A stretch of 64,000 nt of DNA, from NCBI GenBank assembly GCA_030697555.1, contig JAUYPV010000049.1, positions 62,001 to 126,000 on the forward strand, read 5' to 3'. Made by a program: the position numbers and the translations under genes. Positions 1 to 64,000 of the stretch are shown one piece after another. This DNA comes from Hyphomonadaceae bacterium. Lineage in GTDB: Bacteria; Pseudomonadota; Alphaproteobacteria; Caulobacterales; Hyphomonadaceae. A model generated the notes under the pieces. The model ran no database searches and was not told where the DNA came from. It saw only the letters and a program-made list of their open reading frames with translations. How positions within the stretch are numbered: position 1 is the stretch's first letter; each line of letters opens with the position of its first letter.

Positions 1-196
1 ACAACGCCTGTCGGATGAGCCCGCCGCTCAAGGGCAAAAGCGCAGCGTCCCTTGAACGGCGGGTGCGACAGGCGATGTCCCAGAGCGCGCAAGAGACCCG
101 GCTGATCGAGGGAGTTCTCGGGAGCTCTTTGGTTGTGCTATTGGAAGCGTTGGGTGAGCGATCGGGACATTGCGCTGAGTCGTAAGGCGCGATGGG
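1..196. other. Left edge, no convincing gene
   Basis: This stretch precedes the first clear gene. Short open frames exist on both strands, but none has a recognisable domain or a convincing start. It may hold the promoter of the downstream ATPase gene and the tail of whatever lies to the left. Confidence 0.4.
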
Positions 197-3100
197 ATGG
201 GGGCGGGCACGACATTGGACAAAGCGCAGTCATCATCGCAACTAGGCGCGGGCGCAGTGTGGCATCGGTGGGAGCCCCACATTCACGCCCCCGGGACCCT
301 GTTCAACAATCAGTTCAAGGGGCCCACCGCGTGGGATGACTACCTTTCGAGTCTGGAGAACGCGACGCCGGAGATCAGGGCCATCGCTGTAACCGACTAC
401 TACCGCATCGATACGTATGAGGCGGTTCGAGCGGAGAAGAGCAAGAAGGGACGCTTGCCCAAGGTCGAACTGATCTTCCCGAACATCGAGCTTCGGCTCG
501 ATATTGCGACCGTGAAGGATCGCTGGACCAACCTCCACCTGTTGGTCAATCCCTCAGATCCGGAACACCCAAAGGAGATTGAGCGCTTCCTGGGTCGGCT
601 TCGCTTCCAAGCGTTTGGCGATAATTACGCTTGCACTCGCGATGATCTCATCAAGCTTGGTTGTAAGGCAAAACCCGAGCTGGTGAGTAACCCTAAAAAA
701 GCCCTCGAGGAAGGCGCCTCGCAGTTCAAGGTGAATTTCTCGAAGCTGCGAGACGAATACAGCGGGAGCGATTGGGCCTCAGCCAACATCTTGATCGCGG
801 TCGCGGGTGGGGAAACGGACGGTACGTCCGGCATTCGGTCGGGAAGCGACCAAACGCTTCGACAGGAAGTGGAAAAATTCGCGCAGATCATCTTCGCAAG
901 CAGCTCGGCTCAACGCGATTTCTGGCTCGGACGCAAGCCGGGCATGGACGAGCAATTGCTCCGTAGCCGCTACAATGGACCAAAGCCGTGCCTTCACGGG
1001 AGCGACGCGCACGACAACAAGACCGTCGCCAAGCCGGACGGCGACCGATATTCGTGGATCAAAGGTGAGCGGACGTTCGAGGCGCTGCGCCAAACCTGCC
1101 TCGCGCCTGCAGATCGTGCGTTCGTAGGGCCGAAACCGCCGTTTCGGGCAACTCCGGCTCGCGTCATCCAGACTGTCGAAATCAAGCACGCAAGCTGGGC
1201 AAAAACCCCCACGCTCACGCTGAACCCGGGACTAGTCGCAATCATCGGGGCGCGAGGCTCCGGCAAAACTGCCCTCGCCGATGCGATCGCAGCGGGTTGC
1301 GATGCGACCGATGGCAGGCTCAGCGATGCTTCTTTCATCATCCGGGCCGCCGAACATCTCGCAGAGACTACAGTGCGTCTGACCTGGGGCGAAGGCGACG
1401 TCCTCGAACGGTCTCTTCTGGGCGATTCAGACGATGCAACTGTCATCCCGAAGGCCCGCTACCTCTCTCAAAAGTTCGTCGAAGAGCTTTGCTCTGCTCG
1501 CGGCCTCAAGGACGAACTCGTCGATGAGATCGAACGCGTCATTTTCGAAGCCCATGACTCGCTCGATCGGGATGGCGCGACAGACTTCGAAGAACTGAGG
1601 GATCTGCGGACGTTGGTCTTACGCGATAGTCGAGAAAGAGAGCGCAACGCGATCGCTCAGCTATCCGACCAGATCAGTCTGGAACGAGAAAAGCAAAGTC
1701 AGATCGCCACTGTAAAGCTTCGCATTGCCGAAAAGCAAACGGTCATCGGGCAGTACCGGAAGAGCCGAGACGGATTGGTTACAAAAGGCGGAGAGGAGCG
1801 GATCAAACGCCTCAACGCCCTCACCGCAGCGACTGATGGTGTACGCAACAACATCCGTTTGTGGTCGCAGGAAGTGCAAGCGTTGCAGTCGTTGCAAAAC
1901 GACGTGACCGACTTCCGTAAAAATCGTTCTCCAATGGCGCTGCGAAACACCAAACAGCACTTCGCGGCAGCAAACTTGGAAGAAGACAAATGGGAGTCCT
2001 TCCGTCAGGGATATCTCGGCGATGTCGACGCAGCGATTTTGGAAAGACTCGGCAAAGCCAATTACGAAGTCCAGGCGTGGCGAGGTCAGCTCCCGGCGCG
2101 AGAGCCCGGCAACACTGATCCATACGTCGCGGACGATGCCAATTTGGAGCAATCCTCACTCGCAGAACTCGAGGCTGAAATCGGGCGAATTCAGAAGCTC
2201 ATCCAACTCGACAACGACACCGCTACCAGACTCCGAACAATCATCACTAAGATTGGCGAAGAAACCGCGGCGTTGGGCAAACTGCAGGATCAACTCAAGG
2301 ACTGCGAAGGCGCCCAAGCGCGCATCAACCAGCTGCAGACTGATCGTGAAAGCGCTTATGAGGCCATCTTCGAAACAGTTGTTACCGAAGAAGAGACGCT
2401 CGCCGGACTCTACCGCCCTCTTACCGAACGCCTGGCCAAAGGCTCGGACACACTGAGAAAGATGTCTGTTTCAGTGAACCGGCACGTCGATATTGAGGCC
2501 TGGGCAGCTGAAGGCGAAAAGCTATTCGACAAACGGCGAAATGGTCCGTTCAAGGGCGTCGGAACACTGGAAGCGTGGGCGAATAAGCTTCTCAAATCAG
2601 CGTGGGAGACGGGAGATGCCCAGCAAGTTTCCGAAGCAATGGACAAGTTTCGTTCGACACACCAAGCCGAAATGCTGGGGTGGTCAGACGTGCCACAGTC
2701 GCAGCAGGCAGACTATCGCTCCTGGCTTCGGCGGTTCGCTTACTGGCTCTACGGCACCGATCACATCGACCTGCGGTACAGCATTTCCTATGAAGGCGCC
2801 GAGATACAGAAGCTTTCACCGGGCACGCGGGGCATCGTGTTGCTGCTGCTCTATCTCGCTCTCGATGATAGCGACGACAGGCCCTTGATCATTGACCAGC
2901 CTGAAGAGAATCTGGACCCAAAATCCATCTTCGATGAGTTGGTTCAACTCTTTGTCGCGGCGAAGAACACTCGCCAGGTCATTCTTGTCACACACAACGC
3001 GAACCTCGTTGTGAACACCGACGCGGACCAAATCATCGTCGCGTTTGCTGGCACCCATACGCCTGGCGAGCTGCCACCTATCTCCTATCAGAGCGGCGGC

Positions 3101-3205
3101 CTGGAGAATGGCCAGATGAGACGCCACGTCTGCGATATCCTGGAGGGCGGTGAACGTGCATTTCGTGAGCGCGCACGCAGGCTTCGCGTGCAGCTTGAGA
3201 GATAG
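197..3205 (+). CDS. TrlF-like ATPase: PHP-type N-terminus plus SMC/AAA-like ATPase
   Basis: The protein has 1002 residues. Near residue 28 the N-terminus carries a PHP-style metal motif (WEPHIHAP, giving H-x-H), followed by acidic and histidine residues up to about residue 300. A P-loop (GARGSGKT) lies at about 350-358 and a Walker B-like strand (LIIDQPEENLDP) at about 895, with a long charged coiled-coil region between them. This is the SMC/RecF-like arrangement of a split ATPase head on a coiled-coil arm. PHP-plus-ATPase proteins of the TrlF type have this layout and length, and they are often found in defence islands. I infer a nucleic-acid-directed role, probably defence, with the PHP part as hydrolase. 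The start ATG follows GATGG with no strong ribosome binding site. No partner gene is adjacent. Confidence 0.7.
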   Translation: MGAGTTLDKAQSSSQLGAGAVWHRWEPHIHAPGTLFNNQFKGPTAWDDYLSSLENATPEIRAIAVTDYYRIDTYEAVRAEKSKKGRLPKVELIFPNIELRLDIATVKDRWTNLHLLVNPSDPEHPKEIERFLGRLRFQAFGDNYACTRDDLIKLGCKAKPELVSNPKKALEEGASQFKVNFSKLRDEYSGSDWASANILIAVAGGETDGTSGIRSGSDQTLRQEVEKFAQIIFASSSAQRDFWLGRKPGMDEQLLRSRYNGPKPCLHGSDAHDNKTVAKPDGDRYSWIKGERTFEALRQTCLAPADRAFVGPKPPFRATPARVIQTVEIKHASWAKTPTLTLNPGLVAIIGARGSGKTALADAIAAGCDATDGRLSDASFIIRAAEHLAETTVRLTWGEGDVLERSLLGDSDDATVIPKARYLSQKFVEELCSARGLKDELVDEIERVIFEAHDSLDRDGATDFEELRDLRTLVLRDSRERERNAIAQLSDQISLEREKQSQIATVKLRIAEKQTVIGQYRKSRDGLVTKGGEERIKRLNALTAATDGVRNNIRLWSQEVQALQSLQNDVTDFRKNRSPMALRNTKQHFAAANLEEDKWESFRQGYLGDVDAAILERLGKANYEVQAWRGQLPAREPGNTDPYVADDANLEQSSLAELEAEIGRIQKLIQLDNDTATRLRTIITKIGEETAALGKLQDQLKDCEGAQARINQLQTDRESAYEAIFETVVTEEETLAGLYRPLTERLAKGSDTLRKMSVSVNRHVDIEAWAAEGEKLFDKRRNGPFKGVGTLEAWANKLLKSAWETGDAQQVSEAMDKFRSTHQAEMLGWSDVPQSQQADYRSWLRRFAYWLYGTDHIDLRYSISYEGAEIQKLSPGTRGIVLLLLYLALDDSDDRPLIIDQPEENLDPKSIFDELVQLFVAAKNTRQVILVTHNANLVVNTDADQIIVAFAGTHTPGELPPISYQSGGLENGQMRRHVCDILEGGERAFRERARRLRVQLER

Positions 3206-3600
3206 ACGCGCAGGATCGCGTCATCCGCGGCAACGTGAAGCCGCAGCCCAAACCGCCCTGGTCGGGAGACGTGTTCGGGGCGGCTCTCGAGGCACTCAAC
3301 ATTGTCGGCGTCGCAGCGACGGACAACCCCGCCCTCACCTGCGGACGGATCGGCGTTATCTCCGCGACCTCGTCGATGGCGCGATCACGATTGGGCGCTC
3401 CACATCGCGTCGTTGATTGACGTCACAAGATATCGCCGACCGTCCGGCTGTAGCGGGTACAAGGATTTCGGCAATCGTATCTCAAGCGATGCGGGTTCAC
3501 GGCAACTGGCGAATTGTGAGAACCTAGTTAGTCGAATCTTGGGTGGCTGCTCTTTTTTGTCTGGTCTGTTTGCTCTGTTTGCTCGGCCCGCTCTGCTTGC
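3206..3600. other. Intergenic, no confident gene
   Basis: A 61-codon open frame starting with GTG at 3235 and ending at 3420 follows the ATPase by 30 bp, but I recognise no domain in it. Around 3550-3600 the plus strand is T-rich with an imperfect repeated TTTGCTC(T/G) unit. No other support for a gene is seen. Confidence 0.3.
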
Positions 3601-3660
3601 TCAGGTTGGATCGGCGCAGGGGCCCCGGCTTTTTGCTCTAGTGCTGTCGCCCTCGGAGAA

Positions 3661-4297
3661 AAGAGATTACTCAAGCGCGAGACCGGATTCAAACCGGAGG
3701 CCAACGAACCCAGCGTCGCTCTTAAACCGATGACTACTGGCGGTGAAGTGGTGGAAGACTATGGGCATGTCGGTCTCACGCTGAGACGGCACCCGGTCGC
3801 GTTCCTGCGCGAAGACCTGACGAAGCAGAAGATCGTGACATGCCGCGAAGCAGGTGATCTCGGCAACGGCCGCTGGGTGCGCACGGCGGGCCTTATTCAA
3901 GTGCGGCAGATGCCAGGCTCTGCAAAAGGCGTGATGTTCATCACGCTCGAAGACGTAACAGGCGTCGCCAACCTCGTCGTCTGGCCCAAGATCTTCGAAC
4001 AGAACCACCGCGTCGTTCTCGGCAGCCGCATGCTGCGCGTTGACGGTCGGATCCAGCGCGAGGGCGACGTGGTCCACCTCGTTGCGCGCCATCTCTACGA
4101 TCTTTCCGAAGCACTGGCCGGAATAGGTGATCGCGACAACGCCTTCCCTCTACCGCACGGGCGCGGCGATGAGGGGCGCCATGGCGGCTCAGGAACGGAT
4201 AGCCGCTCGAAGCACCCGCCGTCCGCGAAGCCGCGCGACATCTACACTCCTGGCCTCTCTCGATGCGCTCAGGCTCAAGTCCCGGAACTTTCGCTAG
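3661..4297 (+). pseudogene. dnaE2: dnaE2 (imuC) 3' remnant, frameshifted
   Basis: The frame from 3661 to about 4250 reads as the end of the error-prone polymerase DnaE2. It shows the helix-hairpin-helix stretch (GEVVEDYGHVGLTLRRHPVA) and the OB-fold (VRTAGLIQVRQMPGSAKGV, then FITLEDVTGVANLVVWP). The expected C-terminus (SLDALRLKSRNFR and a TAG at 4295-4297) is present but in the next frame, so a frameshift lies near 4245-4260. The frame without the shift runs on to a stop at 4329. The polymerase core, about 80% of the gene, is missing, and sequence before about 3660 does not match. In intact genomes dnaE2 follows imuA and imuB in the SOS mutagenesis cassette; neither is here. It is a dead fragment. 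Confidence 0.8.
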
Positions 4298-4325
4298 CTG
4301 TTGGCTCGTTACTCGCGCTGGTGGC

Positions 4326-4931
4326 TTAGCCGTCAACATTGCAGAAGAAGTCGTGGTCGCGGTAGCTGAGCACCGGGTCAGCCTTCGCCCAGGAAGCCTT
4401 GGCGTCGCGCGTCTTGTAGTGGACGCATTTGGTATTGTCCTTGGGAAGCATGCCGGTGCGCCAGCCGCGCAGAGCAGCGCGAGCGATCGGATAGATCATC
4501 TTCGCCGCCGCCTTGATGTCACGGGTGACGCCGGCGCCGCCGGACGCCATCAGAAGGAGTTCGGCGCGCACCTTGCTGTCGGCGTTGTAGATGCTGAAGG
4601 CGTAAGGCCGCGTCAGCATGCCCATCGTCGATCCATCGCCGTAGCGGCGATCGCCTGAGCACAGCCGATTGATCATGATCTCAACCGTCAGCGCCATGCC
4701 GAGGACGCCCTGGTTGCGGGCCTCACCGGCAGCAGAGACGGCGAGCTGCCATCCTGCTTCCTCTTCCGATTCGTCCTTGGGCAAGCAAGACCGCCCGCTG
4801 TCGATACCGTTCGCCAGAATGGCGGCGACATCATCATCACCAGGCGTCGCCGACGCCATGGGGACAATGCCGCCAAGGCTGAGAACAGTGGCAATGGCGA
4901 AACCGACTAGTTTGTTCTTCAGGTATTTCAT
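4326..4931 (-). CDS. Secreted cell-wall hydrolase-like protein (SleB type)
   Basis: About 201 residues from the ATG at 4931, which has AAGGAG seven bases upstream; a TTG two codons earlier is less likely. The N-terminus (KNKLVGFAIATVLSLGG, then ASA) is a signal peptide, so the protein is exported. The mature part matches the SleB/CwlJ pattern: a GEARNQG segment followed by an INRL motif, an aromatic YAFS segment, and a C-terminal HYK...SWAKADPV...HDFF run. These enzymes are lytic transglycosylases or amidases acting on peptidoglycan. The family match is by motif order only, and the sequence is divergent. Its stop lies 29 bp past the ancestral dnaE2 stop on the other strand. Confidence 0.55.
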   Translation of the reverse strand: MKYLKNKLVGFAIATVLSLGGIVPMASATPGDDDVAAILANGIDSGRSCLPKDESEEEAGWQLAVSAAGEARNQGVLGMALTVEIMINRLCSGDRRYGDGSTMGMLTRPYAFSIYNADSKVRAELLLMASGGAGVTRDIKAAAKMIYPIARAALRGWRTGMLPKDNTKCVHYKTRDAKASWAKADPVLSYRDHDFFCNVDG

Positions 4932-5428
4932 CTCCAAGCTCCTTCGCGAGAAGCTCGGGTCGTTTCTGTCGACCCCGAGCGGCCTCCGTCGGAGGCCAAA
5001 TCTTCACTAAGGCCGAGCTAGGATTGGATCAAAGAAACTCGTTATAAATCAGTATATTACACGGCTCAGAACGATAAAAGACGTAGCGAAACCGCGCAGA
5101 AGCTCGCCGTAATCGCCGGCGCATTGCACAGCTGAACGCAAAGCCGTTGGGCGATTGCGATTGCGCCGGCAAACCATTGAGTGTCGTGGAATTTTGCAGA
5201 GTACGTCGGCGCCCATCTCGGGGCCGAACTACTCGACGCATCAACTGTGAAGCGGCGAGAACAGTCTCGGATAAAATTGCAAGCTCTTTTGGAATAAAGG
5301 TCGATCAAGGACGACACAGGGGATTGCTACACAGTCAAAACGAGTGGAGAAATGTGCAACCGGCCGAGATTTTAGCTTCAGGTTACAATTCATAAAACTG
5401 TCACTGGTTTGGGGAATTGGGTTAGACT
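4932..5428. other. Intergenic region between divergent genes
   Basis: About 500 bases between the secreted hydrolase (leftward) and the 340-residue gene (rightward). It includes an AT-rich patch at 5038-5062, likely promoter sequence. I found no gene, repeat or RNA in it that I can support. Confidence 0.4.
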
Positions 5429-6451
5429 GTGTCGGATGCCGTGAAACGAAATCCCAAGCCCAGCCGCCGCCCGAAGAGGGTCACGGACCTATTGCATCAG
5501 GGCGGAGTGCACGACGGCTGGATCGGCGCCGGCGCACTCAAGAAAAATCGCTTCTACATCCTGAACCTTCAAACAGTGATCGGCAAGCTGGGCATTGCAC
5601 CCACCACAATGTCGAACGCGTTCAAGGAATTCGGTCCGCTGATCGCCCAGGAGACCGAATGGGCCAAACAGGTGCCCGCCAAGTTTGGCTGTAACCACAC
5701 CCACATTCAGACGACAAAGCAACTTCAGCCGAAGCAGTTCGGGCACGCGGTCACGATTATCTTCGTGCTCGACAAGTATGCGCAAAAAATCGGGGCGGAT
5801 TTTGACGTCTACGACTATCTCAGGATTATCCCCGCCCAGTATTTTATCGATGGCTTCGACAAGGATCACTACAACGCTCTTGTAAAGTTCTATGCCGAAA
5901 TGAAAGTGGCTGATCGCATCGCGATCTTCGGCGACGACCCTCCTCCGAATTTCGACGTCGCCTGCCTCAACGCAATCGATCAGCCGCCCAAGAGCGGTCT
6001 AATCCTGCAAATGGCATGGGGGTTCTGCGTGACGCGCTATGTTGCGGATCACGTGAGGCAGTTCATCAACTCGAAATTCCCGAAGGACCGGCACGTTGGC
6101 CTCGTCCTGGCGTCAGGACAGGAATCGAACACGGAAGGCGCGAGTTCGAAGAATGCGGCTTCGGATCTTCGCGTGCCGCGTCTGCGCGCCGTCGAAGAGC
6201 TTGTCCCGCTCCCGCTTCGCCAGGAACCGAAAGAACTCGACAAGAAGTACCTGAAAAAGCTTGCAAGTACCGACCCGATGCCCGTGTCGCCCTCGATCGT
6301 TGGGATCGATTGGGCCGAAACCTTCGATACCGACGCCGATGGCGCGCACGCGACGAACGGCGGGGGATCTTCAGAGGCGACGCCGGTAGCCGTTGAAGCG
6401 GCGGCCCCCCGCCCCAACGGCGACGAACCGACGATGTCGGAAGGCGAATAG
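5429..6451 (+). CDS. Hypothetical protein, 340 residues
   Basis: I do not recognise this protein. It starts with GTG at 5429, preceded by a weak GGGGAA. Residues 1-35 are basic. The middle (about 40-230) is a mixed globular domain with aromatic-rich segments (DVYDYLRIIPAQYFIDGF) and no catalytic signature I can name. The last 60 residues are rich in Ala, Pro, Asp and Glu and probably disordered. There is no signal peptide or membrane segment, so it is likely cytosolic. It converges with the alpha-CTD-like gene, whose stop is 2 bp away. Confidence 0.6.
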   Translation: MSDAVKRNPKPSRRPKRVTDLLHQGGVHDGWIGAGALKKNRFYILNLQTVIGKLGIAPTTMSNAFKEFGPLIAQETEWAKQVPAKFGCNHTHIQTTKQLQPKQFGHAVTIIFVLDKYAQKIGADFDVYDYLRIIPAQYFIDGFDKDHYNALVKFYAEMKVADRIAIFGDDPPPNFDVACLNAIDQPPKSGLILQMAWGFCVTRYVADHVRQFINSKFPKDRHVGLVLASGQESNTEGASSKNAASDLRVPRLRAVEELVPLPLRQEPKELDKKYLKKLASTDPMPVSPSIVGIDWAETFDTDADGAHATNGGGSSEATPVAVEAAAPRPNGDEPTMSEGE

Positions 6452-6453
6452 CG

Positions 6454-6948
6454 TCAGCCGGCAACGCGGCAGAAGTCGTGGGGTCGATGCCAGGATGGTA
6501 GCGACATTCCCAGCTCCAGCCCCAACTCCGCGAGCCCCGCTCGAATTCCCGCGAGCGCCAGATCGTTTCGGCCGATCGCCTGCCGGATGGCGCCGGGGGA
6601 GCAAAGCACCAGATCGCCGATGATCCAGACGCCGAGCCGCTCGAGACGCTGCAGACTCCGCCGCACGTCCGGCACATTGCCCAGCAGGTCGAGCAGGCCG
6701 TAGTTCAGGTAGCGATACTTGGCGAGCGGAACGAAGCATTCGAGCCGTCGCTGGCTGATCGGCAGATCGAAGGGAAGCGTGAGCTGGCGCGTCTCCACCA
6801 GGTCGACGGATCGGTCGTTCGAATTGTCGACGACAAGCCGTGGAAAGCCCGCGAAGGCGTGACGTGGCCGCTTAGTTCGAGGTGGTTCTGCGAGGGGCAA
6901 TTCGAGTTGCAAACAATCATCCGCGAAGCGGTCGGATCGCTGAACCAC
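6454..6948 (-). CDS. Free-standing RNA polymerase alpha-CTD-like protein
   Basis: 164 residues starting at GTG 6948, with GGAGGG five bases upstream. The C-terminal half resembles the DNA-binding C-terminal domain of the RNA polymerase alpha subunit. It has a VRRSLQRLERLG helix, the IIGDLV turn, then IRAGLAELGLELGMSLPSW, which parallels the GLxLGMxxxxWPP end of alpha. No alpha N-terminal (dimerisation) domain is present. The N-terminal 70 residues are unrelated and contain two short LxLPL/TLPF motifs. Such a protein could bind UP-element-like DNA or touch activators without joining polymerase; this is inference. The match is by eye and distant. Confidence 0.5.
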   Translation of the reverse strand: MVQRSDRFADDCLQLELPLAEPPRTKRPRHAFAGFPRLVVDNSNDRSVDLVETRQLTLPFDLPISQRRLECFVPLAKYRYLNYGLLDLLGNVPDVRRSLQRLERLGVWIIGDLVLCSPGAIRQAIGRNDLALAGIRAGLAELGLELGMSLPSWHRPHDFCRVAG

Positions 6949-7197
6949 GTGATCCCTCCAATCTGAATCCAGATTGGAATCACGGGCTAAATCGATTTGC
7001 CCCTCTTGGCCATACGGCGATGACGGGCTCTACAGCGGCAAACTGCCATGAAACTGTCGCAACGCCCCGAAGCCCTGTTTTTGCAGGAGGATCGAGGAGC
7101 GGCGCGGCAGCCAGTCCGACCCTTCTCAGGACTAGTGCCGGTACACTGAGGCGCGCCTTCTAAATCTTGTGGCTGAACCGGAACTGGCTGGCCAAGC

Positions 7198-7650
7198 TCA
7201 TACCGACATGATCGGCGTGAACTGCCCCCCGTTTCCGAATTTCGGGAAGCTAGCGAGGATCGGCGCTCGCTCTCCCGTAACCGGGAACATGTTCTCCGTC
7301 GAGTTCATGCAAGTCGTGCAAGCGTAGACGAGATTCCCCCACTCATAGGCGAGCCAGGCATAGTAGTGGACTGAGGTTTCGCCGCTGAAACCTGCCGCGC
7401 TGGTGTGCGGACGGAAATGGTCGACCCCGTGTGCGCCATCGTCAGGCGTCTCGCAGTAAGCGCACTTGCCAGCGAAGAGCATCTTGAGGGCGGTCTTCAC
7501 CTCCCTCGTCTTGAAGATGCCAAAGTTGATGGTCGGACGTCGCCGGCGGGTCTTGCCGATCACATCGGCAATTGCATTGTAGGCGGCGAGCGTTTTATCG
7601 CTCCTCATGCTCGCGGGTACGGAAACCTCAGCCCGATCAACGAAGATCAC
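7198..7650 (-). CDS. HNH nuclease-like protein, C-terminus replaced
   Basis: 150 residues from GTG 7650, with GGGGGAG about nine bases upstream. It shows an HNH/zinc fold: CAYC near residue 62, VDHFRP near 74, YAWLAYEWGNLVYAC and CTTC near 108. It resembles the HNH partners of PtuB or TIGR02646 type, which are usually well over 200 residues. Here the fold is cut after ERAPILASFP, and the last eight residues (QFTPIMSV) are identical in protein and DNA to the end of the lasso B protein at 39349. The gene therefore seems truncated at a recombination point. It lies 30 bp downstream of the PLD gene and is probably co-transcribed with it. Confidence 0.65.
   Translation of the reverse strand: MIFVDRAEVSVPASMRSDKTLAAYNAIADVIGKTRRRRPTINFGIFKTREVKTALKMLFAGKCAYCETPDDGAHGVDHFRPHTSAAGFSGETSVHYYAWLAYEWGNLVYACTTCMNSTENMFPVTGERAPILASFPKFGNGGQFTPIMSV
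7202..7224 (+). repeat. Left copy of 23-bp direct repeat (candidate attL)
   Basis: This sequence begins ACCGACATGATCGG and is identical over 23 bp, in the same orientation, to 39353-39375. Flanking bases differ on both sides. It encodes the final residues of the HNH protein here and of the lasso B protein at the other copy. The two copies bracket 32 kb that contains a tyrosine recombinase, which is what site-specific integration at a gene 3' end would leave. Confidence 0.6.
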
Positions 7651-7680
7651 TGGACGTCTCCCCCACCCACCGTTTCGACC

Positions 7681-9690
7681 CTAGGCCGCGAAATAACGCG
7701 ACAGCCTGCGCGAGGCGTTCTCTTGCCAGTTATCGCTCGTGTCCAGAAAGCCATCCCACTGCGAGTCCTTGGCCGACGCATTGCTGCGGCGCCCTTTCTT
7801 GGCGGCAGCCACTTCTGCTTCGGCTGCGCGAAACCTGTAGTGATCGTAGATATCGAGAACATGTACGGCGTAGGCTTGCGCCAGCGCCTGATGCCCGCGG
7901 ACGATCACCAGATTCTCGTCGTTCGAGTACGACGCCTTATAGCCAAGGTTGTGGCTACCGAAGGCGACAACGCAGCGCTCTGGGTCCTGCGGATCGATGA
8001 CGAGGACCTTGTCGTGGATGATCGCCTTGCCGGTAGTGAGCGTTTCCTCGAGCTGGAAGTCGCCAAGGTCACGGCCGATTTCACGGTCAGTGAGAGCCGT
8101 CGCACGGATTACCGATACTCCGTTCTGACGGAAGATGTGCGGAGACCAGGACGGGATCTTCTTGCCGTCGTCGGAGGTGGAGCTCGGCTCGAAGCCCCAC
8201 ATCGCCTGGGTGTCTGAGATCGCGCCGTGCACAATGAGGGAGGTGTCCTTTGTACCCAGTTGGATTGCCTCTTCCACGATCGATGTGAAACCGCCGCGTG
8301 AAGGCAAGAAGACGGCGAAGAAGATCGCTTCACGCGCCTTTCGAATGAGGGAGAACAGTCGGTCCATGTCCGGCGGCGGCGGGCTTGGCTTCTTCGCTTT
8401 CTTGGAGGGTGGTTGATTCTTGCCGGGAACGTTGGGTGAGAACCAGATCTCGGCTTTTGCGCCTCCGCCAATGTCCACTGTGATCGGTGTCTGATTCCAC
8501 TCCTTCAAAGCGTCACCCTGCCCCGCTCCCTCGGCTTTTGCGGTGGTAGGTTTGGGAGCCTTTTGCGGATCGTCGCGCAACTGCTCCCAGTATTGGAGGA
8601 AGGCTGCAGCAACATCCGGGTCGTCGATTCGAACGCAGTTATTGCTCTGGGCTGCGATGCCCGACCACGTCCAATTCGTCGATCCGGTCAGGACAGAGGT
8701 GGGCTTTCCGCGCCCATCAACGTGGACGACAAACTTGTTGTGACCGATATGGCCCGAGCCGTTGAACATGCGGTCGATCATGACGAAATTGTTGTCCTGC
8801 CGGGCGCGCTTCTTCAGCTCCTTCCGGGCTGGGTCGTTGCGTGTGTCGTATTTGGTTTGCTTCTTGCCGTTTTCCTTGGGTTCGGCGTCGTCATCGGGTC
8901 CGCTGCCAGCATCAGACAGGATGAGGTTCAGGCGGCTGACGTTCTCTAGGAGAATCTCCAGAAGCTCTTCATCTTCGAGTTCATACAGCGCCGCATAAAG
9001 CGATCCTTTAGGTTGTGCGAAGAAATCGCGGATCGTCTCGATGACATCCCCGGACAGATAGCGGCGCAGCTTGTCGCCTGGCTTTTTGAGATGCCCTGCC
9101 AATTCTCCTTCTGAAATTTCTTCGTCATCGTCCTTGAGAGCGTTCACCAGAAACTGGGTGGAGAGAATTCCGTTGGTGAACGTTGAGTAGAAGGGAGGTC
9201 TGCTCGCGGTCACATCGACCGCATTCGAGAGCATGGGCGGGGTCAGATAGGACAGCGGCACCGCCTTGCCTTCGTAGGTGCTCGGAACCCATGTCCGCGT
9301 CGTGGCGTCCCAATGCGTCGCTTCAATCGGGACAACCGGCTCGAGTCCATCACGCCAGCGCCCCACAGCGCGGATGCGGTATCGAACCCGCTCGTTTGCA
9401 GCCCGCCGTTCGGCAGCGTCGCGCTTTTTCCGGAGCGTGAGGTCCCGCCAGGTATATTTCTGTACCGGCCAGACCGACGTGTTCTGCGGATTCCATTCCG
9501 GATTGCGCTGGCCGTTGAAGCCGACATAGGCGGCTAGCGGTTTCTCCGAGATCACCTTGTCGTTGCCGTCGAGGTATTCGCGGACGATGTGAAAACCGAG
9601 GCAACCTTCGATCTCAACGGGATCGGTCTGCCAGGCCAGGAACGCGACTTCGTTGTTTGCAATCGCAGTCGCACTGATGATCTTCGCCAT
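7681..9690 (-). CDS. Phospholipase D-like (PLD) domain protein
   Basis: About 669 residues from the ATG at 9690, chosen because a GGGGGG run sits just upstream; the frame is open 19 codons further. Two HxK motifs fit a two-domain PLD superfamily member: GHNKFVVHVDG near residue 315 with TGSTNWT after it, and IHDKVLVID near 556 with FGSHNLG after it. The N-terminal 200 residues look like a separate domain, and a low-complexity KKAKKPSPPPP linker sits before the second PLD half. No signal peptide is seen. PLD proteins of this size are commonly nucleases, in restriction or defence systems. The gene lies directly upstream of the HNH gene, so the pair may act together. Confidence 0.7.
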   Translation of the reverse strand: MAKIISATAIANNEVAFLAWQTDPVEIEGCLGFHIVREYLDGNDKVISEKPLAAYVGFNGQRNPEWNPQNTSVWPVQKYTWRDLTLRKKRDAAERRAANERVRYRIRAVGRWRDGLEPVVPIEATHWDATTRTWVPSTYEGKAVPLSYLTPPMLSNAVDVTASRPPFYSTFTNGILSTQFLVNALKDDDEEISEGELAGHLKKPGDKLRRYLSGDVIETIRDFFAQPKGSLYAALYELEDEELLEILLENVSRLNLILSDAGSGPDDDAEPKENGKKQTKYDTRNDPARKELKKRARQDNNFVMIDRMFNGSGHIGHNKFVVHVDGRGKPTSVLTGSTNWTWSGIAAQSNNCVRIDDPDVAAAFLQYWEQLRDDPQKAPKPTTAKAEGAGQGDALKEWNQTPITVDIGGGAKAEIWFSPNVPGKNQPPSKKAKKPSPPPPDMDRLFSLIRKAREAIFFAVFLPSRGGFTSIVEEAIQLGTKDTSLIVHGAISDTQAMWGFEPSSTSDDGKKIPSWSPHIFRQNGVSVIRATALTDREIGRDLGDFQLEETLTTGKAIIHDKVLVIDPQDPERCVVAFGSHNLGYKASYSNDENLVIVRGHQALAQAYAVHVLDIYDHYRFRAAEAEVAAAKKGRRSNASAKDSQWDGFLDTSDNWQENASRRLSRYFAA

Positions 9691-9814
9691 CGTTTCCCCC
9701 CGAAAACATGTCTTCACAAGACAATACCCGTGAAGCCGAGAATTCAAGACACGCGCACGCGTCAGTTGATTTTTTCCACTGCCCCCACCTTCTCGCTTCT
9801 TCGCTCGGCCGCCC

Positions 9815-11158
9815 TCATGGTGTGACGCGCACTGTCTGCGTCGCTGGCCTTTCCTTCGCGGACTTCTGAAGATTCACGAGCTGCTGGACGAGTTCGATGA
9901 TCTGGGGACTACGGCCGCCTTCGCTGGACTGTGTCGGGATGTACCAGGTCTTCCCGTGGAGCTGAGCTTCCACGAAGGTGACGCGAGGTGCTTGATCCTG
10001 CACGACGAGCAGCGGGTAGGATTTCTTCTGCGGAGCCCCGTCCTTTGCCTTTGCTCCGCCTGGCTGCACCGTGTCATCGGAGACCTGCAGCGCATAGAAA
10101 TCCGGTCCGGTTCGCGTTGCCCGGACATATTCGCCGAGGAAGTAGATGATGCCTTCCGTCGAACGCAGCACAATCTGCCATTCGGTCTCAACGCCATTCA
10201 CCGTTCCGGTTGCAATGATCCGTTCGACGTTGACCTGATCCTGCGACTTCTGATCCGATGGCGCTGAGGCAGCCAGATTGAAGGTAACGGACTTTTCTCC
10301 GACCTTGACGGCGCACGCAGTACTATCGGTCGCTGCTTTCAGTTTCAGGGCGTCGACCGTGCGGCCCTTGCGACGGATCCAGCGTTCCTTGTCGCCGTTC
10401 GGCTCATCGATATCGAACTTCTCGCCGTCAAGAAATGAGATGTCCGCCCCCCGTAGTTCCTTGATCTGGGACAGCGGCACGATCTGACGGTCCTTGCCGG
10501 TCTTCTGATAGGTCGTCAGCTGATAGCACTTCACGAAGGTCTCGAACGCCGTCCGGGCGTCTATGTCGTCAGGTTCGTTGCGCAACTCGGCGAGGAGATC
10601 GCCCTCTTTGATTTCACCCGTGTCTTTCTTGGCGACGAACTCGATCGACCCCACGAAGAGGTAGGTCAGAAGGTCTGAAGGCCATCGCTGCCGCAGATAG
10701 TGCGCAATTGTTGAAGGCGGCACCGACGCGATGATGCCTTGATAGAACTCCTGGGTGTCATAGACTGAGATGTCCATGCTTGCCCCGCTCTGCAGCTGGA
10801 CTTGGAGCTGGGGGATTTTGAGCGGCGTGCCCTCGACGGTTGAGATTTCCGTGACAGCGCCTGTTGCGCCCGTCTTGATGGTGTCGGCGTCGAGCCTCTC
10901 CTGGATCTGAAGGCTGCCGCCGCCTGATATCTGCGCGTTGCCCACCGCCTTGCTGATCGACGTGAAGTGCAAGGGCTCACGCTCGCTGGCGCGCAAAATG
11001 TTCAGAAGGGTGACCTGGTTGGTGGCGTTGGCGACCAGCTGATTGTGATCGACTGCAACGCCGTGGAATTCGCGACTGAACGAACATCCGGAGATGACGA
11101 GCGCCAGAGCCCCCACGGCAATCGCGCGCGACGCAACCTGTACGATGTGTGCTTGCAT
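9815..11158 (-). CDS. Lipoprotein of unknown function
   Basis: About 447 residues from ATG 11158. The N-terminus has a hydrophobic stretch and a lipobox (VISGC), so it should be lipidated and anchored in the inner or outer membrane. The mature part has no family I can name. It contains an N-terminal segment (NQVTLLNILRASEREPLHF) and a C-terminal run ending in a PATQTVRVTP tail. The start is preceded by ten G residues, an unusual ribosome binding site (see the repeat entry). It is divergent from the two-TM membrane protein gene at 11362 and may work with it at the envelope. Confidence 0.6.
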   Translation of the reverse strand: MQAHIVQVASRAIAVGALALVISGCSFSREFHGVAVDHNQLVANATNQVTLLNILRASEREPLHFTSISKAVGNAQISGGGSLQIQERLDADTIKTGATGAVTEISTVEGTPLKIPQLQVQLQSGASMDISVYDTQEFYQGIIASVPPSTIAHYLRQRWPSDLLTYLFVGSIEFVAKKDTGEIKEGDLLAELRNEPDDIDARTAFETFVKCYQLTTYQKTGKDRQIVPLSQIKELRGADISFLDGEKFDIDEPNGDKERWIRRKGRTVDALKLKAATDSTACAVKVGEKSVTFNLAASAPSDQKSQDQVNVERIIATGTVNGVETEWQIVLRSTEGIIYFLGEYVRATRTGPDFYALQVSDDTVQPGGAKAKDGAPQKKSYPLLVVQDQAPRVTFVEAQLHGKTWYIPTQSSEGGRSPQIIELVQQLVNLQKSAKERPATQTVRVTP

Positions 11159-11164
11159 GAAGTT

Positions 11165-11174
11165 CCCCCCCCCC
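11165..11174 (-). repeat. G10 homopolymer in the Shine-Dalgarno position
   Basis: Ten consecutive C on the plus strand, read as G10 by the lipoprotein gene, end six bases before its ATG at 11158. This is where a Shine-Dalgarno sequence belongs. Tracts of this length slip during replication, so the spacing and strength of the site could vary between cells. Nearby genes also use G-rich sites, but with only five or six G. Confidence 0.6.
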
Positions 11175-11361
11175 AGAACTCGGGAGGACAATACCAAATT
11201 CGGATCGCCAACTCCAGCGATGATCGATGGTCGGCCAAAGAATAGGGGCGAACCCTGCGGTTCCCCGACGCGATGCCAGCCTGGTAGTGTGCCCCCAGGG
11301 AGGCGTTGTGCGCAGGTGGCGAACAGACTAGAAAAATCGCCGGTTGGTTTTGGGGGACCTC

Positions 11362-12564
11362 ATGCCGGCATCGCCGTCGAAACCGTTCTTCGTCGTCTTT
11401 GATACCTCGACGCAAGCACCTTACTACGCCGACGTCCATCGCATCCTAGCGCTGCCACCCGGCGCGATTCTCCGCTATGAATACAAGCGATCGCTGTTCT
11501 CCCCGAAGGCGTGGGAGGCGATGCAGAAGCTGTGGGATGAAGGGATCGGCGCGCGCATCGACGTCCTCGTCATGTATGGCGAGAAGAAGTCATTCGTGAA
11601 GGGTCAGAAAGACCCCGACACGATGCTCACCTGGGAGGATAGCGTTTTTGTTCCGACGCGTTCGGCGCGCCTGGTGAACATTGCGAAGGTTCCGGGCGAC
11701 AGGCCGGAAAGCGACAACTTCCACTTTCACATGGAGATGCGCGGCTACGTCGATCCCGACGCCCGAGAAATCGAGACGCTGGTTCGTGCGCTCGAAGCGG
11801 AGAATAGTCTGCCATTCGGAACCAAGGATCAGTATTCTTGGGTTTCCGTGTTGCCCGACTCGGTCAGGCCGGGCGCCAGTGCGCTGGTCTCCGATGACAC
11901 GAAGGTCTGGAAAAAGCTGATCGACCGGATTGTGACTCTGCCGACCCAGTTTGCCGACGATGTTTTTTGGCGGCTCAAGCGCGTCCAGATCAAGGACTCG
12001 CGCCAGCAGGTCACGCCGACTTCGCGTCCATCCAATGTCAGACGCGAACCGAACGCCTGGAACAGCGACTTTCCGGTATTCGATGGCGTCAGCTACGCAA
12101 TGGTGATCGAATCTCACTCGGCTCCTGGTCGCGGCGGCGACCTGCCGCCGAACCCAAGCGTTGCGGTCGATGTGTCGGGCGACGAGTCGGATCTCGTGAA
12201 GCTTCCGACGAAGCCAGTGGAGATCGTTCCCAATCAGGAAGATGTCAGCACATTCACCGTTCGGGACGTCAAACACGTTGGTGATCGCTACCTCGATCTC
12301 GTCCTCACCACCCAATCTTCGGCCGCCGCCGGCGCCTATCCCATCGGGTCCACCTGCCAGATATCGATCGCCGTATCCAAGGAGAGGTGGCGAACGGTCG
12401 CCGGGTTCGCGTTGGTCTTGCTGGCTGCAGTATCTGGCGTCGTTGGCGGCATCTACAAGGACAAGGTCGAAGTTGCCGCTCCGGCGGCGGTGATCACCGT
12501 GGTTCTCGGCGCTTTGGCCTACTTCGTCTTCACGCGGAAAATCCAGTTGCCCGGATTGAAATGA
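11362..12564 (+). CDS. Hypothetical membrane protein, two C-terminal TM segments
   Basis: 400 residues from ATG 11362, with GGGGG six bases upstream. About 330 residues of soluble sequence come first, including a cytosolic-looking N-terminal domain (PFFVVFDTSTQAPYYADVH). Two hydrophobic segments near residues 352-370 and 377-395 (FALVLLAAVSGVVGGIY and AVITVVLGALAYFVF) anchor the C-terminus. I do not recognise the family. It is divergent from the lipoprotein gene and next to ASCH, PLD and HNH genes that share G-rich ribosome binding sites. A sensor or membrane partner role is a guess. Confidence 0.55.
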   Translation: MPASPSKPFFVVFDTSTQAPYYADVHRILALPPGAILRYEYKRSLFSPKAWEAMQKLWDEGIGARIDVLVMYGEKKSFVKGQKDPDTMLTWEDSVFVPTRSARLVNIAKVPGDRPESDNFHFHMEMRGYVDPDAREIETLVRALEAENSLPFGTKDQYSWVSVLPDSVRPGASALVSDDTKVWKKLIDRIVTLPTQFADDVFWRLKRVQIKDSRQQVTPTSRPSNVRREPNAWNSDFPVFDGVSYAMVIESHSAPGRGGDLPPNPSVAVDVSGDESDLVKLPTKPVEIVPNQEDVSTFTVRDVKHVGDRYLDLVLTTQSSAAAGAYPIGSTCQISIAVSKERWRTVAGFALVLLAAVSGVVGGIYKDKVEVAAPAAVITVVLGALAYFVFTRKIQLPGLK

Positions 12565-12574
12565 GCCGCCTTCC

Positions 12575-13081
12575 TCAGCCTGACTGATAGGCGGCTTGCG
12601 CGATGTCCATCGACGGCAATCGTACCCACGTCACTGCGCCGCTCGGATGCGAATAAGGTATCGGCTCAACGAAGGGCTTCGGATCAGACAGAACGTAGGC
12701 GTAGGTCGCAGCATAAGGCAGTCCGTCGCGCCGGAACTCTTCACGCTCCGACGCCGGCAGCTCGGGCGCGTCAACGAGGTCTTCGATGTCGAGAGGACCC
12801 AATACGCGCATCAGATTCACTGTTCCGAACGCCTGACCTGTGCCGGACTTGAGAACCACGATCGGACCACGCACCTGGGTTCCGCGGCTGCGAATCTCCC
12901 ACTTCTTCTCGCCGCTCAGAAGCTGAGTCGCGTAAGGATCGCGGACCATCAACCCGCGAGCGCCCACAACGGGGATCGCCGGGTCCGACACATCGAGAAG
13001 GGTCGAGTCCATGCGCGCACGGTGGTCAGACAAGGCCTGCAAGGATTTGAAAGGCAGTTCGGTTTGCAAAGCATTACTCAT
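12575..13081 (-). CDS. ASCH-domain protein
   Basis: 168 residues from ATG 13081, with a G-rich stretch (GGGGAGGGGG) upstream. The region 44-110 fits the ASCH/PUA-like fold: GLMVRDPYATQLLSGEKKWEIRSR motif order, then IVVLKSGTGQAFGTVNL. ASCH domains are small beta-barrels thought to bind RNA or nucleotides and often sit with defence or RNA-processing genes. An 8-bp tandem repeat lies just upstream of the start. Its stop is 10 bp from the end of the membrane protein gene on the other strand. Confidence 0.65.
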   Translation of the reverse strand: MSNALQTELPFKSLQALSDHRARMDSTLLDVSDPAIPVVGARGLMVRDPYATQLLSGEKKWEIRSRGTQVRGPIVVLKSGTGQAFGTVNLMRVLGPLDIEDLVDAPELPASEREEFRRDGLPYAATYAYVLSDPKPFVEPIPYSHPSGAVTWVRLPSMDIAQAAYQSG

Positions 13082-13107
13082 CGGACGCTCCCCCTCCCCA
13101 CCGTATT

Positions 13108-13142
13108 GCCGGATAGCCGGATAGCCGGATAGCCGGATAGCC
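13108..13142. repeat. 8-bp tandem repeat, GCCGGATA x4
   Basis: Four perfect copies of GCCGGATA followed by a partial fifth lie 27-60 bp upstream of the ASCH gene start. The unit is not a multiple of three and lies in the probable promoter, so copy number could change promoter spacing. Confidence 0.75.
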
Positions 13143-13332
13143 TCAAAACTAACACGCTCAGGCCAGCTAACATCGGGAACAAAGGATAAACATCACAGGC
13201 GGCGATTCCAAGGCCGGCGCTGCAACAGGTCAGGAATTTCAATATAAATCGCACGTTAGAGCCGACGTCGTTGTGTGCTATGCAGGCGCCGGGGGCGGTT
13301 CTGGGAGAACCGCGGAGGTTGGGAGGCTCGGA

Positions 13333-14568
13333 ATGGAGACCGTGTCCGCGAAAGCGGGCTCGCCGCGGTCGAGCTTTTTGGCGGCGCTCGCAAAGACGCA
13401 GACGGCGTTCGGACGCAGCGACGTGGCGCTGAAACGCACACGCGGTGAAGTTACATTCTCCTTCAACCGAGATGCGTCTCAACAGGCTTCGCCAGCACTT
13501 CGGCAGTTCGCCCTTCGGCGTCGCCTCGCTCCGTTGCGCGCCTGGCTGAAAGCGGAAGAGGATTTTATCGCGCGCCACGGATTCTTCGACCCTGTCGCAG
13601 TATCGGTCGATTGCGTCGACCCCGAGATCGTGGCGTGTCAGCCGAAGTCCGACGAGGCTCGCATCTTCCGCTACTTCGCAACCTACCTGTCCCTTCCCGC
13701 CGAAACAGATACCGCGCGGGTCGGCAAGTACCTTGTCTTCGATCGTGGTCAGGCGCAGCGCCAACTGATCGGCCTGATCGGGTTGCGATCACCTTCCTAC
13801 TTCAACGCCGTGCGCGACAAGCACCTGGGTTGGCCGCCTTATTTCCAAGCGCGCGATACTGGACGCGTGCGCGACCAGGGCGCCTTCGACCTTCGTAACG
13901 CAGGCTTGAAATCCATCTATCAGCTCGCGGCCTGCATGCCGTTGGCGACGTATGGCGAGACGCTGCAAGGCGGACGGCTCCTCGCATCCTTGAGTTTTGC
14001 GCCCAGCGTTATCTCGACACTCGAGTCGCGGTACGGAAATCCGATTCTCGGCCTGATCACGACCGGCGGCTGGGGCGGAAGCGCGGCGCAGTACGAGCGC
14101 ATCCATATCGCGACCGGCGCCAAGGAAAGCGATGGCGCCAAACTCTTCCGGCGCATCAAGGGCGACAATCCCTCACGCTATGCTCCCATCGATCTTTTTC
14201 CCGATCGGCTTTGCGCACTCGCGATTGAAATGCTGGCCAACAAGCACTGGAACACCGACGCTTACGCCAACTACAAGGACGACCCTGACGCGAAACACGC
14301 TCTTCTCCATCGCGCGTGCCGGCATGTCGGATTGCATTCCAGCGTCCTGTCGACAAACACGATCAGCCACTACTTCGGCGCAGTTTCAGAGGAGTGCCGT
14401 GCAAGTCTTGCTACACTCGCGTCGCTCGCCAAGACGCCAGCCAATCGAACGGTCGACCCGCAGCGCGGGATTGCGTCGTGGCGACGGTCGGTGAAGGTCG
14501 CGGGCGTCAGTGAAAAATCGCAACCCCGCCTCTCGAGCCTTGCTTCACGTTCCACGCGCATCGGCTAG
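13333..14568 (+). CDS. DruA-like / DUF4338-like protein
   Basis: 411 residues from ATG 13333, chosen because GGGAGG lies six bases upstream; the frame is open to GTG 13273. The central part reads like the DUF4338 family that includes DruA of the Druantia anti-phage system. It has a KYLVFDRGQAQRQLIGLIGL segment, SPSYFNAVRDKHLGW, GGRLLASLSFAPSV, ESRYGNPILGLITT, and a SAQYERIHI motif before the C-terminal domain. I assign this from motif order only. No large DruE-type helicase is next to it. Its 3' end overlaps the second ASCH gene by 4 bp, so two ASCH genes flank it. Confidence 0.45.
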   Translation: METVSAKAGSPRSSFLAALAKTQTAFGRSDVALKRTRGEVTFSFNRDASQQASPALRQFALRRRLAPLRAWLKAEEDFIARHGFFDPVAVSVDCVDPEIVACQPKSDEARIFRYFATYLSLPAETDTARVGKYLVFDRGQAQRQLIGLIGLRSPSYFNAVRDKHLGWPPYFQARDTGRVRDQGAFDLRNAGLKSIYQLAACMPLATYGETLQGGRLLASLSFAPSVISTLESRYGNPILGLITTGGWGGSAAQYERIHIATGAKESDGAKLFRRIKGDNPSRYAPIDLFPDRLCALAIEMLANKHWNTDAYANYKDDPDAKHALLHRACRHVGLHSSVLSTNTISHYFGAVSEECRASLATLASLAKTPANRTVDPQRGIASWRRSVKVAGVSEKSQPRLSSLASRSTRIG

Positions 14569-14981
14569 CGCGAGATCTGGCGCTCCACGGCTTCGACAAC
14601 CTCCGGCGGCAGATCAAACAGCCCCATGGCGCCGCGGCAAGATACTGGTTCCAGAAGACGCGGGTTGGCCAGCACGAATCCGAATGGACCTTCAAACCAT
14701 GGCGACGTCGATCGCTCAACACAATCGACGAGGTCGACGATCCCGATGACGGCGCCGCGTACCAGGCCCTCGCTGTCGGCACGCACAAGTTTGACCGTCG
14801 ACGCCAGGCCGCGTTGCGCAACAAAATCAAAGAAGGCGTCGTCATCGGACGCGCGGCCAGCGTGAATGGCAAGCGTTCCGCGATACGACGTCGCCCACGA
14901 CCTGTTCTCGATATCCTTGCCGCCGTGGATGATCGCATGGGCCCAAGGCTGCTTGATCGTGATGGCTCGGAGGGGTTGCAT
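14565..14981 (-). CDS. Small ASCH-domain protein
   Basis: 138 residues. The N-terminus is the classic ASCH start (AITIKQPWAHAIIHGGKDIENRSW, with the GKDIENR core), followed by YRGTLAIHAG and a PLFDLP-like end (GLFDLPPEV). Proteins of this type bind or act on nucleic acid or nucleotides; the exact role is unknown. It converges with the DruA-like gene with a 4-bp overlap. Confidence 0.75.
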   Translation of the reverse strand: MQPLRAITIKQPWAHAIIHGGKDIENRSWATSYRGTLAIHAGRASDDDAFFDFVAQRGLASTVKLVRADSEGLVRGAVIGIVDLVDCVERSTSPWFEGPFGFVLANPRLLEPVSCRGAMGLFDLPPEVVEAVERQISR

Positions 14982-15120
14982 GACGTTCGGCCTTGCGTGC
15001 TCGCCTCCCCTCAGTCGAGCGGAATGCGTGGTGTGTGTCCAGCCAAAACGGCGGCGCGTGGGCAGTCCCGCGCGTGGACGCCGCTTTGCCGTTGCGCCGC
15101 TTCAACCCGCAAAGCAAACT

Positions 15121-15321
15121 ATGCCGATGGCGTCACGGATGGATCCCGAAGAGCGACTGGAATGGCTGGCGCAGTTGAAGCACCAGGCCAAGACCCGTCG
15201 CGCCCGGCTTCTTTCCGCGATCGGTCCAAATGGCCGGACGCCTCTGCATTCTGTTCGCGTTGTGGAAGGCGACGCCCTGAGATGGGCGTTCGCGCTCGGC
15301 TGGGGTCTGAAGAAAGACTGA
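15121..15321 (+). CDS. Small hypothetical protein, 66 residues
   Basis: ATG at 15121 (or 15127); the stop is immediately followed by the SRAP start (TGATATG), suggesting translational coupling. The protein is basic in the middle (KHQAKTRRARLL) and ends GWGLKKD. I do not recognise it. No good ribosome binding site is visible. Its coupling to the SRAP gene is the main reason to call it. Confidence 0.45.
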   Translation: MPMASRMDPEERLEWLAQLKHQAKTRRARLLSAIGPNGRTPLHSVRVVEGDALRWAFALGWGLKKD

Positions 15322-15322
15322 T

Positions 15323-16047
15323 ATGTGCGGAAAGTTCACCCAGATGGCCTCCTGGGCAAGCGTCCGTAAGTATGCGGACCTCTTCAAGGCAACCGTCAAT
15401 GACGAAGTAAAGGTCTTCACGCCCAGGAAGGCCGTGCCGGTCATTCACCTCGACGACGATGGAGAGCGCAAGGCGACGCCGATGATGTGGGGCTTCAGCG
15501 AAAACAGGCATGCTCATCCACGCGTACCGAAGCACATGCACGCGCGCGGCGAAACCGTCGACACGAAGACAACCTGGCGTGAAGCCTTCAATCAACGCCG
15601 CGGCCTCACCTGGGCCAGCACCTTCAACGAAGGCGAAGAGGTTCCGACCTTCTACGACGACGGGACGCCAACGGGCGGACGTGGACACGCCAGTGGACCA
15701 TCAAGCGGAAAGACGGGAAGCCGCTGATCATCGGCGTCATCTATGACGTGTTCGATGTCGGCCGCGGCGCCGAGTACGAGTTCGTGCAGGTCACGACCCC
15801 ACCGAATGACCTGCTCGCCAAGATCACTGACAGGATGCTGCTTCTCCTGAAGGAAGAGGATCTCGACCTCTGGCTCGGCGCGCTGCGTGCACCACTAGAG
15901 GATGTGAAGGAGCTCATCAGGACCTACGAGTTCAATCCGGACGAGTGGGACGTCTCGGTCGAGGATCCCAACAAGAAGTCTCCTCGCCCCCGTAAGCCGA
16001 GATCCGAGGACAAGAGCCGGCCTGATCCTCAAGGCGATCTTTTCTAA
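15323..16047 (+). pseudogene. SRAP (YedK/HMCES-like) gene with a frameshift
   Basis: The first frame (15323-15727) begins MCGKF with the catalytic Cys2 of SRAP proteins and continues through the HARGET and REAF motifs. Near 15650-15690 the family sequence jumps to the -1 frame (WTIKRKDGKPLIIGVIYDVFD), which stays open to 16047. SRAP proteins form a thiazolidine crosslink to abasic sites in single-stranded DNA. Both halves are otherwise well kept, so the shift is recent, a sequencing error, or a programmed event. I see no obvious slippery heptamer. A basic KKSPRPRKPR tail follows. The gene is coupled to the 66-residue ORF before it. Confidence 0.65.
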
Positions 16048-16151
16048 GCGAGACCTTGGTCAGCCTGAGCATTCCGCAACACAAACTAACCAATCCAATC
16101 GACCGTTGTTACTAGGGACAAGGTTCGCTAGGCTCCGCTCCAGGTGTTGGG

Positions 16152-16167
16152 ATAACTCCGAATTATG
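16152..16167 (+). promoter_or_regulatory. Near-palindrome at start of SHMT-like gene (copy 1)
   Basis: ATAACTCCGAATTATG, including the start codon, is identical over 16 bp to the sequence at the start of the convergent STAND gene (19806-19822, opposite strand). The element is a near-palindrome with outer arms ATAA/TTAT. It takes the place of a ribosome binding site, so it could be an operator or part of a leaderless promoter. Confidence 0.6.
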
Positions 16168-17412
16168 GGCACGCCTGGGCCACGCTACTTTGGCAAGCCG
16201 CACGAGGCGCAACCCGCGCGATTGAAGGAGATTATCGATCTTCAGTGGGGACAGATCGGTAAGTCCATCCACCTGATCGCCAGCGCCTGCTATCCATTTC
16301 AATCGGTGCTTCACGCGATGGCGTCGCCCGCCTTTGTGTTTCCCGCTGAAGGCATGCCTGGCTCACGGTATCTTCCCGGCGCATCGAGCATGGATCTGAT
16401 CGAAACTGAGGGAGAAGCCTTGGTCAGCCGATTGTTCGGCTGGCCGGCCGGATACCGGGCAACGCTCCAGCCGCATTCGGGGACGCAGGCAAACCAAATA
16501 GCGTTCAACGCTGTCCTGAAGCAGGATGACAAGGTGCTGTGTCTCAAGGCGCGGGACGGCGGCCACATCTCTCATACGGTTCTGATAGGGCGGCGCCACG
16601 AAACGGCGAACTATGGCCTCACCAACGATGGGCGGGTCGACTACGACAGCATGCGAGACCTGGCGCGCAAGGTCAGGCCGAAGCTGATTGTGGTCGGCGG
16701 CAGCGCATTGCCGCGGGAAATCGATTTCACACTGTGCGGGGAAATTGCCCGGGAAAGCGGAGCGTATCTGCACGCGGACATATCCCACACTGCAACTTTT
16801 ATCGCTGCCGGCTTACACGCTTCTACGTTTCCGGCCTGTGACTTCATCAGCTTCAACACGGTCAAGAATCTTCGTGGACCGAATGCAGGCATTCTCCTCT
16901 ATCGCGACACCCTCAGGGCCGAGACCGAAGCAGCGATTTTTCCGACCACGCAGGGTGGCGCCAATGAAACCGGGATGATCGGAAAGTTCGCGGCCTTACT
17001 GGAGTGGCAAAATCGCGATATTCGAACCTACGCAGACAGTATCGTCCACCTGTCGCGGGCGATGGCATCGAGCCTGACGGCCGCTGGCGTCGACTTGGTA
17101 ACGGGCGGCACTGACTGCCACATTCTCTTGATGGATCTGAGCAACGACAGCCGTACAGGAGCTGAACTCGAGCTCGAATTCGAACGCCATGGCGTGCTCT
17201 TGAATCGGAATCTCGTGCCCCACGACAAGCGCGGACCGGCCGCGACCTCCGGGCTGCGTGTGGGAGTCACAAACCTCGCAATCCTTGGTTACTCTGTTCC
17301 GGATGCGACTGCTCTCGCGCAATGGATGGTCGGCGTCATCGAAGGGAAAAGCGTCGATAACGACCTCATCCGATCCCTGCAAGCGAAGTATCGCTGGAAC
17401 TTGGATCAGTAG
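16165..17412 (+). CDS. Serine hydroxymethyltransferase-like PLP enzyme
   Basis: 415 residues. The fold and motif order match GlyA: AEGMPGSRYLPG (AEGYPGxRYYGG in GlyA), LQPHSGTQAN, GGHISH, HADISHTA (PLP Asp and stacking His), and NTVKNLRGP with the PLP lysine at about 234. Several SHMT residues differ; for example, the His before the lysine in THKT is Val here. It is therefore a divergent paralogue, perhaps acting on another amino acid as aldolase or transaldolase. It converges with a STAND ATPase (7-bp 3' overlap), and the two share the same start-site palindrome, suggesting one regulated unit. A role in biosynthesis or defence signalling is inference. Confidence 0.7.
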   Translation: MGTPGPRYFGKPHEAQPARLKEIIDLQWGQIGKSIHLIASACYPFQSVLHAMASPAFVFPAEGMPGSRYLPGASSMDLIETEGEALVSRLFGWPAGYRATLQPHSGTQANQIAFNAVLKQDDKVLCLKARDGGHISHTVLIGRRHETANYGLTNDGRVDYDSMRDLARKVRPKLIVVGGSALPREIDFTLCGEIARESGAYLHADISHTATFIAAGLHASTFPACDFISFNTVKNLRGPNAGILLYRDTLRAETEAAIFPTTQGGANETGMIGKFAALLEWQNRDIRTYADSIVHLSRAMASSLTAAGVDLVTGGTDCHILLMDLSNDSRTGAELELEFERHGVLLNRNLVPHDKRGPAATSGLRVGVTNLAILGYSVPDATALAQWMVGVIEGKSVDNDLIRSLQAKYRWNLDQ

Positions 17413-19808
17413 CGCCAATGCGGCGACAAGATGAACGGTAGAGTCAGGAACCGATCCCCGAGTCGTAACTCCTGGAAAAGCTCTATCGCCGCGCGCCCCT
17501 TTGTTTCGATCTTGCTCTCGAGGGCGGCGCGACCCGCTTCAGATTGTCCCTGCTCAACAGCCGTAACGTTGCTGGCAAACCACCCGACGATTTTGATGAA
17601 TCGAAGATCTTTCGTCTTGCTGGCAAAGACGTGGAGGTTGCGAAAGTGCGCGACGTCCTGAGGCTCGACCAGCCCCGCTGTTGCCAGCCGCAGGATTGCT
17701 GCGTTGAAGTCCAGCATCACGTCATCCATTGCAAGGGATGACGGAGCAAACTTGCGGGCCTTCTCCAATAGCCGAGCGCCTGACGCCCAATCGCGCTCGG
17801 CAAACGCAGCGCCAGCCAAATTCACAAGGGGCTGATAAACTTCATCCGAGTGCAAGTCGGCCAGCATACTCTGAGCGCGCTCGAATTGGGCTCGCGCATC
17901 AGGCAAAGCGCCATCAACAAGATCAACGATGCCCCGGTTGCCTATCGCACTGGCCAGGCCGAACCGCAGACCCATGTCCTGGAAACCGGCGACGGCTGCT
18001 GTGAGCATCCGTCTGGCCTTGTCCGGCTTGAACAAATGGCCGGAATTCCTGAGAATTAGATAGTCATGTTCGGATGGACTTGTCTCCGATAACTGCCGGA
18101 ACACCTGATCCGCGATGCGCGCGGCTTCCTCGTCCTGACACAGGTTCAGCATGATGTTGAACTCAACGCTCCGCTTCTCCTTAGATGCGGGCGCCTTCGA
18201 CAAAGCGTTCGTCGCTTCCTCATACCGAAAGAGTTGCACCAGAAACTTCGCTTCGAACAAAGAAGCGACATCGCGGTGCGCGTTTCGCAGCGCAAGCCGT
18301 TGCACCGCGATCAGTCCGAACTCGAAAAGTGAACAGCGCTGTACGGCGATAAGCAGAAGCCGAACGCTGTGCTCGGGCAGGAGTTCGACAACGTTCCAGC
18401 ATACAGAATCGCGAAACATCCCGCAGAGGTAGGTGTACCTTTCGTCGTCGTGGTTGAGCCTGATGAATTCAACGAGATGGGTCAGGAGCCGTGGGTTTGC
18501 GCGGATGTCGGTCTCGTCCGCGATTCCAACCAATCGATCATACAGGGCCGGAAGTTCTTTGTTGCGATCCTTTGACTCAAGAACGGTCGATAACGCCCGG
18601 AGCAACTGAATGCGAAGCTCCAGCTTCTCCTCCTCAGCAGTTAAAGCGCGCACGGTCCGAGCGACAAGCTCGTGTTCGACGCGCACCTTGTCATGCCGCT
18701 CGGAGTTAATGATCAAAAGACCAAGTGTGGTCATGTCGCGCACTGCCGAACCGACATCACTGTTGGTTACGTGCAGACCTGCAGCTTGAAGCAGCTGCGT
18801 GAACTGTGGAACGGTGAACCCGCCCAGCAAGAAGACCGCAAACCTCAGGACCTCTGTGTCCAAGGGCCCCAAAGTCTGGATCGCTTGCTCGTAAGCGTCG
18901 TGGCCTTCGCCAGCCTGGGAGGAGCGGCGTTCTGCTATCATTTTGAGCTGGAACCAAGCGGACTTGAGATTCCCGTTGCTGCGCCGCTGAATGGCATTGG
19001 CCAAGTCCTCTCGATCCGGCGCCCCTGGCAAGGCGACTTCGACGAGCCGCGCAATCTCATTCTGCGTGCTTGCGCCCAGCGCCTCCGTTCTGACCTCCAG
19101 TCTTTCGATCGAGCGCAACCATTCTACCTCGGGTGAGCTCTCACACTGCTCAATGATCAAAATGCGAAGTCGGCCGCCGGCGCCTTGGAACTCGGACTCC
19201 ATCGCATCCCTAACGAGCGGTGGAATGTTCTGAATGTTGTCAAAGGCGAGGAGTACTGGACGGGAGTGGGACTGCCGGATCGCGAACTGCAAAGCCCTCG
19301 GGCCGCTTTCTTGGGCGCGATCTGGCAGGCCTTCTGGCAACACCGCGCTGATAAACGGTCCGGCCACCGGAATCTGGCCAATCAGATCTCGACCAACCCG
19401 ATATCCATACGACGCCTTGCGGGAGGGGGCGCCGATCCTTGCCTGGCGCCAGCGTTGACTCATCGCGGCAGGAACGGCTGAGGGTGACCGCCGACTGGCA
19501 AGCCGCTTGCGCGAAAGCAGGGTGCTCAACGCGGTCTCAATGGCGGCCGCTTCGAACTCGGCGGGCGGCGAATCGACATAGAGGGCAAGCGCATTCTCCG
19601 AGCTATTGGCCCAGGCTGCGCAGAGTTCTCGCGCGAGGAATGATTTTCCACTGCCGGATGGGCCGTTCAAGCTGAGCAGCTTGGGGTGCGAGGATTTGGG
19701 CGACAGAATAAACACCAGAAGGTCCGCCAGCAGCTGGTGGCGGATGGCGAATGGCCAATCTGTATCTCTTCCGAAGGGCCCGTGCCGATCGGGGACCGAT
19801 GCGCGCAT
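17406..19808 (-). CDS. STAND-type ATPase with helical repeat C-terminus
   Basis: 800 residues. A P-loop (GPSGSGKS) lies near residues 48-55 and a Walker B-like LLAFDNIQ near 200. A winged-helix-like segment follows (QFTQLLQAAGLHV), then more than 350 residues of alpha-helical TPR-like repeats. This is the plan of STAND NTPases, whose repeats sense a ligand and whose ATPase then oligomerises. No N-terminal effector domain is fused. The effector could be the partner SHMT-like enzyme, which is convergent and shares the 16-bp start-site element. The lack of an effector and the convergent layout are unusual for known STAND defence systems. Confidence 0.6.
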   Translation of the reverse strand: MRASVPDRHGPFGRDTDWPFAIRHQLLADLLVFILSPKSSHPKLLSLNGPSGSGKSFLARELCAAWANSSENALALYVDSPPAEFEAAAIETALSTLLSRKRLASRRSPSAVPAAMSQRWRQARIGAPSRKASYGYRVGRDLIGQIPVAGPFISAVLPEGLPDRAQESGPRALQFAIRQSHSRPVLLAFDNIQNIPPLVRDAMESEFQGAGGRLRILIIEQCESSPEVEWLRSIERLEVRTEALGASTQNEIARLVEVALPGAPDREDLANAIQRRSNGNLKSAWFQLKMIAERRSSQAGEGHDAYEQAIQTLGPLDTEVLRFAVFLLGGFTVPQFTQLLQAAGLHVTNSDVGSAVRDMTTLGLLIINSERHDKVRVEHELVARTVRALTAEEEKLELRIQLLRALSTVLESKDRNKELPALYDRLVGIADETDIRANPRLLTHLVEFIRLNHDDERYTYLCGMFRDSVCWNVVELLPEHSVRLLLIAVQRCSLFEFGLIAVQRLALRNAHRDVASLFEAKFLVQLFRYEEATNALSKAPASKEKRSVEFNIMLNLCQDEEAARIADQVFRQLSETSPSEHDYLILRNSGHLFKPDKARRMLTAAVAGFQDMGLRFGLASAIGNRGIVDLVDGALPDARAQFERAQSMLADLHSDEVYQPLVNLAGAAFAERDWASGARLLEKARKFAPSSLAMDDVMLDFNAAILRLATAGLVEPQDVAHFRNLHVFASKTKDLRFIKIVGWFASNVTAVEQGQSEAGRAALESKIETKGRAAIELFQELRLGDRFLTLPFILSPHWRY

Positions 19809-19822
19809 AATTCGGAGTTATG
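19806..19822 (-). promoter_or_regulatory. Near-palindrome at start of STAND gene (copy 2)
   Basis: CATAATTCGGAGTTATG on the plus strand. Read on the gene strand it gives the same 16 bases and start codon as the SHMT-like gene. Seven of the eight base pairs of the 17-bp element are self-complementary (one pair mismatched, central base unpaired). No Shine-Dalgarno sequence is seen. Confidence 0.6.
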
Positions 19823-19882
19823 CGAACATCGCCTTGCGGTTGGCGCTCCCTACCCCCGGTCTCTGTCGCCTTCTGTTTCCAG

Positions 19883-20001
19883 TCACGGATCCGAGGATAT
19901 CTGCGCGAGAGAGAGTCGGAGCGCCTCATCGGCAACATGCGTATAGATCTTGGTCGTAGCAATGCTGGCGTGACCAGCAGCTTCTACACGAAACGAATGT
20001 C
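19883..20001 (-). pseudogene. Tyrosine recombinase C-terminal remnant
   Basis: The minus strand encodes GHASIATTKIYTHVADEAL, the C-terminal box with the catalytic Tyr of XerC/D-type recombinases, closely like the intact recombinase at 36670-37614. Just before it, DIRFV is followed by a TAG where Gln is expected, and a one-base loss shifts the frame at KLL. The rest of the gene is gone, cut by the IS6 remnant. It marks an older integration event. Confidence 0.75.
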
Positions 20002-20455
20002 GAGCGGATCGAGGCGAGCTACGAGACCGTGCGTTGTTGGGTCAACAAGAATCGAAGGCGAGGTCATGGACCTGGCCGTTCAAATGCGCCGCAACCCTGG
20101 CGCTGCATTGAAACTGTTGAAGCCTCTGCTCCGCAGCCAAGGGGTCGAGCCAGAGAGCATCGTCACCGGTGGCCTGGCGTCGTACGGCTCTGCGCTGCGG
20201 ATGCCGGGGCTCAACGATTGCCATCGGCCAGGCCGGCTTCGCGAGAACAACCGCGCCGAGAACTCGCATCGCCAGATCCGGCGGCGGGAGCGCAAGATGC
20301 TAGGGTTCAAGTCCCTGCCTTCCGCGCAGCGCTTCCTCACCACGCACGCCGCGATCTACAACGCGTTCCATTTTCAGCGCCAACATGGTCAGCCGGCCGA
20401 CGCTGCGGATCTTCCGGGCAAGGGCGGTTCCGTCTGGGCTGCAGCGGCCGCTTGA
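19996..20455 (+). pseudogene. IS6-family transposase remnant
   Basis: A fragment (VERIEASYETVRCWVNK) is followed, after an internal deletion and frame change, by EGEVMDLAVQMRRNPGAALKL, the strand of the DDE core. Then come the Gly-Leu-x-Ser-Tyr segment, NNRAENSHRQIRRRERKM and RFLTTHAAIYNAFHFQR, all typical of IS6-family transposases. The N-terminus and the first catalytic Asp region are missing, and I cannot find terminal inverted repeats. It sits at the left edge of the catabolic island. Confidence 0.8.
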
Positions 20456-20647
20456 GCGCTACCACGTGCCTGGCGCGGACGGATAACCTGACAATCCCCT
20501 TTATGGCATTGTGTCTTTGAGAGCTGGAACCCGGGAGGCCACGGCGTTCGGGAGATAACACGACTGTATCGTTCCACGCAGTTTGCCATCACCTCCACGT
20601 CGAATGAGCCGGTAGGGTTGCGACCGAGTAACACTGGCGAAGATGGC

Positions 20648-22321
20648 ATGGCAAACAACTCGGTAACGGCCCACAACGCGCAAATCCTGATCAGCGGGGC
20701 GGGCCCGGCGGGGTTGGCCCTAGCGGTTGAGCTGGGAAGCCGGGGCATCGCCTGCACGGTGGTCGAACGGAATGACCGCGTGGGGTATGCGCCGCGCGCC
20801 AAGACGACCCATACTCGGACGCGCGAGCACATGCGGCGCTGGGGGATCGCGGACGACCTGGCCGCCGTGGCGCCGTTCGGGGTCGACTTCCCGTCCAACG
20901 TCTATTTCGTTACGCGGCTGTCCGGCTATTGCCTCACCATGATCGAGAACGCGTTCAACTGCTCACCGGAGCGGAACGAGCTCTACTCGGAACATGCGCA
21001 GTGGGTTCCGCAGTATCGCGTCGAGGAGGTGTTGCGGAACCGCGCCATGTCGCTGCCGTCAGTGCGTGTGCTGTTCAATCACGAGTTCCTCGGCGCAACC
21101 CAGACTGAAACGGGCGTGAGCTGCTGGGTGCGCGACCTCGCCGGCGGCGGCCAGGCGGAGTTCATATGCCAGTATCTTGTCGGCGCCGATGGCGGCCGGA
21201 GTGCGGTCCGCGACCTGATTGGCGCGAAGATGGAGGGCGTCTACGGGCTGGCGCACGCCTACAACATTGTGTTCCGCGCGCCGGGCCTGGCGGAGCGAAA
21301 CCCGCATGGCCCCGGGATCATGTACTGGCAGATCAACTCGGAAGTCGCAGGCCTGATCGGCCCGATGGACAAGGACGACCTGTGGTACTTCATGCCGGCG
21401 AAGGTTCCCGATATCGTGCGTCTCGACAACGCCGCGGCGGCGGATCTGATCCGTCGGGCGACAGGGATCGATCTGCCCTACGAGGTCTTGAGCGCCGACG
21501 AATGGGCGGCCAGTCACTTCATCGCAGACAAGTACAGCGACGGGCGCATCTTCCTGATTGGTGACGCCTGCCACCTGCATCCACCGACCGGCGGATACGG
21601 GATGAACATGGGCATATCGGATTCGGTCGATCTCGGATGGAAGCTCGCCGCAACGCTGCAGGGATGGGGTGGCGACGGATTGCTGGCGACCTACGAAGTT
21701 GAGCGTCGGCCGGTGCATGGCCAGGTGATCGACGCGGCGTTGGCAAACCATGCCACGCTGGCGCTGCACTTGGTGCGACCGGAGCTGGAAGCCGACACGC
21801 CGGAGGGTGCGGCATTGCGCGAGCAGTTGGGCGCGGACCTCGCGACAAAGCGTCTCCGCGAGTTTCGTCCCTTGGGCGTCATGTTGGGATACTGCTACGA
21901 GGGCTCACCGATCGTGGCGCATGAGCCAGGCGCGCCGCCCGAATGGCCTGAGGGCGTTTACATTCCATCGGCGCGGCCGGGGTCGCTGGCTCCGCATGCA
22001 TGGCTGACCGACGGACGCTCGCTCTACGACACGTTTGGCGAAGGGTTCACCCTGCTGGGCTTTGGCGAAGCGTCCACGGCCAGCTTCGAACGCGCTACGG
22101 CAGATGCGCGCGCGCTGGGAATTCCGCTGAAGACCGTGCGCATCGACGAGCCGCGTGTTGCAGCCCTGTATGAAAGCGAACTGGCGCTGATTCGGCCGGA
22201 CCAGAATGTGGCGTGGCGTGGAGACGCGTGGCCAGGCAGCGCAGTGCTGCAGATGGCGACCGCGCAAGCAGCACGCGGGATGGAAAGCGCTGTTGTCCGC
22301 AACGCCATGACCACCGCCTAG
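20648..22321 (+). CDS. FAD-dependent aromatic hydroxylase (class A flavin monooxygenase)
   Basis: 557 residues from ATG 20648 (MANNSV). The N-terminus has the dinucleotide fold (SGAGPAGLALAVELGSRG). GADGGRSAVRDLIG and GDACHLHPPTGGYGMNMG are the DG and GD motifs of the PheA/TfdB/MhpA group, which uses NAD(P)H and O2 to hydroxylate a phenolic ring. The C-terminal 150 residues fit the thioredoxin-like extra domain of this group. The gene starts the catabolic island and converges with the minus-strand operon across a strong hairpin. The substrate cannot be read from sequence. Confidence 0.8.
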   Translation: MANNSVTAHNAQILISGAGPAGLALAVELGSRGIACTVVERNDRVGYAPRAKTTHTRTREHMRRWGIADDLAAVAPFGVDFPSNVYFVTRLSGYCLTMIENAFNCSPERNELYSEHAQWVPQYRVEEVLRNRAMSLPSVRVLFNHEFLGATQTETGVSCWVRDLAGGGQAEFICQYLVGADGGRSAVRDLIGAKMEGVYGLAHAYNIVFRAPGLAERNPHGPGIMYWQINSEVAGLIGPMDKDDLWYFMPAKVPDIVRLDNAAAADLIRRATGIDLPYEVLSADEWAASHFIADKYSDGRIFLIGDACHLHPPTGGYGMNMGISDSVDLGWKLAATLQGWGGDGLLATYEVERRPVHGQVIDAALANHATLALHLVRPELEADTPEGAALREQLGADLATKRLREFRPLGVMLGYCYEGSPIVAHEPGAPPEWPEGVYIPSARPGSLAPHAWLTDGRSLYDTFGEGFTLLGFGEASTASFERATADARALGIPLKTVRIDEPRVAALYESELALIRPDQNVAWRGDAWPGSAVLQMATAQAARGMESAVVRNAMTTA

Positions 22322-22355
22322 AGTTTTCTATCCCTGACCTCTCCCTGAACTGGAA

Positions 22356-22385
22356 GCGGCGGCTGGGTATTTCGCCAGCCGCCGC
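22356..22385. terminator. Hairpin terminator between convergent genes
   Basis: A perfect 11-bp stem (GCGGCGGCTGG pairing with CCAGCCGCCGC) with an 8-base loop lies between the stops of the flavin hydroxylase and the hydrolase gene. It could end transcription in both directions; the T-rich tail is short. Confidence 0.6.
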
Positions 22386-22416
22386 CTCCTCTTTCGACTC
22401 CGGAAGACTCAGTATC

Positions 22417-23565
22417 TCACCGGGGGCCGATGTATCTGCGCATGATCTTGTTGATCAGGGGCACGGTCTCGCGCGAGTACTTAGTCGGCTGTCCAGTGAC
22501 TGGGTTGATCGAATAGATGCCGCCGTGCGGCTGCTGCGGGCCTTCGATGTAGGTGACGTCGACGCCGGCATCGCGCAGGCGATTGTAGTACTGCTGGCTT
22601 TCGTCGCGCAGCACTTCCCATTCGCCTGCCCAGATCAACGCCGGGGACAAGCCCTTCATCGTCTTGGCGAGGATGGGCGAAGAGCGCCAGTCGTAGACGT
22701 CCTCGCGCTTGGACAGGTAGAAGTTTGTTACCGTGTCGGCGATGGCTAGCGGCAGGCTGTATTTCGCGAACTCGTCGTAGGACTGCGTGTTGTTGCGGGT
22801 GTCGAACACGCCGGACCACAGCCACTGGATCGCCGGCTTCTGGACCTTGGCGTCACGCGCCATCAGGGCAATGACAGTTGCGAGGTTGGCGCCCGTGCAG
22901 CCGCCGCCGATGCCGATGCGGGTCTTGTCGATGCCGAGCGCCTTGTCGTGCCCGAGGAGATGCTTGTAGGCCGCGAAACAATCGTCGATCGAGGCTGGGA
23001 ATTTGGCGTCCCAAGATACGCGGAAGTCAGGTGCGGCGACCGCGCAGCCCCAGTCCTTCACATAGCCCGAGTTAGTTGCATCCTGACGCGGGTCGAAGCC
23101 TTCGAACCCACCCCAGCCGCCGCCATGAGTATGCAGGTAGATGCCGATCGGTTTCTTCGCTCCGTCTGGCATATAGATGCGCATGGGGAACTTGCCGTCC
23201 GCACCGTCGACATCGACGTTGTACGCCTTGACGCCCGGTGCGAGGCCGCCTTCCGGCATCGGCGCACGGCTGGGCGGTGGGATGTCGCGGAAGTTGATAT
23301 AGCGGGTCTCGTCGTCGACTTCGGCGATGCGCTTCTGGCGCAGGGCTTCGTAGTCGGTCTTGTTCTTCAACGGCGCAACGCTGCCGGGAACGGGAATGCG
23401 GATTGGGCCGGGCGCGGCGGGTGGCGGATCGGGATAGACGGGGGCCTGAGGCGCCTGCGGGGTGACTTGCTGGGCGAGGGCTTTGGAACTTGCCAGGGCC
23501 GCAGCGCCGACGGCGGCCCCGGCGCCGGCCATGACACCCAGAAACTTGCGACGATCCGTGGTCAT
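22417..23565 (-). CDS. Tat-exported alpha/beta hydrolase (HSL-like) with Cys in place of the nucleophile Ser
   Basis: 382 residues. The N-terminus has a Tat signal (RRKFLGVMAG, then a hydrophobic run ending near ALAQ). HTHGGGWGG is the oxyanion-hole motif of the hormone-sensitive lipase family. The nucleophile elbow, usually GDSAGG, reads GGCTGA, with TGC at the Ser codon. This enzyme would therefore use Cys, or be weak or altered. A C-terminal PQQPHGG carries the likely catalytic His. It probably acts in the periplasm. It is last in the operon TonB receptor, CrtI-like oxidoreductase, hydrolase. Confidence 0.7.
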   Translation of the reverse strand: MTTDRRKFLGVMAGAGAAVGAAALASSKALAQQVTPQAPQAPVYPDPPPAAPGPIRIPVPGSVAPLKNKTDYEALRQKRIAEVDDETRYINFRDIPPPSRAPMPEGGLAPGVKAYNVDVDGADGKFPMRIYMPDGAKKPIGIYLHTHGGGWGGFEGFDPRQDATNSGYVKDWGCAVAAPDFRVSWDAKFPASIDDCFAAYKHLLGHDKALGIDKTRIGIGGGCTGANLATVIALMARDAKVQKPAIQWLWSGVFDTRNNTQSYDEFAKYSLPLAIADTVTNFYLSKREDVYDWRSSPILAKTMKGLSPALIWAGEWEVLRDESQQYYNRLRDAGVDVTYIEGPQQPHGGIYSINPVTGQPTKYSRETVPLINKIMRRYIGPR

Positions 23566-23662
23566 TCTGTCTTCTCCCAGCCGGCTCGTGTTTTAGCCAA
23601 GGTGGGCCCCGCGTGCATCCCTGTCGCGATGACACAAGCAGCAGGGTGATCGCGTACCGGCA

Positions 23663-25180
23663 TCAGTCGCGGCGCGTGGCCGCCTTGAGGCCAAGGTCTT
23701 CTGCGATGGCGCCGAACGCATTGTAACCGCAGGCGCCGTGAGCGCCGCCGCCTGGCCAGGTGGAGGCGCCGCAGAGATAGAGGCGTTCGATCCCCGTGCG
23801 GTACTGACCTGTCCCCTCGCCCAGCAGGAGCGCGCGATCATAGCGCTCCGGCGGCATAAACCGGCCAGCGAGAACGGTGTCGGGCGTCATGTTCGGCGCA
23901 TGGCTTCCCCAGACCTCGATGAAAGCCTCGATGAAGCTTGCCGACACGGCCTCCCAGTCGGACGGGTCGAACGAGCTGGGCGCCGGCATCAGCACGTCGC
24001 CGCCCGCGACGTGGCGGCCCGCCGGCGCTTGCGAGGGATCCCACAGGCTGTTGACGCGCAGAGCGGCCGAGGGCGGCGGCAGCATGCCACGCTCGATGTC
24101 GCGGAGGTGCGCCAGTGTTTCCCGCGCGCCGCCGTAGCCGACGAGGGTGCGGAAGCAGCGGTCGATGTCGGCGTTCCAGCGCGCCGAACTGTAGGCAGGC
24201 GGCGCGCTGAGGCAGAAGATGAGAGTTGCGAGGGTTGGACCTTCGGTAGCGGCATAAGCGAGGATGCGGGCGCTCTCTTGTGCGCTGAACGCCGCGTCGG
24301 GGACCATGCCGGCCAGCGTAGCGTAGACGCCTGCGGAAGACGCGACGGCGCGGGCGCCGACATGGCCGTGGCCGGCAAGTGTGACGCCGACGGCCCTGCC
24401 CGCCTGCAAGGTGATGCTTTCGACCGGAGCATCAAGCGCGAATTCCACGCCTTCCCGGCGCGCCGTCTCGGCGATGGCGTCGGCGTAGGCTCGCATGCCG
24501 CCGACAGGCAGGCGCAGCTGGCCGACCAGCCACAGGGTGAACGTCAGAAAGCCGACCCCGCTGCCGGGCGTCTCGATCGACAGACCTGTCTCGGCGGCGA
24601 GTTGATAGAACAGCGATCGCACTTCGTCGGCCTCGAACAGCGTGTCGATGACATCACGGGCCGAACGGTCGTTAAGCGCGCCGCCGAAGATGTGATCAGC
24701 CGCCGCGACGAGGCGAGACGCCGATTCGCGCGCGGGCGGCGAATAGAGGCTTTTCGCCATCACGGGGCTGAGCGCGTTCGCGGCGCCCTTGAGACGGACA
24801 TACGTGTGCGCATCGCGATCGGAATACTGGCGAAGGCTTTCCCCCGAGCGCTGCGTCAAGTCGTTGCGGTAGAGAATGAGCGGCGGGCGGCCGTCGGCGA
24901 AGCAGAGGCCGTGCTGGGCTTCCGGGGTCAACGTGACGAGACCGGCGCTCGCGAAATCGAATGCGCGCTCAAGCGGGTTGACGGCGCCGTAGGCGAGGTA
25001 GTTGGCGTGCGGATTGTGCCGGAAGCCGGCAAGGAGCGGTTCCTCGGTCCTCGCCATGCCGCCAACGAAGGCCGCCTGCTCGACAACCAGCGTGCGCAGG
25101 CCAGCGCGCCGCAGCCGCAGGGCAAGCGACAGGCCGTTGACGCCGGCGCCGATGACGACCGCGTCGCAGGTTGCTGGCAT
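23663..25180 (-). CDS. CrtI/phytoene desaturase-like FAD oxidoreductase
   Basis: 505 residues. The N-terminal dinucleotide motif is IGAGVNGLSLALRLRRAG, then VEQAAFVGGMARTEE. The C-terminal FAD motif is LYLCGASTWPGGGAHGACGYNAFG. This pattern is shared by the phytoene desaturase/amine oxidase superfamily and by related enzymes of unknown substrate in catabolic islands. It lies between the TonB receptor gene (69 bp upstream) and the hydrolase gene and is probably co-transcribed with both. It may dehydrogenate a hydrophobic imported substrate; that is inference. Confidence 0.7.
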   Translation of the reverse strand: MPATCDAVVIGAGVNGLSLALRLRRAGLRTLVVEQAAFVGGMARTEEPLLAGFRHNPHANYLAYGAVNPLERAFDFASAGLVTLTPEAQHGLCFADGRPPLILYRNDLTQRSGESLRQYSDRDAHTYVRLKGAANALSPVMAKSLYSPPARESASRLVAAADHIFGGALNDRSARDVIDTLFEADEVRSLFYQLAAETGLSIETPGSGVGFLTFTLWLVGQLRLPVGGMRAYADAIAETARREGVEFALDAPVESITLQAGRAVGVTLAGHGHVGARAVASSAGVYATLAGMVPDAAFSAQESARILAYAATEGPTLATLIFCLSAPPAYSSARWNADIDRCFRTLVGYGGARETLAHLRDIERGMLPPPSAALRVNSLWDPSQAPAGRHVAGGDVLMPAPSSFDPSDWEAVSASFIEAFIEVWGSHAPNMTPDTVLAGRFMPPERYDRALLLGEGTGQYRTGIERLYLCGASTWPGGGAHGACGYNAFGAIAEDLGLKAATRRD

Positions 25181-25249
25181 TCAGTTCTCGAAGTGCGGGA
25201 GCGAGTTGGACATGGCGCGAGACACCGTATCCAACCCTTCCGGCCGCCC

Positions 25250-27499
25250 CTAGTACTTGAATTGGGCGGTGACGCCGATTTCGCGGGGGCGCCCGACATC
25301 GTAGTGAGCGGCGCCGACGTTCGAGTAATAGTTCACACCCCCGACATAGTACTCTTCGTCCGTGAGGTTGGTCGCGAACAGGGCGATGCTGAGGTGCTCG
25401 TCGGGAATGGTGAACTCGATCCGGGCGCTGAGCAGCGCATAGGAGGGCAGCAGCAACTTGTCGGAATCGGTGGGCGTCGAGAACTGGTCGTCCTGGAAGC
25501 CGTAGTTGAGCGACGAGACAATGCGGCCGCCATCGCCCAGTGTGAAGGTGTGTGCGGCGCCGACCGAATAAGTCAGTTCCGGCGCACGCTGCGGCTTGGT
25601 CGCGAGCGTGATGCCCTGGGCGCTGCCGACGTCCAGGTATTTGATGTCAAGATAGGCGATGCTGCCGAACAGGCGGAAATCATCCGTGACTTCGCCAGAC
25701 CATTCAAGCTCCGCGCCCTTGGAACGCGCGGTACCGGCGTTCTGCAGGACAACAGCGCCCGCGCCAGTGTTGACGTCGATGATCCGTACCGACTGCACCT
25801 GGATCTTGTCCCAATCGACATAGAACACCGTCGGGTTGAACGTGAGGCGGCCATCGAAAAATTGCATCCGCGAGCCGACTTCGTAGCTGGTGGACTCTTC
25901 GGGATCGAAGGGCTGGTTCGCCGGTGTAAGCAGCGCGTTGTACGGGTTGAATCCGCCAGCGCGGAATCCGGTGGCGACGTTCGCATAGGTCATGAAGTCC
26001 GGCGTCCAGTCGTACATGAGGCCAACGCGATAGGTATCGCTCGCGAATTTCTTTTCGAGTGCGGACAGGAGGGCGCGCGCCTCGGTAGAGGTGTAGACCT
26101 TCTTGCGATCCTCGCTGTGACGGAAACCGGCGAGCACGGAGAGCTGGTCGGTGATGTCGAACGAACCATCGATGTAGGCCGCCATCGAGATGGTTTTGCG
26201 GTCCTCCAGCGTGATGTTAGATGCAGGGGCTCCGAGTGTGACGTTGCGGGCGACAGGGAGGTAGGACGGGTCCAGCTGGGTATAATAGTACACGCCGCCG
26301 ACATAGTTCAGGCGATCGTCGATCGCCTGACCGTTAAGCTGGAATTCCTGCGAGAAGGCTTCGGTAGAGCTGCGGGCGATGCCGCCGAGGAAGATCGGCA
26401 GTGGGGTGCTGTCGAGATCAGAGCTGGAGAGGGTCTTGATCTTTTGCCAGCCGGTAAGCGACTTCAGCGTAAGGTCGTCCGAGATGTCCCAGGCAATGGT
26501 CGCAAAGGCGTTGCTATAGTCGGTGTTGGCGAACTCGCGACGGCCCGTGCCAGGCTCGCAATAGAAGCACGTTGACTTCAGGGCGTCGGTGTAGCGCGGC
26601 GCGCCGATGCGTGGGGCGACGGTGGCGTTCCAAATGAAGGGCAGCGTAGGGGTCGCGCCCGGCGCGGGGGGCACGGGGGTCAACGGACCAGGAACGGTGT
26701 ACGTGAAGCCGTCGAGTTGTGACGACGAGGTCTGGCCCGAGATATCGATGCGCAGGTAATCGGTAGGCTCGACCTTGAGCTGCAGGCGGAGAACGTCCGT
26801 CGTCGTCCCGCCCGCATCTTTCCCGCCGCTCTGCACGTGGACATAGCCGTCGCGCGCGTTGCTACCGGCTGTGAGGCGCAGCGCGGCGATGTCGCCCAGC
26901 GGCACGTTGATCGCGCCGGAGACGTCCATGCGGTTGAATGTGCCCAGCGTGGCCTTGGCGTTGACGCCAAACTCGCCGAGTTCAGGCTCGCGCGTGGTGT
27001 AGCGGATCGCGCCGCCAATGGTGTTGCGGCCAAACAACGTGCCCTGCGGACCCCGCAGGACCTCGACCTGGCTGACGTCGATGATGTCGAACAGGTTGCC
27101 CTGCAGCGAGGGATAATAGAAGTCGTCGACGTAAACGCCGATAGCCGGCTCCGAGCCATTACCGGAGCGCTGCTGACCCATGCCGCGGAGGAAGAAAGTG
27201 GCTGAGCCGCCACCATTGCCGGCCGTCTGCGTGCTGACCTGCAGGCTGGGTACGACCTGCATCAAGTCTGCCGTGTTGGAGACGTTAAGCTGCTCAAGGG
27301 AGTCAGCCGTCAAGGCAGTGACGGCGACTGGCGTGTCCTGCAGATCCTCGCTGCGCCGTTGCGCCGTCACGATGACGACGTCGCTGCGCTCCTGCTCTGC
27401 TTGCGGTTCGGATGTCTGTGCGAAGGCCGCGCCTTGCGCCGCGCACGTGATGACGGACGTCGTTGCAAGCAACGACCAGATGTGTTGGCGAAGCAGCAT
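25250..27499 (-). CDS. TonB-dependent outer-membrane receptor (catabolic island)
   Basis: About 749 residues from ATG 27499, which has GGGAGAA upstream. A signal peptide (LLATTSVITCAAQGAAFAQ) is followed by a plug domain (DVVIVTAQRRSEDLQDTPVAVTAL as the TonB-box/plug region, RGPQGTLFGRNTIGGAIR) and a beta-barrel ending in a C-terminal aromatic (QFKY). No STN domain is present, so it is a plain importer rather than a signal transducer. This subfamily is common in alphaproteobacteria that take up hydrophobic aromatic or steroid-like compounds. It is the first gene of the minus-strand catabolic operon. Confidence 0.85.
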   Translation of the reverse strand: MLLRQHIWSLLATTSVITCAAQGAAFAQTSEPQAEQERSDVVIVTAQRRSEDLQDTPVAVTALTADSLEQLNVSNTADLMQVVPSLQVSTQTAGNGGGSATFFLRGMGQQRSGNGSEPAIGVYVDDFYYPSLQGNLFDIIDVSQVEVLRGPQGTLFGRNTIGGAIRYTTREPELGEFGVNAKATLGTFNRMDVSGAINVPLGDIAALRLTAGSNARDGYVHVQSGGKDAGGTTTDVLRLQLKVEPTDYLRIDISGQTSSSQLDGFTYTVPGPLTPVPPAPGATPTLPFIWNATVAPRIGAPRYTDALKSTCFYCEPGTGRREFANTDYSNAFATIAWDISDDLTLKSLTGWQKIKTLSSSDLDSTPLPIFLGGIARSSTEAFSQEFQLNGQAIDDRLNYVGGVYYYTQLDPSYLPVARNVTLGAPASNITLEDRKTISMAAYIDGSFDITDQLSVLAGFRHSEDRKKVYTSTEARALLSALEKKFASDTYRVGLMYDWTPDFMTYANVATGFRAGGFNPYNALLTPANQPFDPEESTSYEVGSRMQFFDGRLTFNPTVFYVDWDKIQVQSVRIIDVNTGAGAVVLQNAGTARSKGAELEWSGEVTDDFRLFGSIAYLDIKYLDVGSAQGITLATKPQRAPELTYSVGAAHTFTLGDGGRIVSSLNYGFQDDQFSTPTDSDKLLLPSYALLSARIEFTIPDEHLSIALFATNLTDEEYYVGGVNYYSNVGAAHYDVGRPREIGVTAQFKY

Positions 27500-27764
27500 G
27501 TAATTCTCCCTACCGACGCCCGTCTTCGCAGGCAGATCCGGATGAGGGTTCATAGCTCGTCGCTGCCGATGACTAAGGATGCCAAAATTTAACCGCTGAT
27601 GCTCAATTCACATCAACCAGCCACATCGGCCGGATGTTCGCCTGCCTGGTTCAGTGTCGTTATCACTCGACGCGGCTTGTTCTCTCCCGGCCGCACCCGG
27701 GAGAGTCCTAGCTTGCCTACGCATGCGCCCTGCGAACGCTGACATAAACGCTGAAGGTCGAATT

Positions 27765-28598
27765 TCAGGACGGCCGCGAGGCGCCCATCTTCGCAGCGTA
27801 ACCCTGCGCTATCATCCGAGCAGCCGTGTCGAACAGCGCGTTTGGATCTGCGCGCCGGAGGCGAACAAGATCCGCCTCCATGCCCTCGGCGAGCACGAGT
27901 TCGCGCGTGCCGGCTTCCACCGCCTCGCGGATTCGGGTTGCGGCTATGTCGGGGTCCATGCCCTGGTCGATTACGTCATCGCTGTAGCCGCGCGCCTGCC
28001 CCGTCGCTCCGAGCGCGTTTTTCGAGACATTGGTACGGATAGAGCCAGGCGCAACGACCAGCACCTTCACGCCGAGATGATCGGTTTCTGCGCGCACGAC
28101 GTCGTTATAGCCCACCAGCCCGTGCTTCGCGGCGGAGTAGGCGCTACGCAGCGGCGCGCCGATGAGGCCCGCGACGCTGGAGACAGCGACGATGTGACCC
28201 CCTCCAACGGCGACCATCCTCGGCAGCACGGCCTGCGTCAGCGCGATCGGCGCAAGCAGGTCGACATCGATAATGCGGCGGTAGACGTCGAACACGGTGT
28301 CGACGGCGAGCGAACGCTGGGAGACGCCGGCGTTGTTGATGAGGCCGGTAACACCTTTTCCGCGCTCGGCGGCCCAGGACCATGCCTTGTCGACAATGGT
28401 GGGCAGCGCGTCGAAATCGATGGTGTCGAACGGCAGGACCAGCGATTCCGTTTCGCAGGATGCAGCGACACTCTTCAGCGCCGCCTCGTTGCGGCCCGAG
28501 AGGATGAGATTTGCCCCAGCGGCCGCGAAGGATTTCGCCATGGATGCACCGAGGCCGGACGAAGCGCCCGTAATCCACCAGATCCCACCCTTGATCAT
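27765..28598 (-). CDS. Short-chain dehydrogenase/reductase (SDR)
   Basis: 277 residues from ATG 28598, with GGAGGAA upstream; the frame is open 13 codons further into the operator region. TGASSGLG (cofactor loop), NNAG, the catalytic Ser in AVSSVAG and Tyr-Lys in YSAAK are all present, so it is a classical SDR using NAD(P)H. It would oxidise or reduce an alcohol or ketone intermediate. It is divergent from the TetR gene, with a perfect inverted repeat between them. Confidence 0.85.
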   Translation of the reverse strand: MIKGGIWWITGASSGLGASMAKSFAAAGANLILSGRNEAALKSVAASCETESLVLPFDTIDFDALPTIVDKAWSWAAERGKGVTGLINNAGVSQRSLAVDTVFDVYRRIIDVDLLAPIALTQAVLPRMVAVGGGHIVAVSSVAGLIGAPLRSAYSAAKHGLVGYNDVVRAETDHLGVKVLVVAPGSIRTNVSKNALGATGQARGYSDDVIDQGMDPDIAATRIREAVEAGTRELVLAEGMEADLVRLRRADPNALFDTAARMIAQGYAAKMGASRPS

Positions 28599-28629
28599 CG
28601 ATCTTCCTCCGTGCCGGTCAGATTGACAG

Positions 28630-28647
28630 TTGAACACCTCTGTTCAA
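28630..28647. promoter_or_regulatory. TetR-type operator
   Basis: TTGAACA-CCTC-TGTTCAA is a perfect inverted repeat of 7-bp arms in the gap between the divergent SDR and TetR genes, 13 bp before the TetR start. It should let the TetR protein control both directions, including the operon that follows its own gene. Confidence 0.75.
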
Positions 28648-28659
28648 TATTGCATCATC

Positions 28660-29346
28660 ATGACGGCAGCAACAGCTTTAGGAGTGCGCGCCGGCGGCGC
28701 CAAGGCTCGCATCTACGGCGCGGCGATGCGATTGTTTGCTGAGAGCGGCGCGAATGCAGTGACGGTGAGCGACCTGGCCGATGCGGCGGGTATCGCGCGT
28801 GGCACTATCTACAACAACGTCGGCCAGCCGGAGAACCTGTTCGGCGAGATCGCAAGCGCGCTAGCGCACGAGATGATCTGGCGCACCGAAGCATCGATGG
28901 GCGACCTTCGCGACCCGGTGGCGCGCATTGCGACTGGGGTTCGCCTGTTCGTGCGGCGAGCGCACGAGGACCAAGACTGGGGACGGTTTCTCGTGCGGTT
29001 CGCGCTGGCGCACACGGCGCTGCAAAACTTGATGACCGAACCGCCTGCACGCGACATACAGCAGGCGATCAGCCGGGGGAAATTCACGGCCGAGCTCAGC
29101 GCCGTTCCCGCTCTTATAACGATGCTGAACGGCGCGACACTTGCGGCCATGAACGCCGTGATCCATGGCGAGCAGACTTGGCGCAGCGCGGGAAGCCTGA
29201 CCGCGGAGTTCTTCCTGCGCGCCGGTGGTGTCGCACGAACCAACGCCAGAAAAATCAGCCGGACCGAGCTTCCTCCCCTCGCCCAGAAGCCGCTGAAGAA
29301 ATTGTCACAGCCCGAAAACAGGATACCCGCCCGTGAGCGTCATTAA
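28660..29346 (+). CDS. TetR/AcrR-family regulator
   Basis: 228 residues from ATG 28660. The N-terminal helix-turn-helix is typical (IYGAAMRLFAESGANAVTV, SDLADAAGIARGTIYNNVGQPENLF). The C-terminal part is a ligand-binding helical domain. The last about 30 residues are Lys/Arg/Pro-rich. It overlaps the VOC gene by 14 bp, so it heads the operon TetR, VOC enzyme, FAH-fold enzyme and flavin hydroxylase. The palindrome upstream is its likely site; the inducer is probably a pathway intermediate. Confidence 0.85.
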   Translation: MTAATALGVRAGGAKARIYGAAMRLFAESGANAVTVSDLADAAGIARGTIYNNVGQPENLFGEIASALAHEMIWRTEASMGDLRDPVARIATGVRLFVRRAHEDQDWGRFLVRFALAHTALQNLMTEPPARDIQQAISRGKFTAELSAVPALITMLNGATLAAMNAVIHGEQTWRSAGSLTAEFFLRAGGVARTNARKISRTELPPLAQKPLKKLSQPENRIPARERH

Positions 29347-30262
29347 GATCGAAGACGTTGCCCATGTCCGCTTCAGCGCGCCCGACGCGGAGGCGATGAA
29401 GGCGTTTCTCGTCGATTTCGGGTTGACGCCGTTTGTGGGGGCGAATGGAGATCTCTACGCACGCGGGACCGGCATGGCCCCGTTCGTCCATGCGACATCG
29501 CCCGGCGAGCCCGCCTTCCTTGCGCTGGGCCTGCGCGCGTCCAGCGTGGCGGATCTTGAACGCCTTGCCGCCAGCGAGAACGTCGAGATGAAGCCGTTCG
29601 ATGCGCCGGGCGGCGGCTACGTCGTGAAGCTCACGGACCCCGACGGTTTCCGCGTCGAGGTCGTGGCGGGCCAAACCCCGGCAGAGCCGCTGCCGTTGCC
29701 CGACAATCCACCGCACAACGACGCCTATGCGCAGCCGCGTATGCGCGAGGCGCTGCGGCTGGCGCGTGGCGCTTCGACGGTGGTGCGGCTCGGGCATAGC
29801 GTGCTGGAAGTGACCGACTTCCGGAGGTCGGAAACCTGGTACAAGTCGCGGTTCGGATTTATCACGTCGGACGAGATCGAGGCGGGGCCCGGCTTCTCGA
29901 TCGCCGCCTTCATGCGCTGTGATCGCGGCGACACGCCGACGGATCATCACACGCTGTTCCTGCTACAGGGACCGGGCGCGCCTCGTTTCCATCATGCTGC
30001 GTTCGAGGTCGCCGGCTTGGACGACCTGATGTGCGGGCACTATCACCTGAAGCAAGCCGGACGGGATGCGGCGTGGGGCATCGGACGCCACGTGCTAGGC
30101 AGCCAGATCTTCGATTACTGGAGAGATCCGTGGGGCCACGAACTTGAACACTGGACCGATGGCGACCAGTTTGCCGTCGCGGACGGATCGCGCGTGACGC
30201 CGCTGCAGGAACTTCTCGATGTGCAGTGGGGTCCGCATCACCCTTCAATGCAGGCGAAGTAG
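29333..30262 (+). CDS. VOC-family extradiol dioxygenase-like enzyme
   Basis: 309 residues from GTG 29333. Two vicinal-oxygen-chelate modules are visible. The second has the metal-ligand set His (near 155, LGHSVLEVTDF), His (near 220, RFHHAAFEV) and Glu (near 270, GHELEHW), as in type I extradiol ring-cleavage dioxygenases such as those cleaving catechols or 2,3-dihydroxybiphenyl. It should open a dihydroxylated ring next to the diol. It is followed 2 bp later by an FAH-fold gene and then a hydroxylase, a logical meta-cleavage order. Confidence 0.8.
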   Translation: MSVIKIEDVAHVRFSAPDAEAMKAFLVDFGLTPFVGANGDLYARGTGMAPFVHATSPGEPAFLALGLRASSVADLERLAASENVEMKPFDAPGGGYVVKLTDPDGFRVEVVAGQTPAEPLPLPDNPPHNDAYAQPRMREALRLARGASTVVRLGHSVLEVTDFRRSETWYKSRFGFITSDEIEAGPGFSIAAFMRCDRGDTPTDHHTLFLLQGPGAPRFHHAAFEVAGLDDLMCGHYHLKQAGRDAAWGIGRHVLGSQIFDYWRDPWGHELEHWTDGDQFAVADGSRVTPLQELLDVQWGPHHPSMQAK

Positions 30263-30264
30263 CA

Positions 30265-31104
30265 ATGAAGATCGCAACGTTCGAATATGGCGGCGCGAAG
30301 CGCATCGGGGTCGTCATAGGGAAGGAAATCGTGGCCGCGAATTACGCGGGCTCGATGATCGACCTGATCGCGAACTGGGACAGCCAGGTCGGCGCACTGA
30401 AGGGTGTCGCCCAGACAGGCAAGCGGATTCCGCTTTCGGACGTCCGCCTGCTGGCCCCGGTGCAGCGGCCCGGCAAGATCTTCGCGATCGGGTTGAACTA
30501 CGCCGACCATATCGCCGAGAGCAAGATGGAAACACCGAAGAGCCAAGTGTGGTTCACCAAGGCGGTCACATCGGTCAACGGACCATTCGATCCGATCCTG
30601 ATCGGGAAAACCGGGCCGATGGTCGACTATGAAGTTGAGCTGGTCGCTGTCATCGGCAAAGGCGGACGGCACATTGCGAAGGAAAATGCGTCCAAGCATG
30701 TGTTCGGCTATTGCGTCGGCAACGATGTGACCGAGCGGGTGTGGCAGCACCGCACGCCGCAATGGAGTCTTGGAAAATCGTTCGATACGCACGGCCCGAT
30801 CGGCCCGTGGATCACCACATCGGACGAGGCTGGCGATCCACATGAGCTTGGCTTGCGCTGCTTTGTGAACGGACAGAAGCGGCAGGAGTCGAACACACGG
30901 CATCTGGTCTTCAATCTATGGGAGCAGATTGCGCATCTGTCCCAGGCGATGACGCTGGAGCCCGGCGACCTGATCTTCACGGGCACGCCCGGCGGTGTCG
31001 GCGCAGCGATGGATCCGCGGCAGTTCCTCAAGGCGGGAGACGTCGTGCGGTGCGAGATCGACAGCCTTGGCGTCATTGAAGGCGCGTTGGCGGCCGAGGG
31101 TTAA
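30265..31104 (+). CDS. Fumarylacetoacetate hydrolase-fold enzyme
   Basis: 279 residues from ATG 30265. FAIGLNYADHIAES, the metal-binding EVELVAVIG and GNDVTERVWQ, and the C-terminal DLIFTGTPGGVG are signatures of the FAH fold. Family members hydrolyse acylpyruvates, hydrate 2-hydroxypentadienoates or decarboxylate oxo-acids after ring cleavage, so it fits after the VOC dioxygenase. It is tightly coupled on both sides (2 and 3 bp gaps). Confidence 0.85.
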   Translation: MKIATFEYGGAKRIGVVIGKEIVAANYAGSMIDLIANWDSQVGALKGVAQTGKRIPLSDVRLLAPVQRPGKIFAIGLNYADHIAESKMETPKSQVWFTKAVTSVNGPFDPILIGKTGPMVDYEVELVAVIGKGGRHIAKENASKHVFGYCVGNDVTERVWQHRTPQWSLGKSFDTHGPIGPWITTSDEAGDPHELGLRCFVNGQKRQESNTRHLVFNLWEQIAHLSQAMTLEPGDLIFTGTPGGVGAAMDPRQFLKAGDVVRCEIDSLGVIEGALAAEG

Positions 31105-31107
31105 GTC

Positions 31108-32586
31108 ATGGTGGGCGACGTGGAAGTTGACGTCCTCGTCGTTGGCGCAGGGCCGGTCGGCGTTTCCTTGGGCGCCCTGCTCGCCCAGGCGGGCGTGACC
31201 GCATTGGTGATCGACAAGGAGGCGGACATCTACCCGCTTCCGCGCGCGGCGCATGTCGATCACGAGATCATGCGGATTTTCCAGGCGATTGGCGTTGCCG
31301 ATGAAGTCGCGGCGTCCAGCCGGACACCAAACCGATACGACTTCCTCAATGCGGATGGTGAGGTGCTGTTGCGCTTCGAGGGCGCGGACAGGCTGGGACC
31401 GGGCGGCTGGTCGGGCGGCAACATGATCCACCAGCCATCCATCGAGATGTCTCTGCGCAAGGCGGCAATGCAGCTTCCCGACTTCCGGCTGAAGACATCG
31501 TGCACGTGGGTTTCGTCGGAGGAGCACGGCGACACCGTCGTCAGCCGCGTGCGCGGGGCAGATGGCGAACAGAGCGTGCGCTCATGCTTTGTCGTGGGCT
31601 GTGATGGGGCGCGCAGCCCGGTGCGCGAGGCGGCTAGCATCGAGCTCGACGACCTGCAGTTCGATGAGCCGTGGCTGGTGATCGACACGCTGGTGCGCGA
31701 TGCCGAACGCCTGCCCAAGATCAACCTGCAGATCTGCGACCCGGCGCGGCCGACGACCTGCGTGCTGATGGGGTCAGGGCGCCATCGGTGGGAATTCATG
31801 TTAAAACCCGGCGAGACGGCGGAACAGATGCTCGACGACCAAGTCATCGCGGGGCTGCTCTCTCCATGGAATGTCGAGGGCGCGATCAACCTCGAGCGCA
31901 AGGCGGTTTATCGCTTCAACGCCAAGGTCGCCAAGGCCTGGCGCAAGGGGCGGACGCTGCTCGCGGGCGATGCGGCGCACCTGATGCCGCCGTTTGCGGG
32001 ACAGGGTCTGTGCTCGGGCCTGCGCGATGCTGCCAATCTTGCCTGGAAGCTTGCGGCTATCAAACGCGGCGCGAACGATAGTCTTCTCGACACCTACCAG
32101 CTGGAGCGCGAACCGCATATCCGCGCCATCATCGGCACAGCCATCATGATGGGCCGAACGGTATGCATTACCGATCCGGCGGCTGCGCGCGTGCGCGACC
32201 AGCAGATGCTCGCAGCGCGGGCGGCGACAGGCGCCGCACCACATGCGCCAGCCAATCCGCCGATGGCGGCGGGGTGCATCATGGGCGGACCGCCGGCTGG
32301 AGCATACTTTCCGCAGTTCGTGTCCGGAGCGGCAAGCTCGCAACGGTTTGACGACGCGCTTGGGGCCGGGGCGTGGCTGATCGCGCGCACCGCCGTCGCC
32401 ACGGTCGCAGGAGGACCGCGCGGGTTTGCACTTGCCGACATACGCCTCGATCCTTACCGCGACCAACTGCTTCGCTGGCTCGACAAACACGCGGTCGAGG
32501 CAGTGCTGGTGCGGCCGGACCGGTATATCTTTGGCGCAGGCGAACCTCACAAGCTGCTTGCGGCGTGGGCCACACAGTTGAAATAG
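31108..32586 (+). CDS. MhpA-like FAD-dependent aromatic hydroxylase
   Basis: 492 residues. The dinucleotide motif is VVGAGPVGVSLGALLAQAG, the DG motif GCDGARSPVREA, and the GD motif LLAGDAAHLMPPFAGQGLCSGLRDAANL. This is very close in pattern to 3-(3-hydroxyphenyl)propionate hydroxylases, which add a hydroxyl ortho to a phenol and so produce the diol that an extradiol dioxygenase cleaves. It is the last gene of the TetR-led operon. The substrate is unproven. Confidence 0.8.
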   Translation: MVGDVEVDVLVVGAGPVGVSLGALLAQAGVTALVIDKEADIYPLPRAAHVDHEIMRIFQAIGVADEVAASSRTPNRYDFLNADGEVLLRFEGADRLGPGGWSGGNMIHQPSIEMSLRKAAMQLPDFRLKTSCTWVSSEEHGDTVVSRVRGADGEQSVRSCFVVGCDGARSPVREAASIELDDLQFDEPWLVIDTLVRDAERLPKINLQICDPARPTTCVLMGSGRHRWEFMLKPGETAEQMLDDQVIAGLLSPWNVEGAINLERKAVYRFNAKVAKAWRKGRTLLAGDAAHLMPPFAGQGLCSGLRDAANLAWKLAAIKRGANDSLLDTYQLEREPHIRAIIGTAIMMGRTVCITDPAAARVRDQQMLAARAATGAAPHAPANPPMAAGCIMGGPPAGAYFPQFVSGAASSQRFDDALGAGAWLIARTAVATVAGGPRGFALADIRLDPYRDQLLRWLDKHAVEAVLVRPDRYIFGAGEPHKLLAAWATQLK

Positions 32587-32650
32587 CGGAAGGCGCCGCC
32601 GTGGCTCGGTGACCGCCACGTCGACCTGTTCTGCGCCCCACCCGAGACCA

Positions 32651-33709
32651 TCAGGCCTGCTTCTTCGCCCAGTCGCCCAGGATTTTTGCGAAGCGTTCCG
32701 GCTCTGCGGCGTGCATGGTGTGGGCCGCATCCGGGCAGTCCACCAGTTCAAACTTCTGCCCTGCGGACGTCACCAGCTCGCGCACTTTCTCCACCTGGAA
32801 GTCCGAGATGGCGCCCACGAGCCCGCCCGTCTTGGGATCAATGCTGCGCGCGTGATGCGTGAACATCACCGGGACCTTCACTTGCGCGAGCATCACGTCA
32901 TGCGGACAGCTGCGCGCCACGAGACCCTGCACGAAGGAGCGGCCCCATTCGGGATCGTATTCGCGCAGGCTGGCCGGCGATCCGCCAAGCCCGGGCGGCG
33001 GCGCACCGGCGCCCAGCGACGGCGGGGCGCCACGGCCGAGTTTCTGCAGCGCCGCGATCAGCCCCGGCACATTGCCCACGCGCCACTGGTCACCAAGGTA
33101 GATGCCGAACGCTTCGAGGAATGGCCCCGCCGCCTGCTTGATCGAATGGCCGTAAAGCGGCTCTGTCTCCGACGCGAACAGCGGCGGATCTTCGTAGTGC
33201 GAGGCGCGGATCTGCCCCGGCTTGGCCCAAGCCGACAGCCAGGCGGACAGGACGCCGCCCGAGGAACATCCGGTTGTGATGACGGGCCGCTTGATGACGA
33301 TGTCGATGAAGCGGACGAGATCGTTGCCCATGTTGTCGAGCGTGTAGCGCCGCGGGGTCCATGTCGTGCGCCCCTGCCCGCGCAGGTCCGCGGCGTAGAC
33401 CTGGAAGTCCTTCTCCAGAACCTTGATCGCCTTTTCGTAGCCCCACCAGGATTCCGTCTGCGCGGGGATGATCAGGATCGCCGGTTTCGAGGGCGAGCCG
33501 GCGACGACGTAATTCATCTTCACTTCGCCGAGATCGACGGTCTGCTCGGAATACGCGTGCGGCTTGAACACGTCTGTGGGCGGCTGTTCGTTGGGGGACG
33601 CGAACGCGGGCGATGCAAACGCCGCGACGACGGGCGCGCCAAGAATGCCTTTCAGGACGTCGCGCCGGGGCGCGTTCGGCTCGCTGTTGTCGTCTGTGCT
33701 ATCTGCCAT
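32651..33709 (-). CDS. Tat-exported alpha/beta hydrolase
   Basis: 352 residues from ATG 33709; the frame extends further, but this start gives a proper Tat signal (RRDVLKGILGAPVVAAFASPAFA). The fold shows VYAADLRGQGRTTW, the nucleophile elbow GCSSGG and a C-terminal Asp/His pair (VDCPDAAHTMH). Many meta-cleavage and ester hydrolases look like this, but export argues for a periplasmic step such as opening an ester before import. A Gly/Pro-rich insertion lies in the cap region. It is divergent from the MFS gene. Confidence 0.75.
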   Translation of the reverse strand: MADSTDDNSEPNAPRRDVLKGILGAPVVAAFASPAFASPNEQPPTDVFKPHAYSEQTVDLGEVKMNYVVAGSPSKPAILIIPAQTESWWGYEKAIKVLEKDFQVYAADLRGQGRTTWTPRRYTLDNMGNDLVRFIDIVIKRPVITTGCSSGGVLSAWLSAWAKPGQIRASHYEDPPLFASETEPLYGHSIKQAAGPFLEAFGIYLGDQWRVGNVPGLIAALQKLGRGAPPSLGAGAPPPGLGGSPASLREYDPEWGRSFVQGLVARSCPHDVMLAQVKVPVMFTHHARSIDPKTGGLVGAISDFQVEKVRELVTSAGQKFELVDCPDAAHTMHAAEPERFAKILGDWAKKQA

Positions 33710-33800
33710 GGGGTCCTCTGCCTTTTCCGCTTCTGCTGGACGGTTCTGGCGCATGGTCCCGGAACCTCCTGCCTCCGAAAGATACCAAGCCTCGCAGTGC

Positions 33801-33817
33801 GATGCTGATTCGGCATC
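33801..33817. promoter_or_regulatory. Inverted repeat between hydrolase and MFS genes
   Basis: GATGC-N7-GCATC lies in the 217-bp gap between divergent genes, a natural place for an operator of the LysR protein encoded downstream. Confidence 0.4.
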
Positions 33818-33926
33818 ACGACATCGGAATCGCAGTCTGTTTCCCCATAACCCGGGGCGCCACACCAGCAGGAGACAGAAAGCTCGGAGCCGGTGACGGC
33901 GACAGCGGGCGCATTTGGAGGAATTC

Positions 33927-35306
33927 ATGGTCCATTTAAGCGGGCCAGCGGGCGCCAATCTGATCGATGCGGATCAGGTTCGACGTCGCCTTGACGAAGC
34001 GCCCATGAATTCGGGGCGGTTGGCCGCGGTCACGCTCGCCGTCCTGATCTCCGCGCTGGACGGCTATGACGTGCTGTCGGTCACGTTTGCCGCGCCCGCG
34101 ATTGCGCAAGACTGGAAGGTCGGAAAGGAAGCGCTGGGCGTCTTGCTCTCCAGCGGCCTGATGGGGATGGCGGCCGGCTCACTGCTGCTCGCACCGATCG
34201 CGGATTTTATCGGACGGCGACGCCTGGTCCTGCTCAGCCTGGTCCTCATGGCCGTTGGCATGCTGTTGTCGTCGCGAGCGGGATCGCTTGGCGAGCTGGC
34301 GGGATGGCGTGTGCTCACCGGCGTCGGCATCGGGGCCTGCGTCGCGCTCATCGTTTCCATCACCTCCGAATTCTCGAACGCCAGGTGGCGCGCCTTTGCG
34401 CTTTCCGCGGTTGCCATGGGCTATCCGGCAGGAGGCGTCCTGGGCGGGTTGCTCGCGGCGTGGTTGCTTGGCGTGGCGACCTGGCACGCGGTCTTCTTCG
34501 CAGGGTTTGTTGTCGCACTGGTCCTGCTTCCGGCGGTGGCGCTCTGGCTGCCCGAGTCGCCCAGTTTCCTGCTCGCGCGTGGGCGCCCCGGCGCCTTGCC
34601 CCGCATCAACAGAGTGCTGAAGCGATGCGGCCAGCCGGCGATGGACGCGATGCCGCCCGCAAGCGCGCGCGCGCGATCGGGCTATGCGGCCGTCTTCTCC
34701 GGCGCCAAGGTCGCGAACACGATGCGGGTCATGCTGGTCAACCTGCTCCTGGCGTTCTCGAGCTATTACGTGCTGAGCTGGATGCCGCAGCTGGTCGCCG
34801 ACCTCGGGTTCGCTCCATCGACGGCGAGCCTCGTCTCATCGTCCGCCAGTCTTGCGGGCATAGCGGGCGGGTTGCTGCTGGGTGCATTCGCCCGGCGGCT
34901 GGGCCCCAACCGGCTAACAGTCACAGCGATCATTGGACTCGGCTTTGCGACGGCGTACTTCGGATACGCGCCTGCAATCCTTGGCGTGCAGGTCGCCTCG
35001 GCGGCAGCTTGTGGGTTCTTCTTGTTCTCGAGCGCGGCGGGCATGTATGGCGTGGTCGCGCGCGCATTTCCCGATGACGCCCGCGCCTCTGGCAGCGGTT
35101 TCGTCTTCGGCATTGGCCGGATCGGCAGCGCGATCGCGCCGCTGCTTGCGGGATGGATGTTCGCCTCGGGGCTCGGCCGCGACACGGCGTCAGCGGCTTT
35201 CGGCGCCTGCGCCGTCGTCGCGGGACTGGTCTTGCTGACGGGGCGCACGCAGCCGGGCGAAGCGCCTTCGGCGGCGCGTACGACTTTCGCCGCCGACGAC
35301 GCCTGA
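33927..35306 (+). CDS. MFS transporter, aromatic acid:H+ symporter type
   Basis: 459 residues from ATG 33927, with GGAGGA five bases upstream. Twelve hydrophobic segments can be counted. The first carries the DGYD motif diagnostic of the AAHS group (PcaK, MhpT), and the loop 2-3 motif is DFIGRRRLVL. It should import an aromatic acid across the inner membrane, after the TonB receptor has moved it across the outer one. The lysR gene follows after 92 bp. Confidence 0.85.
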   Translation: MVHLSGPAGANLIDADQVRRRLDEAPMNSGRLAAVTLAVLISALDGYDVLSVTFAAPAIAQDWKVGKEALGVLLSSGLMGMAAGSLLLAPIADFIGRRRLVLLSLVLMAVGMLLSSRAGSLGELAGWRVLTGVGIGACVALIVSITSEFSNARWRAFALSAVAMGYPAGGVLGGLLAAWLLGVATWHAVFFAGFVVALVLLPAVALWLPESPSFLLARGRPGALPRINRVLKRCGQPAMDAMPPASARARSGYAAVFSGAKVANTMRVMLVNLLLAFSSYYVLSWMPQLVADLGFAPSTASLVSSSASLAGIAGGLLLGAFARRLGPNRLTVTAIIGLGFATAYFGYAPAILGVQVASAAACGFFLFSSAAGMYGVVARAFPDDARASGSGFVFGIGRIGSAIAPLLAGWMFASGLGRDTASAAFGACAVVAGLVLLTGRTQPGEAPSAARTTFAADDA

Positions 35307-35337
35307 TGGCGGACCTTGAAGGAAAGGCGCGCAGGGA

Positions 35338-35364
35338 GTAGCGATATCAATACAGCATCGCTAC
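35338..35364. promoter_or_regulatory. LysR-type box (T-N11-A) upstream of lysR
   Basis: GTAGCGAT-N11-ATCGCTAC is a perfect inverted repeat with 8-bp arms and the classical T-N11-A core. It lies 35-61 bp before the start of the LysR-family gene, so autoregulation is likely. Confidence 0.75.
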
Positions 35365-35398
35365 CTCGCGTTCGCCTGCTCGTACTCGCGGTGAGAGC

Positions 35399-36412
35399 AT
35401 GAAGCTATCTCAACTTCAGGCCGTGCTGGCGGTGGCCGAGTGCGGCAGCCTGCGCGCGGCCGGACGTCATCTCAAGATCGCGCAACCCGCCATCACGCGC
35501 AGTATACGCGAGATCGAACGCGAGCTTGGCGTATCCCTGTTCGAGCGTACCGCCAAGGGCGTGCGGGTAACGCCCATTGGCGCCGCCTTCCTGCGCCGGG
35601 CCGAAGCCATCCGCGCCGAACTGCAGCGCGCGACCGACGAGATCGAGCAGCTGAAGGGACGCACCAGCGGCCAGGTGTCGCTCGGCTTGTCGGGGCCTGC
35701 GAGCATCGTGCTGTTGCCCCGCGCGGTGCAGGCCTTTCGCAAGCGCTTTCCCGACGCCGTGATCAAGGTCATCGAAGCCATGTTCCAGTCCGTCGAGCAA
35801 GACCTGCTGGATGGCCGCATTGATTTCTATGTCGGGCCCATCGACCCGAACGTGTCGCGCATCCGCCTCATGGTCGAGGAGCTGTACGTCAACCAGCGGC
35901 GGGTGATGGCGCGCAAGGGGCACCCCCTGCTCAACGCCCGGCGCCTGTCCGAACTGAAGGACGCCAAATGGTTGAGGCCGACCCATATAGCGCGCAACAC
36001 CGAGGCGGATTTCAGCGCGATGCTCGCCGACCTGGGCCTTCCAAACGCCAACATCGTCGTGCATGGCTCGGCGACGCTCACGACGCTGCCTCTGATCGCG
36101 GCGTCGGACCTGCTTACCGTATTGCCGGAAACCATGCTCGAGTTCGCGCCGTTCGCCGAGATCCTGGAGCCGCTGAAGCTGGAAGAGCAGATCCCGGGCG
36201 TGACGACCTCAATCGTTCGCCGCCATGACATGCCGCTTACGCCCATGGCGGAACATCTTTGCGACCAGGTGCGCCGGATCGGCCAGAGTTTCGCCGAGGC
36301 AAAACCAGGCCGCATGCCGCGCAAGCGTGAGGCGGCGCAGCGCGGTGTGTTCGCGGGAGCCGCTGGCGGAGAAGACGGCGCGAGGCCGCTGCCAGCGGTT
36401 CGCGACGCATAA
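35399..36412 (+). CDS. LysR-family transcriptional regulator
   Basis: 337 residues. The N-terminal winged helix (LSQLQAVLAVAECGSLRAAGRHLKIAQ, ITRSIREIERELGVSLFER) is typical, followed by a periplasmic-binding-like effector domain. The length exceeds the usual 300-310 because of an Ala/Gly/Arg-rich tail, which runs up to the island edge and may be partly foreign. It probably responds to the aromatic substrate and controls the MFS and hydrolase genes. Confidence 0.85.
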   Translation: MKLSQLQAVLAVAECGSLRAAGRHLKIAQPAITRSIREIERELGVSLFERTAKGVRVTPIGAAFLRRAEAIRAELQRATDEIEQLKGRTSGQVSLGLSGPASIVLLPRAVQAFRKRFPDAVIKVIEAMFQSVEQDLLDGRIDFYVGPIDPNVSRIRLMVEELYVNQRRVMARKGHPLLNARRLSELKDAKWLRPTHIARNTEADFSAMLADLGLPNANIVVHGSATLTTLPLIAASDLLTVLPETMLEFAPFAEILEPLKLEEQIPGVTTSIVRRHDMPLTPMAEHLCDQVRRIGQSFAEAKPGRMPRKREAAQRGVFAGAAGGEDGARPLPAVRDA

Positions 36413-36612
36413 CCATCACGTCCGGCGCCGACATCCAGCACCTTGCCAGAGGTCGATGCCGAAGGTCTCAGGCGCTTTCTGCAAAAGCGGTCGATCTCGG
36501 GTCGCTCAATTTTGTTCCAGACGTCCCTCGCATCCCAAATTTCCTGACCTTCGCCATACAGCAAAGATGCAGCAGCTCGCACAGCGGCGGCCTCGTCGCG
36601 CTCTGAGCCCAT
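36410..36612 (-). pseudogene. Methyltransferase N-terminal remnant
   Basis: From ATG 36612 the minus strand reads YGEGQEIWDARDVWNKIERPE and KVLDVGAGRDGY, the start of a class I SAM-dependent methyltransferase including its SAM-binding loop. After about 67 residues it runs into the end of the lysR gene, so the rest is deleted. The start is preceded by AACTAGGAATT, close to the start-site element of the SHMT-like and STAND genes. It marks the right edge of the catabolic insertion. Confidence 0.6.
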
Positions 36613-36669
36613 AATTCCTAGTTGTCGCTACGCGCCACAAGCGGAGAGCATTGAGGTCGTACGCCCTGT

Positions 36670-37614
36670 CTACGCCGCTTTGGTGGCCTTCGGCTGGCGC
36701 CGCGTGACGGACGTTCCTCTAACGCCGCCAATCACGTCAGCCTTCACCAGAGTGCGTTTCAACGCTTCGTCGGCGACATGAGAGTAGATCTCGGTGGTCG
36801 CGATGCTCGCATGACCGAGCAGGCGCTGGACGTAACGAATATCGACGCCCTTCTCAATCAAGAGGGTCGCAGCCGTATGGCGCAACATGTGAGGGGTCAG
36901 CCTGCGCCGCTCGCCGAGCGACGCATTGAGCCGCTTGAATTGGCCGCGCAGAGCTGCCGGCGTCAGTGGCGTGTTCTTCGAACTTAGAAACATGCGGCCG
37001 GTGCGCCGGTCTAGCGATAACCGTCCCAGCCTGAGGGTTTGGACCTCCTTCGCAAGGTCGCGGTTCGCGATGTAGACGATCCTGTCTCTCGCTCCCTTCC
37101 CTGCCACCCGGATTGTCTGACCATCGGCAGACACGTCCTCCATCGTGAGCGCGCACAATTCGCTGACGCGAAGGCCTGTGCCGGCAAGCAGCATCAGCGT
37201 GAGGAACGTGCCTTTCGCTTTCGGACTTTTTTCGGCGCGCAACTCCGCACGCGTCATTAAAGCCTGTAGGTCGCGGCTGGTCAGGGCCTTTGGAAGCCGC
37301 TTTGGGCGCTTGAGTTTGGGAGACCATGCGGCCAGCGGATCGTCCGAGCCTGACTCCCTGGCGCGCCACCGGAAGTACCCTCGCAGAGTGGCAAAGCGCC
37401 GTTTGGCGGTAGCCACGGACAACTTCCGATCTTCGTGAAGCGTTGCGAGGTAGCGCTTGAGATCGTCGAGCGACGGCTCGCTAACTTTCTTGATTGCCAG
37501 GAATGCCTGGAAGTCCGCCAAATCGGAACGGTAAGCGGACGTTGTGAGCGCCGAGAGCCGCCGCTCGTTATCACAATAGGACAGAAATCCCTCGATACTC
37601 GACTTGTCCAGCAT
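36670..37614 (-). CDS. XerC/D-like tyrosine recombinase
   Basis: 314 residues from ATG 37614. An N-terminal SAM-like core-binding domain is followed by the catalytic domain. The catalytic set is complete: Arg in GTGLRVSEL (near 148), His-x-x-Arg in HMLRHTAAT (near 243), His in LLGHASIATT (near 267) and Tyr in TEIYSH (near 276). The last 20 residues are basic. It is close to the remnant at 19883-20001. It may be the integrase of the island bracketed by the 23-bp repeats, because the right copy lies 1.7 kb away. Confidence 0.85.
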   Translation of the reverse strand: MLDKSSIEGFLSYCDNERRLSALTTSAYRSDLADFQAFLAIKKVSEPSLDDLKRYLATLHEDRKLSVATAKRRFATLRGYFRWRARESGSDDPLAAWSPKLKRPKRLPKALTSRDLQALMTRAELRAEKSPKAKGTFLTLMLLAGTGLRVSELCALTMEDVSADGQTIRVAGKGARDRIVYIANRDLAKEVQTLRLGRLSLDRRTGRMFLSSKNTPLTPAALRGQFKRLNASLGERRRLTPHMLRHTAATLLIEKGVDIRYVQRLLGHASIATTEIYSHVADEALKRTLVKADVIGGVRGTSVTRRQPKATKAA

Positions 37615-37767
37615 TTTGCCCTCGCCTGCATGTACGCAAGGTGCCAACTGTGTGCCGCACGCCGTTTTGGGCGGGATTCACCAAAAGTACCGTTATTTCA
37701 ATCAATAAGCGGTGCGACTTACTTGCGCGCAGGCACAGTTCTGCATGGATTTTTAATAAAACTTGTT

Positions 37768-37785
37768 GCATACCGTGGCATACCG
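37768..37785 (+). promoter_or_regulatory. Paired GCATACCG repeats before the abiE operon
   Basis: Two copies of GCATACCG lie exactly 10 bp apart, one DNA turn, 31 bp before the antitoxin gene. AbiEi-type antitoxins bind repeats in their own promoter, so this is a candidate site. Confidence 0.4.
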
Positions 37786-37815
37786 CACTACCTTCCCATT
37801 CGAAGGAGCGAAGCC

Positions 37816-38412
37816 ATGTCGGCGCTAGGCGAACTGAAAAAACGACTGCGGCCAGGCCGCGTCTACCGGCGCAAGGATCTGGCGCGCTGGTCGAACGCCG
37901 TTGATCGCCATGTGCATCAGCTCGTCGAAGAAGGACGGCTCAAGAAAGTGTCGGGGGGCCTCTACATGACGCCTCGTCTGACACGCTTTGGCGCCGCTCC
38001 TGCCGACCAGGAAGAAATGGTCGAGTCATTTCTGGCTGACGACCGCTTCCTCGTTGTCTCGCCGAACGCCTATAACGGTCTCGGTGTCGGCACGACGCAG
38101 CTCTACAACAAACCGGTCGTCTACAATCGGAAGCGCCATGGCGACTTCGAACTCAATGGACGTCCATTTGAGTTTCGCCGTCGCCCATCCTTTCCAAAGG
38201 CGGTCAGCGAGGAATTCCTTCTCGTTGATCTGCTGCACAATTTGGAAAGATTGGCGGAGGATCGCGATGCCGTTCGCGAACGCGCCCTTGCACGCGCGCG
38301 GGAGTTTGATCGCAAACGCCTAGCAAAAGCGGTTTATGACTACGACTCGTCTCGCGTCCGCAATCTGCTAGCGCCGATACTTGAGAACGAAGCGCATAGT
38401 GTAGCCGCATGA
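37816..38412 (+). CDS. AbiEi-like antitoxin (type IV TA, DUF6088-like)
   Basis: 198 residues from ATG 37816, with AAGGAG eight bases upstream. The N-terminal winged helix (GRVYRRKDLARWSNAVDRHVHQL, then GRLKKVSGGLYMTP) and the C-terminal domain (DFELNGRPFEFRRRPSFP; EEFLLVDLLHNLERL) fit AbiEi-like antitoxins, which repress the operon and counter a nucleotidyltransferase toxin. It overlaps the toxin gene by 4 bp, the standard arrangement. Confidence 0.75.
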   Translation: MSALGELKKRLRPGRVYRRKDLARWSNAVDRHVHQLVEEGRLKKVSGGLYMTPRLTRFGAAPADQEEMVESFLADDRFLVVSPNAYNGLGVGTTQLYNKPVVYNRKRHGDFELNGRPFEFRRRPSFPKAVSEEFLLVDLLHNLERLAEDRDAVRERALARAREFDRKRLAKAVYDYDSSRVRNLLAPILENEAHSVAA

Positions 38413-39347
38413 CCTTTCTTCACGAGCTACCGGACTTCAACGATCTACTCGCTGTCGTCGGCGACACGCTGAAGATTGATCCGGGACTCGTGGAGAAGGA
38501 CTACTGGATTATGCATTCCCTGTGGGGACTGCAGCAATTGAAATACAAGTTCGAGCTGAAGGGCGGGACGTCGCTCTCAAAAGGCCTTGGTCTGATCCAC
38601 CGCTTCTCCGAGGACATCGATATCCGGATCGAGCCCCCTCCAACCCTCAAGATCGGCAAAAATCACATAAAGCCCTAGCAAATCGCTGACCGGTTCGCGT
38701 TCTATGATGATTTGGCGAGCAAGATCAAAATCGCCAGCGTGAACTCTGTCGTTAGAGACAAAGTTTTCGACGACGACAAGGCGCGAAGCGGCGGCATCCG
38801 GTTGAACTACGCAGGCGCCCACCCCCTGCCCGGCGGCATCAAGGACGGCATTCTGCTGGAGGTTGGCTTCGATACCGTCGCTCCCAACCGGCAGTGCGAT
38901 ATCTCTTCCTGGGCCTATGATCACGCCGTCTCGTCCGGCATCAAAAAGCTCACCGACAATCGCGCCCTAGCCGTTGCCTGTTACGAGCCCGGATACACGC
39001 TGGTCGAAAAGCTGCAGACAATTTCCCCCAAGTACCGGCAGCAGCAGGCCAGCGGTGGCATGCCCAATAACCTCATGCGGCACTACTACGACGTCTATTG
39101 CCTGCTGGACGACGCGTCGGTCCAAGCTTTCATCGGCACTGCGGCCTATGAGCAGCACAAGCAGGATCGGTTTCCAGCGGCCGACAATCAGGACATCGCG
39201 ACGAATGAAGCGTTCTTCCTGAACGATGTTGCTATTCGAAAGCTTTACGCCAGCGAGTACGCGTCGACGTCAGCCTTGTACTACAATGGCCAGCCGCCGT
39301 TCGACGATCTGCTGGCCCGGATCGCCAAGAACGCCCCTAAGCTGTAG
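38409..39347 (+). pseudogene. AbiEii-like nucleotidyltransferase toxin with in-frame amber codon
   Basis: The frame encodes an AbiEii/AbiGii nucleotidyltransferase. It begins with PDFNDLLAVVGDTLKIDPGLVEKDYW, has the catalytic GGTSLSKGLGLIHRFSEDIDI, then LLEVGFDT and a C-terminal RHYYDVYCLL segment. A TAG at 38676-38678 cuts it after 89 residues, but the same frame stays open for another 223 codons of good family sequence. It is therefore one base change from full length: inactivated, read through, or a sequencing error. Inactivation of the toxin with the antitoxin intact would be tolerated. Confidence 0.75.
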
Positions 39348-39348
39348 C

Positions 39349-40095
39349 CTACACCGACATGATCGGCGTGAACTGACCTGCATATTCGGTCGCCTCGTTG
39401 AGAAGCACATCACCTTGCTGCACCCAGCAATGCGCGCCGAACGGTTGCGCCTGAACGCCGAAGACCCAGGCTGGAAACAACTTTCGTCGCGCCAAGAATT
39501 CAATCAGCGCCAAACCGTCGTAGAGACACAGATAGCCTCGCGGATACCAAGGCCTCAGTTTGCGATAGATCGCAGTGTGCCCGCGGAGCGCATCAAGATC
39601 ATTGGCCCCCTTGCCGGCAACCGCTTTCCGACGACGCACCCCGTGAACAACGTCGTAGATATGCTGCTTCTTGAGAAGTTGTGAGGCACGATAGGAAGCC
39701 AGGAAGAAGTCCAGGACGTCAGCGACTCCAACCCGGACACCCTGCCCCAACTTTCCCCCTATTCCGAACGCGCGCTGATCGTCGGGATGGAAGATATTCA
39801 CAACCGGGCGCAGGAGTGACTTGAAGGCCTGAAAGTTGTCCCTGCCCTGCGCGTCCTCCCTTAGGAGGTGGGCGTCGAGCAGGTCCTGTCGGTGTACCTC
39901 AAAGCCTTCGCGTATCGCGGCGTCACAATCACGATCATCGCAGTTCGCTGGGCTGATGACGAGTGGAATGGCGCTGTAGTCGTCGCTCTTCAGATCCAGA
40001 AAAATGCCTTGGCCCTCGGTGACGCAAAAGTACACTTCACTGCCAAGCACCAGTTGGTTTCCAGAAGGATTTGATAGTTCGGACGACGCAGCCAT
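39349..40095 (-). CDS. Lasso peptide maturation protein B (leader-binding plus protease)
   Basis: 248 residues. The N-terminal 80 residues (VYFCVTEGQGIFLDLKSDDYSAI) look like the PqqD-like leader-recognition domain (B1), and the C-terminal part is the transglutaminase-like leader protease (B2). The protease has Cys in YLCLYDGLALIEFL (near 188), His in FGAHCWVQ (near 222) and Asp in GDVLLNE (near 228), ending QFTPIMSV as in many B2 proteins. It would recognise the precursors at 44676 and 44915 and cut before Gly13. It lies 71 bp downstream of the ECF sigma gene, probably in one operon. Its last codons are the right copy of the 23-bp repeat. Confidence 0.85.
   Translation of the reverse strand: MAASSELSNPSGNQLVLGSEVYFCVTEGQGIFLDLKSDDYSAIPLVISPANCDDRDCDAAIREGFEVHRQDLLDAHLLREDAQGRDNFQAFKSLLRPVVNIFHPDDQRAFGIGGKLGQGVRVGVADVLDFFLASYRASQLLKKQHIYDVVHGVRRRKAVAGKGANDLDALRGHTAIYRKLRPWYPRGYLCLYDGLALIEFLARRKLFPAWVFGVQAQPFGAHCWVQQGDVLLNEATEYAGQFTPIMSV
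39353..39375 (+). repeat. Right copy of 23-bp direct repeat (candidate attR)
   Basis: Identical to 7202-7224 in the same orientation; here it encodes the C-terminal residues of the intact lasso B protein. Integration at this gene end would leave the gene functional, as commonly seen for islands that target 3' ends. Confidence 0.6.
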
Positions 40096-40166
40096 AGCTT
40101 GAACCTAGCTCGCCACGCTATCTGGATCGTCGTCATTCCGATGAAGCAGGCTCGACCGGTGTCAGC

Positions 40167-40742
40167 TCAATCGTCGGTATCCGAGAGCTGGCGCATGGCC
40201 AGGGCCATGTGTTTTTCCACGGTCTTTATGTTGACCTCCAAGCGTCGCGCGATCTGAGCGTAGGTCAGTTCGTCCACGCGATGCAGAAGGAATACCTCCC
40301 GACGCTTCGGCGGCATCGCATCGATTGCGGCCATAACCCGCCTTAAGCGCTGGGCGCCTATTACATGGCGTTCAGGATCGGCGACCGCGTCCACAGCGTT
40401 TTTCCCCGCTTCGTCGGATGTGAACGTAAGACGTGTGGTCCTGCGTCGGAACCGATCGATTGTGATGCAGCGGACAACGTGCCGGAGCAGGTTGTCAAGC
40501 TTGGGTATGTTCTCGGAGCGCGAACGCTCGACCATCTTTACGAAGGCGTCTTGGTAGAGGTCTTCCTCGTCCTGAGACTCAACTCTCTGTCCTACGTCGC
40601 CCAACATAGCCCTGCGCTTGCGGAAGGCGCCGTCCAGACGCGCATCGAATTCTGAGCGTTCCGTTGTCGTAGGCTGCCGACCACCAGCGATCGCTTGCTG
40701 CCGTTCGACCTTTCTCGCCGGTATGGAGTCTGATTTTGCCAT
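40167..40742 (-). CDS. ECF sigma factor (FecI-like)
   Basis: 191 residues from ATG 40742; the longer frame runs through the divergent promoter and is unlikely. Region 2 is seen in DLYQDAFVKMVERSR and LLRHVVRCITIDRFRRRT, and region 4 in AIDAMPPKRREVFLLHRVDELTYAQIARRLEVNIKTVEKHM. With FecR at 41503 and the STN-containing receptor at 47332 it forms a surface-signalling set. It is directly upstream of lasso gene B and divergent from the first XRE gene. Confidence 0.85.
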   Translation of the reverse strand: MAKSDSIPARKVERQQAIAGGRQPTTTERSEFDARLDGAFRKRRAMLGDVGQRVESQDEEDLYQDAFVKMVERSRSENIPKLDNLLRHVVRCITIDRFRRRTTRLTFTSDEAGKNAVDAVADPERHVIGAQRLRRVMAAIDAMPPKRREVFLLHRVDELTYAQIARRLEVNIKTVEKHMALAMRQLSDTDD

Positions 40743-40778
40743 AGACGACCGACCAAATATTAGCCCCAGGGCAGAGTG

Positions 40779-40816
40779 CGAGAATACGGAAAAAATGTCT
40801 ACGCGAAAAACGCGTA
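40779..40816 (+). promoter_or_regulatory. Duplicated promoter element and palindrome before XRE gene 1
   Basis: CGAGAATACGGAAAAAATG (40779-40797) recurs almost exactly at 41125-41144, each copy ending 55 bp before an XRE gene start. It is followed by TACGCG-AAAAA-CGCGTA (40800-40816), a perfect inverted repeat. These are likely operator and promoter parts for the divergent ECF and XRE genes. Confidence 0.6.
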
Positions 40817-40852
40817 TAGTTAGGCAGCCGAATCTCGAGGTTCGGCTCCGCG

Positions 40853-41110
40853 ATGCCAAAGTCCGTGTTCGGCGGCTCACATACGCATCTGGTTGATGTG
40901 CTTAAGGCCGCCCGCAAGAATAGCGGCCTTACGCAGGCCCAGCTTGGCACCCGCGTTGGTAAAAGCCAAAAATTCGTATCTCTGATTGAGCAAGCGCAGC
41001 GTCGTGTTGACGTTCTGGAGTTTTACGCTCTTGCCAAAGCTCTTGGCGTTTCTCCCGTCAACCTGTTCTCTGCCGTTGTTCAGTTGCTGCCAGATGAGAT
41101 TGAGATCTAG
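40853..41110 (+). CDS. XRE-family regulator 1
   Basis: 85 residues, almost entirely one helix-turn-helix domain (LKAARKNSGLTQAQLGTRVGKSQKFVSLIEQAQRRVDVLEFYALAKALGV). It is a close tandem paralogue of the next gene, sharing MPKS, the SQKFVSLIE-type recognition helix and the RRVDVLEFYALAKAL block. It probably binds the palindrome upstream and may gate the divergent ECF sigma and lasso B genes. Confidence 0.8.
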   Translation: MPKSVFGGSHTHLVDVLKAARKNSGLTQAQLGTRVGKSQKFVSLIEQAQRRVDVLEFYALAKALGVSPVNLFSAVVQLLPDEIEI

Positions 41111-41124
41111 CGAGCACACACCTT

Positions 41125-41157
41125 CGAGAAATACGGAAAAAATGAGTACTCGATAAT
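41125..41157 (+). promoter_or_regulatory. Promoter element before XRE gene 2
   Basis: CGAGAAATACGGAAAAAATG repeats the element in front of XRE gene 1, then differs: the palindrome here is GAGTACTC. Duplication of the regulatory region together with the gene suggests a tandem duplication whose operators have since diverged. Confidence 0.55.
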
Positions 41158-41199
41158 TGGATTTACTTAGGCGGCCGGTTTCACAACGGCACGCCCTTC

Positions 41200-41457
41200 A
41201 TGCCCAAATCGATATTCACCGGTGCTCACAAGCATCTCGTCGCCATCCTCATCTCTGCGCGGCGAAAATCTGGTCTCAATCAAACCCAGCTTGGAGAGCT
41301 GATTGGAAAGGACCAAAAGTTCATCTCCCTGATTGAACGGTCCCAGCGTCGTGTCGACGTCCTAGAGTTTTATGCGCTGGCGAAGGCACTAAATCTCGAC
41401 CCTGTGAAGCTGTACGCTTCCCTGGTCAAACGCCTTCCGGAGAAAGTGGACATCTAG
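41200..41457 (+). CDS. XRE-family regulator 2
   Basis: 85 residues, one helix-turn-helix domain (ISARRKSGLNQTQLGELIGKDQKFISLIERSQRRVDVLEFYALAKALNL). The recognition region (KDQKFISLIERSQ) differs slightly from its neighbour, so DNA targets may overlap. It is convergent with fecR, whose stop is 46 bp away. Together the two XRE genes separate the ECF gene from fecR, which are normally adjacent. Confidence 0.8.
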   Translation: MPKSIFTGAHKHLVAILISARRKSGLNQTQLGELIGKDQKFISLIERSQRRVDVLEFYALAKALNLDPVKLYASLVKRLPEKVDI

Positions 41458-41502
41458 CTGCGCGTGCTTCCCTTGAGGGGAAACACAGCTACTCATGCGG
41501 CG

Positions 41503-42453
41503 CTAGTTGGCCAGCGAATCTGCATTCTTCCTTCTGATCACCCGCGCGTCGAGCAAGGCAGCGAGTGTATCGATCGCTCCCTCGCGATTTTCGACCTGGA
41601 GACGGATGGTCACGCGTCGATCCAGCAGCTCAGGCTGAGCAACCAGCAGCTTTCGGTCGAAGTATCGATTGAAATCCTCAATTACTTCTCGAACCGTTGC
41701 GTCCTCGTAGGTGACCACCCGCATGCGCCATTCGGACACCTGCGAGGGCGGTATTGATACGGGGGACGGAGGTGTTGCGGCGACGGGCAAAGATGCGGGG
41801 AGCCGCAGTAACTGGCCGGCGCTCAGATTCGCGATCACCGACTCCCCTGATCCTGTCATGCGGCAGAGCTGGACCTGCCCCTCACTAACTGAGACCTGGA
41901 GCACGCCGTCTCTCTGCCGAACGTTGAAGGAGGTGCCCACGGCGCGAACCTCAAGGCCGCCGACACGCACGACAAAAGGCTTGTCCGGATCGGGCTTCAC
42001 GGAGAACGCAGCTTCTCCCTCCGAAAGGGTCACAAGGCGCTCGGTCTCCGTAAACTTGTAGCTGACGTTCGACGCGACGTTGACTGCAATGACGCTGCCA
42101 TCCGGCATCGACTGCGTCTTCTGCTGACCCTCAGCCGTGACGATTGGTGTGTCCGCCGGAGCTGACATCAGGCTGGCGGTTGCAATCCCGCCAATCAGCA
42201 GGGCAGCTACCGCCGCCGCAGCGGGAAGGAACAGAGACCGAGGTTTCTTCGCCGGCGTCGGCTCGCTACCCTTCAGAACGGCAAGATCATCCCAGAGCTC
42301 ACGCATGGCATCGAGCGCCGCCATGTTGCGGGGGTCAGCCTTCCATGCGTCGAATTCAGCTCGCTGCTCGACGAGCATGACCCCTGCCCGCTCGGCCGCA
42401 AACCATTTGGCGGCCTGATCCTGGCGACTGAGCTTTGTCGCATCGGAGGACAT
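41503..42453 (-). CDS. FecR-family anti-sigma/signal protein
   Basis: 316 residues from ATG 42453, with GGGAGAG upstream. An N-terminal DUF4880-like cytosolic domain (AAKWFAAERAGVMLVEQRAEFDAW) is followed by one membrane segment (LFLPAAAAVAALLIGGIATASL), the FecR domain (GQQKTQSMPDGSVIAVNVASNVSY, VRAVGTSFNVRQ) and an STN-like DUF4974 end (VREVIEDFNRYFDRKLLV). It passes the ligand signal from the receptor at 47332 to the ECF factor at 40167. Confidence 0.9.
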   Translation of the reverse strand: MSSDATKLSRQDQAAKWFAAERAGVMLVEQRAEFDAWKADPRNMAALDAMRELWDDLAVLKGSEPTPAKKPRSLFLPAAAAVAALLIGGIATASLMSAPADTPIVTAEGQQKTQSMPDGSVIAVNVASNVSYKFTETERLVTLSEGEAAFSVKPDPDKPFVVRVGGLEVRAVGTSFNVRQRDGVLQVSVSEGQVQLCRMTGSGESVIANLSAGQLLRLPASLPVAATPPSPVSIPPSQVSEWRMRVVTYEDATVREVIEDFNRYFDRKLLVAQPELLDRRVTIRLQVENREGAIDTLAALLDARVIRRKNADSLAN

Positions 42454-42508
42454 CTCATCTCTCCCAGCATCGCGCAGCCCAGCTGCCGGTCCGATTGTGG
42501 AGTCACAT

Positions 42509-42613
42509 ATGACGGAATCCGAAGACAGAAAATTCAAACCAGCAGGAATCGAAGAAAAAGAAAAATCCAGCGATTGGGAGGTAGGGAGGCGGCGTCCTCG
42601 CGCGGCTAACTAG
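42509..42613 (+). CDS. Small ORF upstream of lasso C, 34 residues
   Basis: ATG 42509 has TGGAG eight bases before it and encodes a highly charged peptide (MTESEDRKFKPAG, then EEKEKSSDWEVGRRRPRAAN). It lacks the T-x-G cleavage pattern of a lasso precursor. It overlaps the fecR promoter region. It may be chance. Confidence 0.25.
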   Translation: MTESEDRKFKPAGIEEKEKSSDWEVGRRRPRAAN

Positions 42614-42685
42614 AATCCCCCTCCGCCATCATCGAAACGACGACGAAAACCGTCGGTCCGTAGGGTACGTTCACGCCTGCGTCTG

Positions 42686-42708
42686 GCTCTCCTTTGCGTA
42701 GGGAGAGC
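42686..42708 (+). promoter_or_regulatory. Hairpin in the leader of lasso C
   Basis: GCTCTCC pairs with GGAGAGC around a 9-base loop, ending 23 bp before the TTG start of the macrolactam synthetase gene. It could act in the mRNA leader. Confidence 0.35.
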
Positions 42709-42731
42709 TGCCCTCATAATCGCAGGGTTCT

Positions 42732-44549
42732 TTGGATCGGTTTATCGCATTCGTATGGGATCCAGAGCGGGTAGATCGCACCGAACGTATATCGCGATGG
42801 ACCTCCCAGCTGATGGCCAAATCCAAGGCTTGGACCGAGGCCTTCACCGGTCGTGGCCTCACAATCTTGTCGAGCGCACCCCCCGACAGCACCCCTCGCC
42901 TGAGCGTGCTGACGGATGGGAAAGGCGTGGTCGTCGGAACACTCTTTGAGACCGGATACGAGGAACACGGGCCTCAACTCCGCCTCGATCAGGAAACGAC
43001 CGACCGCGTTGTTGTCAGTGGCGGCCAAGAGCTCCTTTCTCGCTTCTGGGGCCACTACGTCGCTTTCATTCAAGATCCCGATGCGCGCCTCACTCATATC
43101 CTTCGCGATCCGTGTGGCGCTACGCCTTGCTTCTACACGCACGTCAATGGCGTTGATGTGCTATGCTCGTTCGTAGACGACATTGCCGAATTGAACGGTG
43201 TGCGCTTCTCAATCAATTGGGACTCTGTGCGCGCCTACTTCCTGTCAAACCATTTCATCAACACGCGGACCGGACTTAGCGAACTAACGGAGTTGCTCCC
43301 CGGGCAGCGGTTGACCTGGCGATCGAGCAATCGGCCCGTGACGAGCTCGCTGTGGAATCCCGTTGCGATTGGTGGCGCCCCGAACCTGCAATCGTACGAG
43401 GCAACGCGAGAGGACTTTCGAATAGTCACCGAAAGGTGTGTCGGCGCATGGGCCCGCGCCGGCGGAAGCGTCCTTGTGAGGATGTCGGGCGGCTTGGACT
43501 CCTCGATCGTCGCCGGTCTTGTGCGACGGGCAAGCGAAAACGGGGTGTTGGGAGTGCATTTTGTCAACCGAGGCTATGAAGCCTTTGAACTCGGCTTGGC
43601 GCGTGAAGCATCAGCACACGCCGGCATCCAGCTCGTCGAGCAGACCTTTGACCGGGCCACCATCAGCTTTCGCGCCGCCGCGAGCGGGCCGCGCTTGGCG
43701 CGGCCAACGAAGCAGCTGCTAGGAACCGACGCCGACGCCAAACTCATCGAGATCTGCAAAATCACGGGCGCCCAGACTGTAATGGGCGGCCACGGTGGAG
43801 ACAGTATATTCCTCCAGCGATCCATCGCGGGAGACGCGCTGACCGACTACCTGCGGATCAAGGGCCTTGGACGCGATATCTGGCGCGTCGCCTATGACAC
43901 GGCCGTTTTGCTTGAGTCTTCGATCTGGCACGTTGGGAAGGATGCGGCGTTGAAGGTGATCCGCGGCCGGCGATGGAATGCGGATACATTGCTTGAGGAT
44001 GCCAAGGTCAGCCCGCACCAGTTGCTGACGCAGGAGTCAATTGCTTCAACATCGCCAGAATCGCTGACGTCGATGTGGTTGGCCGAAGCAACGGATCTGC
44101 CCAACGGAAAGTCCGAACAGCTTCGCAATATTCTGGCGCTTCGAAACTACCATCCTGCCAGAGGTCATGCCCTCGCCCACAACGCGGTCCATCCGCTTAT
44201 ATCGCAACCTCTTGTCGAACTCGCCCTGAGGACGCCAACGTATCTTTTCAGCTTTGGTGGCGCCGACCGCGCCCTCGAGAGAGACGCATTTCGCGACTGC
44301 ATCCCCGCCTCTGTGGCGCGAAGGTACAACAAGGGCTTCGTCAACCACAGTGTCATCGCGAGCGTTGTCGACGACCTGGACTATATTCGCGAGTTCGTCC
44401 TGGGCGGCTCGTGTGTACGCAGCGGGCTCCTAGATTGTCGTAAAGTCGAGCGCCTCGTAACCTCCGAGCAGTTGCTGCAGGGCCAGGGCATCGGCGCTCT
44501 GATGGACCTCGTTGCCGTGGAGTCGTGGCTCGCGCCTTGGAACGCCTGA
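42732..44549 (+). CDS. Lasso peptide macrolactam synthetase C (asparagine synthetase-like)
   Basis: 605 residues from a TTG start (MDRFIAFVWDP, typical for this family). The N-terminal half is a degenerate glutamine amidotransferase-like domain without the Cys2 of AsnB. The C-terminal half is the ATP-dependent synthetase with the PP-loop MSGGLDSSI near residue 250. It adenylates the side chain of core Glu9 and joins it to the Gly1 amine to form the ring. Precursor genes follow on the same strand 126 bp downstream. Confidence 0.85.
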   Translation: MDRFIAFVWDPERVDRTERISRWTSQLMAKSKAWTEAFTGRGLTILSSAPPDSTPRLSVLTDGKGVVVGTLFETGYEEHGPQLRLDQETTDRVVVSGGQELLSRFWGHYVAFIQDPDARLTHILRDPCGATPCFYTHVNGVDVLCSFVDDIAELNGVRFSINWDSVRAYFLSNHFINTRTGLSELTELLPGQRLTWRSSNRPVTSSLWNPVAIGGAPNLQSYEATREDFRIVTERCVGAWARAGGSVLVRMSGGLDSSIVAGLVRRASENGVLGVHFVNRGYEAFELGLAREASAHAGIQLVEQTFDRATISFRAAASGPRLARPTKQLLGTDADAKLIEICKITGAQTVMGGHGGDSIFLQRSIAGDALTDYLRIKGLGRDIWRVAYDTAVLLESSIWHVGKDAALKVIRGRRWNADTLLEDAKVSPHQLLTQESIASTSPESLTSMWLAEATDLPNGKSEQLRNILALRNYHPARGHALAHNAVHPLISQPLVELALRTPTYLFSFGGADRALERDAFRDCIPASVARRYNKGFVNHSVIASVVDDLDYIREFVLGGSCVRSGLLDCRKVERLVTSEQLLQGQGIGALMDLVAVESWLAPWNA

Positions 44550-44583
44550 CATCCACGCGGCGCTTCATCGCGCGCCAGACAAA

Positions 44584-44600
44584 AATATTCCGGAAATATT
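44584..44600. promoter_or_regulatory. Palindrome before precursor genes
   Basis: AATATT-CCGGA-AATATT lies between lasso C and the first precursor, and a perfect GCGCATGCGC follows at about 44612. Either could control a separate precursor promoter. Confidence 0.4.
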
Positions 44601-44675
44601 CTGACGTGAGCGCATGCGCGTATGAGACGCTCTCCATGTCGCGGCCCCGCGACGATCCACGACAGGAGAAACGTT

Positions 44676-44789
44676 ATGATCAGGCTTGGTCAAGTTTCAA
44701 AAGAGACCCGTGGCCCCGTCATCCCGAACTATTGGGAAGACACCATCGAGTTCCTCGATGGCAACGTCATCCGGAAGCCGATGGGCTGA
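44676..44789 (+). CDS. Lasso peptide precursor A1
   Basis: 37 residues from ATG 44676, with AGGAG seven bases upstream. The leader is MIRLGQVSKETR, with Thr at -2 before the cut, as lasso proteases require. The LG and TR-G pattern resembles astexin-type leaders. The core of 25 residues (codons 44712-44786) starts GPVIPNYWE, then DTIEFLDGNV, and ends RKPMG. Gly1 and Glu9 give a nine-residue ring; bulky residues in the tail (Phe, Leu, Ile, Arg, Lys) could be plugs. My hand sum for the cyclised, unmodified core is about 2841.4 Da monoisotopic. An in-frame ATG at 44622 would give a 30-residue leader, but the ribosome site favours 44676. Confidence 0.85.
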   Translation: MIRLGQVSKETRGPVIPNYWEDTIEFLDGNVIRKPMG

Positions 44790-44914
44790 CCAGCTCGAAG
44801 GACGCGCCGGGCGTGGTTCAATTCATCTCGTCCGGCGCCGCCCGAGGTGACCTGCCACATGCTTATCGAAAGGCTCCCCGCAGCAGAACCCACCCTGTGG
44901 ACAAGGAGTGTCCA

Positions 44915-45094
44915 ATGGCCACCCTAGGCTCCTTTACTGCTTCGACGCGCGGCACAGTCGTTCCCAATTATGTCGAAGATCCTGTCCTGTGCGATCCTGG
45001 CTCGCTTTTTCGTTGCCTCGGACCTGCAAAACGCGACGTCTTCGGCCGGATGATCTTTTCAGTGGAGCTGCGAAGCAATGCAATACCACTCTAA
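44915..45094 (+). CDS. Lasso peptide precursor A2, unusually long tail
   Basis: 59 residues from ATG 44915, with AAGGAG six bases upstream. Leader MATLGSFTASTR and core start GTVVPNYVED are clearly paralogous to A1, again giving Gly1-Glu9. After that the sequences part. The frame runs on to a 47-residue core with Cys14 and Cys22 and ends antisense within the last 36 bp of the isopeptidase gene. Known cores are about 15-26 residues. Either the tail is trimmed, or a frameshift has replaced the original end. Confidence 0.7.
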   Translation: MATLGSFTASTRGTVVPNYVEDPVLCDPGSLFRCLGPAKRDVFGRMIFSVELRSNAIPL

Positions 45095-47338
45095 GCGGTC
45101 GTGCGCGCGCTCGTCTTGAGGAAGCGCGCATTGCCGGTCCCGCATTTCACGCCAGCGCGCCGCCTGCGCTTCTCGATCCACGCCCGTCGGTTCGATACCT
45201 TTCAGCCAGAAGTTGATCCACTCAACGTTGCGATCGTAAACCGCAAGCCGCTGACGAGGATTGTTCTTGTAATGATACGCATCCGCGAACACGTACATCT
45301 CGACCGCTCTGTCGTATTCTTGCAGCGCGCCATAAAGCTGCATCATGCCCGGGTATTCAGCTTCGGGCAGTTGCATGAGAAGCGGCGTACGAATCTTTTC
45401 AGCGTTCCACGCGGGAGAGTCTCTGAGAATGCCGTCGCGAGCATCGTAGGGGCGCGAAAGGCCTTGCTGTCTGGCTCTGGCTTCACAGGATCGGTAGTTG
45501 GCGGTGAGATAGCAGGCGACCGCGTCAAACGAGCCGCCGGTGGTGACCATGGCAGCGGTGAATTTGCGCGACACAGTTAGCGCATAAGCGGTGTGTGTCG
45601 TGCTCCCGCTGAAACCCGAAAGCGCGACGCGATCCGGATCGACCAATCGAGCGTCGGAGAGGGCGTCGACAGCATTCTGGAAGAAATCGAGGGCGCTCAG
45701 ATCGGCCGTGACAGGCGTCATATCGAACCCAGGCGCCCGTCGGACGACGCTGCCCCCCAAGTCGACGCAGACAGCAGCATAGCCAAGAGACGCAAGTACG
45801 TGCTCGGGCACGTCCCTCCCGGAACCGCCCTGCAGGAACCCTCGGCATGTGTATGACGTGATGACGAGAGGCCTAAGAGGCGTCGCCCCTGGACCACGCG
45901 GAAGAATCACATTTCCAACAGTGGTATTCCCGTAGCGATCCGTGAGTGCGATTTTCGAAGAAACACCCAGGCTGGAAACCGGCACGTTCGGGTTTGGGTC
46001 AAACACGGAATCGACGCGCCCGGTTTCCAAACCGATAGAAACGACGCGCGGCGGAAGGCTCGCGGCAGCGGCGATGCATATCGCCTGATCGCTCGCTAGC
46101 TGACAGGCTCCAACGGTTCCGGACTCGGCTGAGCCGAGCACACCTTGCTCTTCCGCCACTATCCGAACAACGTCAGTGGGAATGTTCCAGATGGCGAGAC
46201 GGGAGACACCAAGCGTTTCCGTCTGCAGCACGAGCTCACGGTAGTTCGCTCGCCATCCGACTATCTGAATCAAATCAGCCTGGAGGCAGACCGGGTCCTC
46301 GCACGATGTGGGAGGAGTGGCTCCCTCTTCCCGGCTGCGCCATGATGGTCGCTTCCCAGATCGTGGCCATTGTCCGCCGCCCCCATCCAACGCCGGGACT
46401 TCTTCTATGGATGCAACCAGATCACCACTGTCCAGTGTTGGTGGCTTGACTGCAGCTATTCCCGACGCGGCGCTGAAGCCTGGCGAGAGCTGGCTCGCGA
46501 CAAGAAAGGCGCGCGCGTCCTCGCCTCCCAGCCTTGTTGGAGCTTTGCCTCCGATCTGAAGCATCACGCGAAGCGGCTGGCCGCCCAGTAGAGTTCCGCG
46601 GCGGCCCGACATGGCATTCTCGAGATGCCTGTATGTCGCCATGCGGCCGTTCACTGGAAAGCTACTCGAAATCGGAAAGCCCTTAATGACCGTCGGATCC
46701 ATCAGGACCCCGTGTTCGTATTCGGCAGTTTCAGCTTGCTTAATCTCTCTGCGGGTAGCGCCAGCTGCTGCGTAGATGAGCGCGCCGTCCCCTTCGATCT
46801 CAAAGCCAACGATGTCGGCCTCATCGCGGGTAACTTGGCTGACCTGCGTGCCGTCACGCTGCGCTCGCCAGATCTGCATTTCCCGCCCGGAAAGCTTGCG
46901 GAAGTAGATCCAGTTGCTGTCGGGCGACCATTGCGGCGCCTCGCCTGCGATGCCGCCATTGTTGTTCCAGAGCGGGTCGCCGCCATCGACGAGACCAGTT
47001 GTCTCGCCGTTTCGAAGGTCAATCACGCGCCACGTAAGTCCCGTCGTTGTCGAGGCGGTGTCTTGATGCTCAACGCGAATGACTACGAACTGCTGGTTTG
47101 GAGCAACCGCGAGTACAGATATCAATCGCAACTCGACCAGTTCGCGCGTTGAAAGTTCATGGGCGGCAGGCGTTTCCGTATGCACGCTCCCGACGGAAGA
47201 TCCGACGCCAGCTGCGCAGCCCGCCTGGAGAAACGTTGCCGCCAGGAAGGCGAAGGCCGCACTAGCCCGTTTCGAAAAACCCCACAATGCATCACAAAAC
47301 TGACAGTGCCGTTTCGATTGAAATGGAAATCTCACCAT
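45059..47338 (-). CDS. Lasso peptide isopeptidase (AtxE-like, prolyl oligopeptidase fold)
   Basis: 759 residues. The N-terminus has a signal sequence with a lipobox-like LQAGC near residue 41, so it may be a lipoprotein. A beta-propeller-like region (QWSPDSNWIYFRKLSGREMQIW) is followed by an alpha/beta hydrolase domain with nucleophile SGFSGST near 577 and a C-terminal His (AYHYKNN) near 689. Isopeptidases of this family open the macrolactam of the cognate lasso peptide. The gene overlaps the receptor gene by 7 bp and is translated after it, so uptake and opening are coupled. Confidence 0.85.
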   Translation of the reverse strand: MVRFPFQSKRHCQFCDALWGFSKRASAAFAFLAATFLQAGCAAGVGSSVGSVHTETPAAHELSTRELVELRLISVLAVAPNQQFVVIRVEHQDTASTTTGLTWRVIDLRNGETTGLVDGGDPLWNNNGGIAGEAPQWSPDSNWIYFRKLSGREMQIWRAQRDGTQVSQVTRDEADIVGFEIEGDGALIYAAAGATRREIKQAETAEYEHGVLMDPTVIKGFPISSSFPVNGRMATYRHLENAMSGRRGTLLGGQPLRVMLQIGGKAPTRLGGEDARAFLVASQLSPGFSAASGIAAVKPPTLDSGDLVASIEEVPALDGGGGQWPRSGKRPSWRSREEGATPPTSCEDPVCLQADLIQIVGWRANYRELVLQTETLGVSRLAIWNIPTDVVRIVAEEQGVLGSAESGTVGACQLASDQAICIAAAASLPPRVVSIGLETGRVDSVFDPNPNVPVSSLGVSSKIALTDRYGNTTVGNVILPRGPGATPLRPLVITSYTCRGFLQGGSGRDVPEHVLASLGYAAVCVDLGGSVVRRAPGFDMTPVTADLSALDFFQNAVDALSDARLVDPDRVALSGFSGSTTHTAYALTVSRKFTAAMVTTGGSFDAVACYLTANYRSCEARARQQGLSRPYDARDGILRDSPAWNAEKIRTPLLMQLPEAEYPGMMQLYGALQEYDRAVEMYVFADAYHYKNNPRQRLAVYDRNVEWINFWLKGIEPTGVDREAQAARWREMRDRQCALPQDERAHDRLEWYCIASQLH

Positions 47339-50034
47339 GCTTTGGAGAGGCCCACCACGACGAGTGTACCGAGCGGATTGGCGTTCGCTGGATCGAAGCC
47401 GACCGGGAGGATGATGTTCGCGCCCAAACCTGTCCGCAGAAGCGGCGGATCGGCGTCCAAGAGATTCTGAATGCTCAGACTGAGGCGCGTACCATCCTTC
47501 GACGCCGCACTCCCCGCTCTTCCGAAATCATACGTCAGCGCGAGATCGACGGTCGTCCAGCTGTCGATTTTTTGCTGGCCGATCGGCGCCTGCCTGTTCG
47601 TATAGCTGTCGACGTAGTTCAGGCCAATCGTGCCGCTGAAGGCGCCATTGGTGAGACCGGCGTGAAAGCGGCCCCGCCAGTTTGCTGGCTGGCCGGGAAC
47701 GTCGGTCGCCGGCAGAACGGCGCCGGCGCCCGAACCCTGTTTCTCGAACTTCAGTATGTGTGTGACGTTTGCGCCGAGGTTGAGATCACCCCATGCCGTA
47801 TCGAATTGGTTTGACGCATTGAAGTCGATCCCTTGCTGGCGCGAAAGAGCAAGATTCTTGAAACGCGTATCGTAAATCCACACATCCGTGCGAGCCGCCA
47901 AAGCTGCAGCGGCCGCCGCGGGATCGGTGACATTGATGCTTGTCGTGTTGAACAACAGGCGTGTCGCGCGAAGAGCGTCTTCGATAAACGCGGGAGATGG
48001 CGGACGATAGATGAGATCAGGGAGGAGGCTCGGGTTCACGAAAGGGTTCAAGCCGCCGGTCGGAGCGACTTCGATGCGATTGGCGTAGTCGACGTCGTAG
48101 TAAGTGGCGCTGAATCGCAGCCCATCGTCCCAGGTGGGTTCGTAGTCGAAGCCGAGCGTGTATGAAGTGGCCGTTTCGGATGAGAGATTGGCGTCGCCAT
48201 AACCCGTCACCGCCAAGAGAATGGATGGCTGACCGCCCACAGTCTCCGGTGTGAGGTAATGCAAACCGCCGGTATTATCGAGTTGCGTCAGCGAGGGTGC
48301 GCGGAAGGACCGGCCGTAGGTGCCCCTGAAGCGTAGCGACTCCACCGGCTCCCATGCAAAGCCCACCTTTGGATCGGTTGAATCACCGAAGTCCCGCGCG
48401 ACCGAGGTTTCGCTTGTGTCCTGGTAGTCGGTGTATCGCGCTGCCAGGCTGAGCGCGAACGACCGCACGAGCGGGACTTGCTGGCTCGGTCCGATCAGTG
48501 GCGTCCACACTTCGGCGAATGCGTAGGTGGATCGGCGACCGAGCGACCCGGCGCTTTGAATGCTCGTGATCGGGCTGCGGCCCTTGAATTCTTCTTCCAG
48601 TACTCCGGCGCCGACGGAAAATCGCAGGTCGCCACCGGGCAGACTTGCGAGCGTGCCATCGAGCTTTCCCATGACATCGAGCTGAGAGTTGCGCGTGCCG
48701 AAGTTCGAGATAGTTGTCGTTGGAGGAACGCGGTTCGGCCTGACCAACGACAGGAACCCGTCGACGTCAATTTCCGAATACGCCGCCGAAAGGTCCGCCA
48801 CGAGATTGTCGGTTACTTCATACTCCGCTGCAAGCGAGGCGAACACCTGATCAGTTTGGCTGGTGTAGCGACTGAACGTTCGGTTGGCGAGAACGGGACT
48901 ACTGAGATTCGAATAGGAGTTCTTCACCTTCCTCCAGCTTTGCCCGAAGTCCGCATTCAGCGTCAGTCGGTCTGCAAGACCTTGCGATGCGGTCACAAAG
49001 ATGTGGTGACGCGTGTCAACGGGCGTCAGGTTTCCAGGACCGGCGGCCGCTGCGTACGATCGGTCGGAAGTCTCAAGGGCAGATGCCGCGTGGAAACTAT
49101 AGGACGCGAGACCATGTCCGCCGTCCCATCTGCTTCCGAAAGTTTGGCTCGCGTCCGACTGGCGCAGTCCACCCCGCGTAACTCCGCCGTACGATAGTCG
49201 CGTCTCAGCACCTTCGAAGTCGTCGCGGAGAATGAAATTTATTACGCCCCCAATGGCGTCCGAGCCGTAGATCGCGGATGCCCCATCCGCCAACACCTCA
49301 ACGCGGTCCAGCGCTGCCGCTGGGATCAGCGAAACGTCGGCGCTGCGACCACCATTGGAAAGAGAAATCCGCCGGCCATTCACGAGCGTGAGTGTGGTTC
49401 CAACCCCGAGGCCGCGTAGATCGACGGAAGTGACCGCATCCGGGTTGGTCCCTGCGGTGTTGGCGCCCGGCGCATACTGGGAAAAGGTTCCGAGGTTTTG
49501 GGGTAGTTTGCCGACGAATTGCTCGGTCGTGACGGCCCCTGTCCGGGCAATGTCCGCGCTTGTGTAGACATCGACGGCCGAGGAAGCAGGTTGGGCCCCT
49601 CGGATGTTCGTGCCGGTAACGATAACTCTATCGCCAGCCTCGTCGGCAGGCGGGGCGGTCGTCGGCGGGGGCGCAGCTTCCGCTTGATCCTTGGCGACAA
49701 TCTTCACCGCGTTAGACTGGACGAACACATAAGTAAGGCCGGACCCTTGCAACAATCGATCAAGGGCCGAGGCGGCGCTCATCTGGCCTCGAACCTCGGG
49801 ACCGCGCTTGCCTTCGACCAGCGATGTCGCGGCCAGAACAGACAAGTCCGCCTGACGCCCCAGGCTAAGTAGGGCCGACGAAAGCGGCTGGCTTTCTATG
49901 TTGAATGTGTAGCTCTGCGTCTGCGCGCAAGCTGGCGAGATAGCCGGCAGGGTGATGGCAAGCGGCGCTGCCGCCAGGAGAGCTGCCCGGAAGGGGCCAA
50001 TGCTAACTCGTCTCCGACTTACGTTCCGCTGCAT
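47332..50034 (-). CDS. FecA-type TonB-dependent receptor with STN domain (lasso cluster)
   Basis: 900 residues from ATG 50034, with GAGGGCGGG upstream. After a signal peptide (ITLPAISPACAQ), residues about 40-115 form an STN (secretin/TonB N-terminal) domain (YTFNIESQPLSSALLSLGRQ), then come the plug (DRVIVTGTNIRGAQPASS, VEVLADGASAIYGSDAIGGV) and a barrel ending in aromatic LSKAW. The STN domain contacts FecR, so this receptor both imports and signals. By context the ligand is one of the two lasso peptides. Confidence 0.9.
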   Translation of the reverse strand: MQRNVSRRRVSIGPFRAALLAAAPLAITLPAISPACAQTQSYTFNIESQPLSSALLSLGRQADLSVLAATSLVEGKRGPEVRGQMSAASALDRLLQGSGLTYVFVQSNAVKIVAKDQAEAAPPPTTAPPADEAGDRVIVTGTNIRGAQPASSAVDVYTSADIARTGAVTTEQFVGKLPQNLGTFSQYAPGANTAGTNPDAVTSVDLRGLGVGTTLTLVNGRRISLSNGGRSADVSLIPAAALDRVEVLADGASAIYGSDAIGGVINFILRDDFEGAETRLSYGGVTRGGLRQSDASQTFGSRWDGGHGLASYSFHAASALETSDRSYAAAAGPGNLTPVDTRHHIFVTASQGLADRLTLNADFGQSWRKVKNSYSNLSSPVLANRTFSRYTSQTDQVFASLAAEYEVTDNLVADLSAAYSEIDVDGFLSLVRPNRVPPTTTISNFGTRNSQLDVMGKLDGTLASLPGGDLRFSVGAGVLEEEFKGRSPITSIQSAGSLGRRSTYAFAEVWTPLIGPSQQVPLVRSFALSLAARYTDYQDTSETSVARDFGDSTDPKVGFAWEPVESLRFRGTYGRSFRAPSLTQLDNTGGLHYLTPETVGGQPSILLAVTGYGDANLSSETATSYTLGFDYEPTWDDGLRFSATYYDVDYANRIEVAPTGGLNPFVNPSLLPDLIYRPPSPAFIEDALRATRLLFNTTSINVTDPAAAAAALAARTDVWIYDTRFKNLALSRQQGIDFNASNQFDTAWGDLNLGANVTHILKFEKQGSGAGAVLPATDVPGQPANWRGRFHAGLTNGAFSGTIGLNYVDSYTNRQAPIGQQKIDSWTTVDLALTYDFGRAGSAASKDGTRLSLSIQNLLDADPPLLRTGLGANIILPVGFDPANANPLGTLVVVGLSKAW

Positions 50035-50165
50035 CCCGCCCTCGCATGTGTGACGGTGGATTAGCCGCGCGAGCCGGCGCTTTCCCTACCTCCCATCTTC
50101 ATAAACGTATGTCCGATTTCCCCGCGACGCCGGCTTGCGAGATCAGGGTTCGGCAGAACGACGCG

Positions 50166-50915
50166 CTACCGCCCGCGTGGCCGGGTCCTTCGCCCTGCCC
50201 GAAACAGCTGACCAGTTTCGAGCATTCGCCAGGCCGCCTGCTCCTGACTTCCTGCATCCAACCGGACGCTCGCCTTCTGTCGCAGAGTGCGGACGGTCGA
50301 GATCTTGACGTCGAGTTGGCTCGCAACATCGGCCGGACGCTCGCCAAAGACCGTCGCGCGATACAGAAATTCGTGCTCGCGCGCAGTCAATTGCTCGGCG
50401 TCACTGAGCTTCGGCTTCTGAAGTTCCAGGACCTGTTGGTATGCGTAATTGCCAATACGCATGCAGAGCCGGATGCGGTCTGGATCAAGGCGCTCGGATG
50501 ACGTCAATGAACACGATGCGCCGACAATGACAGACCGGAGCGCCTGCGAAACGCCCTCGCGTTGGCCAACCAGCTCGCGCAGTTGGTCGAACCATTGCTT
50601 CTGCGGCTTCTTCCTTTGGTCTCGCCGCGAATGAACTGGCGGCCAATACAGCGGGCCGCTGCTCTGTTCGACCGCCGCAAACATTGGATTGAACGAGGCG
50701 CCTCGCTCGTATGCGAACAACCAGTCGATGGCCGGAGTTGGCCAGCTGTGTACCAATACCCCGAGGCTTCTCTGGTCTTCGATGCGGCCGTGTGTTGCAA
50801 TCGCGAAGCCGCTGACTCCCAAGTCGCGGAATGTCAGATCGAGCAAATCTTTTACGGACCGCGCAGTCTGTGTCTGGTCGCACGCTTCGACAAAAGCCCA
50901 ATACTTGCTGCTCAT
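50166..50915 (-). CDS. LuxR-type autoinducer-binding regulator (solo)
   Basis: 249 residues. The N-terminal domain fits the LuxR autoinducer-binding fold (HSWPTPAIDWLFAYERGASFNPMF, then YWPPV), but the usual Asp of the DP motif is Asn (NP). The C-terminal helix-turn-helix is LTAREHEFLYRATVFGERPADVASQLDVKISTVRTLRQKASVRL. No luxI-type synthase is in the window. It lies 131 bp upstream of the receptor gene on the same strand and may link lasso genes to cell density or to a foreign signal. Confidence 0.75.
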   Translation of the reverse strand: MSSKYWAFVEACDQTQTARSVKDLLDLTFRDLGVSGFAIATHGRIEDQRSLGVLVHSWPTPAIDWLFAYERGASFNPMFAAVEQSSGPLYWPPVHSRRDQRKKPQKQWFDQLRELVGQREGVSQALRSVIVGASCSLTSSERLDPDRIRLCMRIGNYAYQQVLELQKPKLSDAEQLTAREHEFLYRATVFGERPADVASQLDVKISTVRTLRQKASVRLDAGSQEQAAWRMLETGQLFRAGRRTRPRGR

Positions 50916-51114
50916 TCAGAAATCAGCTCGGGCGACCACCGGCACGTACTTCAGTCGCATTGGCGCCTCAGCCTTCGCCATCATCGCCCCTCTCGCGCCC
51001 TGCCCGGCGCACCTAATACAAATCGCAGCTCCGACCCGTTGTTTTTCAGCGTGATTCGTCAACATGCGATTGTACTTTCCAGTCTTTTGTAGGCGCTGCC
51101 GCACACGTTTTTGG

Positions 51115-52872
51115 CTACGAGTCCCTCTGCGTGTCCCAAAGCCGGCCGTAGACGCCGTTCGCAGCCATCAGTTCGTCGTGACTGCCTTGCTCCACCACTC
51201 TGCCGTTCTGCAAGACAATGATACTCGCTGCGCTTGCCGCAAGCGCAAGGCGATGGGTGACGATCAGCGTTGTACGTCCCGCAGCCATCGCCATCAGGTC
51301 CGTACATACGTCCTTCTCAGTTCTGGCATCGAGCGCTGACGTGGCTTCGTCGAGCAGCAGGATGTCAGCGTCCTGGAGCAGCGCCCTCGCGATCGCGACG
51401 CGCTGTCTTTCACCTCCCGACAGCTTGAACCCCTTGTCGCCCACGACCGTGTCCAGGCCGTCGCGCAAACCCGCAAACAACCCATCCAGTCTCGCGATGC
51501 GGAGCACACGTGCGATGTCCTCGTTACTGGCGTCTGGCTTTGCAAAGACGAGATTGTGACGAAGCGACGCGTTAAAAAATGTGCCTTCCTGAGCGACGAC
51601 CGCAATTCGACGTCGAACCAGAGATGTTGCAAGCTCTGATAAGGGTGCTCCGTCAATCAGCACCCGACCGGCATCCGGGGACAGGTGTTTTTGAAGCACG
51701 CGCAATAGCGATGTCTTGCCCTCTCCAGTGGCTCCCACGATCGCCACGGTTGTTCCGGCGGGGACAGAGAAACTCACGTGCGAAAGGACGCGGCGCTCCG
51801 CGCCATACGAAACCGAAACCTCGTCGAATTCGATCGTCGGCGCTGTGTTTCGCAGACGCGCTCCGACCGAATCAAGGCCTTCATCGGTGACGGGTTCGGT
51901 TGGTTGAGCGAGTAGATCCTTCCAACCAGAGAGATACGCCGCACCCTGCGTCAAATCTCTAATCGCATATCCGCTCATTTCCAGCGGGCCGATTATCTGC
52001 AGCATGTAAGTGGTCAAAAGGAGGAAATCGCCAGCCGACATCTGGCCGTTGCGAACAGCCTCCACGCCGAGCCAGATCGAGCAAGCCACACTCGTGACGA
52101 AAACGGCAGCGGTAGCCAGCCCCGTCTCGAACCTACGGTGCGAGCAGGCTTTCCATCCTTTTTCCGTCTCGCGGGCCGCCCGAGCGTAGCTTTGTCCCAC
52201 ACGCTGCTCGGCCGTGCAGTTCTTGATTGTCTCCACATTGGCGAGACCTTCCGAGAGGAGACCTGACGTCTCGACCTGCCTTTGCAGCGCCCAATTTATC
52301 GGAGCACTCGTCCGCCGCACGCCCCAGGCGAAAACGCACACATACGCGACGATCGTCAGGCTAACGACGACCCAAACCTTCGTATCGAAGTGGCTGCCCA
52401 CCACCCACAGGATTGCAGCCATCTGCACGACGATCGGAAAGAGGGACGCGCACGCCAGTGAAAGCACCATCCGAACGCCCTGCAGGGCATGGCTGTGCGT
52501 CTGCATAAGGGCGCCCGGATTGGCGCTCAGGTGAAAATTCATCGGGAGGCGTATCAGGCGGTCGAATGACAGTTCGCTGACGCGACGCTGAAGCGCCTGG
52601 TCGCTTGCTGCATAGTAAAATGACTGCACATGGCCGGCCAGCCTGCCGATAGAGAGAGCCGCCAGGTAGGCGCCCGCCAGACCAACCACTCCGGGGCCAA
52701 CCTCGCCGCCTGACAGCCCATCAACGAGCTGGGCCAAGAACATCGGCGCCAACGCCGCCGAAGTCGCGACGATTGCAGCAAGCACGAGCGAGGCGATTAT
52801 GCGGACACGGATCGGCGCGTCCAGCGCGCGGCCGAACGCCGTCCAAAGATCGCGATCGAGGATCGCCGTCAT
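51115..52872 (-). CDS. ABC transporter, fused membrane and ATPase domains (lasso exporter D)
   Basis: 585 residues from ATG 52872. An N-terminal six-helix membrane domain is followed by an ATPase domain with Walker A IVGATGEGKTSLL, signature LSGGERQRVA, Walker B ILLLDEATSAL and the H-loop VTHRLA. It has the half-transporter form of McjD-like lasso exporters and of MsbA-like proteins. Its position 199 bp upstream of the LuxR gene makes export and self-protection the likely task. Confidence 0.75.
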   Translation of the reverse strand: MTAILDRDLWTAFGRALDAPIRVRIIASLVLAAIVATSAALAPMFLAQLVDGLSGGEVGPGVVGLAGAYLAALSIGRLAGHVQSFYYAASDQALQRRVSELSFDRLIRLPMNFHLSANPGALMQTHSHALQGVRMVLSLACASLFPIVVQMAAILWVVGSHFDTKVWVVVSLTIVAYVCVFAWGVRRTSAPINWALQRQVETSGLLSEGLANVETIKNCTAEQRVGQSYARAARETEKGWKACSHRRFETGLATAAVFVTSVACSIWLGVEAVRNGQMSAGDFLLLTTYMLQIIGPLEMSGYAIRDLTQGAAYLSGWKDLLAQPTEPVTDEGLDSVGARLRNTAPTIEFDEVSVSYGAERRVLSHVSFSVPAGTTVAIVGATGEGKTSLLRVLQKHLSPDAGRVLIDGAPLSELATSLVRRRIAVVAQEGTFFNASLRHNLVFAKPDASNEDIARVLRIARLDGLFAGLRDGLDTVVGDKGFKLSGGERQRVAIARALLQDADILLLDEATSALDARTEKDVCTDLMAMAAGRTTLIVTHRLALAASAASIIVLQNGRVVEQGSHDELMAANGVYGRLWDTQRDS

Positions 52873-53109
52873 CCGTTCCAACCCGATAGCGCAATAACCG
52901 CCCACAACGGCTAGATCTGCGACGTGACAACCGTCCCGATCTTACAACTCTAGCCGGAAATTTTGCGGCTCTCGTCCCCGGAATGACGACGACTGGCAGA
53001 AATTGAGATGCCAGGCTCCCCGCTGATGAGCGATTCGCGAGGCCACGGAGGAGTTCATCTGCCGGTCCACCTTCATCAATGCGATCTACCTCTTGGTGAG
53101 GCGAGAACG

Positions 53110-53730
53110 ATGGCAGATGCGTCAGCCTGGGAGCGCGCATACCAGCGATTGAAGAGCGACATCCTGAGCGGCTCGATACCTGTTGGACCACTGGACATCC
53201 GGATCCTCGGGGATCGGCTGCGGATGAGTGTGACGCCTGTGCGGGAGGCGCTCGCTCGCCTGCACGCGGAGCGTTTGGTTCGCCTTGCCCCGCATCAGGG
53301 CTATGTTGTGACGACTGCCTCCGCACAGCGCCTGGAGCATTTGTACGAGCTTTCGAGCGCCCTCGTGCATCTTTGTCTCGAACGCGCCAGCCGCTCGCGG
53401 CGCGCAAAGATCGAAGGTGGACGCCCGCTGCTGCTTGTGGGGTCATATGCACCTGATCTCACAGCTCTGATCGCCGACATTGCAGCCGCGCAACCAAATG
53501 CTCCGTTGGCCGAATCAATCCTGTCTCTCAATGACCAGCTGTACGCAGCTCGCCGGTGCGAACCCAAACTCTTCACGGGCGCGAACCAGGAGTTGGCGGG
53601 CCTGATCGCGCTGTGGAACAACCGCAATGCGGGAGATCTGCGGTTACGTCTGCGGGACCATCACCGAATGCGTCTCGTCCGTGTCGACGCGCTCGCACGG
53701 TTGTTATCCGAGGAGGCCGGCGCGGCTTAG
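53110..53730 (+). CDS. GntR-family regulator
   Basis: 206 residues from ATG 53110 with GAGGCGAG upstream. The N-terminal winged helix is clear (AYQRLKSDILSGSIPVGPLDIRILGDRLRMSVTPVREALARLHAERLVRLAPHQGYVV). The remaining helical domain resembles a short FCD-type sensor. It is divergent from the ABC exporter gene and may regulate it. Confidence 0.8.
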   Translation: MADASAWERAYQRLKSDILSGSIPVGPLDIRILGDRLRMSVTPVREALARLHAERLVRLAPHQGYVVTTASAQRLEHLYELSSALVHLCLERASRSRRAKIEGGRPLLLVGSYAPDLTALIADIAAAQPNAPLAESILSLNDQLYAARRCEPKLFTGANQELAGLIALWNNRNAGDLRLRLRDHHRMRLVRVDALARLLSEEAGAA

Positions 53731-53807
53731 ACGAAGGGGGGACGTATGCACGACGAAATCTGCCGCCGGCGCGCAGCGTGCGGCGTATTCGATACGCGCG
53801 GGAAAAC

Positions 53808-53837
53808 GGACGCCGCCGCCTTTCGGCGGCGGCGTCC
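53808..53837. terminator. Perfect 13-bp hairpin downstream of gntR
   Basis: GGACGCCGCCGCC pairs perfectly with GGCGGCGGCGTCC across a TTTC loop. No T-tract follows, so it may end transcription weakly or protect mRNA. Further GC-rich inverted segments continue to about 54000; no gene is supported between 53731 and 54004. Confidence 0.5.
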
Positions 53838-54004
53838 GGAGACCATGCAAGGGCGTCGTCGTCAGGTCCCCGGATGGTCTTCGGCATCGAGGCGGCTTGG
53901 AGGTTTGGGGGTCACGCCGCCTCCCACCAATAGCCGCGCATGGGGCGCCGCGCCCTACCCCGGCAGCAGGGATTTTTCCCTGAGCGCCGCCGGAGGTTGA
54001 GTTC

Positions 54005-54454
54005 ATGGCCAGAGCCCGTATCCGCCTTGATGAAACAGATCACAGGATCCTTTCGCTCCTGACACAGGACGCAGGCCTCAAGAACAAGGACCTTGCGAAG
54101 CGCGTGGGGGTTGCGCCGAGCACGTGCCTCGCCCGTGTCCGCCGGCTCGAGCAGAACGGTTTCATCGTTGGCTATCGTGCGGTCGTTACGCGGTCCGGTC
54201 TCGGCGCGCGTCTGGAGGGCTGGGCAGATATCCGCTTCAGGCATGTGACGCCCGAGCTTACCCGCGAATTCGGTCGTCTTGTCGAAGCAGCGCCTGAAAT
54301 CGTCGAGGCGCACCGCATCGCCGGTCGCGCCGACTACGTCGTGCGCTTTTGCGGTGGCGACATGGCGGCGTGGAATTCCTTTCGCGAGAGCCTTGATGCG
54401 CTCGGCTGCGATGCCGAAGCGCAGTTCAACTTGCTGGTTGAAGCAGTCAAGTAA
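54005..54454 (+). CDS. Lrp/AsnC-family regulator
   Basis: 149 residues. The N-terminal helix-turn-helix (LDETDHRILSLLTQDAGLKNKDLAKRVGVAPSTCLARVRRLEQNGFIVGYRAVV) and a C-terminal RAM domain (VEAHRIAGRADYVVRF) are standard for the family. Targets are unknown; amino-acid sensing is typical. Confidence 0.85.
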   Translation: MARARIRLDETDHRILSLLTQDAGLKNKDLAKRVGVAPSTCLARVRRLEQNGFIVGYRAVVTRSGLGARLEGWADIRFRHVTPELTREFGRLVEAAPEIVEAHRIAGRADYVVRFCGGDMAAWNSFRESLDALGCDAEAQFNLLVEAVK

Positions 54455-54504
54455 GCGGCGACGCTCGGGCCGGCAGACCGACGTCTCAGGGAAAACTGCC
54501 GTCT

Positions 54505-54640
54505 AATGGTTCATATATCGACCACTAAATCCTTTAATGGTCGATATATGGACCATTATCATCATCCCCTCTTGTCAAGGCGATCATAATGGTTCATATA
54601 TCGACCATTATCGACGTTAGTGGTCACTATATAGAGCATT
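54505..54640. promoter_or_regulatory. Four hipBA operators
   Basis: Four 22-bp imperfect palindromes of the form AATGGT-N10-ACCATT lie at 54505-54526, 54536-54557, 54588-54609 and 54619-54640. Start-to-start spacing is 31, 52 and 31 bp, so they form two symmetric pairs. The centres are AT-rich (ATATAT). They precede hipB and fit cooperative HipB binding. Confidence 0.85.
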
Positions 54641-54645
54641 ATCCC

Positions 54646-54993
54646 GTGAAAAACTCAGCTTCCAAGTCAGCGATTCCAACCGCCGTGCGCCGGGCACTCG
54701 TCAAACTTGGCGGAGATATTTCCGTTGCGCGCCGGCGTCGCGAAATCACGGCGCAGCTCATGGCCGACCGCGCCTTCATAACGCGCGGCACCTTGCGCCG
54801 CATCGAACACGGCGATGCGGCAGTTTCAATCGCAAACTATGCGACTGTGCTGTTCGTGCTTGGAATGACCGAGCGGCTAGCTGAACTCGCAGATCCCGCG
54901 GCAGATCCTCTAGGGCGCGACTTGGCTGAAGAACAGTTGCCCAAGCGCGTCCGACCGCGCGAACCGCGGGAGACCGTTCAAAATGGAACGTGA
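54646..54993 (+). CDS. hipB: HipB-like antitoxin
   Basis: 115 residues from GTG 54646. An ATG at 54589 would place two operators inside the coding region, so the GTG is preferred. A helix-turn-helix domain is seen (AVRRALVKLGGDISVARRRREITAQLMADRAFITRGTLRRIEHGD, then ATVLFVLGM). The C-terminal tail is charged and Pro/Arg-rich. It overlaps hipA by 11 bp and should repress the operon through the four operators. Confidence 0.8.
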   Translation: MKNSASKSAIPTAVRRALVKLGGDISVARRRREITAQLMADRAFITRGTLRRIEHGDAAVSIANYATVLFVLGMTERLAELADPAADPLGRDLAEEQLPKRVRPREPRETVQNGT

Positions 54994-56398
54994 GCTGAGT
55001 GTTTACATCGACCTGAAAGGGGAAGCCGTCCTCGTCGGACGAATGTGGGTGAAGGAACGTGCGGGCAAAGAGTCAGCGACGTTCGAATACGACGCGACCT
55101 GGTTGAAGCATCCGCAGAAGTTCGCATTGGCCCCCACCCTGATGCTGACGTCAGGAAAATTCCATTCGGCTAACGACCTCTTCAGCGCGTTTTCCGATCC
55201 GGCCCCGGACCGTTGGGGACGAAAACTCATGCGCCACTTCGAGCTGGAGTCCGCAAAGGCGGAAGGACGGACAGCACGTACCTTGCTGAGCTCGGACTTT
55301 CTTGCGGGCGTCGACGATGAGATCCGGCTGGGCGCTCTCCGGTTCAAGCGACCGGGCGACGACAAGTTTCTCGCCCATACCGGCCGTCCAGTGCCGCCTT
55401 TGATCGAGCTCGGCGAACTGCTCTCCGCCACGGACCGGATTGAAAAAGGAAAACCCAAAAAGAGGGATATCCAGATCCTTCTGGCGCCAGGTGGATCACT
55501 CGGCGGCGCCAGGCCGAAAGCGTCGATACGCGATCATGGAATACTTCACATCGCGAAATTCCCCTGGGCCAGGGACGAATGGCCAGTCATTCTGTGGGAA
55601 GCAGTCCTGCTCAAACTTGCGACAAGCGCTGGTATCGCGGTGGCGCCCAACAGGGTGGCGCGCGTCGGCACAAAGCCGGTTCTCCTGACCGAGAGATTCG
55701 ACAGGGAGGCCGACAATATACGTATTCCATTTATGTCCGCCATGACCGCCCTGGATGCTCAGGATCACAGCGAGGGACGGAGCTACATAGAGATTCTCGA
55801 TGTCATCCGTCAGATCGGGGCGCTTCCCATTGAGGACGCCAGGCAGCTCTGGCGGCGCATGGTGTTCAACGTGCTTGTTTCAAACACGGACGATCACCTG
55901 AGGAACCACGGATTTCTCTGGGCGAGCCGGGGTTGGCGGCTTTCACCCGCCTACGACATGAACCCGGCCCCACCGCACGTCACTGCCCGCATGCATGTCC
56001 TTGCGTTGAATGAGCTGGATGCGACGTCATCGATCGACATCGTGATGTCGGTCGCGAAAAGCTTTGGGCTTTCTCTCAACGAAGCCATGAGGATCGCCGG
56101 TGAAGTGGGGAACGCCGTCTCTGCCTGGCGGACGGCTGCGGCTGCGCAGAAGCTCACAAAGGACGACATCGACTTCATGTCTGAGGCTTTCGATCACACC
56201 GATCTGAAAGGCGCCATTGCGCTGGGCGCAAAGGCGCCGCGTATACTCACCCTCCCCAAGCCAGTGGCGAAAAAGCCGGCCAGCGGAAAGGTCGCCTCGC
56301 CTGCCAAGGCCGCAGGCGACACGGCAGCCAAACGGCCAGCCGCCAAGAAGAGGGCAAACCGGAAACCCGCCCAAACTCGAAAGCGCAGGCCGACATAG
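54983..56398 (+). CDS. hipA: HipA-family kinase toxin with basic tail
   Basis: 471 residues. N-terminal subdomain (YIDLKGEAVLVGRMWV) is followed by the kinase fold: GGSLGGARPKA near 170, ILHIAKFP, and catalytic NTDDHLRNHGFL near 301, then SPAYDMNP. HipA kinases phosphorylate translation factors such as glutamyl-tRNA synthetase and cause growth arrest. From about residue 423 the protein has an Ala/Lys/Pro-rich tail (AKKPASGKVASPAKAAG and similar), like histone H1 tails, not typical of HipA. Confidence 0.85.
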   Translation: MERELSVYIDLKGEAVLVGRMWVKERAGKESATFEYDATWLKHPQKFALAPTLMLTSGKFHSANDLFSAFSDPAPDRWGRKLMRHFELESAKAEGRTARTLLSSDFLAGVDDEIRLGALRFKRPGDDKFLAHTGRPVPPLIELGELLSATDRIEKGKPKKRDIQILLAPGGSLGGARPKASIRDHGILHIAKFPWARDEWPVILWEAVLLKLATSAGIAVAPNRVARVGTKPVLLTERFDREADNIRIPFMSAMTALDAQDHSEGRSYIEILDVIRQIGALPIEDARQLWRRMVFNVLVSNTDDHLRNHGFLWASRGWRLSPAYDMNPAPPHVTARMHVLALNELDATSSIDIVMSVAKSFGLSLNEAMRIAGEVGNAVSAWRTAAAAQKLTKDDIDFMSEAFDHTDLKGAIALGAKAPRILTLPKPVAKKPASGKVASPAKAAGDTAAKRPAAKKRANRKPAQTRKRRPT

Positions 56399-56721
56399 AT
56401 CGAAGCCGCAGGCCGGCGAACCGTCAGGCTCGCAGCGGGCTACCGCGGCCTCGCCCGATATTCGGTGAAATGGCTAAATTCACTGCGCAGTGAGTATGCG
56501 GCATTTCGCGAATGCGTCCGTTGGCACGGGCCAGGACTTCGCGTCCCTAAGCGGCTCAAAACCGGACACTTCGTTCTGCTCGGAAACAGGCAGTGGGACA
56601 GCAGGCGAATTTTATTCGGTAGACGTTCGCGAAAATTCGGAGCTCGCCCTCGGCTCCGAATTCCGCGCGGCGCCGCTCCGGCAGCGGTCTTGCGCCTCGT
56701 CTTCCACCTAGGAGGACAAGC
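56399..56721. other. Gap between hipA and the transfer operon
   Basis: About 320 bases. Several overlapping frames are open (for example 56490-56711), but none shows a domain. A GC-rich stretch with a hairpin lies at 56400-56440. It probably carries the promoter of the conjugation operon. Confidence 0.4.
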
Positions 56722-57309
56722 GTGGGTACGGAAGCGAGCCATCTCGAACAGAAGCCATCCGCCGTCAGGCCGCTGCAGCGCGCACATCGGCGCCAGCTCC
56801 ATGCGGGCGCCTGGCTTCTTGCGACAATCACCGGCGTCTCGCTCGGACTTCTCTCGCTCCAACCTCAGACGCCCGCCCTCATCTGGAATTTCACGACAAG
56901 CGTTCCGGTCGGCCTCTATGGCGTCTCACGAACAGAGCCGGCCAGGGGCGACCTCGTGGCAATCGCTCCGACTGGCGCCACGCGCGAGACGCTGAACGCT
57001 TATGGCGCCCTCCCCGCCGGCAAGGTCCTGCTGAAGCAACTCAAAGCCTCCCGGGGCGACGTCGTCTGCAGGGTCGGCACGTCAATCACGGTCAACGGCG
57101 CTGCCGCCGCAACAGCCAGACTCAGATCTAGCGAGGGCCACGCGCTTCCCGTCTGGAGCGGATGCCGCGCACTCAGCGCCGGCGAAATCCTTGTCCTTGC
57201 CCCGCACGCTCTGTCCTTCGACGGCCGCTACTTCGGTCCGATTGACGACGCCCAGATCATCGGCGTCGCAAGGCCCCTCCTCACCTTCCCGCAGGAAGGG
57301 ACGCCGTGA
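56722..57309 (+). CDS. traF: TraF, conjugal S26-type signal peptidase
   Basis: 195 residues from GTG 56722, with AGGAGGA upstream. One N-terminal membrane anchor (GAWLLATITGVSLGLLSL) is followed by the S26 motif FTTSVPVGLYGV with Ser near 60, and VLLKQL with the general-base Lys near 105. TraF matures the TrbC pilin by cyclisation in P-type transfer systems. It overlaps traG at TGATG. Confidence 0.85.
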   Translation: MGTEASHLEQKPSAVRPLQRAHRRQLHAGAWLLATITGVSLGLLSLQPQTPALIWNFTTSVPVGLYGVSRTEPARGDLVAIAPTGATRETLNAYGALPAGKVLLKQLKASRGDVVCRVGTSITVNGAAAATARLRSSEGHALPVWSGCRALSAGEILVLAPHALSFDGRYFGPIDDAQIIGVARPLLTFPQEGTP

Positions 57310-59306
57310 TGGGGGCCGGACGCATCTATTGGGGGCAGATCGTCACCGTGCTGTGTGCGGTCGTGGCGAGTGCGATCGCGGCGACGCAATGGACGGCCGA
57401 CGCGCTCGGCTACCAGCCACAGCTTGGACAGCCCGACGCGATCATGTGGGGCGTGCCGGTCTACGCGCCCTGGAAGTTCCTGTTGTGGTGGTATCACTAC
57501 GACGCCTACGCGCGAGACATCTTCGAAACCGGCGCCATGATCTTCCTCGCCGGCGTCACCCTCTCCGTCGCGACCGCTTTCGGTTTCTCACTCTGGCGCT
57601 CCCGCGAAGCGAAGGAATCCGACACCTACGGCACAGCCCGCTGGGCGACCGCGCGAGACCTCAAACGCCTGAACCTCACGCGTGGCGACGGCGTCATCCT
57701 GGGCGCTTGGGGAAAATCCATCCTGCGGCACGACGGCGCCGACCATGTCCTGGTCGTGGCCCCCACCAACACCGGCAAGAGCGTCGGCGTGTCGCTGCCG
57801 ACGGGGCTGGTGTGGCGTCACTCCTACGTCGCACTCGATCTCAAGGGCGAGAACTGGACTGTGACGTCTGGGCTCCGCTCGTCATTCGGCCCCGTGTTCC
57901 GCTTCGCGCCGACGGAGACAGGCGCGCACCGCTACAACCCGTTGACCCAGATCCGGCGTGGCGACGCGGAAGTCCGCGACGCGCAGATTCTCGCCGACAT
58001 GCTTGTCGATCCGGAAGGCTCGCTGCGCGAACGCTCGCACTGGCAGCTGCGCGCGTTCGAGCTCCTGGTCGCGACCATCCTCTGGACCTTGTACGCCGAG
58101 CAACGGAAATCGTTGGCGCGCGTCGCCGAACTGCTTGCCGACCCCCGGCGCCCCGTCATTGACCTGCTCGAGGAGATGCTTGCAGGGCCGATCAGACAAG
58201 GCGCGCCGCACCCCGTCGTCGCCGCCGGCGCCCGGCAGCTGCTCGACATGGCCGAGGCCGAGCGTTCGGGCGTCGTCTCGACCGCGCTCGGCTATCTCGC
58301 GCTCTATCGCGATCCTGTTCTCGCCCGCGCGACTGAAGTGTCCGACTTCTCGATCGAGGACATCATCGCGGGCGCGCGGCCGGTGTCGCTCTATCTCGTC
58401 ATCCCGCCCGAGGAGATCTCGCGGCTCAAGGCGCTGCTACGGCTTGTCCTCAACCAGATCCTGAAGCGGCTGACCGAGATCGCCGGCCAGCGCCAGGGCC
58501 CTAACAACCAAAGCTCTGGCCGCCGCGTGCTGCTCATGCTCGACGAGTTTCCGCAGCTCGGAAAGCTCGACTTCTTCGAGCATGCCCTCGCCTACATCCG
58601 CGGCTACGGCATCAAGGCCTGCCTCGTTGCGCAATCGCTCAACCAGATCGCCCAAGTCTATGGCGAGCATTCCTCCATCCTCGACAACGCCAGCGTGCGC
58701 GTTGCGTTCGCCTGCAATGACGAGCGCACCGCCAAGCGCATCTCGGACATGCTGGGGCAGACCACCGAGACCCGCTCGCAGATGAACTATGCGGGATCCC
58801 GCATGGCGCCCTGGCTCGGGCATACGATGGTCTCGCGCCAGGAAGTGCCGCGCCCACTGCTGACGCCCGGCGAAGTCATGCAGCTGCCCGCCTCGGACGC
58901 GCTTGTGCTGACGGGAAGCGCGCCGCCGATCCGCGCGCGCAAGGTGCGCTACTTCGAGGAGCCGGCTTTCCGGTCGCGTCTGCGTCCGGCAGTGCATGTC
59001 CTCCCCACGCAGGGACCTGGCGTTCCGACGGATTGGGACGGTCTGACGACGCCTCCCCCACCACCCCCCACCCCCGCACCTCCGCGGACACCCCGGCCGG
59101 CGGCGCGCCCCGCCCCCCGCCGATCCGTCGCCACGGCCAACCAGAAATCATTCGACTTCACCGCGCCGGCACAAGCCGCCGCGCCGGGGCAGCAGTCCGC
59201 CCCAACAGCCTCCGAGCCGGACGAAAGCCAAGTGCTGGAAGGCGCAGATCCGGCGCGCGCGCTGTTCGGCTTCGACGACGACCTTCTCGATCCATCGGGA
59301 CACTGA
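57309..59306 (+). CDS. traG: TraG/VirD4 coupling protein
   Basis: 665 residues. Two N-terminal membrane segments, Walker A APTNTGKSVG near 151 and Walker B LLMLDEFPQLGKLDF near 407 identify the type IV coupling ATPase that brings the relaxase-bound DNA to the secretion channel. The last about 100 residues are Pro/Ala-rich and likely disordered. A GTG one codon earlier is the alternative start. Confidence 0.9.
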   Translation: MGAGRIYWGQIVTVLCAVVASAIAATQWTADALGYQPQLGQPDAIMWGVPVYAPWKFLLWWYHYDAYARDIFETGAMIFLAGVTLSVATAFGFSLWRSREAKESDTYGTARWATARDLKRLNLTRGDGVILGAWGKSILRHDGADHVLVVAPTNTGKSVGVSLPTGLVWRHSYVALDLKGENWTVTSGLRSSFGPVFRFAPTETGAHRYNPLTQIRRGDAEVRDAQILADMLVDPEGSLRERSHWQLRAFELLVATILWTLYAEQRKSLARVAELLADPRRPVIDLLEEMLAGPIRQGAPHPVVAAGARQLLDMAEAERSGVVSTALGYLALYRDPVLARATEVSDFSIEDIIAGARPVSLYLVIPPEEISRLKALLRLVLNQILKRLTEIAGQRQGPNNQSSGRRVLLMLDEFPQLGKLDFFEHALAYIRGYGIKACLVAQSLNQIAQVYGEHSSILDNASVRVAFACNDERTAKRISDMLGQTTETRSQMNYAGSRMAPWLGHTMVSRQEVPRPLLTPGEVMQLPASDALVLTGSAPPIRARKVRYFEEPAFRSRLRPAVHVLPTQGPGVPTDWDGLTTPPPPPPTPAPPRTPRPAARPAPRRSVATANQKSFDFTAPAQAAAPGQQSAPTASEPDESQVLEGADPARALFGFDDDLLDPSGH

Positions 59307-59315
59307 GAGACAGAC

Positions 59316-59762
59316 ATGGCGCGCTGCAAGATCACCACCTACGTCACCCCGGACATCGCCGAGACGCTGAAGCGCGTGGCCGCGATCGACGACCGCAGCG
59401 TGTCCGACATTGTCGAGGGCGCCATCATGCAGAGGCTGATGGCAACCGACCGCGGGGCCGAACAGGCCGCGATTGTCGCGAGCCTCGGCCAGGTGACCCG
59501 TCGTCTCACAGCGGTCGAGCGCAACCTCGAAACGCATTTCGAGCTTGCCGCTCAGTCCACGCGCTTTGTTCTCAGCGTCACCCCTGAAATTCCCGAAGCG
59601 GACCGAGCGAGCTGGAGCGCGCGCGGCCGGGACCGGCTCAACAACATGCTCTCGGTCGTGATCGCGAAGCTCGCGGGCGGCCGTTCGACGCTGCAGGACA
59701 CGTACAACATGCCCGAGCGCGACGACGCCCCTGGTCCCATCCAGCAGGGAGCGACCCAATGA
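59316..59762 (+). CDS. Ribbon-helix-helix (CopG-like) protein of the transfer operon
   Basis: 148 residues. The N-terminus (KITTYVTPDIAETLKRVAAIDDRSVSDIVEGAIMQRL) is a ribbon-helix-helix DNA-binding domain, followed by a helical region. Such proteins sit between traG and trbB in alphaproteobacterial integrative elements and may regulate the operon or aid the relaxosome. It overlaps trbB by 4 bp. Confidence 0.8.
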   Translation: MARCKITTYVTPDIAETLKRVAAIDDRSVSDIVEGAIMQRLMATDRGAEQAAIVASLGQVTRRLTAVERNLETHFELAAQSTRFVLSVTPEIPEADRASWSARGRDRLNNMLSVVIAKLAGGRSTLQDTYNMPERDDAPGPIQQGATQ

Positions 59763-60742
59763 CCGCGTCTCCTCCGGAATCCTCTCGCGGCCTCGCAATG
59801 CTGATGACGGCGCTTGGACCGTCGATCGCGGCCATGCTCGATGCGCCCGACACGATCGAGGTGATCGCCAATCCGGACGGAAGATTATGGCTGGAACAGG
59901 TCGGCCGCGGCCGCATCCCGACGCCGCACCGCCTGGAGGCAACAGAAACCGAGCGCGTCATCCGGCTCGTGGCGACACTGACCGGCGCCGAAGCCAACCG
60001 GGACACGCCCATCGTGTCGGCCGAGCTACCCCCGCGCGGTGAGCGGTTCGAAGGCGTGCTGCCGCCTGTCTCGCGGGGTCCATGCTTTGCGATCCGCAAG
60101 CCCGCCAGCCGTGTCTTCACCCTGGCCGACTATGTATCTTCAGGCGTCGTGACCGAGGCCCAGGCAGCCGAACTCCGCAACGCCGTCACCGGCCGCGCCA
60201 ACATCATCGTCGCGGGCGGCACAGGGTCGGGCAAGACGACACTTGCAAACGCATTGCTCGACGAGATCGCCCGGCTCGGCGAGCGCGTCGTCATCCTTGA
60301 AGACACGCGCGAGCTGCAATGCGCCGCCGAGGATGTGGTCGCCCTGCGTACGCAGCCCGGCGCCGTCTCCCTGTCGGACCTCGTACGCTCGACGCTGAGA
60401 CTACGCCCCGACCGGATCGTCGTCGGCGAAGTCCGCGGACCTGAAGCGCTCGATCTCCTGAAGGCCTGGAACACCGGCCATCCCGGCGGCATCGCGACGC
60501 TGCACGCCAACTCGGCGCACGCCGCCCTCGCCCGCCTCGAACAGCTCACCATGGAAGTCTGCGAGACCCCGCCTCGCGCGCTCATCGCCGAAGCGATCGA
60601 CCTCATCGTCTTCATCGAACGTGGCGGGCCTGCTGGCCGCCGCATCCCGGAAATCTATGCGCCAAAGGCCGCTGGGCCGCAGCGCCAAGACCCCAACGCG
60701 CGAGGGGGACACGCGCACAGCACCAGAAGGAGTGACCAATGA
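59759..60742 (+). CDS. trbB: TrbB conjugal transfer ATPase (VirB11-like)
   Basis: 327 residues. Walker A AGGTGSGKTTLANAL near 152, the Asp box ILEDTRELQ and the Walker B region (RPDRIVVGEVRGPEALDLL) with GHPGGIATLHANS are the VirB11 family marks. The hexameric ATPase powers pilus assembly and DNA transfer at the inner membrane. It overlaps trbC by 4 bp. Confidence 0.95.
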   Translation: MTASPPESSRGLAMLMTALGPSIAAMLDAPDTIEVIANPDGRLWLEQVGRGRIPTPHRLEATETERVIRLVATLTGAEANRDTPIVSAELPPRGERFEGVLPPVSRGPCFAIRKPASRVFTLADYVSSGVVTEAQAAELRNAVTGRANIIVAGGTGSGKTTLANALLDEIARLGERVVILEDTRELQCAAEDVVALRTQPGAVSLSDLVRSTLRLRPDRIVVGEVRGPEALDLLKAWNTGHPGGIATLHANSAHAALARLEQLTMEVCETPPRALIAEAIDLIVFIERGGPAGRRIPEIYAPKAAGPQRQDPNARGGHAHSTRRSDQ

Positions 60743-61095
60743 CCGCCCAAACCCAGTTGCCCCAGTTGGGGCGCGCGTTCGTGCGCCTCGCAGCAATCGG
60801 CGGCGCCACAGCGCTGATGACTGGCCTGATGACCGGCGCGGCTCACGCCGCCACCGCCGGCGGCGGCATGCCGTGGGAGGGACCGCTGACGGCGGTGATG
60901 GATTCCATCACCGGCCCCGTCGCGCGGATCATCGCCATCCTGATCATCGTCGCCACAGGGCTGACGCTCGCTTTCGGCGATGTCGGCCAGGGGTTCAAGA
61001 AGCTGCTGCAGATCCTGTTCGGCCTCGCGATCGCGTTCGGCGCAGCGAGCTTCTTCCTGCCGCTCGTCGGCGGTGGCGGCGCACTGGTCCAATAG
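60739..61095 (+). CDS. trbC: TrbC pilin (VirB2-like)
   Basis: 118 residues with a signal peptide ending around AHAA and two hydrophobic segments (ITGPVARIIAILIIVATGLTLAFG and LLQILFGLAIAFGAASFFLPLV), the form of a pilin that is cleaved and cyclised by TraF. Confidence 0.9.
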   Translation: MTAQTQLPQLGRAFVRLAAIGGATALMTGLMTGAAHAATAGGGMPWEGPLTAVMDSITGPVARIIAILIIVATGLTLAFGDVGQGFKKLLQILFGLAIAFGAASFFLPLVGGGGALVQ

Positions 61096-61108
61096 AGGAG
61101 AACGTCCA

Positions 61109-61390
61109 ATGCGAGATCCCAATCGCAGAGATATCAGGGACGTCGCAGGATATCTGGCGCCGGTCCGGCAAGCGCTCACCGCCCCCCTCCTCATGGGCGG
61201 AGCGCCGCGGCCTTACGCCATTCTCAACGGTACGCTGGCGGCCATCATTGCCTTCGCCGGCGCGATCGTTCCGGGAATCCTGGTTGGCGTCGCGGGGCAC
61301 GTGCTCGGCGTCCTTCTCGCGCGCCGCGACCCCGACGCGGTCGAGGTTCTGCAACGCGCCATGCGCATCCCCAACCGCCTCGAGGATTAG
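61109..61390 (+). CDS. trbD: TrbD (VirB3-like)
   Basis: 93 residues from ATG 61109, with GAGGAG upstream. Short protein with paired hydrophobic segments (LNGTLAAIIAFAGAIVPGIL and VGVAGHVLGVLLA) and a C-terminal charged stretch, matching VirB3/TrbD in size, content and position before trbE. Confidence 0.9.
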   Translation: MRDPNRRDIRDVAGYLAPVRQALTAPLLMGGAPRPYAILNGTLAAIIAFAGAIVPGILVGVAGHVLGVLLARRDPDAVEVLQRAMRIPNRLED

Positions 61391-61442
61391 CCGCCCCCCC
61401 AAGCCTCAAGTCCCGCCGGACCGACAAACACGGAAAATCGCC

Positions 61443-63968
61443 ATGTTCAGTTTCGCCCCTTACGCCCACACGCCCAACCGCATCGAGGACTATCTGCCCT
61501 GGGCGATGCTCGTGGCGCCAGGCGTCATCCTCAACAAGGACGGCTCCTTCCAGACGACCGCGCGGTTCCGCGGTCCCGATGTGCGGTCATCGACACCCGA
61601 AGAGCTGGTCTCGTTCACAGCGCGCGCAAACAACGTGTTCCGGCGCCTCGGGCGTGGATGGGCCGTCTATGTCGAAGCGGATCGCCGCGAAATCTCCGAC
61701 TACCCCGGCGGCGCGTTCGAGGACGATCTTTCGCGGCTTATCGATTCAGAGCGTGCGGCCGCATTCGAACAGGCGGGGTCGCAGTTCGAAACGATCCACC
61801 ATCTGACGCTGCAATGGATCCCGGCGCCCGACTCCAGCCGCAAGGCGTCTGCCTTCTTCTTCGAGGTCGACCAGGTGAAGCGCGACGCACCGCCTGCTGG
61901 CGCGCGGCCGAAAGCTGCCAAGCCCGGACGGAACGCTGACCGCGCAAATGTCGACCGCCGGGTCGCACGCGACGCCCTCGAGACTTTCCAGCGTGCCGTG
62001 GGCCATGCCTTCGGCATGTTCGAGGGTGTCGTTGCGGACTTCCACCGCCTCGATGATGACGAGACGCTGACGTACCTCAAGGGCCAGGTCTCTCCCTATC
62101 CCACCGCTGTTCGCGCGCCCGCCGCTGCAGCTTTCCTCGACGGCTGCCTGTGCGACGCGCCGCTGGTCGGCGGCGCCTCGCCTCGGCTTGGCGACCGTCA
62201 TCTGCGCGTCCTGACGATCAAGGGCTTTCCGCCCTTCACGCATCCAGGCGTGCTCGACGATCTCAACGCGGCGGCGATGACCTGCCGCTGGATGACCCGC
62301 TATCTGTGCCTCGACCGCGAGGAGTCCGAGCGCGAACTCGTCAAATGGCGAAGGCTTTGGTTTTCAAAGCACAAGTCGATGGGCGCACTGGTCAAGGAGA
62401 TGCTGACCAAGGAAGCCGCGACTTTCGCCAACCCCGATGCAATCGCCAAATCCGAAGAGGTCGACGAGGCGCTGCAGGAGCTCGGTTCCGAACTGATCGG
62501 ATTCGGCTTCATGACCTCGACGCTGGTCGTGATGGGCGCCACTGCCGCCGAGGCCGATGAAAAACTGCGGGTCGCCGAACGCATCATCGCCTCCCGCGGG
62601 TTCGTCACCGTCACTGAGACGCTCAACGCCGTCGAAGCCTGGCTCTCGAGCCTCGCCGGCCACGCATGGGCAAATGTCCGGCACCCGATGGTTTCGACAC
62701 TCAACCTGTCGCATGTCGCCCCGCTGTCGACCGCATGGGCAGGCGACAAGCACAATCGCCATCTGGGCGGCCCTCCCCTCGCCATCGTGCGCACGGACGG
62801 ATCGACCCCGTTCCGGCTCGACCTCCATGTCGGCGATGTCGGCCACACCATGGTCGTCGGCCCCACGGGCGCGGGTAAATCCGTTCTTCTATCCTTCCTC
62901 GCTCTGCAGTGGCGGCGCTATCCGGGCTCACAAGTCTTCGTGTTCGACAAGGGCGGATCGGCGCGCGCCGCCCTCCTCGGCATGGGCGGGGTCGCAATTG
63001 ATCTAGGCGGCGACGGCGTCGCGGCGTTCCAGCCGCTCGCCCGCATCGACAGTCCGCAGGTCCGCGCCGACGCCCTCAGCTGGATCATGACCATCCTTGC
63101 CCAGGAAGGTCTGCCCGACACGCCCGACATCAAGGAGCCGGTCTGGTCTGCGCTGGGCAGCCTGCAGTCGGCGCCGCCCGAGCAGCGCCACCTCACCGGA
63201 CTGCGCCTCCTCGTTCAGAACGCCGCCGTTCAGGCAGCCCTCCTGCCCTACACGCAGGAAGGCGCGATGGGCGGCGTCTTCGACGGCGCCGAGGACCGAC
63301 TCGAACTCTCCGACGTCGTCCTCTTCGAAATGGAAGAGATCATGGCGCGCCCCAAGGCGGCGGCGCCGGCGCTGCTCCATCTGTTCGACCGGCTGGAAGA
63401 GCGCTTCGACGGCAAGCCGACACTCCTGATCCTCGACGAGGCCTGGTTGTTCCTCGACTCGCCCATCTTCGCGGCGCGCATCCGCGAATGGCTCAAGACG
63501 CTCCGCAAGAAGAATGTCGCGGTGGTGTTTGCCACACAGTCGCTGGCCGACATCGCCGACAGCGCGATTGCACCGGCCCTCATCGAATCGTGCCCGACGC
63601 GCATTTATCTCCCGAACGAGCGCGCGTTCGAACCTCAGCAGAGGCAGGCCTATGAACGCTTCGGCCTCAACGAGACCGAGATCGACCTGATCGCTACCGC
63701 CCAGCGCAAGCGGCACTACTACTATGCCAGCCCCAAGGGCCGCCGCCTGTTCGAACTGGCGCTGGGCCGCGTCGCCCTCGCCTTCTCTGCAGCATCGGAT
63801 CCCGCGGCCCGCGCCGTCATCGCCGCACTCGAACGCAAGCCGTCCAGAACCGCCTTCTGGCGGCGCTTCCTCCGCGCCCGCCAGCTCGGCTGGGTGCTGG
63901 ATGCGATCGATGCGTCTGACACCACCCAAACTACCCCCCTCACCTCGCAACCTCTGGAGACTGTCTGA
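61443..63968 (+). CDS. trbE: TrbE transfer ATPase (VirB4-like)
   Basis: 841 residues from ATG 61443; a longer open frame upstream overlaps trbB, trbC and trbD and is not real. Walker A GPTGAGKSVL near 473 and Walker B LLILDEAWLFLD near 660, followed by an ATQSL motif, are typical. VirB4 proteins energise assembly of the secretion channel. The next gene starts at the overlapping TGATG. Confidence 0.95.
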   Translation: MFSFAPYAHTPNRIEDYLPWAMLVAPGVILNKDGSFQTTARFRGPDVRSSTPEELVSFTARANNVFRRLGRGWAVYVEADRREISDYPGGAFEDDLSRLIDSERAAAFEQAGSQFETIHHLTLQWIPAPDSSRKASAFFFEVDQVKRDAPPAGARPKAAKPGRNADRANVDRRVARDALETFQRAVGHAFGMFEGVVADFHRLDDDETLTYLKGQVSPYPTAVRAPAAAAFLDGCLCDAPLVGGASPRLGDRHLRVLTIKGFPPFTHPGVLDDLNAAAMTCRWMTRYLCLDREESERELVKWRRLWFSKHKSMGALVKEMLTKEAATFANPDAIAKSEEVDEALQELGSELIGFGFMTSTLVVMGATAAEADEKLRVAERIIASRGFVTVTETLNAVEAWLSSLAGHAWANVRHPMVSTLNLSHVAPLSTAWAGDKHNRHLGGPPLAIVRTDGSTPFRLDLHVGDVGHTMVVGPTGAGKSVLLSFLALQWRRYPGSQVFVFDKGGSARAALLGMGGVAIDLGGDGVAAFQPLARIDSPQVRADALSWIMTILAQEGLPDTPDIKEPVWSALGSLQSAPPEQRHLTGLRLLVQNAAVQAALLPYTQEGAMGGVFDGAEDRLELSDVVLFEMEEIMARPKAAAPALLHLFDRLEERFDGKPTLLILDEAWLFLDSPIFAARIREWLKTLRKKNVAVVFATQSLADIADSAIAPALIESCPTRIYLPNERAFEPQQRQAYERFGLNETEIDLIATAQRKRHYYYASPKGRRLFELALGRVALAFSAASDPAARAVIAALERKPSRTAFWRRFLRARQLGWVLDAIDASDTTQTTPLTSQPLETV

Positions 63969-64000
63969 TGTCCCGCAAACCCCTCGACTTTGTTATCCGC
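63968..64000 (+). CDS. Partial gene downstream of trbE (possibly trbJ)
   Basis: Only MSRKPLDFVIR is visible. The position after trbE suggests trbJ, but the sequence is too short to judge. Confidence 0.4.
   Translation, partial: MSRKPLDFVIR

Follow-up and report, generated by a model that had tools for sequence, protein, structure and literature searches.

A predicted Gly1-Glu9 lasso peptide precursor with a twelve-residue leader in an isopeptidase-type cluster of a Hyphomonadaceae bacterium

Results

Genes at the locus

The window, by which we mean the whole stretch of 64,000 nucleotides that was analyzed, carries a predicted lasso peptide cluster with two precursor-like genes (A1 and A2), the enzyme genes B, C and E, and genes for transport, sensing and regulation:

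39349..40095 (-): B, leader peptidase, N-terminal recognition domain putative (NF033537, 63.0 bits, cut-off 33; Cys190, His222)
40167..40880 (-): FecI-type sigma factor (PF08281, 63.3 bits; the start may lie further downstream than that of the ORF)
40853-41110 (+): first XRE-type helix-turn-helix gene (PF01381, 45.6 bits)
41200-41457 (+): second XRE-type helix-turn-helix gene (similar to the first by eye)
41503..42537 (-): FecR-type anti-sigma factor (PF04773, 71.7 bits)
42732..44549 (+): C, lasso cyclase, asparagine-synthase-like (PF00733, 65.1 bits; SGGLDSS at residue 252)
44583..44601 (+): 19-bp element AAATATTCCGGAAATATTC, probable promoter or operator part, common to all four clusters discussed below
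44638..44653 (+): 5'UTR hairpin GTCGCG/CGCGAC, with 22 nt between its end and the A1 start
44664-44668 (+): A1 ribosome site AGGAG, 7 nt 5' of the ATG (read from the sequence; aligned in the other clusters)
44676..44789 (+): A1, predicted lasso precursor, 37 aa (ORF call, homologues, weak NF033522 match)
44676..44711 (+): A1 leader MIRLGQVSKETR, 12 codons, conserved across the four clusters
44712..44786 (+): A1 core GPVIPNYWEDTIEFLDGNVIRKPMG, 25 codons (Gly1, Glu9 and Gly17 invariant in seven precursors)
44712-44738 (+): A1 predicted ring, Gly1-Glu9 (both residues invariant)
44903-44908 (+): A2 ribosome site AAGGAG
44915..45094 (+): A2, precursor-like gene, MATLGSFTASTR / GTVVPNYVEDPVLCDPGSLFRC..., 59 aa (precursor search and model)
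45059..47338 (-): E, probable lasso isopeptidase (NF033523, 398.8 bits, cut-off 400, E 5e-119; AtxE2 in the PDB, E 1.9e-44)
47332..50034 (-): TonB-dependent receptor with STN signalling domain (PF00593, PF07715, PF07660)
50166..50915 (-): LuxR-like regulator with autoinducer-binding domain (PF03472, 27.9 bits; same place in C115 and G001)
51115..52905 (-): D, ABC exporter with membrane and ATPase domains (PF00005, PF00664; in the same position in C115 and G001)
53008..53730 (+): GntR-like regulator at the edge of the cluster (shares 55% identity with the ORF next to D in C115; family from sequence type and published layout)

The precursor genes follow C, and B lies 4.6 kb from A1 on the opposite strand, 71 bp downstream of the FecI gene with which it shares that strand. 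The two tandem XRE-type genes sit between FecI and FecR, on the strand opposite to theirs. Outside the cluster, the ORFs adjoining B (37435-39347) look by eye like an AbiEi/AbiEii-like toxin-antitoxin pair, the second part of which is split at 38678/38712, and an ORF at 36670-37647 (-) is, as a guess by eye, recombinase-like.

The precursor gene A1

An earlier note on this DNA had described a 37-codon gene with a good ribosome site right after a macrolactam synthetase, and this is what lies at 44676-44789, its start 126 nt past the stop of C. The leader end T-R and the core start GPVIPNYWE given there were likewise read correctly, the core continuing as GPVIPNYWED, and the hand-summed mass of 2841.4 Da agrees with the monoisotopic value of 2841.416 that we computed for the core in cyclised form; tail-trimmed forms compute to 2784.394, 2653.354 and 2556.301 Da. 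The same note relied on the rule of Thr near -2, Gly1 and a suitably placed acidic residue. A1 does follow it, but the rule is not specific alone: in its loose form (ribosome site, Thr-2, Gly1, acid near 8-9) it matches four small ORFs within the 64-kb window, while the stricter pattern LGx5T[RK]Gx7E matches only A1 and the ORF at 44915. It is the conservation of the precursor among clusters, described below, that raises A1 above chance.

The A1 leader lacks a YxxPxL motif. The core has no cysteine, so that the product would be a class II lasso peptide. The benenodin family model NF033522 gives A1 15.0 bits, below its curated cut-off of 33, and by this measure A1 is outside that family; the same model matches five of the seven aligned precursors, all weakly. 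The A1 core is absent from the product tables of the literature examined, which do not amount to an exhaustive product database, and literature searches for Hyphomonadaceae and Hyphomonas found no lasso paper on the group. The product is probably a new lasso peptide of an already known class.

Homologous precursors and sister clusters

Searching its own genome (G000) with the A1 peptide returned three places: A1 itself, another contig of the same genome (C115, E 1.3e-5) and position 44918 of the window. A model built from seven precursors found eight copies in four clusters with E of 4e-14 or lower, while the best background match in 105 genomes stood at about 0.005; the eighth copy (E 4e-14) was not among the training sequences. 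The four clusters are those of the window, C115 and two genomes of the same genus, G001 (contig JALHLR010000025.1 of a Hyphomonadaceae metagenome-assembled genome) and G007. C115 (locus L014, C115:22001-42000) holds a second entire lasso cluster, 42-74% identical protein by protein, with the gene order of the window (D, LuxR-like, TonB, E, A, C, FecR, FecI, B) and the precursor MMKLGRVSKETR / GPAVPNRVEDQILQTPGSLYPKAG. In G001 the cluster is complete and syntenic and has two precursors; G007 contributes three, on a short contig. In the remaining genomes of the genus no C match of this kind was found; a contig scan with the C alignment gave no match, and one with B matched the G001 contig only. 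The C protein of the window is 60% identical to that of G001, 42% to that of C115 and 38% to that of G007, and in a tree of 29 C proteins these four form one fully supported clade. The earlier note had held that a lack of homologous small ORFs beside related C genes would speak against a precursor; such ORFs do follow C in C115, G001 and G007.

The precursor leaders have 12 residues, reading MxxLGxxSxxT[RK] in most. In the alignment of seven precursors, which takes in two of the three G007 copies, L-9, G-8, T-2, G1, E9 and G17 are invariant. Asp10 adjoins Glu9 in five of the seven and is replaced by Thr in both aligned G007 precursors as well as in the third G007 copy. Because Asp10 varies while Glu9 never does, Glu9 is predicted to close the ring. 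The Gly1-Glu9 lasso precursor proposed in the earlier note is supported as the best reading. Between the window and G001, five of the seven codon changes in the leader are silent, while those in the ring and tail of the core are mostly nonsilent with the key residues fixed, a pattern consistent with a precursor gene. The precursor start is fixed in G001, where an in-frame stop sits one codon ahead of the ATG and rules out any longer leader in the same frame. An alternative start at the ATG of 44622, which would lengthen the A1 leader, was discarded, as the G001 precursor cannot have such a leader.

The second precursor-like gene

A single precursor gene was implied by the earlier note, which missed A2 at 44915-45094. 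A2 retains L-9, G-8, T-2, G1, E9 and G17 and would probably be processed, like A1, by the enzymes of this cluster. Its tail carries Cys14 and Cys22; Cys22 is also found in the last G001 precursor, and the third G007 copy has Cys13 and Cys22. These recurring cysteines may point to a tail disulfide. Both A2 and the third G007 copy extend beyond the Cys22 region, A2 by 25 codons, and the final 36 bp of A2 overlap the 3' end of E. This extension may be a trimmed tail or a sign of decay; a search for a frameshift that would end A2 earlier found none. Compared with the second G001 copy, A2 shows 26 nonsynonymous and seven silent codon changes. This is little sign of purifying selection, which makes its function uncertain, and A2 is possibly partly decayed.

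Enzymes B, C and E

C stays under the curated NCBIfam cut-offs for cyclases, and neither C nor B yielded a useful match when its sequence was searched against the PDB. In B the Cys and His are invariant among 15 B proteins. In its AlphaFold model (pLDDT 82) the N-terminus forms a strand-helix domain, and the three best PDB folds for this model are TbiB1 complexes of recognition element (RRE) and leader, a weak match with E of 0.09 or worse; searched as sequence, the N-terminal RRE matched nothing in Pfam or the PDB.

The NF033523 score of E falls one bit short of the cut-off, and its C115 paralogue reaches 442. Ser577, Glu661 and His689 of E align with Ser527, Glu610 and His638 of AtxE2, positions which, by their numbering, we take to be the catalytic residues. 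The AtxE2 chains 5txc and 5txe in the PDB differ by a change from Ser to Ala. The catalytic triad of isopeptidases is described as Ser-His-Glu/Asp (PMC9266682). On these three grounds the aligned residues of E were taken as catalytic. The N-terminus of E, read by eye, is lipobox-like (LQAGC; LVSC in G001), which hints that E possibly acts in the periplasm.

The region upstream of A1

The 19-bp element occurs at two sites in the whole genome, both ahead of A genes, and once in each cluster examined. Across 105 genomes of the family it was found at these four loci and, with one mismatch, at one more place, and nowhere else. Candidates for the protein that uses it are FecI, the LuxR-like protein and an XRE protein. 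We considered its palindromy as a sign of a dimer operator and did not keep this idea, as the palindromy is not kept in G007 and a directional promoter part is as likely. A consensus scan found no sigma-70-type promoter or terminator, and no Rfam family matches the region.

The hairpin stem lies at the same position in the four clusters, ending 21-22 nt before the start, with one compensatory change in C115. Shuffling each sequence yields a 5-bp stem in 13-34% of cases, and when the sequences are folded singly only that of the window gives a significant result, with a different structure. With so few sequences, the conservation of this hairpin is suggestive only.

Discussion

From these comparisons we conclude, with a probability of about 0.92, that the ORF at 44676-44789 encodes the precursor of a lasso peptide with a nine-residue Gly1-Glu9 ring, made by an isopeptidase-type cluster. 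Threading of the product, the chemical steps, export and sensing are inferred from known families, and the pathway may be pictured as follows. B would bind the 12-residue leader through Leu-9, Gly-8 and Thr-2 and cleave after Arg, and C would activate Glu9 and link it to the freed Gly1 amine around the tail, giving the nine-residue ring. D would probably export the peptide, the TonB receptor would take it back with STN, FecR and FecI probably sensing it, and E would linearise it, possibly in the periplasm as its lipobox-like N-terminus suggests. The LuxR-like gene inside the cluster raises a possible link of the lasso peptide to cell-density control.

It is possible, though we do not favor it, that the working precursor is A2, or A1 and A2 jointly; alternatively A2 could be a decaying copy. 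The invariant residues kept by A2, its own AAGGAG and a Cys22 like that of the last G001 and G007 precursors agree with a working gene, while the 36 bp that run into the end of E and the excess of nonsynonymous over silent changes against G001 do not. A2 on its own is unlikely to be the precursor, as the 19-bp element and the conserved leader belong to A1. We consider it doubtful that the product acts as a self-limiting antibiotic, produced and cleaved within the cell and with D conferring immunity, rather than as an exported and re-imported signal or carrier. Exporters of the D type do go with antibacterial lasso peptides (PMC7549694), but a TonB receptor with STN together with FecI and FecR suits uptake and sensing, and the published peptides of isopeptidase clusters are mostly without antimicrobial activity (PMC9266682). 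Closure of a ten-residue ring on Asp10, which neighbors Glu9 in most of the precursors, is very improbable: all three G007 copies have Thr at position 10 and Glu9 is constant, and caulosegnins II and III, which also carry the E9-D10 pair (PMC12427821), are described with rings of 8 and 9 aa (PMC13352647). That A1 is a chance frame near a lasso cluster whose true precursor lies elsewhere would suit the four occurrences of the loose motif in the window, but is scarcely credible given that four clusters keep the reading frame together with the leader, the residues of the ring, the ribosome site and the element upstream.

The role of isopeptidase-type lasso peptides is an open question (PMC9266682). 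In this clade of four clusters the precursor genes are set apart from the enzyme genes and marked by an element found nowhere else in the genome, and because the 19-bp element marks precursor genes only, precursor control is directly testable. The natural 12-residue leader would also be a ready small substrate for B, since it corresponds to the segment of the MccJ25 leader for which contact with McjB is predicted (-12 to -10) and agrees with the finding that the greater part of the MccJ25 leader can be dispensed with, its last eight residues sufficing for some product (PMC11420955). If A2 is active, a tail-disulfide lasso peptide from Proteobacteria would be added. In its most extended and, taken as a whole, unlikely form, the picture would comprise two lasso peptides from natural 12-residue leaders: A1, of class II, and A2, whose tail would hold a Cys14-Cys22 disulfide and whose C-terminal extension could be removed. 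Both would serve as a self-sensed exported signal or carrier; D would export them, the TonB receptor recapture them and E un-knot them in the periplasm, and expression of just the precursor gene would be switched on by FecR/FecI or the LuxR-like protein acting at the 19-bp element.

Comparison with known systems

By predicted mechanism and gene content, the cluster of the window is an isopeptidase-type lasso system. It shares with the astexin, caulosegnin, benenodin and sphingopyxin I clusters of Alphaproteobacteria a predicted fused B, C, a probable AtxE2-type isopeptidase, a TonB receptor, FecI/FecR and a GntR-like gene, and the leader end LGx5T[RK] is as in the other clusters examined. Unlike those known systems, it has A behind C and B next to FecI on the opposite strand, contains in addition an ABC transporter and a LuxR-like gene, and has a leader of 12 residues. 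Isopeptidase clusters are reported to have an almost constant layout, with GntR before the precursor, TonB and sigma/anti-sigma genes after E and no ABC transporter (PMC9266682). The clade of the window departs from it: the content fits save for the added transporter, and the order differs. In most other clusters of the order that we examined, a precursor candidate lies upstream of B and C on one strand. A genome of another family (G068) has two precursors with 12-residue leaders after C, but there B adjoins C; short leaders and the C-A order are thus not confined to this genus. Candidates with leaders of 12-14 residues and Gly-Asp9, Ala1 or Gly1 cores were also seen in another family of the order (L049 8244-8516 (-), L127 7925 (+), L128 9586-10018 (-)).

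The rubrivinodin cluster (printed 'rubrinodin') likewise combines a transporter with an isopeptidase, TonB and FecI/FecR, and was described as the sole case (PMC9266682), from which description the present clade departs too. Several precursors served by one enzyme set are known from the three-precursor caulosegnin cluster (PMC12427821, PMC13352647). The earlier note had called the A1 ring unlike those of the caulosegnins and the product probably new. The second part stands and the first not wholly, since caulosegnin II (GTLTPGLPEDFLPGHYMPG, PMC12427821) has Gly1, Pro5, Glu9 and Asp10 in common with A1, whose 25-residue core shows no further pattern shared with it. A disulfide within the tail, as in pandonodin and class IV lasso peptides (PMC13352647), would fit Cys14 and Cys22 of A2. 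The MccJ25 leader, with 37 residues (PMC11420955), is far longer than that of A1, and a 12-residue leader is consistent with the work on it. Judged from its sequence, what is new in this cluster relative to published isopeptidase clusters is that the precursors come after C instead of leading the operon, that B lies beside FecI on the other strand, that the leaders have 12 residues, that a transporter and an isopeptidase are present together and that a 19-bp element marks the precursor genes only.

Follow-up and report, generated by a model that had tools for sequence, protein, structure and literature searches.

A tandem lasso precursor gene whose long, cysteine-bearing tail probably reflects a lost stop codon

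A lasso-peptide cluster with two precursor genes

The stretch of Hyphomonadaceae DNA analysed here (64,000 nucleotides, hereafter the window) holds an entire lasso-peptide cluster, comprising genes for B, an ECF sigma factor, two small HTH proteins, a FecR-like protein, C, the precursors A1 and A2, E, a TonB-dependent receptor, a LuxR-type regulator and an ABC transporter. C, A1 and A2, on the plus strand, converge on E, on the minus strand, and B is located apart. The adjacent B and C genes that a lasso precursor requires are both present: B, the leader peptidase (39349–40095, minus strand), matched PF13471 and scored 63 bits against NF033537 (cut-off 33), and C, the asparagine-synthase-like macrolactam synthetase (42732–44549, plus strand), matched PF00733 (E = 1.2e-17), with NF033561 and NF033535 below cut-off. 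Between them lie genes for a FecI-like ECF sigma factor (40167–40880, minus strand; PF08281), a tandem pair of 85-aa HTH proteins related to HipB-type antitoxins (40853–41110 and 41200–41457), which is also kept in related clusters, and a FecR-like anti-sigma factor (41503–42537, minus strand; NF007296, E = 1.9e-19, below cut-off). E (45059–47338, minus strand) is predicted to encode a lasso peptide isopeptidase of the AtxE2 family (S9; PF00326), and its match to NF033523, the NCBI model for that family, reached 398.8 bits (E = 5.3e-119) and so fell 1.2 bits short of the curated cut-off of 400.

Further along, domain searches identified a TonB-dependent receptor with an STN domain (47332–50034, minus strand), a LuxR-type regulator with an autoinducer-binding domain (50166–50915, minus strand; PF03472), itself conserved in the cluster by synteny, and an ABC transporter (51115–52905, minus strand; PF00005/PF00664), assigned to the cluster by synteny with the related contig G096 and followed by a GntR-like gene. 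The LuxR-type gene, placed between the TonB and ABC genes, suggests density-dependent control. Relatives carry the same cluster genes in the same neighbourhood. With an AtxE2-type isopeptidase (at the near-threshold score given above), a TonB receptor and a sigma/anti-sigma pair, the cluster is, by gene content, of a known kind, namely an isopeptidase-containing proteobacterial lasso cluster. Just beyond it, at 54589–56398, an HTH gene is followed by a putative HipA-like kinase gene, both named from sequence alone.

The first precursor, A1 (44676–44789, plus strand), consists of the leader MIRLGQVSKETR and the 25-aa core GPVIPNYWEDTIEFLDGNVIRKPMG. The second, A2 (44915–45094, plus strand), is preceded by a ribosome-binding site, AAGGAG (44903–44908, plus strand), and translates as MATLGSFTASTR / GTVVPNYVEDPVLCDPGSLFRCLGPAKRDVFGRMIFSVELRSNAIPL, that is, a 12-aa leader with Thr at −2 (44915–44950, plus strand) and a 47-aa core. 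Residues 1–24 of this core, GTVVPNYVEDPVLCDPGSLFRCLG (44951–45022, plus strand), are homologous to other precursors and contain the predicted Gly1–Glu9 macrolactam ring and both core cysteines, Cys14 and Cys22. Residues 25–47 (45023–45091, plus strand) form a C-terminal extension past the point at which relatives end, and this extension overlaps the 3′ end of E in antisense by 36 bp (45059–45094). The 47-residue core, its two cysteines and the 36-bp overlap with the isopeptidase gene, all described in the original prediction, were confirmed by translation and coordinates.

The proposal that A2 is a paralogue of A1 held up equally well. Among the 1541 stop-to-stop frames of the window, the A2 frame ranked second in similarity to A1 (score 67), behind A1 itself and well ahead of the next frame (36), and the highest score obtained when A2 was shuffled 5000 times was 39. 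Thr-2, Arg-1, Gly1, Glu9, Asp10 and Gly17 of A2 are in register with the other precursors. Here we took as diagnostic of a lasso precursor a leader Thr at −2, a Gly (or similar) at core position 1 and an Asp/Glu at core positions 7–9, and found that A2 shares Thr-2, Gly1 and Glu9 with every short-leader relative compared within this genus. The benenodin-family model NF033522 (33 bits needed) gave 15 bits for A1, from the leader only, and no match for A2. As judged from these alignments, A2 is a real second, paralogous, tandemly duplicated lasso precursor gene.

Where the cores of related precursors end

Four related loci with this cyclase lineage were used for comparison. Their C proteins are 60% (G096, which is contig L037, from MAG Hyphomonadaceae Bin_23_2_sub), 59% (L038, from MAG Bin_23_8), 42–43% (C115, a contig from the genome of the window itself that carries a second lasso cluster) and 38–39% (G099, which is contig L039, from MAG GS22 6604) identical to that of the window. 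Searches of order, class and phylum samples, of a related genus and family and of viral contigs returned no closer relatives, a single-sequence scan of genome contigs gave no match, and no conspecific sequence was found for A2. A further short-leader precursor, MIALGKVSVETKATGVQLLVEEETGQFYI at L052:4916–5005, has Ala at core position 1.

The precursor cores of these relatives are short, at 23–25 residues, and line up at Gly1, Glu9 and Gly17; the extended last precursor of G099, discussed below, is the exception. The syntenic second precursor of L037 and L038 has the 25-aa core GLITPHFLEDLIIRIHGQFFPCPSA (Phe at position 22 in L038) followed by a stop in the same frame as window A2; in the one MAG measured, the gap from there to the end of E is 38 bp. 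By the original prediction, a short second core in another frame in relatives would have marked A2 as a decayed copy; the second core proved short, but the frame was the same. Between L037 and L038, five codons of A2 have changed silently and one by replacement (dN 0.012, dS 0.21), a pattern close to that of C, which indicates that purifying selection maintains the short form as a gene. Directly after its stop, a 1-nt indel separates the two loci, so the stretch downstream is non-coding in that frame there. Pairwise dN/dS values of A2 against other precursors were saturated and were not relied on. The sole replacement is Cys22/Phe22, and Cys14 is absent from both sister orthologues, leaving Cys22 as the only core cysteine in L037 and none in L038; Cys22 as a fixed conserved feature was rejected because L038 has Phe.

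Of all the precursors, the sole one of C115, with the core GPAVPNRVEDQILQTPGSLYPKAG, resembles the A2 core most (13 of 24 residues; score 61, with no other above 43). This precursor ends exactly after the residue aligned to A2 Gly24, where A2 reads on. The A2 core aligns without gaps to residue 24 with both the C115 core and the 25-aa second cores of L037 and L038.

Upstream of A1 lies a palindromic box, AAATATTCCGGAAATATTC (44583–44601, plus strand), a candidate promoter or operator that matches perfectly nowhere else in the window, where 0.01 matches would be expected within 3 mismatches. The box also stands ahead of the first A gene in C115, G096 and G099; it is conserved before the first precursor in all four related clusters and sits upstream of the first precursor only. 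It may serve the cluster's ECF factor as a promoter or operator. A strong stem-loop follows A1 (44803–44850, plus strand; z −1.85), and stem-loops likewise follow the other non-last precursors (A1 of L037 and L038, A1 and A2 of G099) and the single C115 precursor, with z between −1.5 and −3.4 over the whole set (other coordinates, L037:8068–8108, L036:3998–4050 and L036:4205–4255). None was found after the tested last precursors abutting E (z about 0, with values of +0.5, −0.1 and +0.9), namely window A2, L037 A2 and G099 A3. These values come from single-sequence folding, and consensus folding added no support from covariation (term +1.08). Given that a stem-loop follows A1 and that the box stands only before the first precursor, A2 would probably be expressed at a lower level, through readthrough past the A1 stem-loop.

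Origin of the long tail

The original prediction had raised the possibility that the 3′ end of A2 was lost by a frameshift. That an end was lost is probable, with the relatives stopping at 23–25 residues, but the frameshift did not survive inspection of the reading frames. Past the start of the core, the A2 frame reaches its stop at codon 48, the second forward frame at codon 34 and the third has none in the stretch, so that no forward frame of window A2 stops near core residues 24–26 and no other-frame stop would restore a core of 23–25 residues. We therefore rejected a frameshift as the cause of the tail, the core being colinear and gap-free to residue 24; neither a frameshift nor a miscalled homopolymer would explain the missing end, whereas loss of an in-frame stop does.

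Our preferred reading, to which we assign a probability of about two in three (0.68), is that A2 is an ordinary lasso precursor that lost its in-frame stop and that residues 25–47 are unselected readthrough. The ancestral core would have had ~24–25 residues, and the stop at its end would have been lost in the window's genome; translation would then run for 22–23 extra codons, through a short spacer and the antisense of the E 3′ end, to a chance stop at 45092. By chance alone, at least 22 codons would stay open with a probability of ~0.5 when the local sequence is shuffled and of ~0.6 when the antisense strand of E is taken, and thus neither the length nor the composition of the tail calls for a function. 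From the first core codon to the WYC/WFC codons conserved close to the E terminus, the distance is 129 nt in the window versus 131 nt in L037, arguing that no large insertion produced the tail. The alignment with the E proteins of relatives ends at residue 753 of 759, so that the last E residues, inside the overlap, are not conserved. As to the change that removed the stop, substitutions and compensating indels align equally well. By analogy with established lasso biochemistry, B would cut the leader after Arg-1, C would close the Gly1–Glu9 isopeptide and thread the chain, and E could linearise the product; residues 25–47 would be a passive appendage, left dangling, trimmed by proteases or a sign of incipient decay of A2. 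Two observations run against stop loss: the A2 leader, ring residues and ribosome-binding site are intact, with no visible decay, and the last precursor of G099 is similarly extended, with Cys13, Cys22 and a 35-bp overlap with E.

The latter precursor, A3 of three (GPPVRGYSETPDCLTAGSYYRCPNSRADTLRKTVLGLGPACLKAPSRRAWGREPE; L039:4293–4496), has a 55-residue core with three cysteines, the third in its extension. Together with A2 it invites the alternative that A2 is a genuine long-core lasso with a Cys14–Cys22 disulfide (loop–tail or tail–tail, class IV-like) and 38 residues after the ring in the mature product. Both extensions exceed 20 residues, and the chance that one such sequence would match the cysteine placement of A2 is ~0.0035 (0.073 × 0.048, under a rough assumption of 3% Cys). 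Pandonodin offers a precedent for a long tail that contains a disulfide (PMC13352647), and disulfides can arise with no dedicated enzyme (PMC13352647, PMC9266682). Against this stand the short sister orthologues, in which Cys14 is missing and position 22 is Cys or Phe; the cysteine pair expected to be conserved among orthologues in class IV is not (L037 has Cys22 only, L038 no core Cys), and for that reason membership of A2 in a disulfide class is unsupported. The 47-aa core also exceeds the longest-tailed lasso of a 2026 review (33 aa). The initial view that a long core with a disulfide would be unusual was accurate for this family, in which relatives have 23–25 residues, but has to accommodate the 33-aa pandonodin (PMC13352647). 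On balance we consider a long disulfide lasso unlikely, and the cysteine-bearing tail probably does not represent a new kind of peptide.

The kinship of the two long precursors weighs in the same direction. Their extensions show no significant similarity (p = 0.31), the three G099 precursors group together in a neighbour-joining tree with column bootstrap (86%), and the two overlaps with E, 36 bp for A2 and 35 bp for G099 A3, differ in place relative to the conserved E end. A common origin of the extensions is, on these three counts, unsupported; judging by the tree and alignments, A2 and G099 A3 are probably not orthologous, and the long form probably arose independently. The parallel would then reflect either two independent stop losses, each in a last precursor that abuts E without a stem-loop, or convergent selection. 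It would be bolder, and in our estimation improbable, to conclude that terminal precursors of the short-leader lineage at least twice gained a 22–32-residue, E-overlapping extension together with a Cys13/14–Cys22 pair, yielding disulfide lassos longer than any described.

A2 might also be a decaying pseudogene, unused in this strain, with the missing stop as one of its lesions. Its leader has diverged (ASTR vs KETR), its stop is lost and it has no stem-loop of its own downstream; yet it retains Thr-2, Gly1, Glu9, Asp10, Gly17 and an intact ribosome-binding site, there is no internal stop or frameshift, and the leader of the orthologues has diverged at the same place (STCTR) under purifying selection, so that we hold decay to be an unlikely account as well. 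A sequencing or assembly error is very unlikely: the genome is a draft of 176 contigs and short homopolymers occur nearby (T5 at 45006, A4 at 45028), but one indel could not yield the observed frame, no other forward frame ending near 24–25, and several wrong bases would be needed.

Comparison with known lasso systems

In gene content the window resembles isopeptidase clusters of the astexin, benenodin and sphingopyxin type, sharing A, B, C, an AtxE2-family E, TonB, ECF sigma/FecR and GntR-like genes and tandem precursors (PMC9266682). It differs from them in the arrangement of C, A1 and A2 converging on E, in the separate position of B, in its 12-aa leaders and in its conserved neighbours, which include two small HTH genes and a gene for a LuxR-type regulator. 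The combination of an isopeptidase with an ABC transporter in one lasso cluster is rare and known from rubrinodin, whose cluster, like that of the window, also has a TonB receptor and FecI/FecR (PMC9266682); the likeness is one of gene content. In the window, the ABC transporter (51115–52905) and the isopeptidase (45059–47338) belong to one conserved cluster.

More generally, an oversized RiPP core in a single genome can reflect stop loss, as revealed here by orthologues and by a second cluster of the same genome. If the long form of A2 were nonetheless made and threaded, it would push out the known limit of lasso-tail length and would test whether such tails are tolerated by the cyclase and the isopeptidase. 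Among the closest known systems is pandonodin, a class IV lasso of 33 aa with a tail–tail disulfide and an 18-aa tail, the longest tail according to the 2026 review (PMC13352647). A2 is like pandonodin in its long tail and in the two cysteines past the predicted ring (PMC13352647). It is unlike pandonodin in its 47 residues, in having short relatives without the cysteine pair and in that any disulfide in it is hypothetical; a 47-residue disulfide lasso, if that is what A2 encodes, would be longer than pandonodin (33 aa; PMC13352647).
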